DNA of 45,089 nt from a virus, in the IMG/VR virus record IMGVR_UViG_3300020471_000352, positions 1-45,089 of that record; one strand, written 5' to 3'. A model generated the notes under the pieces. The model saw only the letters and a program-made list of their open reading frames with translations, searched no databases and was not told the DNA's origin. Position numbers and translations under genes: made by a program. Shown here piece by piece: positions 1 to 45,089 of the stretch (within the stretch, counting starts at the first letter, position 1; every line of letters begins with the position of its first letter).

Positions 1-356
1 TAGGCTTGTTTAACTTCATCAGGTGCATCAGACAATGCAATAGCCTTAGATGCCGCAGAAGATATTCTGAATACATCGTCGCGTAGAAACTCTACGGGAT
101 CATCGTCACTTCTAGATGTAGCAGGATCAAGCGCATTCATAAAGCTACGATTATTAGATAAGTAATCCATAACAATCTCAAAGTTTTGTATGGTTGCTGG
201 ATCATTTCTAAAATCTGTAACTGTGTATTCAGGCCTTTCCCCCTTTAATCGGGCCTTGCCTAAATCTAAATAGTACTGAGAATAATCTTTTTGGTCTTCT
301 TTAGGCTTTCCAAGAGAACCTGAAAGGTATTCATCAATTGTTGGAGTCTTGTACAT
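1..356 (-). CDS. Internal virion protein, N-terminal part (cut by window edge)
   Basis: An open frame begins at ATG 356 (protein starts MYKTPTIDEYLSG) and runs 118 codons to the window edge with no stop, so only the N-terminus is visible. It is hydrophilic, with no signal peptide or membrane segment. It is the most distal visible gene of the leftward late operon, ten bases after the 567-residue structural protein. In podoviruses this position usually holds a very large ejected internal protein, sometimes with a transglycosylase domain; that role is inferred from position only. If base 1 were joined directly to base 45089 the frame would stop at once, so I cannot say whether the molecule closes there. 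Confidence 0.7.
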   Translation of the reverse strand, partial: MYKTPTIDEYLSGSLGKPKEDQKDYSQYYLDLGKARLKGERPEYTVTDFRNDPATIQNFEIVMDYLSNNRSFMNALDPATSRSDDDPVEFLRDDVFRISSAASKAIALSDAPDEVKQA

Positions 357-366
357 TTAAGATTCC

Positions 367-2070
367 TTATCGTGTCGTAGCAAAAGCATCACCTAATGGA
401 CTTTGAGAAGCTATTATCTGTTGTTTTCTCGTTTGTCTTACATTGTCCTGTATTTGTGCTTGTACATCTCTGTTAGCTTTTACGTATTCAGGGAATGTCA
501 TATCTTCAGGAATTTCCTTAGCTAGTTTTTTATTTTCAAATTGCAGTCTAACCGTTGCCTGCGCTCTTGCAAGTTCCATAGCTTCTAAAATTGGCATCTT
601 TCCGATTTCAAAATCAGAAAAATCAGTTCCAAAAAATCTGCTACTTACATCTCCTACAAAATCAATTGCTTCTTCTACACGGGCAGGGCTTGCAGATCCC
701 GGCAAGTCTTGTGTAACATACTCTGTCACACGCCTGTTTATTTGAACCCTAAATTCATCTGGTATGTCATCCACACCCCCATATTCTTCAACTGCCGCCA
801 TAAAGGTCAAGATAGGATTATCTGTGATACGCCCCTCTGCCTCGTTACCTTTTGAAAGTCTAAGACTGTTGTCATGCTGTTTTGCATCAATAGCAATAGC
901 CCTAGCAGTTATTGATTTAAGACGAGCTTCAGGAATAACAGACATATCATAGCTATTAATAATTCCCTGCTCATAAAAACTTAATGTGTTTCCAAGAGTC
1001 TTGGTAAAAGCTTTATCAATAGAAGAATTACCTGTTTTTCTACTGTCTATCATTTCATTCAAAGATTCTCTTGTATCTTTATCAACCACACTAATAACTT
1101 CTTGGATGTGTGTAGCCGCCATGTCTGAACCCATCCTACGGCCCTTATTACCCATTGCTGTTTCTGGAGAACCAATTCTCATTGATTCGTCTAAGTCTGT
1201 AAAGCCTGCAAAAGTACCATTTGGTGCTGTAAAAACAAGACGATCTATAGGGCCTAAACCATCGCCTAGATCTAGTCTTGTAACTTCACTCTTTAATGAG
1301 GCCTTCTTTAACTCTGCTTTATTTTTAGGATCGCTTTCCCATTTTGCAACTCTATCGGCTACTAGTGAATTGCCTGTTTGAGTATAGTATTTATCAAAAT
1401 TCTCTTGAAATTCTTTAGAAGTTCTATAGATTTCTGATGATGTAACACTACGGTACACGGCGGCATCTGTGTTACGATCATCTTCATCTAAGAAATAGGA
1501 TGTAAGCTTTCTTATGCCTCGACCCATTACACCCAGATCAACACCAGAAGCTTCTCGTAAAGCCTTGGCATAAGCTAAACGATCCCCGCCTGTGGTTGTC
1601 AGAACGCTCTGTGCATAGCCTAGCTGGTCATCAAAAGCTTTTATATAATCATTTAAACTTTCAGAGGCCATTTGATCCGCTAGTTTAGCCACTGCCGCCT
1701 GATCGTAATATTTCCCATCTTTACCAAGGTTGGCACCTAATTGTGCGGTGTAAAGATTTACGAGTTCATTTTTAAAATATCCTTGTTTACCGCCTGCAAA
1801 GCTTGACGCGGCCTTACCACGCTCTGCAATACTTTGCGCTCTCTCAACAGCAGAACGTACAATAGCTCTTTCACCAAGAACACTCTCTTGATTTGCAAAC
1901 TTATTATACTTTTCTACTTGTCGGCCCTGCAAAACATTACCAATTACTTGGCCTGCAAGATTAAAAAGCATACCTCTGGTATCATCTCTTTCTCGCCGTC
2001 TGCGGTTTTGACGGGTTTGTTCTAAAAGAGACTGTGCGTTTTGTAAAGGGTTTTGAGTTAAATCAACCAT
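367..2070 (-). CDS. Putative virion structural protein (567 aa)
   Basis: The product has 567 residues, starts MVDLTQNPLQNAQ, and has an Arg-rich patch at residues 21-28 (QNRRRRERDD) followed by a mostly helical, soluble sequence. There is no signal peptide, membrane segment or catalytic motif I recognise. It lies among internal virion proteins downstream of the lysis cassette, two bases after the 194-residue gene, so it is part of the same late transcript. An internal core or ejection protein is the best guess, from position and helical composition only. Confidence 0.6.
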   Translation of the reverse strand: MVDLTQNPLQNAQSLLEQTRQNRRRRERDDTRGMLFNLAGQVIGNVLQGRQVEKYNKFANQESVLGERAIVRSAVERAQSIAERGKAASSFAGGKQGYFKNELVNLYTAQLGANLGKDGKYYDQAAVAKLADQMASESLNDYIKAFDDQLGYAQSVLTTTGGDRLAYAKALREASGVDLGVMGRGIRKLTSYFLDEDDRNTDAAVYRSVTSSEIYRTSKEFQENFDKYYTQTGNSLVADRVAKWESDPKNKAELKKASLKSEVTRLDLGDGLGPIDRLVFTAPNGTFAGFTDLDESMRIGSPETAMGNKGRRMGSDMAATHIQEVISVVDKDTRESLNEMIDSRKTGNSSIDKAFTKTLGNTLSFYEQGIINSYDMSVIPEARLKSITARAIAIDAKQHDNSLRLSKGNEAEGRITDNPILTFMAAVEEYGGVDDIPDEFRVQINRRVTEYVTQDLPGSASPARVEEAIDFVGDVSSRFFGTDFSDFEIGKMPILEAMELARAQATVRLQFENKKLAKEIPEDMTFPEYVKANRDVQAQIQDNVRQTRKQQIIASQSPLGDAFATTR

Positions 2071-2072
2071 TG

Positions 2073-2657
2073 CTATTCACCTTGATTATCTAAGAGACTA
2101 CCGTCTTGTGGACCCATGTTCTTTGACAACAAACTATCTACTGTCTCTTGAGGTATTGCTTCAATCTTTGCTTGCATCTGTTTGTCAAGACTTGGCATAG
2201 CCTTTTTGGTTTGTTCCATATCGGTTTGTACTTGACGGCCTTTTACTTCTGCAAAGGATGAGCCAAGAGACTCTTCTTCGTCTAAATCATCTTCTAGATC
2301 ATCTCTAAAAAATTTAGGGTCTATGTCAGCCCTTTCGCACAACGCCAAGAAAATATATGTTGTTGGCTCAATCAAAAGATTCATTAACTGATACGTCCAC
2401 TTACCTTCGTAAAAGCCACCAAACAAAACAGTTTGAACAACTTCCATTAGCGGAAAGCCGTCAGCCATTAACTTAATAAACCTAGAATAGTTTTCTTCTT
2501 CAATAGCATTTTCAAAAATATAGTTCAAAGCCTTATGAAGATTTGTAAACTCTGGAGGTCTATCGTGGGGCATAGGATTATCTGGGTCCATAGTCAGACT
2601 CATTCCCGGTATCGGAAACCTACGCTCTAAGTTAATGTTTAAAATATCTTCGTTCAT
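2073..2657 (-). CDS. Conserved marine-phage virion-associated protein (194 aa)
   Basis: The N-terminal stretch PIPGMSLTMDPDNPMPHDRPP (split here: PIPGMSLT, then a Pro-rich run, residues 15-36) resembles a 'PIPGMSLT ... PP' opening I recall from uncharacterised marine phage proteins. A hydrophobic helical block follows (residues 65-110) and an acidic run near residue 120 (DDLEDDLDEEE). The start overlaps the stop of the 444-residue upstream gene by 4 bases, suggesting translational coupling. No enzymatic motif is visible. Function unknown; probably a minor virion or assembly protein. Confidence 0.6.
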   Translation of the reverse strand: MNEDILNINLERRFPIPGMSLTMDPDNPMPHDRPPEFTNLHKALNYIFENAIEEENYSRFIKLMADGFPLMEVVQTVLFGGFYEGKWTYQLMNLLIEPTTYIFLALCERADIDPKFFRDDLEDDLDEEESLGSSFAEVKGRQVQTDMEQTKKAMPSLDKQMQAKIEAIPQETVDSLLSKNMGPQDGSLLDNQGE

Positions 2658-3988
2658 GCCGCTAATTCCTCATAAGCTTGAGCAAGACTAGCCTGTAAGC
2701 TAGGCGCACCATAATAGCCTTGTGCATATATATTGCTATAGTTTGAGTTTAAAATGTCTTGCTGTATTTGATAAAAGTCTGACGGCCCAGTACCCGCCAG
2801 CATACCAGCAGTAGACAGGCCGGGAGAAGTTTGAATAGGTGAGGGCGTAAGATAGGTCATGTCCACAAACTCAAAAGGATTTTTTATTTGTTGCATAAAC
2901 TCTTGTTGGTCTTTACTAGCCTGAAAACTATCATATGCTTTTGCCGCCCCAGCCAAACTTAATTCATAGCCTTGTTTTCCTAAAGCAGTTTTAGCTTTTG
3001 TACCTAGAGATTCTGACACTGTTCTAGAGGCAGGATCACCCGCACCTATAAAATCATCAAACTCTGTCGGAGGAAGGTTAGGCTGTCGCGCTATATTTTC
3101 AAGAGATCTGTCTAGACTAACACCGCCTTTTTTGGTTATTGGATCAAATGTACTTGTTGACTTATCTAATAAAGAAGGAGCTTGATAAGTTCCTTGCGTT
3201 GCGCCAGCCGTAAAAGCACCCTCTGGTAAATTACGAATTTGTTCTGGTAGCATTACTGTTTGTGAACCAAGTTGATATGTAGTTCCTTCTGTACCTAGTC
3301 CTAAACTATCTGCAACATCAAGACCTACACCCTGATTACCGAGAGTTCCTGTTGCTCTGTCTGGGCCTATTGACAGTTTGCCTGTTTCTGCATCGTAACT
3401 AATCTTAGAGGTGTCAAAGTCTCCTGTTATACTTTCTTGTAAGTTTGCCTGAATACCAAACTTATTCATACTAGAATCAAACGTAGATTTAGAAAACAAC
3501 TGCCCCAAGTCTTCGCCTACGGTACTCCAAGCCTTTTGCGTAGAGTCCCAAGCACTTTGAAAATTCATATTTGTAATATCAAGTTTACCAGCGGTAAGGT
3601 CTTTTAAAAATCCACCAAAAGCTTCGCCACCCGGAAGACTATTAATTGTAGCGCCCACTACGTTACCAATTGTTTTAGTAACGGCAGAAGTTACTGATTT
3701 AAAAACCGATCCAACACGAGTACCTACTTTGACTGCGGCGTTTAAAAAGTGTCCAGCGCCTTTAACAACAGCACCTAATGCACCACTTAATTGTGTTCCC
3801 ATCATTCCGGTAGCTAGTCCTCCTAATGCCGGTAGCGCATAGGGCATAATAAGAGCTAAACCTATTTGGCCTACAATGCCAATCTTGCCCATAAACTTAC
3901 CGACCTTTTTAAAGACACTCTTTACTGCCTTTCCGATTTTCTTAAAGACCTTTTTAATACCTTTAAAAATTTTACTAAAGAATCCCAT
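2654..3988 (-). CDS. Internal virion protein with basic amphipathic N-terminus (444 aa)
   Basis: Residues 1-40 are a Lys/Phe/Ile amphipathic repeat (GFFSKIFKGIKKVFKKIGK and on), followed by a Gly/Ala/Leu-rich hydrophobic segment at about 41-75. This is a membrane-active peptide layout seen in phage proteins ejected into the cell envelope. The rest is Gly/Ser/Thr-rich and looks like a flexible virion protein. It lies three bases after the 1096-residue gene and overlaps the next gene by 4 bases. Membrane insertion during DNA ejection is my inference; no homologue of known function is recognised. Confidence 0.6.
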   Translation of the reverse strand: MGFFSKIFKGIKKVFKKIGKAVKSVFKKVGKFMGKIGIVGQIGLALIMPYALPALGGLATGMMGTQLSGALGAVVKGAGHFLNAAVKVGTRVGSVFKSVTSAVTKTIGNVVGATINSLPGGEAFGGFLKDLTAGKLDITNMNFQSAWDSTQKAWSTVGEDLGQLFSKSTFDSSMNKFGIQANLQESITGDFDTSKISYDAETGKLSIGPDRATGTLGNQGVGLDVADSLGLGTEGTTYQLGSQTVMLPEQIRNLPEGAFTAGATQGTYQAPSLLDKSTSTFDPITKKGGVSLDRSLENIARQPNLPPTEFDDFIGAGDPASRTVSESLGTKAKTALGKQGYELSLAGAAKAYDSFQASKDQQEFMQQIKNPFEFVDMTYLTPSPIQTSPGLSTAGMLAGTGPSDFYQIQQDILNSNYSNIYAQGYYGAPSLQASLAQAYEELAA

Positions 3989-3991
3989 ATG

Positions 3992-6900
3992 TTAGTCTCC
4001 CCCACCGCCTGAAAATATTCCTTGAGCAAGTTGTAATAAATTTGCAACTGATGTACTTGATTCGTTACTGGCGGCTGTTTCATTACCAATTGCCGCAATG
4101 TAAAGTTGTGTGTTTAATGCTTTGTCATTTTCAAAAGACTGTCGCAGATATGCGGCCTCGTCCCTTGCCGCTAAAAGTTCTGCCTCATAACTCATTGCAG
4201 TTACCTGAAACTGTTGTTGAACATTAAGTTTATTCATTTCATTTTCTGCCGCAGTGTTCATCATATTAACTCTACGTTCATATTCAACTGCGGCTTGTTC
4301 TGCAACAAAAGCATTTTGAGCATTAAACTGTTCGCGATTAGCGGCTATCTGAGCATTAGCAATACTTGCCGCAGATTCTGCACGAATGTTTGCAGATGAA
4401 ATAGTGGCATCTGCGCCAATCTGCGTAGCCTCTAACTGGCCTGCAATTTGCAGTTGTGTTGTAGTCAGTCTATTGGCTTCACCCGCATTAAACTGAGACA
4501 TGGCGTTTTGTTGTTGTACATTTGATTGTTCTATTTGAGCCGCCAAGCTTGCATTAAACTGATTCATTTGATTTTCACTTTGAGCATTAAACTGTCTTGA
4601 TGCGTTATCCATAGACTGATTAGACAACATCGTTTGTTGCATCATTTGAGCATCTAACACTGCCGCCTGTTGACGATTATTTAAATTTGCCATGTCCATA
4701 GCTAAAAATGATTTAGCGTTTTCAACTGCAATCTTTGTTCTGTTATTAGCATTTGTAAGGTCTAGTTGTGCCATAGCCGTAGCATTTTGAATAACCGTTT
4801 GCTGTCGATTACTTAAATCTTGCATAGTCATTGTTTGCATAAATTTACTATTAGCTAACTCTACTTGCTGGTCAGCATTAAATCTACTTAAATCTACATT
4901 AGCTACCATAGCCGCATTTTGAACAGCCCGTTGCTGATCTACACTTAATTGTGCAACATTCATACGACTTGCAATTTCAGCCTGAAGCATATTTGTTTTC
5001 ATGCGAGAGTCTAGGTTTGCAAGTCTTGTTTGTTGGTCAGCCGTAAGGTTTTCTGATTCTGCTTGATTCAAAGCAGTTAGATTTGCAAGTTCTATCTGTT
5101 GCTCATTACTAAGGTTTGCCAACTCCATTTGTTGCTTGAAGCCAGCATTCTTGGCAAGGAAGTCTGCGGCTGTTTGCATTTCAACAAGACGCGATTGATT
5201 TTCAGCAGACATATTTGCCGCATTGGTTTGGAACTCAAACTGAAGATTTGCTAGTTCAGTTTGTTGATCGTTACCTAAATTCTGAGCATTGATAGACTGC
5301 TGGTTCTGAACATTCTGGATTGCTGTCTGCTGACGATTTTGAAGGTTCGCTAGTCTAGTTTGCTGTGCTTGAGCCGCAGTAGTAATCATAGCGTCCTGTG
5401 CAAACTGGCTTTGAAGCACTGACATCTGTTGTGCCATCTGAGCCGTCTGAGAAGCCGCTGTCTGACGATTAGCGGTGTTTTGTAGCCTTCGCTGTGCGTC
5501 TAAGTTAGCTTGTTGTACGTTAGCCTGTTGCTCGTTTGAGAGGTTCTGAGCGGCCCTTTGTTGTAGAGCTTGGGCATTAGACTGAGCAATAGGCATCGCA
5601 CTTTGAATAATTGCATTTAAAAGTGCATCACGGCCTACTGTAGAAGCGTTCAAACCTCTTTGTTGCATCATTCTATTTACTTGATCTACTGCTGGTCTAG
5701 CCCACGTAGGAACTTCACCATCTTCAATGCCTGCAAGAAGTGTCTCCATCTGTGAAGATACAAGAGCCTCTGTAGGTAAAGCCGCAACAGCCGCCTGTAC
5801 TTCTACAGACTCATCGTCTATTTGAGCTTCAACAGTTGCAGGGTCTTCAACGATGGTTGCACTAAGCTCTGGAGGAAGCTCCCCAACTTCTGCAATCATC
5901 TCAGCCGCCGCACCCTTAGCCGCTGTGCCTTTTACTGCACGAACCTGTGCGGCCTCATAATTTAAAGTTTCTAAAATTTGAGCGGCGTCTGCATCTTCAG
6001 CGGCCTTTCCAAGAATGGCTTCTCTTTCAGCTTTTTCTGCTTCTTTTGTAGGTGCAACATCAGTAGTTTTACCAGTTACTTTATCGACGTAAGCACCGTC
6101 AGAAATTTCGTACTGTGCGGCTTCTGCTAAAGCGGCTTGCTCCTGTGCGGCATCTCTTTCAGCCGCCACAGCCCTTTCAGTTAATTTTTGTTCTTCAAAC
6201 TTAGCAACCGCCTCATCACTTACTGTTCCTTGAGCCGCATCAACTGTTGGAACCTCTTTTAAATTAATAAGCGCTGGGTCCATTTGTGCGGCAGATACCG
6301 GAGTAGGCGCTTGGGCTTGAGCAACAGAGCCCATAGCTACGTTTCCAGACATAGTTGGCGTTGGTGTTACAGGCGTTGGTGGGGCTGGTTGCCTTATAGG
6401 AGGCCTTGGCCCAGCAGTTTGTGGCATAACAGGTTCAGGAGTCGTTGGAGATCTTACAGGCGTTTTTCTTACAGAAGCCTCTCTTGTTTGCCTGCCGCCC
6501 CTTTGAGCGGCCTTACGAATGCCACCACCCCTAGCTCCACCACGACCTTCTTCGTCTTCGTCTTCCTCTTTTTTCTTTTTGTTTTTGGGTAAAGAAGAAA
6601 GAAGATTATTAAAAGTATCTTCAGTATCTTGAGGAATAAAAACTTTATCTTCGTCTAAAACAGCTTCTTCTGGAATAGGCTGGCTTGGTAGAGTTTCATA
6701 TTTAATTGGTTCAGTTTTTTCAATAACTGGCGCTTCAACATCAGAGGACTTGGTTGCAAAACCCTTTGCAGGATCATAACCAATAGAACCTCTTGTATCA
6801 GAAGTAAACTTAGCAGGATCAAATCCAGCTTCTCCTGCTCGTATAGTCAGTCCTTTATTTTTTAAGGCTTCAAACTCTTGATCGGTAACTACACCATCCT

Positions 6901-7282
6901 GATTGATATCAAAACCTTTGTCTAAAGAAGCCTGTTGATTAGACAAAGCTTCTTCTCTTGTTAGGCCTTGGTTTTTCATCAACTGAGCAATACGCTCTTC
7001 TGCTGTCATCGTAGCAAACTCATTAGGATCAAAGTCTGAAAGATCCGGCGTATAGTCACCCCTATCTCCAGTGATTGGTTTAATACCACTACTAACACCA
7101 GCATTTTGACCAAGAGTAGCCAACCACTGCTGGTAACTGCCTTGGTTGCCTTGTGCAAGCCATGCTTGGTAAGCGGCCCTCATTGCACCATCTCCGGTCG
7201 CTCCACCAACAGGAAAACCTTTGCGTCTTGGCTTTCGGGTTTTATAAACCTTTCTACGATTTCTTTTCTTTGTTTGAGCCAT
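3992..7282 (-). CDS. Large Gln/Asn-rich repeat virion protein with EF-hand loop (1096 aa)
   Basis: The N-terminus is strongly basic (KKRNRRKVYKTRKPRRKG). Residues 125-136, DINQDGVVTDQE, match the 12-residue EF-hand calcium loop at every ligand position. A Pro/Thr/Glu/Ala-rich linker (about 200-520) is followed by some 450 residues of degenerate repeats resembling LSNEQQIELANL and LNNRQQ, which should form a very long helical or coiled-coil rod. It sits just downstream of the endolysin. Its length and rod-like repeats suggest an internal core or ejection-conduit protein; a tape-measure-like role is possible but unproven. The repeats are translated in frame throughout, with no sign of decay. 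Confidence 0.65.
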   Translation of the reverse strand: MAQTKKRNRRKVYKTRKPRRKGFPVGGATGDGAMRAAYQAWLAQGNQGSYQQWLATLGQNAGVSSGIKPITGDRGDYTPDLSDFDPNEFATMTAEERIAQLMKNQGLTREEALSNQQASLDKGFDINQDGVVTDQEFEALKNKGLTIRAGEAGFDPAKFTSDTRGSIGYDPAKGFATKSSDVEAPVIEKTEPIKYETLPSQPIPEEAVLDEDKVFIPQDTEDTFNNLLSSLPKNKKKKEEDEDEEGRGGARGGGIRKAAQRGGRQTREASVRKTPVRSPTTPEPVMPQTAGPRPPIRQPAPPTPVTPTPTMSGNVAMGSVAQAQAPTPVSAAQMDPALINLKEVPTVDAAQGTVSDEAVAKFEEQKLTERAVAAERDAAQEQAALAEAAQYEISDGAYVDKVTGKTTDVAPTKEAEKAEREAILGKAAEDADAAQILETLNYEAAQVRAVKGTAAKGAAAEMIAEVGELPPELSATIVEDPATVEAQIDDESVEVQAAVAALPTEALVSSQMETLLAGIEDGEVPTWARPAVDQVNRMMQQRGLNASTVGRDALLNAIIQSAMPIAQSNAQALQQRAAQNLSNEQQANVQQANLDAQRRLQNTANRQTAASQTAQMAQQMSVLQSQFAQDAMITTAAQAQQTRLANLQNRQQTAIQNVQNQQSINAQNLGNDQQTELANLQFEFQTNAANMSAENQSRLVEMQTAADFLAKNAGFKQQMELANLSNEQQIELANLTALNQAESENLTADQQTRLANLDSRMKTNMLQAEIASRMNVAQLSVDQQRAVQNAAMVANVDLSRFNADQQVELANSKFMQTMTMQDLSNRQQTVIQNATAMAQLDLTNANNRTKIAVENAKSFLAMDMANLNNRQQAAVLDAQMMQQTMLSNQSMDNASRQFNAQSENQMNQFNASLAAQIEQSNVQQQNAMSQFNAGEANRLTTTQLQIAGQLEATQIGADATISSANIRAESAASIANAQIAANREQFNAQNAFVAEQAAVEYERRVNMMNTAAENEMNKLNVQQQFQVTAMSYEAELLAARDEAAYLRQSFENDKALNTQLYIAAIGNETAASNESSTSVANLLQLAQGIFSGGGGD

Positions 7283-7292
7283 TTATATTTCC

Positions 7293-7652
7293 TCAGTACG
7301 ACCAGATCGCAGGAGATGGAAAAGCCTCTTCTGCCATATCCAAGTGTATAAATCGTCCTTTTCCTTTTTGATTTACACCTATTCTTTTTACACCATGCTT
7401 CATGGCGACCTCAAGAACCTTTAAAGCTTTATCCCCGCTTACGGCGACATCAACGGCACAGCCTGTTGTATGCGCTCCTGCACGGCTCTTAGAAGCCTCT
7501 ATAGGATGTTCAACGCATCTGTAACCAGAGCTAATAACAAAAGGAAAATCACATTCTTCTCTAATGTTATTTAAAACCTTTAAAAATTCTTCATTAAACT
7601 TATACGCACCACAATGCTGACAGCTTAATTCTTCTTGCGTAAAGTAACTCAT
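7293..7652 (-). CDS. Endolysin, M15-type peptidase
   Basis: The product is a 119-residue zinc peptidase that would cut the peptide cross-bridges of peptidoglycan at lysis. The core SGYRCVEHP...GAHTTGCAVDV (residues 42-70) and FIHLD (101-105) give the M15 zinc ligands His61, Asp68 and His103, the pattern of M15 D-Ala-D-Ala carboxypeptidases and phage L-Ala-D-Glu peptidases. An N-terminal CQHC pair (Cys11, Cys14) is seen. There is no signal peptide, so export must rely on the holin encoded just upstream, whose stop it overlaps by 4 bases. The length is normal for a single-domain phage M15 lysin. Confidence 0.88.
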   Translation of the reverse strand: MSYFTQEELSCQHCGAYKFNEEFLKVLNNIREECDFPFVISSGYRCVEHPIEASKSRAGAHTTGCAVDVAVSGDKALKVLEVAMKHGVKRIGVNQKGKGRFIHLDMAEEAFPSPAIWSY

Positions 7653-8020
7653 TTCTTGAGTTTCATTAACTTGTCAGCACCACGAATACCAAAACTAGCT
7701 GTTACGGCTACAAAAAGTAAATACTGATAATATTCAGGGAGTTTATCTAGCTCTGTAAAAGCCATCCCAACCCTTTCCATTATGCTTAGGTCATCCATAG
7801 CGACTCCATAACAAACTGCTAATAAAGGTAAACTTAATACAATAGTAAACCACTCGTCTTTCCACGACTTGCCGCTGGCTTCAGCCATGTGTTGTTCCCA
7901 CGTAGCTGTATTTTTTATTACTTCCATTTGAGCTACGTGCTTGGCCTGTGACTTTTCGTGCCTATTAGAAAGCCAGTTCTGAGCCAAGTTTGCAATGGGT
8001 CCAACAAGAGCCGTCCACAT
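7649..8020 (-). CDS. Holin, three-TM gene-transfer-agent type
   Basis: The product has 123 residues: a hydrophilic N-terminus (MWTALVGPIANLAQNWLSNR), then SWKDEWFTIVLSLPLLAVCY and YYQYLLFVAVTASFGIRG membrane segments and a Lys-rich tail (ADKLMKLKK). The 'KSWKDEW' box before a membrane helix and the 'FGIRGADKL' ending fit the 'holin of 3 TMs' family (PF11351) as I remember it. It precedes the M15 lysin with a 4-base overlap, the expected holin-endolysin order. It would permeabilise the inner membrane to release the lysin. Confidence 0.78.
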   Translation of the reverse strand: MWTALVGPIANLAQNWLSNRHEKSQAKHVAQMEVIKNTATWEQHMAEASGKSWKDEWFTIVLSLPLLAVCYGVAMDDLSIMERVGMAFTELDKLPEYYQYLLFVAVTASFGIRGADKLMKLKK

Positions 8021-8021
8021 A

Positions 8022-8189
8022 TTAGTTACCTTTACCCCTTAAACTTTTTACAGTTTCTGTTTCCCAAATGCGTATGCCTGTCCATATAATTGTAAACAAA
8101 GCCGCTAGTGCGGGTAGTAAACCCGCTAAAGCACCAACACCTGTGGCTACAGAAAATGTATCTACTACTTGTTTCATAGACTCATCCAT
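8022..8189 (-). CDS. Small membrane protein, holin-like (55 aa)
   Basis: A short gene begins at ATG 8187-8189 and encodes 55 residues. There is one clear hydrophobic segment (VGALAGLLPALAALFTIIWTG, residues 18-38, quoted only as location) flanked by an acidic N-terminus (MDESMKQ) and a basic C-terminus (VKSLRGKGN). It overlaps the upstream membrane-protein gene by 8 bases and ends one base before the 3-TM holin start. The sequence IIWTGIRIWETETV is familiar from marine phage lysis cassettes. It may be a second holin or an antiholin; this is inferred from position and topology. Confidence 0.72.
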   Translation of the reverse strand: MDESMKQVVDTFSVATGVGALAGLLPALAALFTIIWTGIRIWETETVKSLRGKGN

Positions 8190-8658
8190 TACTAGCCTCC
8201 TGAATAAACATTATAGTTGCAGTAATAACTCCTGCTGAAAATACTAAAAACAAAACTATTGCAATCCAATCAACTATCTTTTGTTTTTGTCTGCGTTGAG
8301 CATAGATTGCTTTTTCTCTTCGTAAACGTATATCTTTGCGTAAGTCCATCATCTCTATATAAGTTTCTTTGCCATATGCCCAGACAATTAACTCACGTAT
8401 GTGCTTTTCTTGTTCTTGCAGTTTTTTTCTAGCTATAGTGGCGTTTAAAGCTTCTTCTTCTACTGAGCTACCACTAAAAAGTTTTTTAAATATTGGAGGC
8501 TTTTCTGCCTCTCTTTCTGCTTGCTTTATGTCTGCCGCGTAACTAAACCATTTGCCTAGCTGTTGAGCAACTTGTTCAATCTCAGCACCTTTGTTTACTA
8601 AAAGCTGTACCGCTCTAAACGACGAGGATGCTAATGCTACAAGAGAAAGGGGGTCCAT
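8182..8658 (-). CDS. Membrane-anchored protein of the lysis region (158 aa)
   Basis: The product has 158 residues with a C-terminal membrane segment (WIAIVLFLVFSAGVITATIMFI, about 130-151). Before it is a long charged, helical, probably coiled-coil region with many Arg/Lys/Glu (RKKLQEQEKHIREL, LRKDIRLRREKAIYAQRRQKQK). It belongs to an uncharacterised family I associate with marine phages, next to holin genes. A spanin-like or lysis-timing function is possible, but an inner-membrane spanin normally has its anchor at the N-terminus, so I do not assign it. Confidence 0.6.
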   Translation of the reverse strand: MDPLSLVALASSSFRAVQLLVNKGAEIEQVAQQLGKWFSYAADIKQAEREAEKPPIFKKLFSGSSVEEEALNATIARKKLQEQEKHIRELIVWAYGKETYIEMMDLRKDIRLRREKAIYAQRRQKQKIVDWIAIVLFLVFSAGVITATIMFIQEASNG

Positions 8659-8662
8659 TCAT

Positions 8663-9109
8663 TTAAGGCTTCGTAGGCCAGCTAACGGTGCTAGGAAAAC
8701 CTGTTTGCTGTGGTACATCCCGTAAAGCCTGTCTGTACGTTATCATGGCTGATGACATAGTTACGTCTGATAACCCAAGATAGTCTGTTTCTGCAAGCAA
8801 CGTGTCTCTGCTGGCTCTTATTCTTTCAGCTTCTTCTTGATCCCAAGCAGTTTTTTCATCAGTAGTCATATCTCGCTCAGACCATGTTCCTGCCCAATCT
8901 CCTGATGAGTCTTGAGTAGGCTCTCCTTCCGTTACGACCTTGTAAGTGCCTGACGGATTAGGCTTTTCTGGAAAAGGCACTGGATCAATACCCAAGCCTT
9001 CATAAACACTTTCTCCCCAAACAGAGGGAATTGACGTATTCGGATGCAACAGCTTTACTTGATGTCTGCTAATTAACTCGCCGCTTTCTCTATTTCTATA
9101 ACGTATCAT
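8663..9109 (-). CDS. Tail fibre assembly chaperone-like protein
   Basis: The product has 148 residues. The C-terminal third (RIRASRDTLLAETDYLGLSD ... YRQALRDVPQQTGFP ... VSWPTKP) matches the phage tail assembly chaperone pattern (PF16778-like): 'R..RD.LL..TD', 'YRQALRD.P.Q' and a final 'v.WP..P'. Its start directly follows the stop of the propeller adhesin gene, and chaperones of this type usually sit beside the fibre they help fold. It is therefore likely to assist folding or attachment of one of the preceding fibre proteins. Confidence 0.75.
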   Translation of the reverse strand: MIRYRNRESGELISRHQVKLLHPNTSIPSVWGESVYEGLGIDPVPFPEKPNPSGTYKVVTEGEPTQDSSGDWAGTWSERDMTTDEKTAWDQEEAERIRASRDTLLAETDYLGLSDVTMSSAMITYRQALRDVPQQTGFPSTVSWPTKP

Positions 9110-10186
9110 CTAGCTTGTCTCCTCTCCGTTAGTTGCTTCTCGCGGCCCTATATTTAATGCCCCTCTTGCCGGTGCGTTTCCAGTGCTAACTGAACCCAAA
9201 ACGCTTAGGCTAGATGTGTTACTACAATTGACGGCAACCAATTTATTACCAGTAGTTCCATACCAACAAGAAACATAAGCGACCTTAGCAACAGGATCGT
9301 ACATTACCCCTCTGGGAGCACTTAAAGTTGAGCTAGTTCCAAATGTGCTAATATGAGAAAGATTGCTTGTGTCACTAATGTCAAAAACCATCAAACAGTT
9401 ACCACTTATAGACGTAACAAAAGCAATTCCCGCGTCTAAGTCTATAGCAATATCTCTGTTGTCAGTATTACTGGAACCATCGGTAACACTATCAAGCACA
9501 GACATACTGCTTGTGTTGGTTATGTTTACTGATGTGATTCCACTCCGAATTGCAATAAAAGCCACATTATTGCTCTCATCCAGCTTGATTGCTTTTGCGT
9601 CATTTAAATTTACTCCATCGCTTAAAGCGCTACCGCTTAGACTGGGCGAACTTGCAGTAGATACATTAAAGGCATAAAGATGGTCATCCAGCACCGCAAA
9701 ACAAAGGTTTCTGCTTCGGTGGTTTGCAATGCCAGACAGATTAGTATATGTGGAGGATGTAGAGGAGCCGGATAAACTAGGACTAGCTGGCGTACTTACG
9801 TCATAAACCCTAATGCCGCCGGGATTTTTGAAGTCAGCGCCAAAGACAAGATCACGAGACGGATCTATGTCGCAATATTTCATGCTGTCTTCTTGTGCCA
9901 GCGCACCTGTAACAGAGGGTGAACTTGTGTTTGAAATATCTATAACCGCAACACTGTCATCCTCGCAAACAACAAACGCTCTATCATTGGTAATGTCCAG
10001 TTTAAGTTGAAACGGTTTAGTCATAGCGGCCACACTGCCTGTAGTTCCAAGCACAGACATATTGGTGGGATCTGATATATCAAAGACCTGAACACCGCCT
10101 CCACCATCTTCGTGAGGCACGACAGCAATATCAGCACTTACGCCTTTTGCTCCTGACGCCGCCATAACTTTTAATAAATTACTCAT
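9110..10186 (-). CDS. LVIVD-type seven-bladed beta-propeller, putative adhesin
   Basis: Seven repeats of about 45-48 residues are visible, each with a core like VFDISDPTNMSVLG. They start near residues 34, 81, 127, 172, 219, 267 and 317 (VIDISNTSSPSVTG, VYDVSTPASPSLSG and so on). This is the LVIVD repeat (PF08309) of predicted beta-propellers, usually found on bacterial cell surfaces. Here it lies between a repeat fibre and a tail chaperone gene and shares base 10186 with the upstream stop. A receptor-binding or adhesin role is inferred from this position. There is no signal peptide, consistent with a virion component. Confidence 0.75.
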   Translation of the reverse strand: MSNLLKVMAASGAKGVSADIAVVPHEDGGGGVQVFDISDPTNMSVLGTTGSVAAMTKPFQLKLDITNDRAFVVCEDDSVAVIDISNTSSPSVTGALAQEDSMKYCDIDPSRDLVFGADFKNPGGIRVYDVSTPASPSLSGSSTSSTYTNLSGIANHRSRNLCFAVLDDHLYAFNVSTASSPSLSGSALSDGVNLNDAKAIKLDESNNVAFIAIRSGITSVNITNTSSMSVLDSVTDGSSNTDNRDIAIDLDAGIAFVTSISGNCLMVFDISDTSNLSHISTFGTSSTLSAPRGVMYDPVAKVAYVSCWYGTTGNKLVAVNCSNTSSLSVLGSVSTGNAPARGALNIGPREATNGEETS

Positions 10187-10821
10187 TAGGCAAACGCCTG
10201 TCCCGCCGTAAAGCCGTAATAGGTAGTCCCGCCGTCTCTAGTAAAAAACACAAATATGTCTACTCCATTATTTGTAGTTGTAAGGGTTGGTGCAGTTGCC
10301 GCCGCCCAATCAACACTGCCGGGCCATGTAATCGTTCTAGCTGATGAGTCTTGAATAATTTTTAAAACAAACACAGTGGCTGTATTGTTCGCGCCGGGAT
10401 TGCTAAAGGTATAAGTAACATTCTCAGTGAGGTCATGCTCAAACACATTACCAAGCTGAAGATTAATTGTGGCGGCATTAGAACTAGACGTTATTGTATT
10501 TACGTCATCCGTAGTTCCCGCATCAAAGTTAACAACACCGTTAGCGTCTGCTGTAACAGCTTTAGAAGCCGCTGAAGTGCCAAGCGTAGTAACATCTAAG
10601 TAATTTAGCTCCGCAGTAGTTGCTGTGACACCATCAAGAAGGTTTATTTCTGTTGCGGTACTTGTAACCCCGTCAAGAATGTTTAGCTCTGTAGCAGTGC
10701 TTGTAACCCCGTCAAGGATGTTTAATTCGCCTACAGTAGACGTAATACCATCTAAAGCATTTAATTCTGTAGCAGTTGCTGTTACTGCGGCTAGGTTTGC
10801 AATTGTTCTAGCATTGCTCAT
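10186..10821 (-). CDS. Short tail fibre with ELNILDG repeats (211 aa)
   Basis: Five copies of the 13-residue repeat (T-A/S-T-x-x-E-L-N-I-L-D-G-V) occupy residues 13-78. A domain rich in Thr/Asn follows, ending in GGTTYYGFTAGQAFA, a C-terminal style common in marine phage fibre proteins. The same repeat fills two long arrays of the 833-residue fibre encoded 1.3 kb upstream, and both genes share the 'ELNYLD..TLGTS.ASKAVTAD' exit sequence. They probably form parts of one appendage or arose by duplication. Confidence 0.75.
   Translation of the reverse strand: MSNARTIANLAAVTATATELNALDGITSTVGELNILDGVTSTATELNILDGVTSTATEINLLDGVTATTAELNYLDVTTLGTSAASKAVTADANGVVNFDAGTTDDVNTITSSSNAATINLQLGNVFEHDLTENVTYTFSNPGANNTATVFVLKIIQDSSARTITWPGSVDWAAATAPTLTTTNNGVDIFVFFTRDGGTTYYGFTAGQAFA
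10588..10785 (-). repeat. 39-bp coding repeat array 3 (5 units)
   Basis: Five units of the same 13-residue repeat in the 211-residue fibre, including an ELNALDG and an EINLLDG variant. It ends with ELNYLD like array 2. Confidence 0.8.
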
Positions 10822-10840
10822 GTTTTATTACTCCAAAGTT

Positions 10841-11215
10841 TTAAATTGCGGCAGAAGGGTTTGAATTAATTACCCAAGTATTATTTTCTTCAGACCATAA
10901 ATATGCTTTACCATCGTTTGGATAACTAACTGGCGGTTGCCACTCATAATTACTATCTAACGTCCAGCTAGGAAAAGGTTGTGGAAAAAGAAATACATTA
11001 TTAGTTGAATCATATTTCCCGCCTATAAATGCAAAACGCTTTCTAAAGTTGTTGTTATAGCTGGTCTGTACCCAGATGCCGCCAAATAATTCTTGGCAAA
11101 AATCTTTACCAAGTTGCTCTTGCTCAACTCCATCGTTATCCAACAAAACTTCGTTATTTACAACTATGATTTCAAGTACAGTTCCATCGTCTGAAATTTT
11201 TGCAAAGTGAGCCAT
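10841..11215 (-). CDS. Conserved marine phage virion protein (124 aa)
   Basis: It starts MAHFAKISDDGTVLEIIVVNN and contains RFAFIGGKYDS, FPQPFPSWTLDSNYEWQPP and YPNDGKAYLWSEENNTWV. I recognise this signature from an uncharacterised structural protein family found in many marine cyanophages and podoviruses ('MAHFA', 'PYPSW.LD....W.PP..YP.DGK.Y.W'). It is encoded among the fibre genes, so a tail or fibre-accessory role is likely. No catalytic residues are evident. Confidence 0.72.
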   Translation of the reverse strand: MAHFAKISDDGTVLEIIVVNNEVLLDNDGVEQEQLGKDFCQELFGGIWVQTSYNNNFRKRFAFIGGKYDSTNNVFLFPQPFPSWTLDSNYEWQPPVSYPNDGKAYLWSEENNTWVINSNPSAAI

Positions 11216-11223
11216 TTGTTACC

Positions 11224-12150
11224 TTAAAAAGTTATTGATCCAGAACCAGTAAAGTGATAGCTGTAATTGCCGCTACCCTCATCAGTTTCGGTAGGCGATC
11301 CTGTAGTAGCTGTGGCCTGCTGTGGCGCATAAATTTTCATTGCCCCTCCAGAGCCGTTACCGCCGACAAAGGAGTTACCCGCCTCAGTTCTTGTGCCGCC
11401 ACCGCCACCGCTACCGCGATTTATTGTTGCGTTGCCTGCATTGCTGTTATAACCACCGTTACCGCCAATACCAGAGCCACCAGAGCCTCCGGTGCCAAAG
11501 TAACCACCACTGCTTGTATAGTAGATCCCACCACCGGCACCGCCAGCGGCAACAGTAACACCTAGCTCACTAGAACTGGTTCCTGCCCCCCCATTGCCGC
11601 CGTAATACCAGAAATTGGGAGTGCCGGAAGATACATAATAACCATCACTGCCAGCGGCGCCTTTACCACCACCACCGCCGGGACCGTCAATGCCCGTGTT
11701 AGAATCTCCACCAGCATTACCTTCGCCGGATGTACCCGCACCGCCAGTATTTCCTAAACCGCCAGCCCCGCTTCCACTACCACCGCTGTTTCCGTCGTTA
11801 TTGCCGTATTTTCCCCCACCGCCGCCTGCGGCGCTTAAAGTAGTAATATCTGTACCAGTAATTGAAGTATTACCGCCACCAGAACCGTCACTACTCTGAC
11901 CGCCAGTAGATCCTCCAGCACCAACAGTGACGTTGTACTGCGTTCCTGTATAAACTGTAACATTAGTTTCTGTTTTGAGTCCGCCTGCGCCGCCACCGCT
12001 TGATCCAGTAGCACCACCCGCTGAAGTAGCACCACCGCCTCCACCGCCTCCTGCAAGAAACACAATTTTACTTAGTATTACGGGGGATATGCTAACGCCG
12101 GGATTAAAACCCTTTGCAGACCCTGCACCAATTGTCGATAGTAAAGGCAT
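11224..12150 (-). CDS. Glycine-rich tail tip adhesin-like protein (308 aa)
   Basis: The product has 308 residues, with long Gly runs (for example AGGGGGGGATSAGG near residue 33) and GGxG motifs throughout, ending in a short beta-rich C-terminus (SYHFTGSGSITF). Polyglycine-rich domains of this type occur on phage receptor-binding tips, where they form polyglycine-II sandwiches. Its start shares base 12150 with the stop of the 833-residue fibre (TAATG overlap), so the two are translationally coupled and probably act together at the fibre tip. Confidence 0.7.
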   Translation of the reverse strand: MPLLSTIGAGSAKGFNPGVSISPVILSKIVFLAGGGGGGGATSAGGATGSSGGGAGGLKTETNVTVYTGTQYNVTVGAGGSTGGQSSDGSGGGNTSITGTDITTLSAAGGGGGKYGNNDGNSGGSGSGAGGLGNTGGAGTSGEGNAGGDSNTGIDGPGGGGGKGAAGSDGYYVSSGTPNFWYYGGNGGAGTSSSELGVTVAAGGAGGGIYYTSSGGYFGTGGSGGSGIGGNGGYNSNAGNATINRGSGGGGGTRTEAGNSFVGGNGSGGAMKIYAPQQATATTGSPTETDEGSGNYSYHFTGSGSITF

Positions 12151-14651
12151 TATGCGTACTGCGTCTGGCTGGCTAAAACAGTAAACGTAGCGTCTGCTGT
12201 CTTAATGATTGTAAATACATACGAATCAATAGAGCTTGCGTTTCCTGATGAAGGGGCAGATCCACCAGACCACTCAGGAGTAACACTTGAGCCGTCAATT
12301 TGATAGGTATTTAAATAATACGCTGAACTGCCTTGAGTCATTAATATCGCCGCCGTCATACTTTCTCCTACTGCCATTACAGCATTTAAGGCTGTAGAGC
12401 CATCACCGCGAAAGTTGATCGTTCTGTTTGCCCCTTGGTTTGCCGTATAAAACTCAACGGCTTGAGTCAAAAAATCAAAGTTAATGGTACCCGTTGTGCT
12501 GGTTTGGGTAGTAACCTTTTCAATCATCTCAGCAACAGATGTGGTGCCAATAAACTTAACCTTAGCGCCTGAGTCAGCCGTTACCGCCTTTGAAGCCTCA
12601 GAAGTTCCTAGCGTAGTAATATCAAGATAGTTAAGCTCTGCGGCGGTTGATGTAACCCCATCAAGGATATTCAATTCTGCGGCGGTGCTTGTAACGCCAT
12701 CTAAGATATTCAACTCAGCGGTTGTGCTAGTGACACCATCAAGGATATTTAACTCTGTTGCTGTTGATGTAACCCCGTCTAAAATATTCAATTCAGCCGC
12801 AGTGCTAGTTACACCATCTAAAATGTTAAGTTCGGCTGTAGTGCTGGTTACACCATCAAGGATGTTTAACTCTGCCGCTGTAGAAGTAATTCCAAGGTTT
12901 GTTATTGCTGTAGCGGCACTACTAACATCTGAAAGATTATTACTATTAATTAAAGCATTAGACACTGAAAAAGTTTGATAGGCAAGTATTTCAACATTGT
13001 CGCCTACTGTAGCTCCAGAAGCTAAAACAACTGAACTGCCATTAGTTGCTGTAAAGTCTGTACCAACAACAAGCTTTACACCATTTAGATACACATCTAC
13101 ATAACCAACCGTATATGTTGCAGAAAAGGTTGTTTGAGATGCAGTAGCTGTAGCGGCTGTTCGCGTGTATGCAAACTCTGCGCCACCACCTATTTCACCC
13201 CATGAAGAGCCATCATAACCTTCAAAGCCGCTTGTCGTTGTGTTATAGCGAAGCATTCCTTGAGCCGCAGTAGGTCGTTGGGCTGTTGTACCCACAGGCA
13301 AAGTCAGCGCATCAGTACTATTAATTGTGACAGTCCCTGTCATGGTTGGGGCTGTTAGGGTTTTGTTAGTTAGTGTATCTGTAGATATTAAAGATACAAG
13401 CGTTGAATTACCGCCTGCTGGTAATAAAAGCTCATTAGTAACACCAGCCGAATGTGGCTGGGCTTTTACAATCTGACCATGACTATTATTTTCACAATTA
13501 AACTGTATCGCACCAGAATTTGTATTGCCTTTTATTGTTACGTGGCCTGTCCCATTTGGAGCCAGTTCTAAATCTGCATTAGATGTAGTAACAATGTCTT
13601 GACCATTCATGTCAAGATCCCCGCCTAGTTGTGGGGTAGTATCTTCAACAACATTTGCTATGGCTGATGAAGTTGCTAGTCCAGCAACCAAGGTGCTTCT
13701 AGCTATCTTTTTAAGGCCACCACCAGATGTATCTACAGCTAGTAAAACATCATCATTTGCGACTGTTGATATTTCTGAAAGATCTCCTACGGCTGTTGAT
13801 GCAAATGCAGAACCGTTAGCAACCAGCAAATTGCCAGATGTGTTTGTCGCCGTTTGAAAACTAGTGCCTTTGACCTCGCCTGAAGAGCCATAGATAACAG
13901 CTTTAGAATTAACAACTGTTCCAGCAGTAGAACCATCTAATAAGTTTAGTTCAGTTGCCGTAGATGTTACGCCGTCTAAAATATTTAACTCTGCGGCAGT
14001 AGATGTAACGCCATCAAGAATATTAAGTTCAGCAGTAGTTGAGGTGACACCATCAAGTATGTTAAGCTCTGCCGCCGTAGAAGTTACACCATCTAAAATA
14101 TTTAACTCTGCCGTTGTTGACGTAACACCGTCTAATAGGTTTAGTTCAGCCGCTGTAGATGTAACACCATCAAGAATATTTAATTCAGCCGCTGTAGCTG
14201 TTACACCGTCCAGAATATTTAGTTCGGCGGCAGTAGCAGTAATAGCCGTACCATTAAAATTAATCGCGTCTACATAGGCTGTGCCGTCTATGTACAGGTC
14301 TTTAAACTCAAGTGAGCTTGTTCCTAAATCAACATCATCGTCTGTTACGGGAACTACTGCACCGTCTTGAACACGAATCTGCTCTACTGCACTGCTAGAG
14401 ACTTCTACAAAAAAACCTATGCGATTATTAGTGCCGTCTACTGTGATCTTATTTAAAAAATCTAAATCGCCAATGGTCGGAACATTACCGCCTTGTCCAG
14501 CAGAACCATCATGTCTGTGGCCTGTGGAAGATGCAGATGAACTAGAGTATGCAAAAGCATTGAGTAGCTGATTATATTCATCGTTAAATAACGCGGCAGT
14601 AATTGTATCGCCATCTGCGAATGTACTTTGTCGTGTATAACTTTGGGCCAT
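12150..14651 (-). CDS. Major tail fibre with two ELNILDG repeat arrays (833 aa)
   Basis: The N-terminal part (residues 1-60, with DGDTITAALFNDEYNQLLNAF and GHRHDGS) is typical of fibre virion-attachment regions in marine podoviruses. Eight copies of a 13-residue repeat (about residues 138-242) and seven more (about 586-677) flank a central domain containing an 'ATNTSGNLLVANG' type of beta-structure and a linker 'TAQRPTAAQGMLRYNTTT' seen in many fibres. The C-terminus (SYVFTIIKTADATFTVLASQTQYA region) resembles marine phage structural proteins. It should mediate adsorption to the host surface. Confidence 0.83.
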   Translation of the reverse strand: MAQSYTRQSTFADGDTITAALFNDEYNQLLNAFAYSSSSASSTGHRHDGSAGQGGNVPTIGDLDFLNKITVDGTNNRIGFFVEVSSSAVEQIRVQDGAVVPVTDDDVDLGTSSLEFKDLYIDGTAYVDAINFNGTAITATAAELNILDGVTATAAELNILDGVTSTAAELNLLDGVTSTTAELNILDGVTSTAAELNILDGVTSTTAELNILDGVTSTAAELNILDGVTSTATELNLLDGSTAGTVVNSKAVIYGSSGEVKGTSFQTATNTSGNLLVANGSAFASTAVGDLSEISTVANDDVLLAVDTSGGGLKKIARSTLVAGLATSSAIANVVEDTTPQLGGDLDMNGQDIVTTSNADLELAPNGTGHVTIKGNTNSGAIQFNCENNSHGQIVKAQPHSAGVTNELLLPAGGNSTLVSLISTDTLTNKTLTAPTMTGTVTINSTDALTLPVGTTAQRPTAAQGMLRYNTTTSGFEGYDGSSWGEIGGGAEFAYTRTAATATASQTTFSATYTVGYVDVYLNGVKLVVGTDFTATNGSSVVLASGATVGDNVEILAYQTFSVSNALINSNNLSDVSSAATAITNLGITSTAAELNILDGVTSTTAELNILDGVTSTAAELNILDGVTSTATELNILDGVTSTTAELNILDGVTSTAAELNILDGVTSTAAELNYLDITTLGTSEASKAVTADSGAKVKFIGTTSVAEMIEKVTTQTSTTGTINFDFLTQAVEFYTANQGANRTINFRGDGSTALNAVMAVGESMTAAILMTQGSSAYYLNTYQIDGSSVTPEWSGGSAPSSGNASSIDSYVFTIIKTADATFTVLASQTQYA
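12620..12895 (-). repeat. 39-bp coding repeat array 2 (7 units)
   Basis: Seven tandem 39-bp units of the same ELNILDG repeat lie near the C-terminal third of the 833-residue fibre. The last unit reads ELNYLD, the same exit variant as in the short fibre encoded at 10186-10821. Confidence 0.85.
13925..14240 (-). repeat. 39-bp coding repeat array 1 (8 units)
   Basis: Eight tandem 39-bp units encode T-A-A-E-L-N-I-L-D-G-V-T-S with small variations in the 833-residue fibre. The codons for identical residues differ between units, so the array is old or selected at protein level rather than freshly expanded. Confidence 0.85.
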
Positions 14652-14653
14652 TA

Positions 14654-16264
14654 TTATCTCCTACCTGATGGCATATAATCTATGTAAAAACCATTTACAC
14701 CATATGGGCTTCTTGTATCGTTTGATCGTAGGCGTATACTAAATGTATTGCCACTGCCTGTAACTGTTTGTCGGAACATAGGATCAGATCCCGCCCCGAA
14801 TGAAGCCACGCCAAAAACAGCATCACCAAATACCCCCGGAAGAGGTATAGTTGATAGTGTTATGTCTGAAGGCTGTGGTATGTTTAAATCTTTGTAATCA
14901 TACCGCAACCTTAAAACTGGCTGTAATGTCCCTTCCGGTGAAAATGATGTGCGAATATATTTTAAAGTTTTGCGTGTGCCTATATCTCCACAATCAAGGT
15001 CGGTTGTCTCATAAGTAGCTAAAACATTAGCCTCACTACCGCTATGTATAAAAGAGTCGCCTGCATCATGGTTGTAAACATATCCGTCTTTGTCACCATG
15101 AAAAGCAACCTCAACTACATCTTTGTTAAAATCTGATGCAATTCCTAATGCTTGGATTCCTAAAGTTTCAGACCACTCAAAACCCTGTCCTGTAAATGTC
15201 CCTATAACGCCTTTGGCTCGTCCCGGTTCTTGAACCGTTGTAGAATAAAATAAACGATACTGTGATTTAGAGCGTAACACAGCACTTGTAATAACAAACT
15301 GTCCTGCGCGTGATGCTAAAGAACTTATAATATCTTGTATCTGTCGAGATACTGAACTTAACTCAACGTCACCAATACGGGCTGTACCAGCAATAGTACG
15401 AATACCGTCTGGAGCCAAAAAGACTAGATCACCTCCTACCTCTTGAATAGAGTAATGTGATAAACATCCTACATTTTCTGTAATTGGATCTATGCGAATA
15501 TTTGAGCTATCATTAATGTTGATAAGCTTTTGAATACTATTTTTAGAAAAGACAATTAAGTTTTCACGGAAACTTTTAATACCTTGTACTTGATCTGTTA
15601 TAGCTACAGAACCAGAACCACTACCACTAAAGTCATCAATATCATTATAGACACTGTAAAACACAGTGTTTAAATTATCTTCTACTCCAGCGGCAATCAA
15701 GTGATGGTCGTGGATCGTTACATACTTTACGCCTTTTGTTCCTGTGACTGTAATTTCAGACGCAAAAAATGTTCTTGTATTAACTTCTGCGCCAGTACCT
15801 TCCATTCTAAATAAAAACGGTTTGTTGATTCCGTCAGCAATTACTATCTCGCCATAATCAAAATTAGCACCTTCTGATAAAGCAAATGTGCATTGGCCCT
15901 GTCCAGAACGCGACAAAACTGAGCGGCCTGTAAATGTTGTGTGGTTGTCACCGCTACCCGAAACGCTAGATCTGTTTATTTGTAGCCAGCTTGTGCCGGT
16001 ATTACTAAAAAATATATCAGTACCAGAACAAACAATAACGCCATCACCATATGCCGCCATGCCTAAAATAGCATTAGAACTATTTGGTCTTGCAGAAGAT
16101 GCACCACCGTAAGCTGTAAAGCCATTTATGCGACGATAGCCACCGTCAGGATCTACCTCAAAGTTTTCTAAGATTTTGGCAAACCCCGGCTGACCTAAAA
16201 GCTCAATAGAGTTTAGGTTTGTGTTTAGACCACCACGACATGAAAGACCATATGCCTGAGACAT
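14654..16264 (-). CDS. Tail nozzle / DNA stabilisation protein-like (536 aa)
   Basis: The product has 536 residues, starting SQAYGLSCRGGLNTNLNSIELLGQPG with 'LENFEVDPDGGYRRINGFTAYGG' (split; residues 32-54). This opening is common in podoviral proteins placed right after the tail adaptor, equivalent in order to P22 gp10, a beta-propeller that plugs the portal and forms the tail tube. Repeated beta-strands with Asp/Gly turns through the middle fit a propeller. Its start shares base 16264 with the adaptor stop. The match is by gene order and style rather than by a definite motif. Confidence 0.65.
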   Translation of the reverse strand: MSQAYGLSCRGGLNTNLNSIELLGQPGFAKILENFEVDPDGGYRRINGFTAYGGASSARPNSSNAILGMAAYGDGVIVCSGTDIFFSNTGTSWLQINRSSVSGSGDNHTTFTGRSVLSRSGQGQCTFALSEGANFDYGEIVIADGINKPFLFRMEGTGAEVNTRTFFASEITVTGTKGVKYVTIHDHHLIAAGVEDNLNTVFYSVYNDIDDFSGSGSGSVAITDQVQGIKSFRENLIVFSKNSIQKLININDSSNIRIDPITENVGCLSHYSIQEVGGDLVFLAPDGIRTIAGTARIGDVELSSVSRQIQDIISSLASRAGQFVITSAVLRSKSQYRLFYSTTVQEPGRAKGVIGTFTGQGFEWSETLGIQALGIASDFNKDVVEVAFHGDKDGYVYNHDAGDSFIHSGSEANVLATYETTDLDCGDIGTRKTLKYIRTSFSPEGTLQPVLRLRYDYKDLNIPQPSDITLSTIPLPGVFGDAVFGVASFGAGSDPMFRQTVTGSGNTFSIRLRSNDTRSPYGVNGFYIDYMPSGRR

Positions 16265-17034
16265 TAAATAAGCCTCATGCGATCATCTTTAATAAACTTA
16301 GGTGTTTGTAGCATTAAAGAATTTTTCATAAGACGTAAGCCTCTACGATATTCTTCTAGTGCTAATGCGGCTGGTTGAATATTTTCTTTAAACTGATGCA
16401 CATAATATCTAGCTCGTGCAAGTAAAACAGTTTTATAAATATCAGGAAATACAATCGTATCACCATGCGCTGAAAGTTGTGTAGGCTGATTAAAAGCAAA
16501 GAAATGAACTTTGTATACTTTGTCAGGTATAGGACTTAAACCAAAGTTTCTTCCATCACTACTACGGAAGACTCGTCTAGGCTCACCACCATTAGCATCT
16601 TCAGCATCATCAGCATTTTCTTGCATACGATGAAAGTCTTTCCACTCTTCTAAAGTTATAAACTTTAAATTTTGGCTGACATAAGGAGCCGCCTCACCTG
16701 ATACACCGACTGTTGTCAAATAAAAATCATCCCAATCAATGTATCCATAGTCATCTGCAATAGACGAGCTTGCGGCTTTGAGTTCATACCACCGTTGATT
16801 AGCTACGGTAGAAACAGCTACATTACCGTACAGCGGATCTGTTGAGCCGCTTTCGCCTACAGACAGAAAAGGCCATTGAGGTTCTTCAAGAACAATATCA
16901 AGGTACGCTCTGTTGATACAATCTTGAGCGTGTGCCTGAAGCCCAATAGCAGAAGAAAAATTACTTGAGGTTAAGACAACCTCGTTCATTTCTCTAAGCA
17001 GTTCGTTAGTAAGCTGTAGGTATGTTGTCGCCAT
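16264..17034 (-). CDS. Tail adaptor (head-tail connector) protein
   Basis: The product has 256 residues. The N-terminus TTYLQLTNELLREMNEVVLTS with 'AQDCINRAYLDI ... EEPQWPFL' is the recognisable start of podoviral tail adaptor/tubular protein A-type proteins, which bind the portal ring and carry the nozzle. A C-terminal helical stretch (FPDIYKTVLLARARYYVHQFKENIQPA) agrees. Its ATG overlaps the stop of the upstream 48-residue gene (TAATG). It lies between capsid and fibre genes as expected. Confidence 0.78.
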   Translation of the reverse strand: MATTYLQLTNELLREMNEVVLTSSNFSSAIGLQAHAQDCINRAYLDIVLEEPQWPFLSVGESGSTDPLYGNVAVSTVANQRWYELKAASSSIADDYGYIDWDDFYLTTVGVSGEAAPYVSQNLKFITLEEWKDFHRMQENADDAEDANGGEPRRVFRSSDGRNFGLSPIPDKVYKVHFFAFNQPTQLSAHGDTIVFPDIYKTVLLARARYYVHQFKENIQPAALALEEYRRGLRLMKNSLMLQTPKFIKDDRMRLI

Positions 17035-17180
17035 TATTTTTTATGAACCTTTTGTATTTCAAAGTTAGCTTTTTTAGAGGCTCCCTTGTGGGGTTTATAG
17101 CCCCCCGCTGGGTCTTTCATCAGCTTGAAGCTTTTTCCGTGTTTCATCCAGTGGTAGCCTTTAGGCGCCGCGACTTGCAT
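17034..17180 (-). CDS. Small basic protein (48 aa)
   Basis: A 48-residue basic protein (begins MQVAAPKGYHWMKHGKSFK, ends NFEIQKVHKK). It overlaps the upstream small gene by 20 bases and its TAA shares the A with the ATG of the tail adaptor gene. 'PKGYHWMK.G....LM' recalls short lysine-rich proteins in marine phage structural regions. Function unknown; DNA or capsid-interior binding is possible from charge. Confidence 0.65.
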   Translation of the reverse strand: MQVAAPKGYHWMKHGKSFKLMKDPAGGYKPHKGASKKANFEIQKVHKK

Positions 17181-17325
17181 CAGGATTCTCCTGCTCATTT
17201 CTCAACTGAGGATACTTAATCTCTCCTTGCTTTTGATAAGGAAACTGATTGCCTGTCATCTCAGCACAAACTTTTTCTTTTTCTTGAATAGACTTGTATT
17301 CGCTACGTGCTACTTGAGTAGTCAT
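17161..17325 (-). CDS. Small hydrophilic protein (54 aa)
   Basis: It starts MTTQVARSEYKSIQEKEKV and ends NEQENPDASRGA. Its ATG (17325) overlaps the stop of the preceding gene in a TAATG junction and its end overlaps the next gene by 20 bases, so it sits in a tightly coupled series. It is mostly Glu/Lys/Gln, helical, with no known motif. Confidence 0.62.
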   Translation of the reverse strand: MTTQVARSEYKSIQEKEKVCAEMTGNQFPYQKQGEIKYPQLRNEQENPDASRGA

Positions 17326-17510
17326 TAGTTTTTTCCTGCTACTGGCATGGCGTCTGCTACAGTGCTTCCGTACATAGGCTGTGCGCCTGAGTGGGCTTTA
17401 CCGCCTTCCATATACATAGAGCGTTCTTTTTTACCACCCATGTTGGCCTTTACTTTCATTCCATACATCATGCCTTTACGCTTCATTTCTTTGTCGCTGT
17501 GCATTCCCAT
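17325..17510 (-). CDS. Small Met/Gly/Lys-rich protein (61 aa)
   Basis: The start is set at ATG 17510 because AAGGAG lies just upstream at good spacing; a longer frame upstream would overlap the preceding gene. The 61-residue product is rich in Met, Gly and Lys (MKRKGMMYGMKVKANMGGKK). Small 'KGGMMYG'-like proteins are frequent beside marine phage capsid genes; none has a role known to me. Confidence 0.65.
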   Translation of the reverse strand: MGMHSDKEMKRKGMMYGMKVKANMGGKKERSMYMEGGKAHSGAQPMYGSTVADAMPVAGKN

Positions 17511-17511
17511 A

Positions 17512-17655
17512 TTACTTCTCCTTTTTACCAAAAATACGATCATAGTTTGAGTCATATTTCTTTTTGTTTTCACCAGTATAAAATGTACCGCTTAGGGTCT
17601 TTCGTCTTTTAGGACTCATTCTAATTGGCTTTTGTTCTGTTCCAATCTGTGGCAT
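17512..17655 (-). CDS. Small basic protein after capsid terminator (47 aa)
   Basis: The 47-residue product starts MPQIGTEQKPIRMSPKRRKT and ends DRIFGKKEK; it is strongly basic. It is the first gene after the capsid terminator and ends two bases before the next start, whose ribosome-binding site lies inside its last codons. Function unknown. Confidence 0.65.
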   Translation of the reverse strand: MPQIGTEQKPIRMSPKRRKTLSGTFYTGENKKKYDSNYDRIFGKKEK

Positions 17656-17662
17656 TTCTAAC

Positions 17663-17695
17663 TCCAAAAACAAAGGGGGAGTATTTCATCCCCCT
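17663..17695 (-). terminator. Intrinsic terminator after the capsid gene
   Basis: On the minus strand a 7-bp GC-rich stem (AGGGGGA / TCCCCCT, 8-base loop; window positions 17674-17695) is followed by TTTGTTTTT. It lies 8 bases beyond the capsid stop and upstream of the small-gene series, so it should lower expression of the tail genes relative to capsid. Confidence 0.88.
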
Positions 17696-17702
17696 GTAGT
17701 AT

Positions 17703-18692
17703 TTAGTCGATGCCGTAGAAAGCGGATACGAGAGCTTCAGGTCGCAAAACCTTAGAACCGTAAACGTGCAATCCACGAACAATGTCACCAAAGCTATCCG
17801 GGTCGCGGATGACTTCTGTATTCACAATTGTTTGTGCAGTACAGGTTGATGACATATGACCAGCGATACACTTACCAGCGGCATTGCTAGTGGCGGCAAT
17901 GTTGTTGGTCTTGTACATATCAAAACCACGCAACTTACCAGAGCTAACCAATCCATTACGGATAGAGCCTTGACCAGCGTTGAAGTCTACGCTCATCAAC
18001 TTGGATGAGGTTTGAACCAACTGCTCGTAAAACTCAGGATTAGCCAAGAACCAACGTCCTTCTTCCGGTACATTAGCTTCGTCAAGAAGACGCGCCATGT
18101 GCGAAAGAACATCAATTGGATCGTGCTCACCAGATGCAAAACCAATGTCGAGGTTACCAGTACCGTCAAAAGTACCAGCCGCAAGATCAGTCGCATTATC
18201 AGAACCAAGAATGTGGTTGGGAGAAGATGCAGACACACCACTAAACATAGTCACAAGTACACCTTGATCATACGCATCACGCAGGGCGTAAGCGGCTGAA
18301 GAAGATGCAACTTCCTTAAAGTTTACGTGTGACATTGAAGTTTCAATATCATCTACGATAAACTTAAATGCGTTAGCAGTATCTACTACAAGGTTGATCT
18401 CTTGGTCTGTCAACTTAGTAGCAGTTACATCTTGACCACGCTCGTACTGATAGACGGTGATCTCTGGCTCTTTGATGATACGTACTGTGTCACCAAAGGC
18501 AGTAATCTCGCCAGCATAGTCAGTGTTAGTAATACCTTCTACAACTGATGACTTTCGGAAGAAGTTGAGAACCTTCTTGGAATAGACAGCAGGCAGAAAG
18601 TATGAGTTAGTTTGACCCGAAACAGAGTTTGCAAAGTTTGCATTAGTATCTGTTGACGGCTCAAAATATTGATCAGATTGATTATAAGCCAT
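17703..18692 (-). CDS. Major capsid protein
   Basis: The product has 329 residues. The order (scaffold upstream, terminator directly downstream) and sequence support a HK97-fold coat protein: N-terminal region YFLPAVYSKKVLNFFRKSSVVEG, then 'ITAFGDTVRI ... EPEITVYQY' (residues 66-84), and a C-terminal 'IRDPDSFGDIVRGLHVYGSKVLRPEAL' style ending common in coat proteins. AGGAG precedes ATG 18692. The length fits podoviral coat proteins. It forms the icosahedral head. Confidence 0.85.
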   Translation of the reverse strand: MAYNQSDQYFEPSTDTNANFANSVSGQTNSYFLPAVYSKKVLNFFRKSSVVEGITNTDYAGEITAFGDTVRIIKEPEITVYQYERGQDVTATKLTDQEINLVVDTANAFKFIVDDIETSMSHVNFKEVASSSAAYALRDAYDQGVLVTMFSGVSASSPNHILGSDNATDLAAGTFDGTGNLDIGFASGEHDPIDVLSHMARLLDEANVPEEGRWFLANPEFYEQLVQTSSKLMSVDFNAGQGSIRNGLVSSGKLRGFDMYKTNNIAATSNAAGKCIAGHMSSTCTAQTIVNTEVIRDPDSFGDIVRGLHVYGSKVLRPEALVSAFYGID

Positions 18693-18719
18693 TGTTAAAA
18701 TCTCCTAAAAAGACAAATA

Positions 18720-19535
18720 TTATTTTGCTACTCGTCCTTCTTGGATAGCTAGATCAATTTCCTGTTCGTAACGATCATAGTCATCCATAGACAGAGAAGC
18801 AATTTCCCGTTGTGTCCAAATCTTGGCTTGCTGTGGCTCAACTCCGGTTGTCTTTGTTGATACCATATCAGCCGCATTGGACCGTGAAAGTTGTGACTGT
18901 CGAGAAGACTTTTGTATTGCAATATTATTTTCCATCTTATAAAGATCTATCGCACGGCTTGCTAAAGCTACATTATCTGGGTTGTTGTAGATCCAACGCT
19001 GAATATCTTCAGGCTGAGTCTTAGCCCATTCGTGAAACCTGTCATCACCTCTGATATCTTCAAAATCAGGGTGTCTCTCTCTAAGAGCTATTTCAGCATC
19101 ACGCTTTGACATTTCTGCCTCACGCATTTCAATTGCTGATAGCTTGCTTTGAAGAGCGTTCATCTGCTCTTCGCTTCTCATATGAGCGACTGTTTCGACA
19201 GTATCATATAGATCAGGATACTCTGACTTAAACTTCTCAAGATCTTCAGCACTCTTAGGCGGTTGATACTGCGGTTGAGCAGATCTTGCCATAGCCTCTA
19301 ATTCTTGTTCACGTTGTTTAAACTCAGAGATTTTTTGATCGTAATGTTTTTTTAGATCGTCATATCTCTTTTTATAGTTGGTTTGAGGACGGTTATCTGT
19401 CTGAGGGGTTCCGTCTTCGGAAGTAGCCTCTTCTTCCTCAAAAAATAATGACTCCGCATTCTTTGAAGTTTTTGCCTCAATATTATGCCAAGGCTTTTTC
19501 GCATTATACGGATTTGCATTTTCTTCTTCGTTCAT
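18720..19535 (-). CDS. Scaffolding protein
   Basis: The product is a 271-residue acidic, highly charged, helical protein immediately upstream of the capsid gene, with predicted coiled coils (YKKRYDDLKKHYDQKISEFKQREQELEAM, residues about 54-82, and the Met/Glu-rich stretch at 118-150). 'YKKRYDDLKKHYD' is a motif I associate with podoviral scaffold proteins. It should guide procapsid assembly and then leave the head. Assignment rests on position, size and composition. Confidence 0.75.
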   Translation of the reverse strand: MNEEENANPYNAKKPWHNIEAKTSKNAESLFFEEEEATSEDGTPQTDNRPQTNYKKRYDDLKKHYDQKISEFKQREQELEAMARSAQPQYQPPKSAEDLEKFKSEYPDLYDTVETVAHMRSEEQMNALQSKLSAIEMREAEMSKRDAEIALRERHPDFEDIRGDDRFHEWAKTQPEDIQRWIYNNPDNVALASRAIDLYKMENNIAIQKSSRQSQLSRSNAADMVSTKTTGVEPQQAKIWTQREIASLSMDDYDRYEQEIDLAIQEGRVAK

Positions 19536-19575
19536 GTCACTTCTCCTTTCTGGGGCTTGTTGTCTTTCAAGGTGG

Positions 19576-19601
19576 CTGTGCTAGTGCGCTGTTTAGCACA
19601 G
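19576..19601. other. Stem-loop and direct repeat before the scaffold gene
   Basis: Perfect 8-bp arms CTGTGCTA / TAGCACAG enclose a 10-base loop in the 132-base gap between the EF-hand-like gene and the scaffold gene. There is no T-run after it, so it is not a typical terminator; an mRNA processing or stabilising hairpin before the scaffold-capsid messages is possible. The 9-mer CAAGGTGGC occurs at 19568-19576 and again at 19615-19623. I see no convincing promoter in this gap. Confidence 0.5.
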
Positions 19602-19667
19602 GGTCTTGATACTACAAGGTGGCCTCAAGGTTGTTATTATGATAAGGGGCTAGAGTTCTAGGTAGCC

Positions 19668-20390
19668 TTATCGGTTCATTAGGCTAGGCATACGGCTTGA
19701 GTAAAGCATTTGGTTTTCTATATTCCTTTCGTCATCCTTGTCCATCTCAAACCTATCTAAAGGGTCTGAGTTTTCTTCAGGGTTGATAAACGGGTTTGTA
19801 CCAGCTTGACCTCCGTTAGCTTTGCCATTACGCTGATCAAATTGACGTTCTGCATCGTCCATCATTTGTTGGAGTTTGTCAGCGCCTATTTCATCAGTTG
19901 CTTTTCTAGTGATTACAAATTCACCATCTGATAACCTTGCCGGTATTGAGTCTGAGACACCAGTGCCGGGGCCATCAATTTCGCCTTCACCAGAAAATTC
20001 TGTTGCATTAATAATAATCTTATCTAAGATCCCTTCTAGTTTTGGATCTTCATCTAGAACCTTAAATAAGTATTCCTGCTCTTCGGGTTCTAATACTTCG
20101 TCAGCTACAAAATCTACGTACTCTTCTTCCATTTCATTGTCTGGAAGCATATCTTCCGCCTGTTGCATTTCTTCTTCTGAACTGATGTTATCGTAAGTGT
20201 CTACGGGAGTTTCTTCAGCAGACATCATCATTTCTGAAGGAGGCTCTTCAGCAGGCATTTCCATTTCGGGTGGAACCATCATAGAACCTTCAGCTTTTGG
20301 AGTTCTATTAAGATTAACACCGCGACCCATTAATACGTCTGCTTGTGTTACTTCACCGTCTTTATTTAAATCTGGAAATGCTTTAGCCAT
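19668..20390 (-). CDS. Acidic structural protein with EF-hand-like loop (240 aa)
   Basis: Residues 7-18 (DLNKDGEVTQAD) form a calcium-binding EF-hand/dockerin-type loop. The middle is very acidic and Met-rich. Residues about 138-170 (GPGTGVSDSIPARLSDGEFVI and onward) match a 'GPG.G.SD.IPA.LSDGEFV' motif that recurs in marine phage virion proteins of unknown role. It lies between the portal-linked small gene and the scaffold, overlapping the former by 8 bases. A head-vertex or core function is possible but not shown. Confidence 0.65.
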   Translation of the reverse strand: MAKAFPDLNKDGEVTQADVLMGRGVNLNRTPKAEGSMMVPPEMEMPAEEPPSEMMMSAEETPVDTYDNISSEEEMQQAEDMLPDNEMEEEYVDFVADEVLEPEEQEYLFKVLDEDPKLEGILDKIIINATEFSGEGEIDGPGTGVSDSIPARLSDGEFVITRKATDEIGADKLQQMMDDAERQFDQRNGKANGGQAGTNPFINPEENSDPLDRFEMDKDDERNIENQMLYSSRMPSLMNR

Positions 20391-20616
20391 CGTCTTTGTC
20401 CTTTCGTCTTTGAATTACTTGTTCTTTTAATGTAAGGAGGTTAGCCAGAGAACTCGCCTTCCCCTGCCTGCGGAACAGATCCGGTTCCGATGTTTCCATC
20501 GCCAGTGCCTGTAACTCCAACATCCGTAGGTTCTGGAGGTGTTCCTTCAGGGGCTCCCACATTTCCGGGTTGTTGATTAAGGGGGTCAGCCTGTTCGCCA
20601 GTTGCTTGTCCAACAT
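20383..20616 (-). CDS. Small phage protein overprinted on the portal C-terminus (77 aa)
   Basis: A 77-residue frame on the same strand as the portal gene covers its last 176 bases in another frame. Its sequence (LTPLINNPEMWEPLKEHL ... PDLFRRQGKASSLANLLTLKEQV) is ordered, helical and resembles a widespread small podoviral protein encoded after portal genes ('PL.N.P.MW..F.EYL ... R.QG....L..L..L...V'). It is therefore likely real. By contrast the portal residues in the overlap are low-complexity Gly/Pro/Thr/Gln. The stop overlaps the next gene by 8 bases. Confidence 0.7.
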   Translation of the reverse strand: MLDKQLANRLTPLINNPEMWEPLKEHLQNLRMLELQALAMETSEPDLFRRQGKASSLANLLTLKEQVIQRRKDKDDG

Positions 20617-22606
20617 TATTTTGCATTCCTATAATCTGTGCGGCGATTGCCGCTTCTTCAGGGTCATTTAGTATTTCATCAGGATCAAGATCCAGACTAT
20701 ACGCCAGTTCGCTAATAAGTTTTGACATTTTAACAAATGGTGCAATAGCTGGGTTTTGAGCAGTTTGAAGAAACATTGTCAATCGTTGACTACGTACTTC
20801 TTTCTGCATAAGGCTGTTTGTACCCATAGCCTTAATTTCTAAATCACCTTCAGTTTTAAGTTGTCCTTCAAAAAACTGCATATTCCACTGGAAGTATGCT
20901 TGACCTAAAGGCTTTAGTAAAAAATCATCTAGATTCTTTACGACTGTTTTAATGTTGAGTGATGCGGCTCCTAAAAGCATCGACATTCCTGAAGCAGTAC
21001 GAGTCATGCTTTGTACACCCGTTTGCCCATGAGAATAACTAGGAATGCCTGTCTGTTCGTCTGCAAGCTGTCGGAATTTGTCAAACATCATCATGTTTTC
21101 TTGAGATGTGTTTGGAAACTTTAAACCATGAATTGCTTGGCCCTGCATACCTGACTGACGCCTAAAGACTTTGCCGGGATAGATTTCCATGCTTTGTCCA
21201 CCAACAAGCATAGTCTCATCTACGTCAAATATAACTGAACCACTAAGCGCCAGATTATCAATAGCCATACGTGCATGACCATTCATAATCTGCTGGCTAT
21301 CATTCATGTTTTCTGCTACGCCTACGCCAAAAAAACTATAAGGGTTTCTTTCGTAAGGGAAGGCATTGTATGGAAGACGGTGTGGCGTAAAGGGATTAAC
21401 AACAGCCCTGAGTACAAGGCCATTACAAACCCAAGCATTAATTTGTACTTCATCAAGAATATCTACCTCTTCTGGAAGCTCTAGACCAACTTCTTGAGCA
21501 TATTCGGCATCCATCAAACCCCAATACTCAAGAACTTCAAAACGACTGTAACCAGCTTCTGCCATACGCTGGTCATCTTTTAATTCATACTCATAGTCTT
21601 TTTCAGTATAGTTAGGCCCAATTTGCATACACTCACGAATAGCTTCTTCATCAAAATACGGCATTTTTCGCAATGCCCGTAATTGCGACCTGTTTAACTT
21701 ATGACGGTGAACCACATACTCACATTCGTCCATAGAAGTTGCATTAGGGTCAGGAAAGAAATCCCAAACGCTAACAAATTCAATCCTAGGGACACGAACC
21801 GCTTTAGGCGTGTAGGTTCTTCCATCGTCGCCTTCTTCCCAGTTATGGAGTGTTTTATTAAAATTAAACGGTCCTTTTACAATACCTGTGCCAAAGAGTG
21901 TGGATTCAAAAATAGCATTACGTAATTCTGTGGAGCCGCTTGACTCATCAATTTGATCGTGAATCAGTTTTTCCATATTTCTTGCGGCTTCTTTAGCTGG
22001 AGAAATTTCTGGAATATTAGGAATAGGTATCGGCCCTTCAGCAAAAGAAACATTGTCTCCCTCTTCTAAGTCTTCAAATAAACCTTGACCAGAAGAAATT
22101 GTAGCTCCGGGTTTTAAAACACGGCCATCTCCAGCAAAACCAACAGTGCTTTCTAACATTTCTTCTTCTGGTGGTTTTGTTGCTAACGCAGTTTCAATCC
22201 CCGGCGAACCTTTTAAATCAAGGTGCATATACTCGCTAACCCCTTCAGGTAGTGGAGTATGTGATACACCAATTGGAAATTTACCAGTTCCAAAAATTAC
22301 ATCAATAAGTTGACCAAACGCCGCTAATACTTTAGTCTTTGTTACTTTAATAAAGACACGAGACTTTTCAGATTCTCTAAATCTTACGTTTTTAGGATAC
22401 AAGCCCCTAAAATTATGATACGCTGTTATCCAGCGATTTTCATCAGAGTCTCGTGCTCTTTGTGCATCAGCGTATCGTGCTTCTACTAAACCCGCAAGAT
22501 TAGATTTAATTTGATTGTCTGCATTAATAGACAACCCATCTTCATTTTCTACAGGTTCAAAAAAGACGCCATCTGCACTAGCGACTAAAGTATTTTCTTC
22601 TGCCAT
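20441..22606 (-). CDS. Portal protein
   Basis: The 721-residue product matches the size of P22-type portals (about 725 residues) and sits between the large terminase and scaffold/capsid genes. The N-terminal region (LAGLVEARYADAQRARDSDENRWITAYHNFRGLY) and the central 'EFVSVWDFFPDPNATSMDECEYVVHR' and 'PYNAFPYERNPYSFFGVGVAENM' resemble podoviral portals. A long C-terminal tail (about 660-721), rich in Gly, Pro, Thr and Gln, overlies a second gene. It forms the ring through which DNA enters and leaves the head. Confidence 0.85.
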   Translation of the reverse strand: MAEENTLVASADGVFFEPVENEDGLSINADNQIKSNLAGLVEARYADAQRARDSDENRWITAYHNFRGLYPKNVRFRESEKSRVFIKVTKTKVLAAFGQLIDVIFGTGKFPIGVSHTPLPEGVSEYMHLDLKGSPGIETALATKPPEEEMLESTVGFAGDGRVLKPGATISSGQGLFEDLEEGDNVSFAEGPIPIPNIPEISPAKEAARNMEKLIHDQIDESSGSTELRNAIFESTLFGTGIVKGPFNFNKTLHNWEEGDDGRTYTPKAVRVPRIEFVSVWDFFPDPNATSMDECEYVVHRHKLNRSQLRALRKMPYFDEEAIRECMQIGPNYTEKDYEYELKDDQRMAEAGYSRFEVLEYWGLMDAEYAQEVGLELPEEVDILDEVQINAWVCNGLVLRAVVNPFTPHRLPYNAFPYERNPYSFFGVGVAENMNDSQQIMNGHARMAIDNLALSGSVIFDVDETMLVGGQSMEIYPGKVFRRQSGMQGQAIHGLKFPNTSQENMMMFDKFRQLADEQTGIPSYSHGQTGVQSMTRTASGMSMLLGAASLNIKTVVKNLDDFLLKPLGQAYFQWNMQFFEGQLKTEGDLEIKAMGTNSLMQKEVRSQRLTMFLQTAQNPAIAPFVKMSKLISELAYSLDLDPDEILNDPEEAAIAAQIIGMQNNVGQATGEQADPLNQQPGNVGAPEGTPPEPTDVGVTGTGDGNIGTGSVPQAGEGEFSG

Positions 22607-22610
22607 AGTT

Positions 22611-23168
22611 TTACGGTAGCGTTATAAAGTCAATTACGAATGTAACAGTAGTGGCGGCTGTTGTAAGATCGTTAGCCAAAGGCTTTAAACGAATGTGTAG
22701 CGTTCGCTCTGAAGAGCTTGCTAAAGAAGCGGCAAGTGTCATAGCCTCTGACGTTGCAGGGCCACCGCTCATGTTTGCAAACTTGTTAGCCGCCGCTGGA
22801 ATACCATTCTCAACAATAAACAAAGGAGTGTTAGCGGCGATTGTTACAGCACTACCACCATCATCAGCAATTGCTTTTTCGTCAATAATCTGACCACCAC
22901 CAGCGGAAGTGCCAAGATCAAAATCAATATCGTCGCCTGATGCGCCAGCAGTAACAAGGTTGCCTGCCGCAATCATAATAATATTTTTAATGGACGTACC
23001 GGCTGGTTGCGTAAAGCTAACGTCATAGGTGGCGTCTGCTGTTACGGCAATTGTGCCTGTGGTGGCTGTGGCTTGTGCGCCCACTCGTGTTGCGAGATCA
23101 CGAACATCTCCAACGCGAGGAGATCCTGCATCGTCGCGTACATCAATAACTCCGGGTAGTGCTGACAT
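22611..23168 (-). CDS. Putative head decoration protein (185 aa)
   Basis: A small-residue-rich (Ala, Gly, Thr, Ser, Val) beta-type protein with no charged helices or catalytic motif, starting MSALPGVIDVRDDAGSPRVGD. It sits between large terminase and portal and has a good ribosome-binding site (AGGAG) before ATG 23168. Composition and position suggest a decoration or head-fibre protein, but I recognise no family. Confidence 0.55.
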   Translation of the reverse strand: MSALPGVIDVRDDAGSPRVGDVRDLATRVGAQATATTGTIAVTADATYDVSFTQPAGTSIKNIIMIAAGNLVTAGASGDDIDFDLGTSAGGGQIIDEKAIADDGGSAVTIAANTPLFIVENGIPAAANKFANMSGGPATSEAMTLAASLASSSERTLHIRLKPLANDLTTAATTVTFVIDFITLP

Positions 23169-23178
23169 AATGTTTCTC

Positions 23179-23283
23179 CTATATTATATATATTGCGTAT
23201 GCAACTGTTGCTGTAATTATAAAACTTAAAAAATAAATACCATATGTGTTAATAGGTCTAAAAAGTTTTGATTTAGTTTTCAT
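23179..23283 (-). CDS. Tiny membrane protein coupled to terminase (34 aa)
   Basis: A 34-residue frame fills the gap after the large terminase. ATG 23283 overlaps the terminase TAA (TAATG). The sequence has a basic start (MKTKSKLFRPINTYG) followed by a single hydrophobic segment to the end (IYFLSFIITATVAYAIYII, about 16-34). The tight coupling and good transmembrane profile favour a real gene; the role is unknown. Confidence 0.5.
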   Translation of the reverse strand: MKTKSKLFRPINTYGIYFLSFIITATVAYAIYII

Positions 23284-24962
23284 TAATATCCAAATGTCCC
23301 ATCTGCTGGTTGATAAATACTTTCTTGGTGTAAACGCCTCATGCGACTAAACGTATCATCTAGTCGTGGTCGAGCCATAATTAGATACCTCAACGCATCA
23401 TACGCATGGTCTGGTGCGTGGGTATCTACATCTTCAGGGTTGCTTTTATCCAGAGGAATACTTTGCAGTTCGCGTATCAGGTTAGGGCAAGTATTAAATA
23501 TTTGTAATTTGGGCCTTCCGCTTTGCTGAACCTTCAAGTATTCGTGGATTTGAATTTTGCCTGCAACTCTGTTTTTATCTGCTCGTCGTAGCTTATGTCC
23601 AGCCTTAACAAGCGTTTCTCCAACTGTTGGGCCTGTCTGCCCTGTGCGATTCCAACAGGCGGTATCTAGTACGCCCGGAACGCTCATTGGATCATTTAAT
23701 TCCATTTCTGCTATAAGATAAGCTAGGTCTGTTGCTAATAGTCCTTTGCGATAGAGTTCTCTGTATATTATCAGTGTGTTGTCATCTCTATCTATTGCAC
23801 CCCAGACACAAGCTGATTCTGAAGCATACCCATAGTCAATACCTTTTATTCTTTCCCAGTTAATTGGTATTTCGTATGGCTCTATAATATGGATGTTTCT
23901 GTCAAACTCAGTGAAGGCCGCACCCTCTGCAACATCCCAATCACCTTCTAATAGCTGTCGCCGTTGCGTAGGTGGCAACGCCTTTAGCATCTGTTCGTAT
24001 CTACCGTCACCAGCTAAGTATGGATTATCGTCTAACCGTGCTGGTATAAACTTTCTGCTAAGACCGTCTGAACCTATAAAAGTTTCGTTAGGCGGTGAAG
24101 CATCAATATATCTTTTCTTTACCCAATGCGCTCCAACACCGCCGGGGTTAGCGGTACACCGCATATATGGTACAATCTCTGGGTCTGTTGTACGCAGTCG
24201 AGAAGCCAAGTAGTTCCAAGAAAACTCTGTAGCTTGGTGCGTAATCTCGTCAAAACCAATCCAACTGTACGCTTGTCCTTGGTAACGGTATACGTCTGCA
24301 TCTCTTTCCAAGAATCCAAATTCTATTTTAGCTCCAGACGGAAAGTTCCAGAGCTTTTCTACTTCTTTGTACTTACAACCGGGAAAGGCTTTCGGGTAGA
24401 GTTCACGAGACTTGTCTATTAGCTCCCGTAACTCTGGCATAGAGCGCCGCAGGATTAATGCTCTATGGGCTCCCCGATGAGCATAACGAAGAGGATCAAC
24501 CAACATCGCATAGCTCTTGCCTCCACCAGCCGCACCACCATACAAAACATCAGTCTCAGAAGCGGCGAGAAAGTCCGTCTGTGGGCCATCGTTGGGCCTA
24601 AAGATGACATTCTCTTCTGCGACAGTCCTTAACGCCTTGGGCAAGCCGTCAGTTGTTGTTGTTATTCTTCCTTCCGCTTTTGCCTCTTTTCCTTCTATTT
24701 TCTGCAACGTACTCTTAGAAGTGTCAAGTGACCGTTTATAGTTTTCTAGCTTAGTGCGTACCTGCGCTAACCGTTTTTCTTTCTTTCGTACAGCTTTCCT
24801 TGCGTCAATCTTTGCCTTGGTTTCGGAGTGGTAGTTGTAGCCTCTACCTGACGAACCCTTTGGGCGTCCAGCTTTCTTGCGAGGCGTTCCATCTCTTTTA
24901 AGTATGAAATCGCCGTTGTTGTCTCGCATATACGCATCTGGATGCTCTTCCCAATCATTCAT
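23283..24962 (-). CDS. terL: Terminase large subunit
   Basis: The product is a 559-residue packaging motor. The ATPase has Walker A GGAAGGGKS (142-150) and Walker B WIGFDE (234-239). The RNase H-like nuclease has IKGIDYGYA (Asp376), VLDTACW (Asp433) and THAPDHAYDALRYLIM (Asp518/Asp522). A basic, coiled N-terminal extension (residues 26-98, with KKAGRPKGSSGRGYNYH) precedes the motor. It cuts concatemers and pumps DNA into the procapsid through the portal. The start overlaps the preceding small gene by 8 bases. Confidence 0.95.
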   Translation of the reverse strand: MNDWEEHPDAYMRDNNGDFILKRDGTPRKKAGRPKGSSGRGYNYHSETKAKIDARKAVRKKEKRLAQVRTKLENYKRSLDTSKSTLQKIEGKEAKAEGRITTTTDGLPKALRTVAEENVIFRPNDGPQTDFLAASETDVLYGGAAGGGKSYAMLVDPLRYAHRGAHRALILRRSMPELRELIDKSRELYPKAFPGCKYKEVEKLWNFPSGAKIEFGFLERDADVYRYQGQAYSWIGFDEITHQATEFSWNYLASRLRTTDPEIVPYMRCTANPGGVGAHWVKKRYIDASPPNETFIGSDGLSRKFIPARLDDNPYLAGDGRYEQMLKALPPTQRRQLLEGDWDVAEGAAFTEFDRNIHIIEPYEIPINWERIKGIDYGYASESACVWGAIDRDDNTLIIYRELYRKGLLATDLAYLIAEMELNDPMSVPGVLDTACWNRTGQTGPTVGETLVKAGHKLRRADKNRVAGKIQIHEYLKVQQSGRPKLQIFNTCPNLIRELQSIPLDKSNPEDVDTHAPDHAYDALRYLIMARPRLDDTFSRMRRLHQESIYQPADGTFGY

Positions 24963-25179
24963 ACTTAGAAACTATTTTATTTAATCCTGTGTGTGAGATT
25001 GGGCGTCCCGTATCATATTCAAGCCATGTGGCTCCTTCACGCAACGAGATAACCTTATTCTTTACTAACGGTACTATTTTGTTTAAGGCTTTTAGTTCTT
25101 CCTCAACTTCTTCTAAATGTGTACCATTCTCCATTAGTTTATAACCAAATGGGATGGTACTACTACTACGCCTCTTCAT
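24955..25179 (-). CDS. Recombinase-linker-like small protein between terminase genes (74 aa)
   Basis: The product has 74 residues, with IPFGYKLMENGTHLEEVEEELKAL, then ISLREGATWLEYDTGRP. This resembles the 'P(F/Y)GY.L..dG..LE....E...i..i..l...G.SLR.IA' linker that follows the catalytic domain in large serine recombinases, but no catalytic domain is present. Similar short proteins occur next to terminase genes in marine phages. A DNA-binding accessory to packaging is plausible. It overlaps both terminase genes (14 and 8 bases). Confidence 0.65.
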   Translation of the reverse strand: MKRRSSSTIPFGYKLMENGTHLEEVEEELKALNKIVPLVKNKVISLREGATWLEYDTGRPISHTGLNKIVSKYE

Positions 25180-25558
25180 ATCGACCTTCTATAACTACTT
25201 CTTGTTTTGCTGGTAGTATAAAAAGTCCATTAGAGTTTTGCAAATTAACATCCAGCTTATCTGTCTTAGCTATGCCAACACGGTCTAGGAGCGTCTGTGC
25301 GGCCTGTAGACGGACGTTAGCTTGAGGTATGGGGTCTGTACTGTCCATAACCTCAACGAGCTTTAGAGAGGCTTTGGGAGCATTCTGGGCTAATATATTC
25401 TCAGCTAGTTCTATTATTTCTGTTTTAAGAGCTTTAACTACGGATGTATATGAGCCTTCAGCGTACCCCGCTAATTCTGCGGCACGTTTAGTATCCCCAT
25501 TACAGGAAACTAGATTGTCCAAAAAAGATTGCTGTTTTGTTGTCAATTCTTTATTCAT
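25166..25558 (-). CDS. terS: Terminase small subunit
   Basis: The product is a 130-residue protein with an N-terminal helix-turn-helix (TTKQQSFLDNLVSCNGDTKRAAELAGYAEGS, residues 6-36) as in terminase small subunits, followed by helical oligomerisation segments. It should recognise phage DNA and regulate the motor. It is the first gene of the leftward operon. There is no in-frame start upstream and no ribosome-binding site before ATG 25558. A perfect sigma-70 promoter ends 7 bases upstream of the ATG, so its mRNA is predicted to be leaderless. Confidence 0.82.
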   Translation of the reverse strand: MNKELTTKQQSFLDNLVSCNGDTKRAAELAGYAEGSYTSVVKALKTEIIELAENILAQNAPKASLKLVEVMDSTDPIPQANVRLQAAQTLLDRVGIAKTDKLDVNLQNSNGLFILPAKQEVVIEGRYEEA

Positions 25559-25565
25559 ATTAGTT

Positions 25566-25594
25566 ATTATATACCTGATTTACAGTTTTGTCAA
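25566..25594 (-). promoter_or_regulatory. Consensus sigma-70 late/left promoter
   Basis: On the minus strand, TTGACA (25594-25589), a 17-base spacer and TATAAT (25571-25566). Both boxes match consensus at all six positions. Transcription would begin near 25558-25560, at the start codon of the small terminase gene. Confidence 0.9.
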
Positions 25595-25610
25595 GCATAT
25601 CCCTTGACAA
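25588..25610. repeat. Inverted repeat joining the two -35 boxes
   Basis: Perfect 8-bp arms TTGTCAAG (25588-25595) and CTTGACAA (25603-25610) flank a 7-base centre. The arms contain the -35 boxes of the two divergent promoters, so a dimeric protein bound here would affect both. Confidence 0.85.
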
Positions 25611-25632
25611 ATTTAAAATCCATGTGTATAAT
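25604..25632 (+). promoter_or_regulatory. Consensus sigma-70 rightward promoter
   Basis: TTGACA (25604-25609), a 17-base spacer and TATAAT (25627-25632), all consensus. Transcription would start near 25639 and run about 740 bases before the first likely gene at 26377. Confidence 0.9.
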
Positions 25633-25666
25633 AGATTATGTAGCCCACCGGGTACATCTAGTCTCA

Positions 25667-25695
25667 GCCCCCTTTAAAGCTCTTTGAAGTGGGGC
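25667..25695 (+). other. GC stem-loop in the rightward leader
   Basis: GCCCC (25667-25671) pairs with GGGGC (25691-25695), with a partly paired interior. It lies about 30 bases after the predicted rightward transcription start. No T-run follows, so termination is doubtful; an RNA-stabilising or attenuating structure is possible. Confidence 0.4.
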
Positions 25696-25705
25696 GACAA
25701 TCTGG

Positions 25706-25736
25706 TTGACATTCAAAATCTTTGAAAATGTATAAG
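25706..25736 (+). promoter_or_regulatory. Possible second rightward sigma-70 promoter
   Basis: TTGACA (25706-25711) and TATAAG (25731-25736) are separated by 19 bases, longer than ideal. Weaker than the promoter at 25604. Confidence 0.4.
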
Positions 25737-25783
25737 CATGAGTATATTATAGGGGAGGGGCTATGGCCTCCTGCCCAGTGTGT

Positions 25784-25834
25784 TGAGCCATTCAGGATAT
25801 GAATGATCTTCAAAGGCTCATCAGTCTCGTGAAT
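25784..25834. repeat. Repeat unit A: stem-loop plus TCAGTCTCGTGAAT
   Basis: TGAGCC (25784-25789) can pair with GGCTCA (25815-25820), with an inner stem ATTCA/TGAAT (25790-25804). TCAGTCTCGTGAAT follows at 25821-25834 and recurs exactly at 25917-25930 in unit B. Confidence 0.6.
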
Positions 25835-25896
25835 GCAACAAAAAAGATATATAGATATATTAAAAAGTTCTAAAGTCTCCCGCCATTTATAAACTA

Positions 25897-25930
25897 AATA
25901 GACTTTAAAGATCTATCAGTCTCGTGAATA
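25897..25930. repeat. Repeat unit B: short stem plus TCAGTCTCGTGAAT
   Basis: ATAGA and TCTAT arms surround TTTAAA, and the same 14-mer as unit A follows, 96 bases further on. The arm sequences differ from those of unit A, while the 14-mer is unchanged. Confidence 0.55.
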
Positions 25931-25948
25931 CTGGTTACCAGACTCAAA

Positions 25949-25964
25949 AGATCTTCAAAGATCT
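25949..25964. repeat. Inverted repeat AGATCTT-CA-AAGATCT
   Basis: Two perfect 7-bp arms with a 2-base centre. It shares GATCTTCAAAG with unit A (25805-25815), so it is a third, partial member of the iterated set. Confidence 0.6.
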
Positions 25965-26062
25965 ATCAAAATATATTGATATTTCTAAAAACTCTATAAA
26001 CTCAGAAGCTTATAAAATAAAAGCATACCTTACCAAGGGGATCACAGAGCACTTTAGTGATC

Positions 26063-26214
26063 AATTTTTAACCACTTCAATTACTCAGAAGGCCTCTAAA
26101 ACTCGCCACAATGGACGATCTATTTTAAAAGGCCTTACCCTTACTTTTAAAACTGTCTCGCCCTCGCGCTCTCCTGAGATTCTCAGCGATGTTACTGGTT
26201 AATTTTTAACCACT
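26063..26214. repeat. Direct repeat AATTTTTAACCACT (two copies) and nearby palindromes
   Basis: AATTTTTAACCACT occurs at 26063-26076 and 26201-26214. The second copy lies in an inverted repeat (GGTTAA/TTAACC, 26197-26211). CTGAGA-T-TCTCAG at 26174-26186 is another odd-centred palindrome, sharing the AGATTCT centre of the 17-bp early-gene palindrome. Confidence 0.55.
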
Positions 26215-26272
26215 AAAAACACTGATTTCAGACTTGGCACACTTATTGCTAATGCAAATACCATGCCAACAG

Positions 26273-26299
26273 ACCTAAAAATTATTTTCTTTTTTAGGT
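26273..26299. repeat. AT-rich inverted repeat ACCTAAAAA/TTTTTAGGT
   Basis: Nine-base perfect arms with a 9-base loop, about 75 bases upstream of the first early gene. It could be a weak terminator/attenuator or a duplex-unwinding element. Confidence 0.55.
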
Positions 26300-26376
26300 A
26301 ATATTTTATATACTTTTAAATCTAGGTATGCATAATAGGTGTTGTGGTATTTCATTAATTATATAGGAGATCAATC

Positions 26377-26856
26377 ATGACATCGCTAGCTGAGTTTGAC
26401 CGCGCCCGCGGCCACGCCATTATAGAATCTATAAGGCGTCATAAAGCGGAGGGCGATCAAATCGGCACCTCCGAACAGGAGTATCTGAAAGCGGGCTTTG
26501 CTCTGTTTTTACAAGAGGATACTTCTAAGGATGCGGAAGCGGTACTGGTAGAATATTGGATGCTGAACATTGAGGGTGAGAACGCTATACGGACTGATAA
26601 CCAGATCCGTGCGGCATTCTCTAAGGCCTCAGAAGATTTCCACGATCAAACCGGCGGCTCTAATATCGTCGTAAAAGATGGGAAATTAGTTCTAGCCCAA
26701 CAACGCGCCAAACGCGTTCGCCCGTTTGAGAAGGTGTCAAAAGACGTCCGCAAGTCTCTGCCTAAGCTATCGGCGGCGGCGGAGAAACGGATCTCTAAAG
26801 CTACTCTGGTTGCATTGCAAGCTGAGTTAAAGGCCATCGCCAAAAAGTCTAAGTGA
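26377..26856 (+). CDS. First early gene, unknown basic protein (159 aa)
   Basis: AGGAG at suitable spacing precedes ATG 26377. The 159-residue product is helical and has a Lys/Arg-rich C-terminal third (QQRAKRVRPFEKVSKDVRKSL ... AELKAIAKKSK), suggesting nucleic-acid binding. Codons are richer in G and C (CGC, GCG) than in the replication genes. A 16/17 match to the early-gene palindrome lies inside the coding sequence (26419-26435, encoding IIESIR). A strong terminator follows the stop. Position suggests an early host-takeover protein; no family recognised. Confidence 0.75.
   Translation: MTSLAEFDRARGHAIIESIRRHKAEGDQIGTSEQEYLKAGFALFLQEDTSKDAEAVLVEYWMLNIEGENAIRTDNQIRAAFSKASEDFHDQTGGSNIVVKDGKLVLAQQRAKRVRPFEKVSKDVRKSLPKLSAAAEKRISKATLVALQAELKAIAKKSK
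26419..26435 (+). repeat. 17-bp palindrome, near-perfect copy inside a gene
   Basis: ATTATAGAATCTATAAG differs from the consensus CTTATAGA(A/T)TCTATAAG only at the first base. It is translated in frame in the first early gene. Confidence 0.7.
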
Positions 26857-26863
26857 CTACCGC

Positions 26864-26887
26864 GCCCTCGCAAGAGGGCTTTTCTTA
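26864..26887 (+). terminator. Intrinsic terminator after first early gene
   Basis: GCCCTC-gcaa-GAGGGC stem-loop followed by TTTTCTT, 8 bases after the stop. The 17-bp palindrome begins inside the T-run. Confidence 0.9.
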
Positions 26888-26900
26888 TAGATTCTATAAG
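26884..26900 (+). repeat. 17-bp palindrome, exact copy 1
   Basis: CTTATAGATTCTATAAG. It is directly abutted by a degenerate second copy at 26901-26917 (14 of 17 positions match). Both lie upstream of the 55-residue gene at 26935. Confidence 0.9.
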
Positions 26901-26917
26901 CTTATGGGATCTATACG
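26901..26917 (+). repeat. 17-bp palindrome, degenerate tandem copy
   Basis: CTTATGGGATCTATACG, 14/17 to consensus, immediately after exact copy 1. It looks like a decaying duplicate. Confidence 0.6.
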
Positions 26918-26934
26918 AAAGGAGGTTGTTTGCT

Positions 26935-27102
26935 ATGAAAAAATCAGACCGCGCCCATGTTGCGCGCAAGCTAGGTTATCGCACCGTTAACCTATCGCGC
27001 CCCGTTCAGGCTTCACAGTCCAAGCGGGTAGGCGGTAGACTCAAGCGGGTACGTATTGAATTTGTAGATCCTGATACCTATTTGTCGGGTCTGTGGGATT
27101 AG
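26935..27102 (+). CDS. Small basic early protein (55 aa)
   Basis: A strong AAAGGAGG ribosome-binding site precedes ATG 26935. The 55-residue product is Arg/Lys/Ser-rich (begins MKKSDRAHVARKLGYRTVNL, ends DTYLSGLWD). The TAG stop is followed at once by the next palindrome copy. Likely nucleic-acid or host-protein binding; function unknown. Confidence 0.65.
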   Translation: MKKSDRAHVARKLGYRTVNLSRPVQASQSKRVGGRLKRVRIEFVDPDTYLSGLWD

Positions 27103-27119
27103 CTTATAGATTCTATAAG
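27103..27119 (+). repeat. 17-bp palindrome, exact copy 2
   Basis: CTTATAGATTCTATAAG begins directly after a stop codon. Its last bases AAG plus GGG form the ribosome-binding site of the 39-residue gene; 8 bases separate the repeat from ATG 27128. Confidence 0.92.
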
Positions 27120-27127
27120 GGGATCAT

Positions 27128-27247
27128 ATGAAACATAATCCTGTCGCTAAATATGCGCGGCGGGTAAACCGTCATGCTGTCCACCGTGATCGTAAAAAGG
27201 ATTCGCGGCGGGTTCGCTGTGTCAAACATAAAGGCAAGGGCTTATAG
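27128..27247 (+). CDS. Tiny Arg/Lys-rich protein ending inside a palindrome (39 aa)
   Basis: The 39-residue product (begins MKHNPVAKYARRVNRHAVHR) is extremely basic. Its last codons, GGC TTA TAG, are read from the left arm of the next palindrome copy, so the stop codon is supplied by the repeat. The ribosome-binding site is supplied by the preceding copy. An RNA- or DNA-binding peptide is plausible. Confidence 0.6.
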   Translation: MKHNPVAKYARRVNRHAVHRDRKKDSRRVRCVKHKGKGL

Positions 27248-27257
27248 ATTCTATAAG
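27241..27257 (+). repeat. 17-bp palindrome, exact copy 3
   Basis: CTTATAGATTCTATAAG. It contains the TAG stop (27245-27247) of the 39-residue gene and is followed after 2 bases by another exact copy. Confidence 0.92.
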
Positions 27258-27259
27258 GG

Positions 27260-27276
27260 CTTATAGATTCTATAAG
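27260..27276 (+). repeat. 17-bp palindrome, exact copy 4
   Basis: Second of a tandem pair (GG between copies), shortly before the terminator at 27285. Confidence 0.92.
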
Positions 27277-27284
27277 AAATTTAC

Positions 27285-27306
27285 AGGGGCTTCGGCCCCT
27301 TTTTTG
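27285..27306 (+). terminator. Intrinsic terminator
   Basis: AGGGGC-TTCG-GCCCCT with a UUCG tetraloop followed by six T. It separates the basic-peptide genes from the membrane-protein gene. Confidence 0.92.
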
Positions 27307-27318
27307 TGGAGAAAAATC

Positions 27319-27552
27319 ATGCTCTGGTTTTTAAAGATAGCGCACTTTTTGCTGGTTTGTTTAGGGTCAGCGACTGCCGTGTATTGTGTCCTATTGGATT
27401 CAATGTTAGGCATAAGCTTTTGTATTCTCTGCGTTTTTGGTTCTGGTTATTGTCTGCACTATCTTACTCAGATAGAGGTACGGCAGGCTCAAGAAAAGTA
27501 TTTTTCTATTGGGCTTGAAGTATATGAGCAGGCTTGTGATATTAAAAAGTAG
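27319..27552 (+). CDS. Small two-TM membrane protein (77 aa)
   Basis: The start is placed at ATG 27319, preceded by GGAG at normal spacing. Two hydrophobic segments (about residues 3-24 and 30-47, Cys-rich) are followed by a charged tail (IEVRQAQEKYFSIGLEVYEQ). Early phage membrane proteins may affect superinfection or membrane processes; that is only a possibility here. Confidence 0.65.
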   Translation: MLWFLKIAHFLLVCLGSATAVYCVLLDSMLGISFCILCVFGSGYCLHYLTQIEVRQAQEKYFSIGLEVYEQACDIKK

Positions 27553-27561
27553 TTTTATTAG

Positions 27562-27578
27562 CTTATAGAATCTATAAG
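27562..27578 (+). repeat. 17-bp palindrome, exact copy 5
   Basis: CTTATAGAATCTATAAG followed by GAG, forming the AAGGAG site for the 57-residue gene; 8 bases to ATG 27587. Confidence 0.92.
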
Positions 27579-27586
27579 GAGATTTT

Positions 27587-27760
27587 ATGGAATTTCATAT
27601 TGAATATTGGGAGCAGTCTACCGCATTTGGCTCATCTTGGTTTTTGGATAGCACGTTTTTAGATTTGGGTGAAGCCCAAAAAGTGTTTGAAAAAAATGTG
27701 GCTGAGTTTGATAATTTGACTTGGCGAATGATAGTGGTGCTGAACGCTCACGGCTTATAG
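27587..27760 (+). CDS. Small unknown early protein ending inside a palindrome (57 aa)
   Basis: The 57-residue product starts MEFHIEYWEQSTAFGSSWF and is a compact mix of aromatic and acidic residues. As in the 39-residue gene, the last codons GGC TTA TAG come from the left arm of the following palindrome. 'FLDLGEAQKVFEKNV' suggests a helix pairing with a beta-sheet. No family recognised. Confidence 0.65.
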   Translation: MEFHIEYWEQSTAFGSSWFLDSTFLDLGEAQKVFEKNVAEFDNLTWRMIVVLNAHGL

Positions 27761-27770
27761 AATCTATAAG
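27754..27770 (+). repeat. 17-bp palindrome, exact copy 6
   Basis: CTTATAGAATCTATAAG. The left arm holds the TAG stop of the previous gene and the right arm starts the AAGGAG site of the next, whose ATG is at 27780. Confidence 0.93.
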
Positions 27771-27779
27771 GAGATTCAA

Positions 27780-28034
27780 ATGATTGAAACATTGTACGTA
27801 ATTCAACACTTTGACAACAACGATTGGGTTGTTAATGATGTGAAATCAATTCGTGGTGAGAGAAGCGAATATCACAAAAGAGAAATAGCACGGATAGCAT
27901 CTCAAGGATACTTTGATGCTGTTCAGTGGGATATCAATAGGCCTGTTCGTTTGTTGCAAATTAACAGAGATGCTGACGGCAACACAACTAGTGAAATCGT
28001 TCTCTGCCAACACTCTGTATTTGTAATGGTGTGA
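27780..28034 (+). CDS. Small unknown early protein (84 aa)
   Basis: The 84-residue product starts MIETLYVIQHFDNNDWVVND and contains RREIARI-like basic helix (KREIARIASQGYFDAVQWD) and a beta-rich C-terminus. The stop TGA falls 3 bases before the next palindrome. No motif known to me; part of the palindrome-punctuated early series. Confidence 0.7.
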   Translation: MIETLYVIQHFDNNDWVVNDVKSIRGERSEYHKREIARIASQGYFDAVQWDINRPVRLLQINRDADGNTTSEIVLCQHSVFVMV

Positions 28035-28037
28035 TAG

Positions 28038-28054
28038 CTTATAGAATCTATAAG
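28038..28054 (+). repeat. 17-bp palindrome, exact copy 7
   Basis: CTTATAGAATCTATAAG + GAG gives the AAGGAG site for the 31-residue gene (ATG 28065, 10 bases downstream). Confidence 0.92.
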
Positions 28055-28064
28055 GAGATTCAAA

Positions 28065-28160
28065 ATGGAAGAGACAGAAATAGTTTTAGAGGCCGATGAT
28101 GCTGTCGAGCAGTATGATGACATTGATCCTGAATCACCTCTTGACTTTAATGAAAATTAA
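28065..28160 (+). CDS. Tiny acidic protein (31 aa)
   Basis: A 31-residue, highly acidic peptide (begins MEETEIVLEADDAVEQYDD). It has an ideal palindrome-linked ribosome-binding site and is bracketed by two palindrome copies. Acidic mini-proteins of phages can mimic DNA or inhibit host enzymes; that is speculation here. Confidence 0.55.
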   Translation: MEETEIVLEADDAVEQYDDIDPESPLDFNEN

Positions 28161-28175
28161 TATAGTATTTCAGGT

Positions 28176-28201
28176 GGCTTATAGATTCTATAAGCCTTTT
28201 T
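28176..28201 (+). terminator. Palindrome copy acting as an intrinsic terminator
   Basis: Exact copy 8 (28178-28194) is extended by GG and CC to 10-bp arms and followed by TTTTT. This is the sequence layout of an intrinsic terminator, although the stem is AT-rich. Confidence 0.6.
28178..28194 (+). repeat. 17-bp palindrome, exact copy 8
   Basis: CTTATAGATTCTATAAG followed by CC and a T-run instead of a ribosome-binding site. It lies 35 bases before the DUF932-like gene. Confidence 0.92.
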
Positions 28202-28229
28202 CGTAGTAAAACCAACCAAGGAGACAGTG

Positions 28230-29174
28230 ATGTCTAATGTACTTTCTATGTTCCAAAGGCCTACGCCTTCAGTGTTTGACTCAGGCTACGGCGATGCTGA
28301 CTTTGATGTAGCGTCAGTCCCTCTCATGTACTTTAATGAAGACGGTGAATGGCACCCCTCATCAAAGGTTGCAGTAGTTCGCACTGATACCATGCAAGAG
28401 CTAGGTGTGCATGGTCACAACTACAAGCCTGTTGCACCTAAAGAGCTTATCCAAGCCCAACGCGATATCATCATGCGTAGCGACTTGGAAACGGGTGGAC
28501 TGACTGAGCGCATTGATACGGCGTACAACGGTGCGGCTACGTTTGTGCGATACAGACTGCCAGAGCATACTTACACTACGCCTGACGGTGATACGGCTTG
28601 CCTGACTTTGCTGGGTGTGACTTCGCTCAATAGTACCTTCTCTTTTATTATGTCTGCTGGTGCTCATCAATCCGCTTGCTTCAATGGGCAAGTATTTGTT
28701 GGTGGAGCGGCGGCTTTGTTCAAGGCTCGACACACTAAGAATCTTGATATCAAAGCGGCCTCTAGATCTATTACAAAAGCTCTAGATGTTTTCCAGAGTG
28801 AGCAGGAGCTATGGGCTGAAATGTATCGGACTCAAGTAACCCGGAAGCAAGTGATGTTTATTTTAGCAGAGGCCGCTGGGTGTCTTGACTTAGTACGTGC
28901 CACAGTTAATGAAAGTGGTGCGTCTTGGTCAGCGGTGTTTGATAATCTGCCGCGAATCAATAGTACATTAACTTATCTGGCTAAAGCTTGGAACGAATAT
29001 TCTGGTAAGATAGGTTACAACCAGTGGGCTGTTTACAATACGCTCACAGATTGGTCTACTCATGCTCCAGCGGCTACCAAAAAGACTCAGGCCAACATTG
29101 CCTCAGTTAATCACAAGCGCCAAGAAATTGTTCGCAACGTGTGTAACTCTGATGTCTTCCGTATCGCGGCCTGA
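28230..29174 (+). CDS. DUF932-family phage/plasmid protein (314 aa)
   Basis: AAGGAG at 28218-28223 favours ATG 28230 over the in-frame GTG three bases upstream. The body (VRTDTMQELGVHGHNYKPV, TLLGVTSLNSTFSF, HQSACFNGQVFVGG, ARHTKNLDIKAASRSITKAL) fits DUF932, a family widespread in phages and plasmids and of uncertain biochemical role. It is the largest early gene and is probably highly expressed. The next small gene overlaps its end. Confidence 0.78.
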   Translation: MSNVLSMFQRPTPSVFDSGYGDADFDVASVPLMYFNEDGEWHPSSKVAVVRTDTMQELGVHGHNYKPVAPKELIQAQRDIIMRSDLETGGLTERIDTAYNGAATFVRYRLPEHTYTTPDGDTACLTLLGVTSLNSTFSFIMSAGAHQSACFNGQVFVGGAAALFKARHTKNLDIKAASRSITKALDVFQSEQELWAEMYRTQVTRKQVMFILAEAAGCLDLVRATVNESGASWSAVFDNLPRINSTLTYLAKAWNEYSGKIGYNQWAVYNTLTDWSTHAPAATKKTQANIASVNHKRQEIVRNVCNSDVFRIAA

Positions 29175-29325
29175 TAATGTTGATATTGAATCTCTTGTTC
29201 AGCTTTATATTTATATTAGGCCTAATCCTGATTATTCAGGGCTGGCTCAAAAGCTGAGAGACTTGCACTTCACAGAGTCTGAGATCTTCAACGTCCTTCA
29301 CAGAGTGCGTGAAGGTTATTACTAA
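29152..29325 (+). CDS. Small unknown protein overlapping DUF932 gene (57 aa)
   Basis: I place the start at ATG 29152, overlapping the DUF932 gene by 23 bases; the frame is open further upstream but inside that gene. The product (begins MSSVSRPDNVDIESLVQLYI, ends IFNVLHRVREGYY) looks helical and folded. No clear ribosome-binding site is seen, so the start is uncertain. Confidence 0.5.
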   Translation: MSSVSRPDNVDIESLVQLYIYIRPNPDYSGLAQKLRDLHFTESEIFNVLHRVREGYY

Positions 29326-29327
29326 TC

Positions 29328-29352
29328 AAGGCCCTTCGGGGCCTTTTCTTTT
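29328..29352 (+). terminator. Intrinsic terminator
   Basis: AAGGCCC-TTCG-GGGCCTT then TTCTTTT, just after the 57-residue gene and one base before the next palindrome copy. Terminator plus palindrome repeats the arrangement at 26864-26900. Confidence 0.92.
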
Positions 29353-29353
29353 G

Positions 29354-29370
29354 CTTATAGATTCTATAAG
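29354..29370 (+). repeat. 17-bp palindrome, exact copy 9
   Basis: CTTATAGATTCTATAAG + GGG provides the ribosome-binding site of the gene at 29381 (10 bases away). Confidence 0.92.
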
Positions 29371-29380
29371 GGGAAATAAA

Positions 29381-29590
29381 ATGGAAGTAGATTTTGTGCC
29401 TAACGGCCCAGCAAGTGACTTCGACATAGCAATGATTGCATTTAATTTTGTAGATCATTTTGTTATTTGGCAGACTAACAATGAAGAATATATTTTGAAC
29501 GGACGGCCTGAAAAAATGGAGATAGCTTTACGCCGCTTGTTAACTGAGTTTAGAGATCAAGGAAACATTAATGAAGCAGAAACAGAATAA
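29381..29590 (+). CDS. Small acidic unknown protein (69 aa)
   Basis: The start at ATG 29381 is chosen from the palindrome-linked AAGGGG site; the frame is open upstream through the palindrome. The 69-residue product starts MEVDFVPNGPASDFDIAMIA and is acidic. It overlaps the next gene by 20 bases. No family recognised. Confidence 0.65.
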   Translation: MEVDFVPNGPASDFDIAMIAFNFVDHFVIWQTNNEEYILNGRPEKMEIALRRLLTEFRDQGNINEAETE

Positions 29591-29783
29591 AGAGCCGGTG
29601 ATAAATACGGATAGGCTAGTCAGGTCAGCAATGAATGACGAGGACTACTGCTCTTTTATTCTGGACTGCCTGCACAATGAACAAAGCGAGTGGTCTATGG
29701 ATCAGCTAATGAAATTCTGGATTGATGCATCTTATTCAGATGACACTGTTGAAGAATGGATAAACCGAAATAGGAGAAAGTAA
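29571..29783 (+). CDS. Small unknown protein (70 aa)
   Basis: The 70-residue product starts MKQKQNKEPVINTDRLVRSA and contains DEDYCSFILDCL and WSMDQLMKFWIDASYSDDTVEEW, consistent with a small helical bundle. AAGGAA precedes the ATG. It overlaps the preceding gene by 20 bases and is separated from the next ATG by 1 base. Confidence 0.65.
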   Translation: MKQKQNKEPVINTDRLVRSAMNDEDYCSFILDCLHNEQSEWSMDQLMKFWIDASYSDDTVEEWINRNRRK

Positions 29784-29784
29784 T

Positions 29785-29997
29785 ATGTACTACGTAACAA
29801 CGCGCAAACATGGTGATATGATGATATGGCAACACGTAAAAAAACTACGTAGCTTTAAGGCTACAGACGGTGTTGAATATCTCATAGCTAAAAACAAAAA
29901 AGAAATGAATATAGAAATGGGTACTTCATTGCCAATTTATATAGGCAAGAACGGGAAGCTGAAGAAGACAACCAGCTATGCAGTTTATTTATTTTAG
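29785..29997 (+). CDS. Small basic unknown protein (70 aa)
   Basis: AGGAG lies at good spacing before ATG 29785. The 70-residue product (begins MYYVTTRKHGDMMIWQHVKK) is basic and beta-rich with a short hydrophobic end (TSYAVYLF). No motif recognised. Confidence 0.65.
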   Translation: MYYVTTRKHGDMMIWQHVKKLRSFKATDGVEYLIAKNKKEMNIEMGTSLPIYIGKNGKLKKTTSYAVYLF

Positions 29998-30008
29998 GAG
30001 ATAGTTAA

Positions 30009-30188
30009 ATGAAAATTAAAATAGCCCTGTATTTTGACACCTTTGAACAGGCGGCGGAGCAGGGATACTTTGATGCCCAACGGGACAATAAAACTGAACG
30101 ATGGTGCAAAGAGTTTGAAGTAAATTATTGCTCTGATTATTATATTGAAGATGGTGATGGGTGGCAAATGGGGAGTCAGGAGATATGA
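30009..30188 (+). CDS. Small unknown protein (59 aa)
   Basis: AGGAG precedes ATG 30009. The 59-residue product starts MKIKIALYFDTFEQAAEQGY and ends DGDGWQMGSQEI; it is acidic. Its TGA overlaps the next ATG (ATGA), indicating coupled translation. Function unknown. Confidence 0.65.
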   Translation: MKIKIALYFDTFEQAAEQGYFDAQRDNKTERWCKEFEVNYCSDYYIEDGDGWQMGSQEI

Positions 30189-30583
30189 GTATGTTGTGGA
30201 AGAATGAGTGCCATCACCCAGAAGAAAACTATTTGTTTTCTATGGAGATTGAGGGCGAGAACTATGACGTTTGGGTAGTGCAAAAAGATGATCAGAAGTT
30301 TTACAAAGGCCACTATGAGTTTTGTTTGCGCTATGGCAATGAAGACCACGAGTATAAAAGTAGTTGGTGTTGTGCATGGATTGAGCGTAGTATTTGTTTT
30401 CATTCTAGATTTGCGGATGACAACGAACAATCTGCAAAGGATCGTGACCAATTCATTGAACTCAAAAGACGCTTGCAGGATGCAGGCTTCTGGGATCTGG
30501 AATGGAATTTAGATAGTGAAATCAGAGACTTGCGAGTTGATGTTGAACAATACAATGACTCGCCCCGCTTCAAAAGAGTATAG
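30185..30583 (+). CDS. Unknown acidic protein (132 aa)
   Basis: The start is set at ATG 30185, which overlaps the preceding TGA (ATGA); ATG 30191 has somewhat better ribosome-binding-site spacing and is an alternative. The product has several Cys, Trp and His residues (NECHHPEENYLFSMEIEGENYDVWVV, and SSWCCAWIERSICFHSRF), but no zinc motif I can name. It ends at TAG immediately before palindrome copy 10. Confidence 0.65.
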   Translation: MSMLWKNECHHPEENYLFSMEIEGENYDVWVVQKDDQKFYKGHYEFCLRYGNEDHEYKSSWCCAWIERSICFHSRFADDNEQSAKDRDQFIELKRRLQDAGFWDLEWNLDSEIRDLRVDVEQYNDSPRFKRV

Positions 30584-30600
30584 CTTATAGAATCTATAAG
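30584..30600 (+). repeat. 17-bp palindrome, exact copy 10
   Basis: CTTATAGAATCTATAAG + GGG starts directly after a stop codon and forms the ribosome-binding site of the HhH-type gene (ATG 30609). It is the last exact copy in the window. Confidence 0.92.
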
Positions 30601-30608
30601 GGGATCTT

Positions 30609-31223
30609 ATGTATAACATTCATGCAAAAGCTGTGCAAGATTACTCTAGATTATCTAGTGACAATCTTTCGGATGTGATTCTGATGGTGGTACTGAGTAT
30701 CCAACAGCCTTGGTACTCTGTAGGTGACCAGCTAAAAGATGTAAAGCGGTGGGGCATTGGCTCTAAATTTATTTGGGGCAACAAAATTAAAACGTACAAC
30801 TTCCTCATGTCCCGCAAAGATTTTATTTATTCACAGTATCTGGCAGTGCTCAACTCATCTAAGTCTGACGATGATAAGGCGTTGTCTCTTATGAACGTGT
30901 TCCTTCAGATCGACGGGCTTGGTCTAGCTAAGGCTGGCTTTGTCTGCCAGCTAACTGCTGGGCTAGTCGGTTGCATTGATGTGCATAACATTCGGATGTA
31001 CAATATCCCTAAGAAGGACTTGGCATTCTCTAAGTCTATTAAGTCTAAGGCATTGAAGGATAAGAAGATTTCTAATTATATATCTGTCTGCCACACCATT
31101 GGCACAGAGAGTTTATGGGACACTTGGTGCTGTTCACTGGCTACCAAGACCAAAAGGTTTGAGGATGGTTTTCATGTATCAAAAGTACATTATGACTTTC
31201 TTCAAGATGCGGTAAACATTTAA
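30609..31223 (+). CDS. Helix-hairpin-helix, DNA-glycosylase-like protein (204 aa)
   Basis: Residues 101-111 (IDGLGLAKAGF) form a helix-hairpin-helix loop like the LPGVGxKTA of endonuclease III-type glycosylases. GCIDVHNIRMY (121-131) mirrors the following 'VDTHVxR' segment, placing Asp124 at the catalytic aspartate position. No iron-sulfur Cys cluster is evident. It may excise or recognise modified bases in host or phage DNA. The catalytic lysine of bifunctional enzymes is not visible at the usual place, so it could bind DNA without cutting. Confidence 0.55.
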   Translation: MYNIHAKAVQDYSRLSSDNLSDVILMVVLSIQQPWYSVGDQLKDVKRWGIGSKFIWGNKIKTYNFLMSRKDFIYSQYLAVLNSSKSDDDKALSLMNVFLQIDGLGLAKAGFVCQLTAGLVGCIDVHNIRMYNIPKKDLAFSKSIKSKALKDKKISNYISVCHTIGTESLWDTWCCSLATKTKRFEDGFHVSKVHYDFLQDAVNI

Positions 31224-31243
31224 CTAACTAACGGAGAACTATC

Positions 31244-31609
31244 ATGGCTATTGCCACTGGGTACATTACGGTTGGAACAGAAATAGATATTGCTGATTAC
31301 GAAGGTGAATTTGAGATAGAGTTTGACAATCTTGAAGATGTTATAGACACTGCTGCATCTAGTGGCTATAGCAAACAAGAAATCATCGACTATTGTTTTG
31401 ATGAGGGCATGGTTGACCCAGCCCAGTTTATGCAAGAGTACCTAAGCGTTGAACAAATTACTGAGATATATCAACACGCTATTGTTAATCGGATAGATGA
31501 ACTATCACTTACAATATCTAATCAGCGCGATAGAATTAAAGAGCTTGAGGCACAGCTTGCGAACACTACTAAAACTGACGAGGAGCTAGTCAAGGATGTC
31601 GCGTACTAG
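31244..31609 (+). CDS. Unknown protein with C-terminal coiled coil (121 aa)
   Basis: CGGAG precedes ATG 31244. The N-terminal half is acidic and beta-rich (YEGEFEIEFDNLEDVIDTAA). The C-terminal part, ELSLTISNQRDRIKELEAQL (residues about 85-104), is a heptad-patterned coiled coil that suggests dimerisation. Function unknown. It overlaps the next gene by 14 bases. Confidence 0.7.
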   Translation: MAIATGYITVGTEIDIADYEGEFEIEFDNLEDVIDTAASSGYSKQEIIDYCFDEGMVDPAQFMQEYLSVEQITEIYQHAIVNRIDELSLTISNQRDRIKELEAQLANTTKTDEELVKDVAY

Positions 31610-31802
31610 GTTTGTTTGTTGCTTGACTGACGATCATCCAAAGGTTGTGGAGTTACCCGCATCCCTTGAGGAGATTGATGATTGGCAAAAAGGACGCAAG
31701 GATCTTGGGGTAGCAATGCCCCAACTTTCCCCTGCGGAAATGGACTTCTTGCTTCATGGTATTTTTTCTAGTGGACTGAAGGAGATAAAAGATGGAGAAT
31801 GA
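31596..31802 (+). CDS. Small unknown protein (68 aa)
   Basis: The 68-residue product starts MSRTRFVCCLTDDHPKVVEL and ends FSSGLKEIKDGE. It overlaps both neighbours (14 and 11 bases). GAGGAG lies 11 bases upstream of the ATG. No motif recognised. Confidence 0.6.
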   Translation: MSRTRFVCCLTDDHPKVVELPASLEEIDDWQKGRKDLGVAMPQLSPAEMDFLLHGIFSSGLKEIKDGE

Positions 31803-31965
31803 AATGCTGATCGTTTGGGTTATGGAGTACTACGATACAGTTGCAGGAGAAAAGTCACTTGATCTGTACAAGACAGAAAAGATGGCTCAAGAAGATAAAA
31901 GAAAGCTGACGGCTGACGGCACTATTTGTGACGTTTTAATTTATCAAAGGATGGTATGGCAATGA
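31792..31965 (+). CDS. Small unknown protein (57 aa)
   Basis: It begins at ATG 31792 inside the end of the preceding gene, with AAGGAG upstream. The 57-residue product (begins MENEMLIVWVMEYYDTVAGE) looks like a small alpha/beta domain. Its end overlaps the next gene. Confidence 0.55.
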   Translation: MENEMLIVWVMEYYDTVAGEKSLDLYKTEKMAQEDKRKLTADGTICDVLIYQRMVWQ

Positions 31966-32180
31966 ATATGTTACAAGAATTGCGTCAATGCAGACAGACT
32001 TTACGCGATCTCAAGGCTGACAATCTACGATCTATGAGACACTATAAACGTGAGTTTGGTAAGCACTCTTCTCTTACTCATTACATGGAGGGCATGGCAA
32101 CAGGTAAAACTACGGCTTTGATGCAAATTGACTATTTTATTGCAAGACTAGAGATGGAGGAAAAGTATGGGAACGCCTAG
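31956..32180 (+). CDS. Small basic helical protein (74 aa)
   Basis: The 74-residue product starts MAMNMLQELRQCRQTLRDLK and is helical. ATG 31962, which overlaps the preceding TGA, is an equally good start and would shorten it by 2 residues. The C-terminus (TALMQIDYFIARLEMEEKYG) reads as a helix. It overlaps the next gene by 14 bases. Function unknown. Confidence 0.6.
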   Translation: MAMNMLQELRQCRQTLRDLKADNLRSMRHYKREFGKHSSLTHYMEGMATGKTTALMQIDYFIARLEMEEKYGNA

Positions 32181-32421
32181 TATGTATGGATCGTTTAGTT
32201 TTGTGACAGAACTAGACTGCGATTGGGCAACGATGGACGTTAGAGTCTTTTATACGAACCACTCAGAAGGAGTAGATCTTGATAAACTTGAAATGGTTGG
32301 AGGTAACTTGGCAGGATTGGATGTCACTAGGTACTTCAATACTGATTATATTTTTGATCTTATCGCTGACGAGATAGGTAATGCAGACTATCACTGGACA
32401 GACCACGGAGATGTAGCATGA
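32167..32421 (+). CDS. Small acidic unknown protein (84 aa)
   Basis: GGAGG precedes ATG 32167. The 84-residue product starts MGTPSMYGSFSFVTELDCDW and is acidic with beta-strand character. Its stop overlaps the next ATG (ATGA). No motif recognised. Confidence 0.65.
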   Translation: MGTPSMYGSFSFVTELDCDWATMDVRVFYTNHSEGVDLDKLEMVGGNLAGLDVTRYFNTDYIFDLIADEIGNADYHWTDHGDVA

Positions 32422-32642
32422 TAGACGAAAATGAAATACCACTACACTATTACAGGATAGAATATCAGACTAACACTACTATTGGTACAGATGAGTGGGA
32501 GTGCGGTGATGCTTATGAAACGAATGACGCCGCTCAACAAGCTATGATAGGCCACATAAATGGACACCCCTATCTTCCGGTGCGTATCAACCGTATACAG
32601 CTTTTACCAATTGATGAAATACTAGGACGCTATGCACCATGA
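32418..32642 (+). CDS. Small acidic unknown protein (74 aa)
   Basis: ATGA overlaps join it to both neighbours. The 74-residue product (begins MIDENEIPLHYYRIEYQTNT) is acidic and beta-rich, with HINGHPYLPVRINRIQLLPID near the C-terminus. No family recognised. Confidence 0.65.
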   Translation: MIDENEIPLHYYRIEYQTNTTIGTDEWECGDAYETNDAAQQAMIGHINGHPYLPVRINRIQLLPIDEILGRYAP

Positions 32643-33205
32643 ATATATTTTATTTGGATGAAGATCCGGTTACTTCTGCACAACGGATGTGTGATCAGCA
32701 CATCGTTAAGATGCCCTTAGAATCAGCACAGATACTATCAACAGCACACAGAGTTCTTGATGGTAAACTGGTTGAGGGTACTTCAGCGTCAGGCCGTAAA
32801 GCTAAACGCTGGATACTTCCTAAGTGGGATGATAAGTATTATCTAGCGGCTTATGTCAATCACCCCAGCACTGTATGGGCTAGGCAAAGTGATGAGCATT
32901 ATGATTGGTTATATAAACACTTCAGAGCTTTGAGTGCAGAGTTCTATGAACGCTTCTCACATAATCATACAAGCTGGTTAAAGCTACGTATGTTTCTTTC
33001 AAAGATGCCAAAGAAGATAAAAAGCAATGGCTGGGTTGACCCGCCTCAGTGTATGCCTGATGCCTACAAAGATGAGGACACAATAGTAGCTTACAATGTT
33101 TACTATATGAGTAAGTACACAGATTGGTTGGCCGCTGGTAGACCTATGAAGTGGAACGGTAATCTTAGAAGAGCCTCTTATGTTAGCTCTAGTAATTGTA
33201 TATAG
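32639..33205 (+). CDS. Conserved phage protein, MNIFYLDxDP family (188 aa)
   Basis: The opening NIFYLDEDPVTSAQRMCDQH with IVKMPLESAQILSTAHRVLDG, then VNHPSTVWARQSDEHYDWLY, is a pattern I recall from T4-like and marine phage proteins of unknown function, with conserved Cys18, Asp19, His21, Lys24 and Glu28. The ordered polar residues suggest an enzyme active site, but none is established to my knowledge. A nucleotide- or DNA-modifying role fits the neighbouring DUF3310 gene. Confidence 0.65.
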   Translation: MNIFYLDEDPVTSAQRMCDQHIVKMPLESAQILSTAHRVLDGKLVEGTSASGRKAKRWILPKWDDKYYLAAYVNHPSTVWARQSDEHYDWLYKHFRALSAEFYERFSHNHTSWLKLRMFLSKMPKKIKSNGWVDPPQCMPDAYKDEDTIVAYNVYYMSKYTDWLAAGRPMKWNGNLRRASYVSSSNCI

Positions 33206-33214
33206 GATATTGTT

Positions 33215-33520
33215 ATGAGCATTGATGACGTAACACCAGAAGAATGGAACAAGCTCCGAAAAAACACAACGGCTACAGGTAAATTGTTTCATCCGCAAGA
33301 CCAACACGCTGACCCTGTAACTAAACCAGATCACTACAATAAAGGGGGGATAGAAGCAATTGACTACATTAAGCAACAATTAGGAGCAGAGTTTAAGTTC
33401 TATTGTGCTGGTAATGTAATGAAATATATACACCGTTATCGCTACAAGAATGGTGTTGAAGATTTAAAAAAGGCGGAAGTCTACCTTGATTGGTTAATTA
33501 AAGAAATTGAAGGGGGTTGA
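33215..33520 (+). CDS. DUF3310 protein (101 aa)
   Basis: Residues 33-96 contain the DUF3310 (PF11753) signature: DPVTKPDHYNKGGIEAIDYI, then AGNVMKYIHRYRYKNGVEDLKKAEVYLDWLI. This small domain is common beside nucleotide-metabolism and replication genes in phages and is sometimes labelled nucleotide-kinase-like, though its activity is unproven to my knowledge. A strong promoter begins within its last codons (33517). Confidence 0.9.
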   Translation: MSIDDVTPEEWNKLRKNTTATGKLFHPQDQHADPVTKPDHYNKGGIEAIDYIKQQLGAEFKFYCAGNVMKYIHRYRYKNGVEDLKKAEVYLDWLIKEIEGG

Positions 33521-33545
33521 CACCGCACACGATCCATGATAAAAT
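33517..33545 (+). promoter_or_regulatory. Sigma-70 promoter for the replication genes
   Basis: TTGACA (33517-33522), a 17-base spacer and TAAAAT (33540-33545), with a TG at the extended -10 position (TGATAAAAT). It overlaps the end of the DUF3310 gene. Transcription would start near 33552, 28 bases before the TTG start at 33580. Confidence 0.85.
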
Positions 33546-33553
33546 CAACCTTT

Positions 33554-33572
33554 AAAGTCTTTTGACTTGGAG
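33554..33572 (+). promoter_or_regulatory. Hairpin running into the ribosome-binding site
   Basis: AAGTC-tttt-GACTT followed directly by GGAG lies at the predicted 5' end of the transcript from 33517. This repeats, with unrelated sequence, the layout of the 17-bp palindromes: a stem whose right arm touches the Shine-Dalgarno sequence. Confidence 0.55.
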
Positions 33573-33579
33573 ATATAAA

Positions 33580-33813
33580 TTGAAAATCATACAAGGAAAC
33601 TTTAAAAAAAGTACTAAGAAGTCTTTAAATGATAAAGTCTTAGAAGGTCTTCAAAATCTTAAAGACCAATCTAATGATGAAGAAATTAGATATCCCTTTA
33701 TTCTTATTGTTGATACTGGTGAAGAGTTAAGGGTAGTATCTGATGTTGAAATGGAGAAGTTTAATTTGTTGCTAGACTTAGTGAAGCAGACTATCCTGAC
33801 AGGAGATTACTAA
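33580..33813 (+). CDS. Small unknown protein, TTG start (77 aa)
   Basis: GGAG at 33569-33572 points to TTG 33580 as the start. A longer reading from TTG 33562 would place the ribosome-binding site inside the gene. The product (begins MKIIQGNFKKSTKKSLNDKV) is acidic in its second half. It is the first gene behind the replication promoter. No family recognised. Confidence 0.6.
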   Translation: MKIIQGNFKKSTKKSLNDKVLEGLQNLKDQSNDEEIRYPFILIVDTGEELRVVSDVEMEKFNLLLDLVKQTILTGDY

Positions 33814-33815
33814 TC

Positions 33816-34016
33816 ATGTCAGACTACGATATTGAAGATACTTTGTGTAAGGCTTTTGTCATGACGTTGGGTAGTGGTATGCCCAACTACAGAACAGTGA
33901 GCGATATGATCGGATGGATCAGGCGGCAAGCCCAGCTAGAGGGTGAGCGGCTATCTGAAGATTTTATCTATGGCTGTATCCCGTTGTACATTAACTTTCT
34001 TTTTAATAAAGCTTAG
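33816..34016 (+). CDS. Small helical unknown protein (66 aa)
   Basis: AGGAG lies 11 bases before ATG 33816. The 66-residue product (begins MSDYDIEDTLCKAFVMTLGS) appears helical. It lies between the first replication-operon gene and the single-strand binding protein. Function unknown. Confidence 0.65.
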   Translation: MSDYDIEDTLCKAFVMTLGSGMPNYRTVSDMIGWIRRQAQLEGERLSEDFIYGCIPLYINFLFNKA

Positions 34017-34029
34017 GAGAAAATATACT

Positions 34030-34464
34030 ATGGCTATTGTTGAAGGCGTAGCAATGTGGGCATCCGTTACCACACCCAACACAACATTTACTCCGGTCTA
34101 TACCGTGAACCTTGTGATTGACGAGGACGTTGCCAACGACTTCCGCTCACGCGGGTTCAAGGTAAAAGATATGGATGAGGGGCCAGCGCTCATCATAAAG
34201 CGTAAGGTTACCGGAAAGAACGGTCAGCCTAACTCCGCACCCAAGCTGATGGATCGTAATAAGGAGCCGCTGAATACCAGCGTAGGTAATGGCTCCAAAG
34301 TACGAGTACAGTACAAGGAGTGGGAGTCAACTTGGAATGGCACTGTTTATCGCGGCTTGGACTTCCAAGCTATGCAAGTGCTGGAGCTTGTTGAATATGC
34401 CAGCCCTGATGGTGCTGAGTTTGATGTGTTGGATGATGATGATGATGATGGGGATGAACTATGA
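34030..34464 (+). CDS. ssb: Single-stranded DNA-binding protein, T7 gp2.5-like
   Basis: The start is set at ATG 34030, preceded by AGGAG; a longer frame exists but overlaps the upstream gene. The 144-residue product has an OB-fold-like beta-rich body (VYTVNLVIDEDVANDFRSRGFKV, then ALIIKRKVTG) and a very acidic C-terminus ending DDDDDDGDEL. That tail is the hallmark through which gp2.5-type SSBs contact polymerase and helicase. It lies just upstream of the primase-helicase gene. Confidence 0.85.
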   Translation: MAIVEGVAMWASVTTPNTTFTPVYTVNLVIDEDVANDFRSRGFKVKDMDEGPALIIKRKVTGKNGQPNSAPKLMDRNKEPLNTSVGNGSKVRVQYKEWESTWNGTVYRGLDFQAMQVLELVEYASPDGAEFDVLDDDDDDGDEL

Positions 34465-34682
34465 ACTATCGCTACACGTTTGATGACAAAGTTTTTGATG
34501 TGTCCAAGCTGACACTTGAGGCAGTCTCTTGTTTCAAGTTGTTAGCAAATGTTAATGATCGCATTGAGGACTTCCAGAATGAAGTAACCATTGCTCAAGC
34601 ATCTGCGGTAGCACTACACCAAAAGATGCAAGAGCTTTTAGATGACTCTGCAATTGTCGAGGACGATGAAACGGAGGAATAA
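34461..34682 (+). CDS. Small acidic replication-operon protein (73 aa)
   Basis: Coupled to the SSB gene by an ATGA overlap. The 73-residue product has MNYRYTFDDKVFDVSKLTLE followed by a long helix (FKLLANVNDRIEDFQNEVTI) and an acidic tail (VEDDETEE). Similar small proteins sit after SSB in marine phages; the role is unknown. Confidence 0.65.
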   Translation: MNYRYTFDDKVFDVSKLTLEAVSCFKLLANVNDRIEDFQNEVTIAQASAVALHQKMQELLDDSAIVEDDETEE

Positions 34683-34685
34683 ATC

Positions 34686-36347
34686 ATGGGCGATTTTGTG
34701 GAGTACCACAGGCCCTGCCCTGAGTGTGGAGGCAGTGACCCTGTTTCCATAAACGAAAACGGTTCTGCAAAATGCTTTAGTTGTGGAACCTTTTTCAAAG
34801 ACTATGAATCTGCAATGGGAGGCAACGTGGCAGACTTTAATAGCTTTAAAAGAACCAACGACAACGCACCCTTCTCTCAAAACCAAACCTTCTATCACGC
34901 ACTAACAGACCGATCAATCTCACTAGACACTGCAAAGAAATATGGCGTTCGCTCAGTCAAAGATGAGTCGGGCAAGATCACTGAACACCACTACCCTGCG
35001 TACATCAACAATGAAGAAGTCGCTACAAAAATCCGTCGAGAAAATAAAGTATTTAATTGGATCGGTTCTGCCAAGGGAACTGGCCTTTTTGGTCAGCAGA
35101 TTGCACAGACGGGCGGCAAATACATTACGATCACTGAGGGTGAGTGTGATGCGATGGCGGCATACGAACTTCTGGGGAGTAAATGGCCGGTTGTATCTGT
35201 TAAGAATGGAGCACAGGGCGCAGTCCGTGACGCTCAAGAAAATCTTGAATTCCTTGAATCGTTTGATACGGTGGTTATTTCTTTTGACAACGACAAGGCG
35301 GGGAAAGAAGCCGCAAAGAGAGTGGCGCGTCTCCTCAAGCCGGGGAAAGCTAAGATACTTTCACTCCCTGTGGAATTCAAAGATCCTAATGAGATGCTCA
35401 AGCTGGGTCACCACAAAGCTTATGTCACTGCGTGGTGGGCTTCAAAACTTTATACGCCGTCTGGGATTCTGAATGTCAGTGAGGAGCGTGAGAACTACAA
35501 GAAGCGTGAGAGAAAAGAATCTATACGCTATCCTTGGGACGGCCTCAATGACAAGCTTGAGGGACTACGACAAGGAGAACTAATTACACTCACAGGCGGC
35601 ACAGGCTTAGGTAAGTCTAGTGTTACTCGTGAGCTTGAACACTGGCTCATCACCAATACTAACGACAAGGTAGGCGTCATCGCTCTTGAAGAAGATTGGC
35701 GTAGGACTGTTGATGGTATTCTATCTATTGAGGCTAATGCCCGTCTACACATAGACAGTGTTCGCGCCCAGTACAGCGAAGAAGAAATAGATAATTTCTT
35801 TAATGTTCTTTATGATGGTAACAATAAGAACCGCGTCTTTGTTCATGCACACCTTGGGATGAATGATGTGGATAGCGTGTTCAGCAAGCTACGCTTTATG
35901 GCAATGGGGCTTGAGTGTAAGTGGATAGTTTTTGATCACTTACATATGCTTCTGTCTATGACAACAGATGGCGATGAGCGCCGCAATATAGATTCTATAA
36001 TGCACAACTTCAGAACGCTGGTAGAAGAGACAGGCGTGGGCCTCATACTTGTATCACACCTCAGAAGGATTGATGGTAATCGCGGTCACGAGAACGGCAT
36101 TGAGACAGGACTGAATCATTTACGCGGCTCTCAAAGCATCGCTCAGTTATCAGACTGTGTAATATCTTTGGAGCGTAACCAACAATCAGAAGATCCCATT
36201 GAAGCTAGTACCACAAAGGTTCGTGTACTCAAGTCCAGATATACAGGTGATGTGGGTTTAGCCACACACTTGTTTTATGACAAGGACAGTGGTAGGCTCA
36301 GTGAACTACGAATGGAAGTTGAAGAACAAGAAGAAATAGAACTATGA
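34686..36347 (+). CDS. Primase-helicase, T7 gp4-like
   Basis: The 553-residue product has an N-terminal zinc ribbon (CPEC...CFSC; Cys11, 14, 30, 33) and a TOPRIM fold (ITEGECDAMAAY with Glu151; VVISFDNDKAG with Asp201/Asp203). A RecA-like helicase follows, with Walker A GGTGLGKSS (304-312), Walker B WIVFDHLH (413-420) and LRGSQSIAQLSD near 479. It would lay down primers and unwind DNA ahead of the polymerase encoded next (ATGA overlap). All key residues are present. Confidence 0.95.
   Translation: MGDFVEYHRPCPECGGSDPVSINENGSAKCFSCGTFFKDYESAMGGNVADFNSFKRTNDNAPFSQNQTFYHALTDRSISLDTAKKYGVRSVKDESGKITEHHYPAYINNEEVATKIRRENKVFNWIGSAKGTGLFGQQIAQTGGKYITITEGECDAMAAYELLGSKWPVVSVKNGAQGAVRDAQENLEFLESFDTVVISFDNDKAGKEAAKRVARLLKPGKAKILSLPVEFKDPNEMLKLGHHKAYVTAWWASKLYTPSGILNVSEERENYKKRERKESIRYPWDGLNDKLEGLRQGELITLTGGTGLGKSSVTRELEHWLITNTNDKVGVIALEEDWRRTVDGILSIEANARLHIDSVRAQYSEEEIDNFFNVLYDGNNKNRVFVHAHLGMNDVDSVFSKLRFMAMGLECKWIVFDHLHMLLSMTTDGDERRNIDSIMHNFRTLVEETGVGLILVSHLRRIDGNRGHENGIETGLNHLRGSQSIAQLSDCVISLERNQQSEDPIEASTTKVRVLKSRYTGDVGLATHLFYDKDSGRLSELRMEVEEQEEIEL
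35985..36001 (+). repeat. Degenerate 17-bp palindrome inside the helicase gene
   Basis: 14/17 match to the early-gene palindrome; the central 14 bases (TATAGATTCTATAA) are exact. It encodes IDSI within a helicase segment that also occurs in T7 gp4 as IDNL, so protein constraint and chance are possible explanations. Confidence 0.4.
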
Positions 36348-38098
36348 AAAGCATTGTCTTTGACATAGAAGCAGACAGCCTAGAGCCTACGAAGATCTGG
36401 TGCATAGCGGCTGTCGATCCTGACTCTGGAGAGACAAGAACTTTTGGCCCTACTGAGATTGTTCAGGGCTTGGCTCACCTCTCCAATGCAGACAAACTGA
36501 TAGGCCACAACATTATTGGTTATGACTTACCAGCCATCAAGAAGATACACAATATTGATCTGACTGAGAACACAGCTATTGTGGATACACTGGTGCTGTC
36601 TCGCCTATTCAACCCAACGCGAGAGGGTGGGCATAGTCTTGAGTCTTGGGGCTATCGCATTGGCCTTCAGAAGATTGACCACAAAGAGTTTGGTGAGTAC
36701 TCTCCAGAGATGTTGAACTATTGCCGTAATGATGCGGTACTCAACGCCAAGATGTTTAATAATCTTAAAGCAGAATCGCGGGGCTTCAGCCGACAGTCCG
36801 TAGTGCTGGAGCACGAGGCACTAAAGATTATTGCAGATCAAAGAGAGCATGGATTCTTGTTGGACGTTAAGGCCGCAACGATACTTGAGGCTGAACTAAC
36901 TGATCGCCTTAAAGAAGTAGAGCGTGAGGTTCAAAAAACTTTTAGGCCTAAGAAGATTAAAACTACACTTCTTGCACAGTTTACAAAGACGGGCGCTCTC
37001 TCTAAGATGGGGCTTATTGAGGGAACAGAAAAGAAAAGCCGCCTCACCCAAGAAGAATATGAAGAGATAGCTATAAAGAGAAAAACTATTAGAGTTGAGG
37101 AAGTGCCTTTCAACTTGGGATCACGCAAGCAGATTGGTGAGTATCTAATTGACTTTGGTTGGAAGCCGAAAAGATTTACGCCAACAGGCCAGCCGATAGT
37201 TGATGAATCTACCCTAAGTAAAATTAAAGATATTCCAGAAGCCACTCTGATTGCTGAGTACCTTCTTCTACAGAAGCGAATAGCACAGGTGTCTTCTTGG
37301 CTTGAAGAGTCTCACGACGATGAGCGTGTGCGCGGTTTTGTAAATCCAAACGGAACAATCACAGGGCGCATGACACACAACAGCCCTAACATGGCACAGG
37401 TTCCGAACCTTTCAGCGCCATACGGCACAGAGTGTCGAGCTTGCTGGACGGTTGCTGAAGGTTATAAGTTAGTGGGCGTAGATGCCAGCGGCCTTGAGCT
37501 ACGAATGCTGGCTCACTACATGAAGGATGAGGGCTTTAAAAATGAAATACTGCACGGAGACATACACTCAGCTAATCAAAAACTTGCAGGGCTTAAATCA
37601 AGAAATCAGGCGAAAACATTTATCTATGCCCTCTTATACGGAGCAGGAGATGCAAAGCTTGGCAGTGTGGTTGGAGGAAACAAACGTGATGGTACGGAAC
37701 TTAGAAAGCGTTTCTTTGATAATCTCCCAGCATTTAAACATCTTAAAGATACAGTTGGACGAGCGGCTTCAAAAGGATTCCTCAAAGGACTAGACGGACG
37801 TAAACTGTATGTTCGTTCTGAACACGCGGCGCTGAACACTCTGCTTCAAAGTGCTGGGGCTATTGTTATGAAGCAGGCGATGATAAATTTTAATCAGCTA
37901 ATAAAACTCAACACACTGGACGCGCACTTTGTTTGCAATGTACACGATGAGTGGCAGTTAGAAGTAAAAGAATCTGTAGCTGATTCAACAGGACAACTGG
38001 GGGTTGATGCAATAAAGCAGTCGGGTGAGGGGCTAGAATTATTCTGTCCTCTTGATGGTGAGTATAAGATAGGAGACAACTGGAGTGAAACGCACTAG
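36344..38098 (+). CDS. DNA polymerase I (family A) with 3'-5' exonuclease
   Basis: The 584-residue product carries exonuclease motifs FDIEA (Asp7, Glu9), NIIGYDLP (Asp61) and YCRNDA (Asp130). The polymerase has motif A VGVDASGLELRM (Asp380), motif B RNQAKTFIYALLYG (Lys424, Tyr428) and motif C VHDEWQ (534-539, Asp535). Tyr428 aligns with T7 Tyr526 and E. coli Phe762. It is about 120 residues shorter than T7 polymerase and may lack the thioredoxin-binding insertion. It replicates the genome with the helicase and SSB encoded upstream. Confidence 0.95.
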   Translation: MKSIVFDIEADSLEPTKIWCIAAVDPDSGETRTFGPTEIVQGLAHLSNADKLIGHNIIGYDLPAIKKIHNIDLTENTAIVDTLVLSRLFNPTREGGHSLESWGYRIGLQKIDHKEFGEYSPEMLNYCRNDAVLNAKMFNNLKAESRGFSRQSVVLEHEALKIIADQREHGFLLDVKAATILEAELTDRLKEVEREVQKTFRPKKIKTTLLAQFTKTGALSKMGLIEGTEKKSRLTQEEYEEIAIKRKTIRVEEVPFNLGSRKQIGEYLIDFGWKPKRFTPTGQPIVDESTLSKIKDIPEATLIAEYLLLQKRIAQVSSWLEESHDDERVRGFVNPNGTITGRMTHNSPNMAQVPNLSAPYGTECRACWTVAEGYKLVGVDASGLELRMLAHYMKDEGFKNEILHGDIHSANQKLAGLKSRNQAKTFIYALLYGAGDAKLGSVVGGNKRDGTELRKRFFDNLPAFKHLKDTVGRAASKGFLKGLDGRKLYVRSEHAALNTLLQSAGAIVMKQAMINFNQLIKLNTLDAHFVCNVHDEWQLEVKESVADSTGQLGVDAIKQSGEGLELFCPLDGEYKIGDNWSETH

Positions 38099-38285
38099 CA
38101 TTTTTTTTGTGTGCTGTTTGTTATTAGGTTGTAGTTCATATCCTGAACTAGCCCCAGATGAACGATGCATTGAATGGGTAGAACAAGAACTTATTAAACA
38201 AGAATGTACTCGCTACCCCTACCGCACTTGTATTGAACGCACTACGTTTAGACTAGTTTGTTTACGTCGAGAAAAACTAACATGA
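38085..38285 (+). CDS. Small Cys-rich lipoprotein (66 aa)
   Basis: GTG start at 38085 with AGGAG upstream, overlapping the polymerase end by 14 bases. A short signal sequence (MKRTSIFFVCCLLLGC) ends in a lipobox LLGC, so Cys16 would be lipidated after signal peptidase II cleavage. The mature part has five further Cys (positions about 28, 40, 48 and 59, roughly), suggesting disulfides in the periplasm. Superinfection exclusion or an outer-membrane spanin are possible; it is far from the lysis genes. Confidence 0.65.
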   Translation: MKRTSIFFVCCLLLGCSSYPELAPDERCIEWVEQELIKQECTRYPYRTCIERTTFRLVCLRREKLT

Positions 38286-38299
38286 AGAGGAACTTAGAA

Positions 38300-38632
38300 A
38301 TGAACAGCGCCGACATGGAGCAACAAGAGTTATTTTTAAATGCAAACCCATACGTTCCACAGTATGATTATTCCAGACTAAAAACTGGAAGAGATAAAGT
38401 ATTTAAATTTATGGGGGATAATGCTTGGCATACCCTTTCTGAAATATCAGAGGCGACAGGCAGGCCTGAAGCAAGTGTCTCTGCTTACTTGCGAGATTTT
38501 CGCAAAGAAAAATTTGGCTCTCATATTGTTGATCGTAGGGCTAGATCTGATAGACAGCGGGGTCTGTGGGAATATAAACTTATAAGGAATAGTGAATATG
38601 TCGAGAGAACACGAGCCGAACAGGGTCGGTGA
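38300..38632 (+). CDS. Winged-helix DNA-binding protein (110 aa)
   Basis: AGAGGA suggests ATG 38300; ATG 38282 in the same frame lacks a ribosome-binding site. Residues about 36-95 (DKVFKFMGDNAWHTLSEISEATGRPEASVSAYLRDFRK, then RRARSDRQRGLWEYKL, given in pieces) form a winged helix-turn-helix with a clear recognition helix and beta-wing. It directly precedes a nuclease gene, overlapping its start. It may regulate or target nucleases, or act as a transcription factor. Confidence 0.75.
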   Translation: MNSADMEQQELFLNANPYVPQYDYSRLKTGRDKVFKFMGDNAWHTLSEISEATGRPEASVSAYLRDFRKEKFGSHIVDRRARSDRQRGLWEYKLIRNSEYVERTRAEQGR

Positions 38633-38882
38633 TTTAGCAGAACACTACGCTGTTACGTGGCTGTGGGATCACGGCTATCATGTGTTTAAGAACTGTGGCT
38701 GTACGGGGCCAGTAGATATTGTCGCTCTCAACCCAGAAGGCGAGATTACTTTGATAGATGTTAAGTCTTATAAGGATGGTAGGCTTTCTGCAAAGACTCC
38801 GCTTCAGAAAGAACTTGGTGTACAGTATCTACACTACAACTCAAAGACACGGAAGTGCCGCTTTGTAAGGCATAGAAAATGA
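38598..38882 (+). CDS. PD-(D/E)XK nuclease, Holliday-resolvase-like (94 aa)
   Basis: Start at ATG 38598, with AAGGA upstream (GTG 38592 is an alternative). Glu15 (GDLAEHYA), Asp40 (GPVDIVAL) and Asp54-x-Lys56 (LIDVKSY) give the E...PD...(D/E)XK active site. The 94-residue length fits archaeal Hjc-type and small phage nucleases. It may resolve recombination junctions or degrade host DNA. The next gene overlaps by 4 bases. Confidence 0.82.
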   Translation: MSREHEPNRVGDLAEHYAVTWLWDHGYHVFKNCGCTGPVDIVALNPEGEITLIDVKSYKDGRLSAKTPLQKELGVQYLHYNSKTRKCRFVRHRK

Positions 38883-39751
38883 AACTTGACACACTAATTG
38901 ACGATATTTATGGACAGCTTTCAGGGCTATCTGAAGGTCGTGAATTTAATTTAAGTGATGAAGATCTAGACCTCACCATATCCCGTATCAAAGATTCGCT
39001 TCTGGCTTGGGCTAGACCGTCCGAAAGAAACTCAGAGTTTTCTCTGCGTATGTCTAATGTAGGTCGCCCTGCTCGACAGCTTTGGTATGAACAAAACCTA
39101 CCGTCTGAAACGTCAGTACCATCCCCCTCCTTACAAATTAAGTTTCTTTATGGGCATATACTAGAAGAGATTCTTCTTATGCTTGTTAGGGCTTCAGGCC
39201 ATCAGGTCGCTGATGAGCAGAAAGAAGTAACAGTCAAGGGCGTAAAGGGGCATATCGACTGTAAGATTGATGGGGAAGTGGTTGATATCAAGACCGCATC
39301 TAAGTTCTCTTTTAACAAGTTCCGTGAGGGACGGCTACGAGAAGATGATCCCTTTGGTTATATGTCACAGCTTGCAGGCTACGAGGAGGCTGAGAAGTCC
39401 TCTGAGGGCGGCTTTCTTGTAATCAATAAGGAGAGTGGCGAGTTGTGTTTGTATCGCCCAGAAGAGCTTGACAAGCCCAGTATCAACACTCAAATACAGG
39501 ACGTTAAGAAAGCCTTGAAGCTGGCTACCCCACCCCCGCGCTGTTATGAGTCTGTGCCAGAGGGAAAGAAAGGCAATATGAAACTGCATCGCAATTGCAC
39601 GTATTGTTCGTACAAGTTTGAGTGCTATAAAGACGCAAATAATGGTCAGGGTATTCGCACATTTCAGTATGCAAACGGGCCAACGTACCTTACTCATGTG
39701 GAGGTTGCACCAAGGGTGGAGGAAATTCATAATGAATCGACGCCTTTCTAA
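38879..39751 (+). CDS. Cas4/RecB-like PD-(D/E)XK exonuclease (290 aa)
   Basis: The nuclease core is His93 (GHILEE), Asp127 (GHIDCKI), Asp136-x-Lys138 (VVDIKTA) and Gln164 (YMSQLAGY), the RecB-family order. Four Cys in the C-terminal third (Cys222, 240, 243 and 249; CTYCSYKFEC) could hold an iron-sulfur cluster as in Cas4 and AddB. It probably resects DNA ends during phage recombination or degrades host DNA, like T7 gp6 in role though from another family. Confidence 0.85.
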   Translation: MKLDTLIDDIYGQLSGLSEGREFNLSDEDLDLTISRIKDSLLAWARPSERNSEFSLRMSNVGRPARQLWYEQNLPSETSVPSPSLQIKFLYGHILEEILLMLVRASGHQVADEQKEVTVKGVKGHIDCKIDGEVVDIKTASKFSFNKFREGRLREDDPFGYMSQLAGYEEAEKSSEGGFLVINKESGELCLYRPEELDKPSINTQIQDVKKALKLATPPPRCYESVPEGKKGNMKLHRNCTYCSYKFECYKDANNGQGIRTFQYANGPTYLTHVEVAPRVEEIHNESTPF

Positions 39752-40001
39752 AAAAATAAATCAAAAAGCAATTGACATATTTTTTGAGTGGTTGAGTACT
39801 GTGTTATCAGAAGATCAAGCGTCTCAGCTTGTACGTAAAAATTATAAAGAGTATGTTCCTGATAACGCATATTACTATGTACAGGGTTCACATAGAAATT
39901 CTTTATTTACTCCTCGCTGGATAAAAAGAAACTTAAAAAGAAAGCTCAGACAAAATCCTTCTAAGCCCATTGACAGTTATAACTACAATGATTTAGTATG
40001 A
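39732..40001 (+). CDS. Small basic unknown protein (89 aa)
   Basis: GGAGG precedes ATG 39732, which lies 20 bases inside the exonuclease gene; this start is preferred over longer readings. The 89-residue product (begins MNRRLSKKINQKAIDIFFEW) is very basic, with FTPRWIKRNLKRKLRQNPSK near the end. It overlaps the next ATG by 4 bases. Nucleic-acid binding is likely from charge. Confidence 0.65.
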   Translation: MNRRLSKKINQKAIDIFFEWLSTVLSEDQASQLVRKNYKEYVPDNAYYYVQGSHRNSLFTPRWIKRNLKRKLRQNPSKPIDSYNYNDLV

Positions 40002-40144
40002 AACCTCTAAGTTTAGAAGCTCTAATATTTTATTGTGCAAAACAGTTGGCTGAAGAAGAGGCGATAGAAGAAGAACTTTTGTTTGAGTTGTATACTATCC
40101 TACAAGTTTATTTTGATACTCAAGAACCAATAACAATCCATTGA
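39998..40144 (+). CDS. Small acidic helical protein (48 aa)
   Basis: A 48-residue frame joined by overlaps to both neighbours (4 bases each). It starts MKPLSLEALIFYCAKQLAEE and is mainly one or two acidic helices. No ribosome-binding site stands out; coupling to the previous gene is likely. Function unknown. Confidence 0.55.
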   Translation: MKPLSLEALIFYCAKQLAEEEAIEEELLFELYTILQVYFDTQEPITIH

Positions 40145-40620
40145 AACCTAAAATAAAAAAAGGCTATAGACGCCGTAGAGTGAAAAGGCCTATCGACAAA
40201 GCGCCTATAAGGGGGTATGATTCCAACTGGGAGTATGAGTTACACTCAGGGATACTCAATGATTGGAGTTTACATTCTGAAAAGACCGCATATGTTGTCG
40301 AGCACACCTACCACCCAGACTTTATTCGTGAGATAGGTGGTAAGAAAATATATCTAGAGGCGAAAGGGCGTTTCTGGGATCATAACGAATACAATAAATA
40401 TGTTTGGATAGCTAAGGCTCTTCCAAAAGATGTTGAGTTAGTGTTTTTGTTTGCTGATCCCAACGCACCAATGCCTCAAGCAAAGCGCAGAAAGGACGGC
40501 ACAAAGCGTAATCACGCTGAATGGGCCTCTTCAAAAGGGTTCCAATGGTTTTCTGAAGATAGTATTCCATCCTCTTGGATAGATGCTTCAAAGAGGGAGA
40601 GCCTAAGCGATGATGAATGA
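40141..40620 (+). CDS. Endonuclease I, T7 gp3-like Holliday junction resolvase
   Basis: TTG start at 40141 overlaps the preceding stop. The 159-residue product has an N-terminal basic arm (KIKKGYRRRRVKRP) and the T7 endonuclease I active site: Glu31 (YDSNWEYEL), Asp60 (YHPDF), Glu73 and Lys75 (YLEAKGRFW). The closing 'SKGFQWFSEDSIPSSWI' resembles T7 '...IKFADKLIPAEWI'. It would cut branched DNA before packaging and help break down host DNA. Confidence 0.92.
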   Translation: MKPKIKKGYRRRRVKRPIDKAPIRGYDSNWEYELHSGILNDWSLHSEKTAYVVEHTYHPDFIREIGGKKIYLEAKGRFWDHNEYNKYVWIAKALPKDVELVFLFADPNAPMPQAKRRKDGTKRNHAEWASSKGFQWFSEDSIPSSWIDASKRESLSDDE

Positions 40621-40771
40621 TCGTAAGCGTGAGAGACTAGAAAAGTTTAGTCGGCATAAAAGAAAAAAACATGAGGAACGAGATGACGCGAAGTACAAGC
40701 CAATTAAAAAAAGAAATAAATATAAATTAAATATTAACGACCTAAACGCTTTAGAAGATTTGGAGGAATAA
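40610..40771 (+). CDS. Small very basic protein (53 aa)
   Basis: Starts at ATG 40610 (ATG 40613 is a close alternative), overlapping the endonuclease end. The product (begins MMNDRKRERLEKFSRHKRKK) is about 40 percent Lys/Arg with an acidic C-terminus (NALEDLEE). The reductase gene's ribosome-binding site is inside its last codons. Probably nucleic-acid binding. Confidence 0.6.
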   Translation: MMNDRKRERLEKFSRHKRKKHEERDDAKYKPIKKRNKYKLNINDLNALEDLEE

Positions 40772-40773
40772 CA

Positions 40774-42633
40774 TTGGACGCCTATCAACAATATATACAT
40801 AAGAGCAGATACGCTCGTTATCTTCCAGAGGAGGAAAGACGAGAAACATGGAGAGAAACAATTACCCGATACATCAAGTATTGGGGTGATAAGCTTACTG
40901 ACGAAGAGCGCGTAGAAATATTTCAAGCTATTAACAAGCTAGAGGTCATGCCGTCTATGAGGGCGTTGATGACCGCAGGGCCAGCACTAGATCGTGATAA
41001 TATGGCTGGGTTTAATTGTAGTTACATTGCTATTGACAGCCCTAGATCTTTTGATGAGATGATGTACGTTCTTATGTGCGGCACGGGCGTTGGCTACAGT
41101 GTTGAAGACCAATACATTTCTAAACTCCCAGAGATCGCAGAGGAATTTCATGCAACAGATACAGTCATACACGTACCAGATTCAAAAGTTGGATGGGCGA
41201 AATCGTATCGGGAGTTGGTATCGCTGTTGTATAGTGGTCAAGTACCAGAATGGGACACATCTAGAGTTCGACGTGCGGGTGCCTCGCTCAAAACTTTTGG
41301 AGGTAGAGCAAGCGGCCCGGAGCCTCTTATTGACCTCTTCCGATTTACAGTTAGATTATTTAAAGGAGCGGCTGGACGAAAGCTTACATCCCTTGAATGC
41401 CACGATCTTTGCTGTAAAATCGCTCAAATCGTCGTTGTCGGAGGAGTCAGACGATCAGCCTTGATTAGTTTGTCAGATCTTTCTGATGATGCACTGCGCC
41501 AAGCCAAGCACGGAGCTTGGTATAACACTGAGTCACAACGTGGACTCGCAAACAACAGCGCTTGCTACACCAGTAAGCCATCCTTTGAACAATTTTTAGA
41601 TGAGTGGAGAAGTCTTTATGAATCAAAAAGCGGAGAACGCGGAATCTTTAGTAGAGCCGCAAGCCAAAAACAAGCTGAAAGAAATGGTAGGCGGGATAGC
41701 GACAGAGATTTCGGAACAAATCCATGTTCTGAAATCATCCTTAGAAAATCACAAGTTTGCAACCTTTCAGAAGTTGTCGTCAGACCGGAAGATACGGCTG
41801 AATGTCTCAGGAGAAAGGTACGAATTGCGACTATCTTGGGAACTTTGCAAGCCACCCTCACGGACTTCAGATACCTAAGAAATATTTGGAAAACAAATAC
41901 AGAAGAAGAATCTTTGCTGGGTGTCAGCCTGACAGGTATTTTAGATAATCCACTACTTACTCTTGAAAACGAAGATCTTGATTTACTGCTTGAAGATCTG
42001 CGTGATCTTTCTATTGCAACCAACAAAGAGTGGGCAGAGCGTTTAGGTATTCCTCAAAGCACAGCGATTACTTGCGTCAAGCCTAGCGGCACAGTGTCTC
42101 AGCTAGTTGATTCTGCCTCTGGTATTCATGGACGATATGCACCTTATTATATTCGCCGTGTTAGGGCTGATATGCGTGACCCGCTTTGTAAGGTCTTAGA
42201 AGACGCTGGGGTGCCTTGTGAGATGGATAACTTCTCACCCAGTACCAAGGTATTCTCTTTCCCTAAACAAGCCCCAGAGGGCGCTGTGTTCGCCTCAGAG
42301 CAGTCTGGCATGGAACAGCTAGAGTTGTGGGCCAAGTATCAAGAGCATTGGTGTGAGCACAAACCCAGCATCACCGTCTACTATCGGGACTCTGAGTTTC
42401 TTGAGATTGGTAACTGGGTTTATAATAACTTTGATTCTATTTCTGGTATTAGTTTTTTACCGTATGACGAGCACAGCTATGCCCAAGCTCCATATGAGCA
42501 GATAACTGAAGAAGCATACAATGAAATGGTTAAGGACTTTCCAACAGAGTTTGATTGGAACCTTAATGAAGAAGATGATTTTACTGAAGGAGCACAAACC
42601 TTAGCTTGTGTAGGCAACGCCTGCGAACTATGA
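40774..42633 (+). CDS. nrdJ: Class II (B12-dependent) ribonucleotide reductase
   Basis: The 619-residue product converts ribonucleotides to deoxyribonucleotides using adenosylcobalamin. The radical site NPCSE (316-320) gives Cys318 and Glu320. Redox pair Cys82 (FNCSYI) and Cys329 (VCNLSE), and C-terminal CVGNAC (Cys612/Cys617), complete the disulfide relay. LEVMPSMRALMTAGPAL and MAGFNCSYIAIDSP are familiar from roseophage SIO1-type monomeric enzymes. No radical-generating subunit gene is adjacent, as expected for class II. TTG start chosen from GGAGG 7 bases upstream. Confidence 0.93.
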   Translation: MDAYQQYIHKSRYARYLPEEERRETWRETITRYIKYWGDKLTDEERVEIFQAINKLEVMPSMRALMTAGPALDRDNMAGFNCSYIAIDSPRSFDEMMYVLMCGTGVGYSVEDQYISKLPEIAEEFHATDTVIHVPDSKVGWAKSYRELVSLLYSGQVPEWDTSRVRRAGASLKTFGGRASGPEPLIDLFRFTVRLFKGAAGRKLTSLECHDLCCKIAQIVVVGGVRRSALISLSDLSDDALRQAKHGAWYNTESQRGLANNSACYTSKPSFEQFLDEWRSLYESKSGERGIFSRAASQKQAERNGRRDSDRDFGTNPCSEIILRKSQVCNLSEVVVRPEDTAECLRRKVRIATILGTLQATLTDFRYLRNIWKTNTEEESLLGVSLTGILDNPLLTLENEDLDLLLEDLRDLSIATNKEWAERLGIPQSTAITCVKPSGTVSQLVDSASGIHGRYAPYYIRRVRADMRDPLCKVLEDAGVPCEMDNFSPSTKVFSFPKQAPEGAVFASEQSGMEQLELWAKYQEHWCEHKPSITVYYRDSEFLEIGNWVYNNFDSISGISFLPYDEHSYAQAPYEQITEEAYNEMVKDFPTEFDWNLNEEDDFTEGAQTLACVGNACEL

Positions 42634-42851
42634 AAGACGCAACCATCATAGGTTTTCGTATCCTGATAGATTCAGACGGGCTTTTTGTTACTGAAGAAAC
42701 TGAGCTTCCTGACGAACACATTTCAAAAGTATTTCGTGATAAAGATACTCAAATACTGGTTCGTGCGGCAATAAAGTCTTTTAAAGAACAGACCGGAGAC
42801 TTACACTCTAAACTTGAAGTAGATATAGATGCTATCAATAGAATACTCTAA
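42630..42851 (+). CDS. Small unknown protein after the reductase (73 aa)
   Basis: ATG 42630 overlaps the reductase TGA (ATGA). The 73-residue product (begins MKDATIIGFRILIDSDGLFV) is acidic, alpha/beta. Its TAA shares its final A with the ATG of the metalloprotease gene, so three genes are translated in chain. No family recognised. Confidence 0.65.
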   Translation: MKDATIIGFRILIDSDGLFVTEETELPDEHISKVFRDKDTQILVRAAIKSFKEQTGDLHSKLEVDIDAINRIL

Positions 42852-44113
42852 TGCTCAAGTATTTTTTTCTTTTGTTGTTGTTGGTGTCTCAGCCGCTTGA
42901 AGGTGCTGACACCCTAATAAACTCTGGTTGCTCTAAAGATTATCTGGGCGTAGAGTGGTTTATCTACGAAGACGCTGACGGCAATCGCTACTCAACAAAA
43001 AATGTTAGGTCTTGGGAGTGTGGCTTTCGTCGTTATTTAAACTTGTCGATGGAGAAGGATGCTGGAGACAAGTTTGATCCTGCTGTAGTCAATGTAAATT
43101 ATAGAGATATGTTAGACCGCGATGAGCCTTGGGGCATGGTTCATCATTCAACTACTATAGGCAAGGCTGTTAGAGTCGGTAGAGATACTGTCCACATCTT
43201 TGGAGATGGGCGTACAGGCGATGGTATCTTTAGCCTAGGTAGACAAGAGATACAATTCCGCATAGAAGAAGAGCCGGTTTGTGAGGTAGATAGCCGAATA
43301 GACTGTGAAGGCCACAGACAAAACAGTTCTCAAGACTTAATATATTATGGGGAAGATGACGATAGAGTCGTAACGTGGGAGCTAGGCGTACTTGTATATG
43401 CCTCTCACAGAGACTATGGAGAAGACGTACCTGTAGAGATCCTTGAAGAGCTAGATGAAGAGCATCCTCAGTGGGATAAATGGGAAAATCGTGTAGCAGA
43501 ATACAATAAAGTCTATGCGCTATCAGGCGTCCATATACAATACAAGCTCACTAAACTATATATCGCACACTGGCACGGTTTGTATGATGTAGGAACCATA
43601 ACAACAGGAAAGCCCGTAGATGTTGTTTTAGGTTATGGTCTGTCTTATGTCGATACTTGTGGTGTAGCTAAAGTCAAGAGATATTTTAGTGAAGGTAAGC
43701 CGCCCTATTCTATGAGTCGCTGTACTATCTATACCGACTTACACGAAATTGGACATTCTGTAGGTCTTGCACATGGCCCAGAGAATCAGGCGTGGCAACA
43801 AACAGGGTATCTCTTTTCTGACTTTGGACACGGCTGGAATGATATCTGCAATAGCAAAGATGATATCATGTCTTATGGAAACGAGGGGGTGTTTCACTCT
43901 AATTCTAAATTATACTGTGATGAGATCTTTGAGTCTTGGTATTCAGGCGTATTAGCAGGCGGTAGAGAGTGGTCAGACACTGCACACGCCCTTAATAGAG
44001 TTAGATATAATGTGTCGTTGATTCACGACGAGAACAAATACGTAGACCCAGACGCTAAACTACGGCCTGTAATGTCCAGAGCTAGGCGTATTGAAATAGA
44101 AGTTATTGACTAG
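42851..44113 (+). CDS. Secreted metzincin-like zinc protease (420 aa)
   Basis: A signal peptide (MLKYFFLLLLLVSQPLEGA) precedes a 400-residue mature protein. Residues 298-308, HEIGHSVGLAH, match the metzincin zinc site HExxHxxGxxH (ligands His298, 302 and 308; base Glu299). DDIMSYG at 337-343 supplies a candidate Met-turn (Met340). Ten or so Cys suggest disulfides, fitting the periplasm or exterior. The N-terminal half (about 20-225) is an unknown beta-rich region. It could process surface proteins, release progeny or block superinfection. Confidence 0.82.
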   Translation: MLKYFFLLLLLVSQPLEGADTLINSGCSKDYLGVEWFIYEDADGNRYSTKNVRSWECGFRRYLNLSMEKDAGDKFDPAVVNVNYRDMLDRDEPWGMVHHSTTIGKAVRVGRDTVHIFGDGRTGDGIFSLGRQEIQFRIEEEPVCEVDSRIDCEGHRQNSSQDLIYYGEDDDRVVTWELGVLVYASHRDYGEDVPVEILEELDEEHPQWDKWENRVAEYNKVYALSGVHIQYKLTKLYIAHWHGLYDVGTITTGKPVDVVLGYGLSYVDTCGVAKVKRYFSEGKPPYSMSRCTIYTDLHEIGHSVGLAHGPENQAWQQTGYLFSDFGHGWNDICNSKDDIMSYGNEGVFHSNSKLYCDEIFESWYSGVLAGGREWSDTAHALNRVRYNVSLIHDENKYVDPDAKLRPVMSRARRIEIEVID

Positions 44114-44412
44114 CAGGGCTTACTAACGTCCATTGCAGACGCAATCAGTCCACCTGTACTAGATCTATGACGAGCAGTTTTCTTTGCAATCTTTTTAGGC
44201 TGTTTAGAGAATTGTTTCCCTTTCTTTTTGTCTTCTCTTTTCTTTGCAGACGTTGCGGCATACTCTGAAGAGCTTAAAGATTCTCTAGCACTCTTAGGAA
44301 GATAACGCTCACCCGTAGCCTTTGGGCCTTGCGTAGAAGGTTTGCCAGACTTGGTTCCCCAATCTTCTTTTGTCCAATCCTTTAAACTTTGTTGAGGTTT
44401 TTTAAGTGCCAT
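44110..44412 (-). CDS. DUF5872-type C-terminal half protein (100 aa)
   Basis: A 100-residue basic protein with SLKDWTKEDWGTKSGKPS and GERYLPKSARESLSSSEYAA (residues 9-52), then a Lys-rich tail. From memory this is the second half of DUF5872-type proteins ('..L.eW..EdW.T.eG......RYLPKkAwe.Ls..E..a...KK..GkqF'). The first half matches the neighbouring 71-residue gene. Its stop end overlaps the convergent protease gene by 4 bases and its ATG overlaps the plus-strand ATG at 44411. Confidence 0.65.
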   Translation of the reverse strand: MALKKPQQSLKDWTKEDWGTKSGKPSTQGPKATGERYLPKSARESLSSSEYAATSAKKREDKKKGKQFSKQPKKIAKKTARHRSSTGGLIASAMDVSKPC

Positions 44413-44584
44413 GAGTACATTACCCTACGTAAATGAGTTTTTTGATTGGTGTGTATTAGCCATTGCATGGTTTGGTGATGTAACCGGAATGGGATACAAC
44501 CTCGCTAATATTTTTCTTTTTGTTATTCTCCAGCCCTTTCTTATTATTTTGTTTTTTTACTTGTGGCTCAAGAATAGAAATTAA
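44411..44584 (+). CDS. Small membrane protein between DUF5872-type halves (57 aa)
   Basis: A 57-residue frame on the opposite strand to both neighbours. It starts MSTLPYVNEFFDWCVLAIAW and has a long hydrophobic stretch (ANIFLFVILQPFLIILFFYLW, about 32-52) and a basic tail (LKNRN). Its ATG interlocks with the minus-strand ATG in CATG. It fills the gap exactly, ending two bases before the next gene. I have a sense that such a protein recurs in marine phages, but give no function. Confidence 0.6.
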   Translation: MSTLPYVNEFFDWCVLAIAWFGDVTGMGYNLANIFLFVILQPFLIILFFYLWLKNRN

Positions 44585-44586
44585 AC

Positions 44587-44802
44587 TTATGTATAGCCCC
44601 CACCCTTAGCCTTATATTGCTTGGCTAACATCTGGGCTTTACGCCCACTCCATTGACCGGGAGCACCGCCCTTCCCACCCGCCTTAATCTTGTTAAAAAG
44701 ATTCTTACGCATGGTAGGCTTGGTGTAGTTGCCTGCCTCGTTGACACGACTCTTACCGCCTTTCTTGTAGGCTTGGCGCTCTAGATCAAATATACTTTTC
44801 AT
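44587..44802 (-). CDS. DUF5872-type N-terminal half protein (71 aa)
   Basis: A 71-residue basic protein ending GGAPGQWSGRKAQMLAKQYKA-KGGGYT (residues 45-71). The block 'I..g.KGG.PGQWSaRKaQ.L...Y...GGGY' is the first half of DUF5872-type proteins as I remember them. 'SRVNEAGNYTKPTMRKNLFN' upstream is familiar from marine phages. It is coupled to the preceding small gene by an ATGA overlap. Function unknown; virion-associated DNA binding is possible. Confidence 0.68.
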   Translation of the reverse strand: MKSIFDLERQAYKKGGKSRVNEAGNYTKPTMRKNLFNKIKAGGKGGAPGQWSGRKAQMLAKQYKAKGGGYT

Positions 44803-44939
44803 CGTCTACGCTCCATGAAATGACCCCCAAGACTACGATCAATGTCTCGCATCAACTCAAAGCTCATGGTTTCGGAGCCGCCTTTAAATTTATCAAAGAC
44901 TTTCTTCCACCACTCTTTAATTTTATTAATAACTTCCAT
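44799..44939 (-). CDS. Small basic protein (46 aa)
   Basis: A 46-residue frame (begins MEVINKIKEWWKKVFDKFKG, ends GHFMERRR), with an amphipathic Trp/Lys helix at the N-terminus. It lies 3 bases after the truncated gene and overlaps the 71-residue gene by 4 bases. The helix could be membrane-active, as in some ejection proteins. Confidence 0.6.
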   Translation of the reverse strand: MEVINKIKEWWKKVFDKFKGGSETMSFELMRDIDRSLGGHFMERRR

Positions 44940-44942
44940 TAC

Positions 44943-45089
44943 TTACTCCATATCTAATACAGACTTGTAAGAGACTCTACCGCCCCTATTGTAAGCGACA
45001 TTACGCTTCATTTTACGGGCCTCTGCTCGACGCTGTTGTTCGCTACCCACACCGTGTGCAACACCAAACCCAAAGTCTGGGCGGTCTTT
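44943..45089 (-). CDS. Partial basic protein at window edge (C-terminal 48 aa)
   Basis: An open frame enters from the window edge and ends at TAA 44943-44945. The visible part has GFGVAHGVGSEQQRRAEARK and a Gly/Arg stretch (NRGGRVSYKSVLDME). Only the C-terminus is seen. It is in line with the small basic genes downstream and probably belongs to the same late leftward transcript. Confidence 0.55.
   Translation of the reverse strand, partial: KDRPDFGFGVAHGVGSEQQRRAEARKMKRNVAYNRGGRVSYKSVLDME

Follow-up and report, generated by a model that had tools for sequence, protein, structure and literature searches.

In T4-type phages, an early promoter joined to a stem-loop makes up the PeSL elements, described as mobile regulatory cassettes, and in T7 the early and middle genes are separated by RNase III processing sites. 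The start-associated sequence (SAS) of cluster K mycobacteriophages is an asymmetric 13-bp element, GGGATAGGAGCCC (PMC3203893), and the stoperators of cluster A phages are asymmetric 13-bp sites oriented with transcription (PMC6550527). An explanation of the cluster K SAS and ESAS has been lacking since 2011, in part because these elements are conserved and offer little variation to learn from. Here, we analysed a palindrome, CTTATAGAWTCTATAAG, that recurs in the early region of a phage represented by the window, that is, the whole 45,089-nucleotide stretch of viral DNA studied.

Copies of the palindrome in the early region

A sequence-only reading of this DNA had listed ten exact copies of CTTATAGAWTCTATAAG; all ten were found at the coordinates it gave and within the early region, as against none expected from 100 dinucleotide-preserving shuffles. 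Allowing up to three mismatches across the window added three sites, at 26419, 26901 and 35985 (about 0.2 expected in total), of which the last, with three mismatches, is probably due to chance. The copies are dense, 10-12 of them lying within 4.2 kb, and the palindrome, which had been described as a perfect dimer site on DNA, does have perfect dyad symmetry apart from its central base. At 27103, 27562, 27754, 28038, 29354 and 30584 the last AAG of the palindrome continues, as reported, into GGAG or GGGG, with an ATG 8-10 nt past the palindrome. Fusion to a Shine-Dalgarno (SD) sequence with a start codon at ribosome-binding site (RBS) distance was seen in 64 of 114 distinct instances, the commonest arrangement being TAG-motif-GGAG-ATG. 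The features are listed below.

25604..25632, plus strand: sigma-70 promoter of the early transcription unit, 12/12 match to the consensus, no motif copy nearby
26377..26856, plus strand: first early gene (159 aa), confined to motif-bearing genomes and a candidate for the cognate regulator
26419..26435, plus strand: motif copy with one mismatch, within gene 26377-26856, codons 15-20
26884..26900, plus strand: exact copy, leader tandem copy 1, immediately 3' of a terminator
26901..26917, plus strand: diverged leader tandem copy 2, three mismatches, abutting the 26884 copy
26935..27102, plus strand: gene for a small basic protein of 55 aa, confined to motif-bearing genomes, second choice as candidate partner
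27103..27119, plus strand: exact copy that runs into the SD of gene 27128
27241..27257, plus strand: exact copy, tandem copy 1, its TAG (27245-27247) terminating gene 27128
27260..27276, plus strand: exact copy, tandem copy 2, just 5' of terminator 27285-27300
27562..27578, plus strand: exact copy that runs into the SD of gene 27587
27754..27770, plus strand: exact copy that runs into the SD of gene 27780 and gives gene 27587 its stop codon
28038..28054, plus strand: exact copy that runs into the SD of the short ORF at 28065
28065..28160, plus strand: acidic 31-residue ORF, confined to motif-bearing genomes, with an RBS copy on its 5' side and the terminator copy on its 3' side
28178..28194, plus strand: exact copy inside an intrinsic-terminator-like hairpin (28176-28196) followed by TTTTT
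29354..29370, plus strand: exact copy that lies 3' of terminator 29328-29345 and runs into the SD of gene 29381
30584..30600, plus strand: exact copy that runs into the SD of gene 30609

The sequence-only reading had overlooked the copy within a gene, the terminator context at 28178, the tandem pairs (26884/26901 and 27241/27260) and the TAG stop codons inside the motif, which end the upstream gene at both 27241 and 27754.

No copy accompanies the 12/12 early promoter, and the copies show no -35 enrichment, the best -35 match being equal to background; hence a promoter-operator can be dismissed for the window. The same background-level matches ruled out a promoter at each copy. Promoters for a phage RNA polymerase or of the N4 hairpin type were rejected as well, as no RNA polymerase was found among the proteins scanned.

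Occurrence in relatives and conservation

Among the matches listed in a first scan of IMG/VR, all stretches with multiple copies were relatives, and so were all 35 stretches carrying the motif fused to SD and ATG. When relatives were searched at matched positions, the same gene starts were found to carry the motif; upstream of gene 30609 it is present in 48 of the 48 members of a clade with 100/100 support, against 0 of the 76 others. A search for a bacterial host by means of the motif, covering 257 Gb, gave seven single unrelated hits, all put down to chance.

In a sister lineage (L199 with the partial contigs L194 and L200) the centre has two bases, not three, at every RBS and terminator copy, which gives a 16-bp form of the site, as would be expected if one trans-acting factor reads them all; among genomes with this form, L199 alone covers the part from 25 to 31 kb. 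An orphan lineage, the L100/L208 group, has one or two near-exact RBS-fused copies and lacks genes 26377 and 26935. More distant relatives, L220 and L221, carry a different perfect palindrome, GTTAATCATGATTAAC, repeated beside sigma-70-like promoters and early gene starts, and at one site both of its arms are changed (GTTAATCATGATTAAC to GTAAATCATGATTTAC). The palindromes TTTAAAACCCCTTACAGGGTAAGGGGTTTTAAAG of motif-lacking relatives have a terminator-like look and were set aside.

The copy at 26419 was compared among homologues whose proteins are 43-83% identical to the 26377 product of the window. Over its five codons, none of 126 same-residue codon pairs differed synonymously, compared with a gene background of 50%, and at the third position of the following codon, which the motif no longer covers, 20 of 36 pairs differed; the arms are conserved at the nucleotide level in all nine distinct homologues aligned. 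Such synonymous conservation, far from any start codon, shows that the site is selected as nucleic acid. The comparisons as a whole indicate that the motif is a selected control element specific to one uncultured phage lineage.

In 106 distinct single-copy instances arm positions 3-5 are invariant, and no base pair is altered on both sides, so that the compensatory changes typical of an RNA hairpin are absent from this set. Changes within the arms comprise 10 of the G-U type, 3 A-C and 20 others, with no clear G-U excess. Spacer length is uniform within each of 34 loci (34/34) having at least three copies, the leader tandem copies being left out of this count. The centre base of RBS copies of the 17-bp form is A in 27, T in 23, G in 2 and C in none, and such an A/T-dominated centre is expected of a symmetric double-strand site. 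Identical half-sites at fixed spacing, with the sequence conserved in every context, are thus the rule, the exceptions being the tandem copies of the leader and, in the L199 lineage, the terminator copy. Near-invariant arms, a spacer set per genome, an A/T centre and the lack of two-sided pair changes are more in keeping with a dimeric DNA-binding protein than with an RNA hairpin.

Genes 26377 and 26935 and the 28065 ORF were sought in 26 copy-free contigs that span the interval and were absent from them; this confinement to motif-bearing genomes makes all three candidate partners. The predicted structure of the 26377 product consists of helices followed by a two-strand hairpin, and a structure search with this model gave no significant fold match; weak matches, among them MarR, TetR and ScpB folds, were not used as evidence. 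The model of the 26935 product is of low confidence. No known repressor, integrase or HTH family was found among the motif-linked proteins scanned. A MarR-like gene at 38258 was rejected as the regulator, since it occurs in no other motif-bearing contig.

A putative operator family and its alternatives

Three options had been put forward from the sequence alone, namely a translational switch, an operator family and an RNA-processing site, and the comparative data favour the second. Our tentative reading, something close to an even call, is that the palindrome is a clade-specific multi-copy operator recognised on double-stranded DNA by a dimeric phage protein throughout the early region. Two 8-bp half-sites, CTTATAGA, would face each other over one A/T base pair, most likely bound by a phage-encoded dimer that governs the early region as a whole. 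As the main early promoter is free of copies, binding would probably impede or time elongation across the early genes, in the manner of a stoperator-like roadblock, rather than block initiation. Recognition as DNA, a protein partner and repression rather than activation are what we infer from these patterns, the 26377 product being the preferred partner and the 26935 product the second choice.

The repeats GTTAATCATGATTAAC of L220/L221, with their change in both arms, were counted in favour of the operator. Counted against it were the need to assume a less common roadblock once a promoter-operator is excluded, the orphan RBS copies of L100/L208, which persist without genes 26377 and 26935, the RNA-like leader and terminator copies, the absence of a known regulator family among the motif-linked proteins scanned and the 26377 model without a fold match.

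Under the operator reading, each gene cassette would bring its own copy, whose right half is merged into the SD in most cases, so that an incoming gene would arrive already equipped with a 20-bp connector that serves as both control site and RBS. It is possible, though we lean clearly against it, that this is a plug-in part of DNA operator plus SD by which new genes are placed in a transcriptional regulon and, in the same step, linked to the translation machinery, served by a new regulator family (the 26377 or 26935 product) whose site spacing diverged between sister lineages. If true, this would explain how fast-changing early genes enter the regulon upon arrival, and would provide a compact part for expression work with laboratory strains.

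Control at the RNA level is rather unlikely as the general explanation. Here each copy would form a hairpin in early mRNA that hides the start of the SD, or that a factor of the phage or the host binds or cleaves, giving a translational or processing regulon. The SD fusion in 64 of 114 instances fits such control, as does a position like that of the cluster K SAS, which is presumed translational (PMC3203893, PMC11373665). The SD-hiding hairpin proposed earlier (7-bp stem, 3-base loop) does fold, but at only about -4.8 kcal/mol, and is often outcompeted, an alternative fold being predicted as more stable in 30 of 64 RBS copies; in the L199 lineage the single-copy hairpin is predicted at -3.0 kcal/mol. 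The arms, moreover, are conserved as sequence and not as pairing, and the copy in coding sequence stands away from any RBS. RNA pairing between 27241 and 27260 was rejected, because the complementary ATT/AAT centre combination never occurs, and so was a second hairpin (GAATCT/AGATTC, with the SD in its loop), which is perfect for some AAT copies and inconsistent when the centre is ATT. Rfam gave no match above the gathering score, its two sub-threshold hits belonging to implausible families.

Some copies nevertheless act or fold as RNA, as part of an SD, a terminator or a leader hairpin. The 28178 copy lies in a predicted GG...CC-closed hairpin followed by TTTTT (-11.3 kcal/mol, z -5.0); a G+C-closed hairpin with a U tract is the form of an intrinsic terminator, and it is kept in relatives across the clade. 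In the leader, 26884-26900 and 26901-26917 can pair into a long stem that touches the SD of gene 26935. This stem is preserved in four of four leaders examined, also by means of G-U pairs, and in the L073 leader an inserted G in copy 1 has its counterpart in an inserted C in copy 2. Judged by these patterns, the leader tandem evolves as a predicted RNA stem and the 28178 copy as a predicted terminator.

It is improbable that the copies are primarily recombination connectors, whose identical borders allow early genes to be exchanged while exchange keeps the sequence uniform and any regulation is secondary. Gene content between 26935 and 28230 does vary among relatives in copy-bounded units, and orphan copies travel with genes in the L100/L208 lineage. 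At 42% of 438 homology breakpoints copies were present in both genomes, with copies making up about 10% of the span, but this figure is inflated because alignments run on into identical motifs automatically, and exchange also took place at the motif-free junctions 29613, 29907 and 30178. Recombination alone does not explain a coding copy conserved at 26419 despite the divergence of gene 26377 to about 44% identity.

Least probable of all is a constitutive favourable RBS cassette that spread by being copied and involves no trans-acting factor; this reading agrees with the prevalence of TAG-motif-GGAG-ATG and with orphan copies lasting as RBSs without genes 26377 and 26935, but leaves unexplained the conserved copies in coding sequence, before terminators and in a terminator, the genome-wide spacer shift and the co-occurring genes.

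Comparison with described systems

Like the RNase III sites of T7, the copies can form RNA stems in the junctions of a podovirus's closely spaced early genes. RNase III, however, cuts within a long double-stranded RNA stem; the 7-bp stem of a single copy is too short for a standard site, and only the tandem leader folds long. With the PeSL elements they share the character of repeated regulatory cassettes that border small variable early genes and undergo modular exchange, but PeSL carries an early promoter directly 5' of the stem-loop, whereas no promoter signal accompanies the copies here, and the T4-type phages are a group unrelated to this one.

Cluster A stoperators are likewise multi-copy repressor sites distributed genome-wide, which can act without a promoter and whose consensus drifts with lineage (PMC6550527). 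Protein bound at a stoperator halts RNA polymerase. They differ in being mostly of one orientation, about 30 per genome, and read by a known immunity repressor in temperate phages, whereas the motif here is a symmetric 17-bp site, and no known repressor or integrase family was found among the proteins scanned, 26377 and 26935 being candidates by co-occurrence.

The likeness to cluster K suggested by the sequence-only reading holds for position and breaks down for sequence, symmetry and associated promoters. In both systems some 10-20 short, nearly identical repeats are restricted to the non-structural half of the genome, where they stand just 5' of the start codons of genes of different families and overlap the SD, with a few copies inside ORFs; the inverted-repeat consensus of cluster K also varies by subcluster. 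An SAS lies 3-9 bp before the start codon, and a comparable placement with SD overlap was found in the 64 of 114 instances (8-10 bp for the six window copies). The two sequences are unrelated, as had been supposed, CTTATAGAWTCTATAAG failing to match GGGATAGGAGCCC within two mismatches, and the SAS is asymmetric and of single orientation whereas the motif is symmetric. The ESAS consists of two imperfect 17-bp inverted repeats, separated by 4-13 bp, and holds SigA-like promoters, in contrast to one compact perfect palindrome merged with the SD, with -35 matches at background. The lineage studied here offers informative variation: the spacer has shifted genome-wide, one copy sits inside a gene and shows no synonymous change at all, close relatives differ in whether they have the system, and the genes that co-occur with the motif point to candidate partners. 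Such variation makes a DNA versus an RNA reading of start-associated repeats testable. The cluster K start-associated sequences and the cluster A stoperators are the closest kinds, and the motif belongs to neither.

Copies of the palindrome among the early genes

The layout of the uncultured virus record (45,089 bases) is as follows.

0-25.6 kb, minus strand: structural genes
25566-25632, at the junction of the structural and early blocks: two divergent sigma-70 promoters, each of perfect consensus (12/12)
plus strand: early and replication genes
27128-27247: a very basic 39-residue protein, DUF7230 (PF23876), present in motif-bearing and motif-lacking relatives

The plus-strand genes include a T7-like primase-helicase, a family A DNA polymerase, a Cas4-like exonuclease, endonuclease I and ribonucleotide reductase. 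The proteins scanned included no RNA polymerase. The early unit is probably driven by the plus-strand promoter of the divergent pair, near which the window has no motif copy. About 740 bases separate the pair from the first early gene.

All ten exact copies counted in the sequence-only reading were found where it had placed them, with none expected by chance, and imperfect copies occur at 26419 and 26901. Since every relative is a metagenomic contig, with short and partly redundant ones common among them, loci counts do not equal independent events, and distinct instances were used where possible: 114 were gathered and 8 dropped as chance or coding matches. The remaining 106 comprise 63 fused to a Shine-Dalgarno (SD) sequence and start codon under the stricter sorting (a looser one gave 64 ribosome-binding-site (RBS) copies among the 114), 19 tandem pairs or single copies ahead of a terminator, 9 in-gene copies of early gene 26377, 8 terminator-like, 6 leader tandem copies and 1 unclassified. 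In the window, the motif contains the stop codon of the upstream gene at 27241 and 27754, and at 27103, 27562, 28038 and 30584 that codon precedes it by no more than a few bases.

Two sites point to selection on the motif. Over the five codons under the in-gene copy of 26377, synonymous differences numbered 0/126, against a gene average of 50%, and homologues keeping this copy fall to about 43% protein identity to the window; the copy is absent from L199, a contig of a sister lineage. At the site upstream of early gene 30609, the palindrome is kept apart from its central base across 18 distinct gene alleles, its first base also being changed in L231.

Distribution and the exchangeable early block

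Among 2.9 million viral contigs searched, the motif-SD-ATG pattern occurred in 35 stretches, every one of which shares an alignment of 1.6 kb or more with the window. Among the matches listed, all 18 stretches with at least two exact copies are relatives of the window, and 96 with a single copy are unrelated to it; genomes of bacteria and archaea totalling 257 Gb held the pattern 7 times, each single and unrelated. Relatives do carry the motif at a matched gene start, a point that the earlier reading had proposed to check: in a tree of the 30609 protein (124 rows, 55 different sequences), it lies upstream of the homologue in all 48 rows of a clade with 100/100 support, against 0/76 rows elsewhere in the tree.

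The terminase region is common to motif-bearing and motif-lacking phages at about 85-93% DNA identity up to approximately 25,775, from where similarity to the motif-lacking relatives is undetectable until it returns at about 28,280; thus, the motif sits in an exchangeable early-control block. Compared with L139, L159, L169, L205 and L216, whose terminase regions are 85-93% identical, the block 25775-28280 is replaced. The first early genes of motif-lacking phages are unrelated to those of motif-bearing ones, and in L134, L136, L144, L159, L162 and others a terminator-like TTTAAAACCCCTTACAGGGTAAGGGGTTTTAAAG (variants CCCTTTA and CCCTCAC) is repeated near early genes.

The small early genes 26935-28230 vary among relatives as cassettes with copies at their borders. 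Homology breakpoints fall at copies more often than copy coverage predicts, a count to be read knowing that identical motifs lengthen alignments, and gene exchange was also seen at motif-free junctions. In L199 (approximately 3282-4241), a cytosine DNA methyltransferase-like gene with an interrupted reading frame forms its own cassette directly after a 16-bp motif copy.

Only motif-bearing genomes yielded homologues of 26377, 26935 and ORF 28065, which are therefore candidate partners of the motif; the 26 contigs that span the interval with no copy lack them, and L168 and L211 span it with one copy each. Such an association is correlational, as a block moving as a unit would give the same pattern. 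Contigs of the L100/L208 group lack these homologues yet have one or two copies, so copies can travel apart from their presumed partner. The predicted model of the 26377 product has helices and then a two-strand hairpin (pLDDT 78); a winged helix would fit this but is not proven by it, and Foldseek with this model gave no significant match. A small MarR-like winged-helix gene (38258-38632; PHROG 1687, E 1.5e-5) was not found in any other motif-bearing contig; relatives have other winged-helix-like genes at about its position.

DNA site or RNA hairpin

In a protein-bound RNA hairpin the loop is expected to be conserved and the stem able to covary, whereas a DNA dimer site should keep its half-sites and a fixed spacer. 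The half-sites are near-invariant, no base pair is changed on both sides in any of the 106 distinct instances, the centre is almost always A or T, and a single spacer length per genome holds at 34/34 loci, leader copies set aside. In the L199 lineage every RBS and terminator copy has switched to a 16-bp form, CTTATAGATCTATAAG (L199 is the only contig with this form that covers the candidate regulators). RBS copies carry 19 substitutions in the left arm and 2 in the right, which fits the added SD duty of the right arm.

Two observations count against a pure DNA reading. The tandem leader pair 26884/26901, ahead of gene 26935, retains a long stem in 4/4 leaders examined, G-U pairs included, and one matched insertion preserves it in L073. 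Copy 28178 is a terminator, and its counterpart in L199 and L200 has an altered right arm, the terminator hairpin being kept and the DNA symmetry lost. From sequence comparison, we read the motif as a probable DNA site, some copies of which would have gained a use in RNA.

More distant relatives carry a different 16-bp palindrome, GTTAATCATGATTAAC, with 4-6 copies each in L220 and L221 adjoining sigma-70-like promoters and early gene starts, and L229 has three copies of GTAAATCATGATTTAC, which differs from it in both arms.

L220 8876, 9712, 12603, 16102: GTTAATCATGATTAAC-family palindromes
L221 1909, 3039, 3164, 4450, 6411, 9916: GTTAATCATGATTAAC-family palindromes
L229 515, 3330, 6844: GTAAATCATGATTTAC palindromes, changed in both arms

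The natural reading of these palindromes would be as operators, which makes the same role likelier in the clade of the window.

Comparison with known systems

The motif belongs to neither of the two closest systems. Cluster K SAS/ESAS (PMC3203893, PMC11373665) come nearest in position, in their non-structural location and in having a lineage-specific consensus, but their sequence, symmetry and promoter content are different. Cluster A stoperators (PMC6550527) are closest by proposed action; they are, however, asymmetric and have a known repressor.
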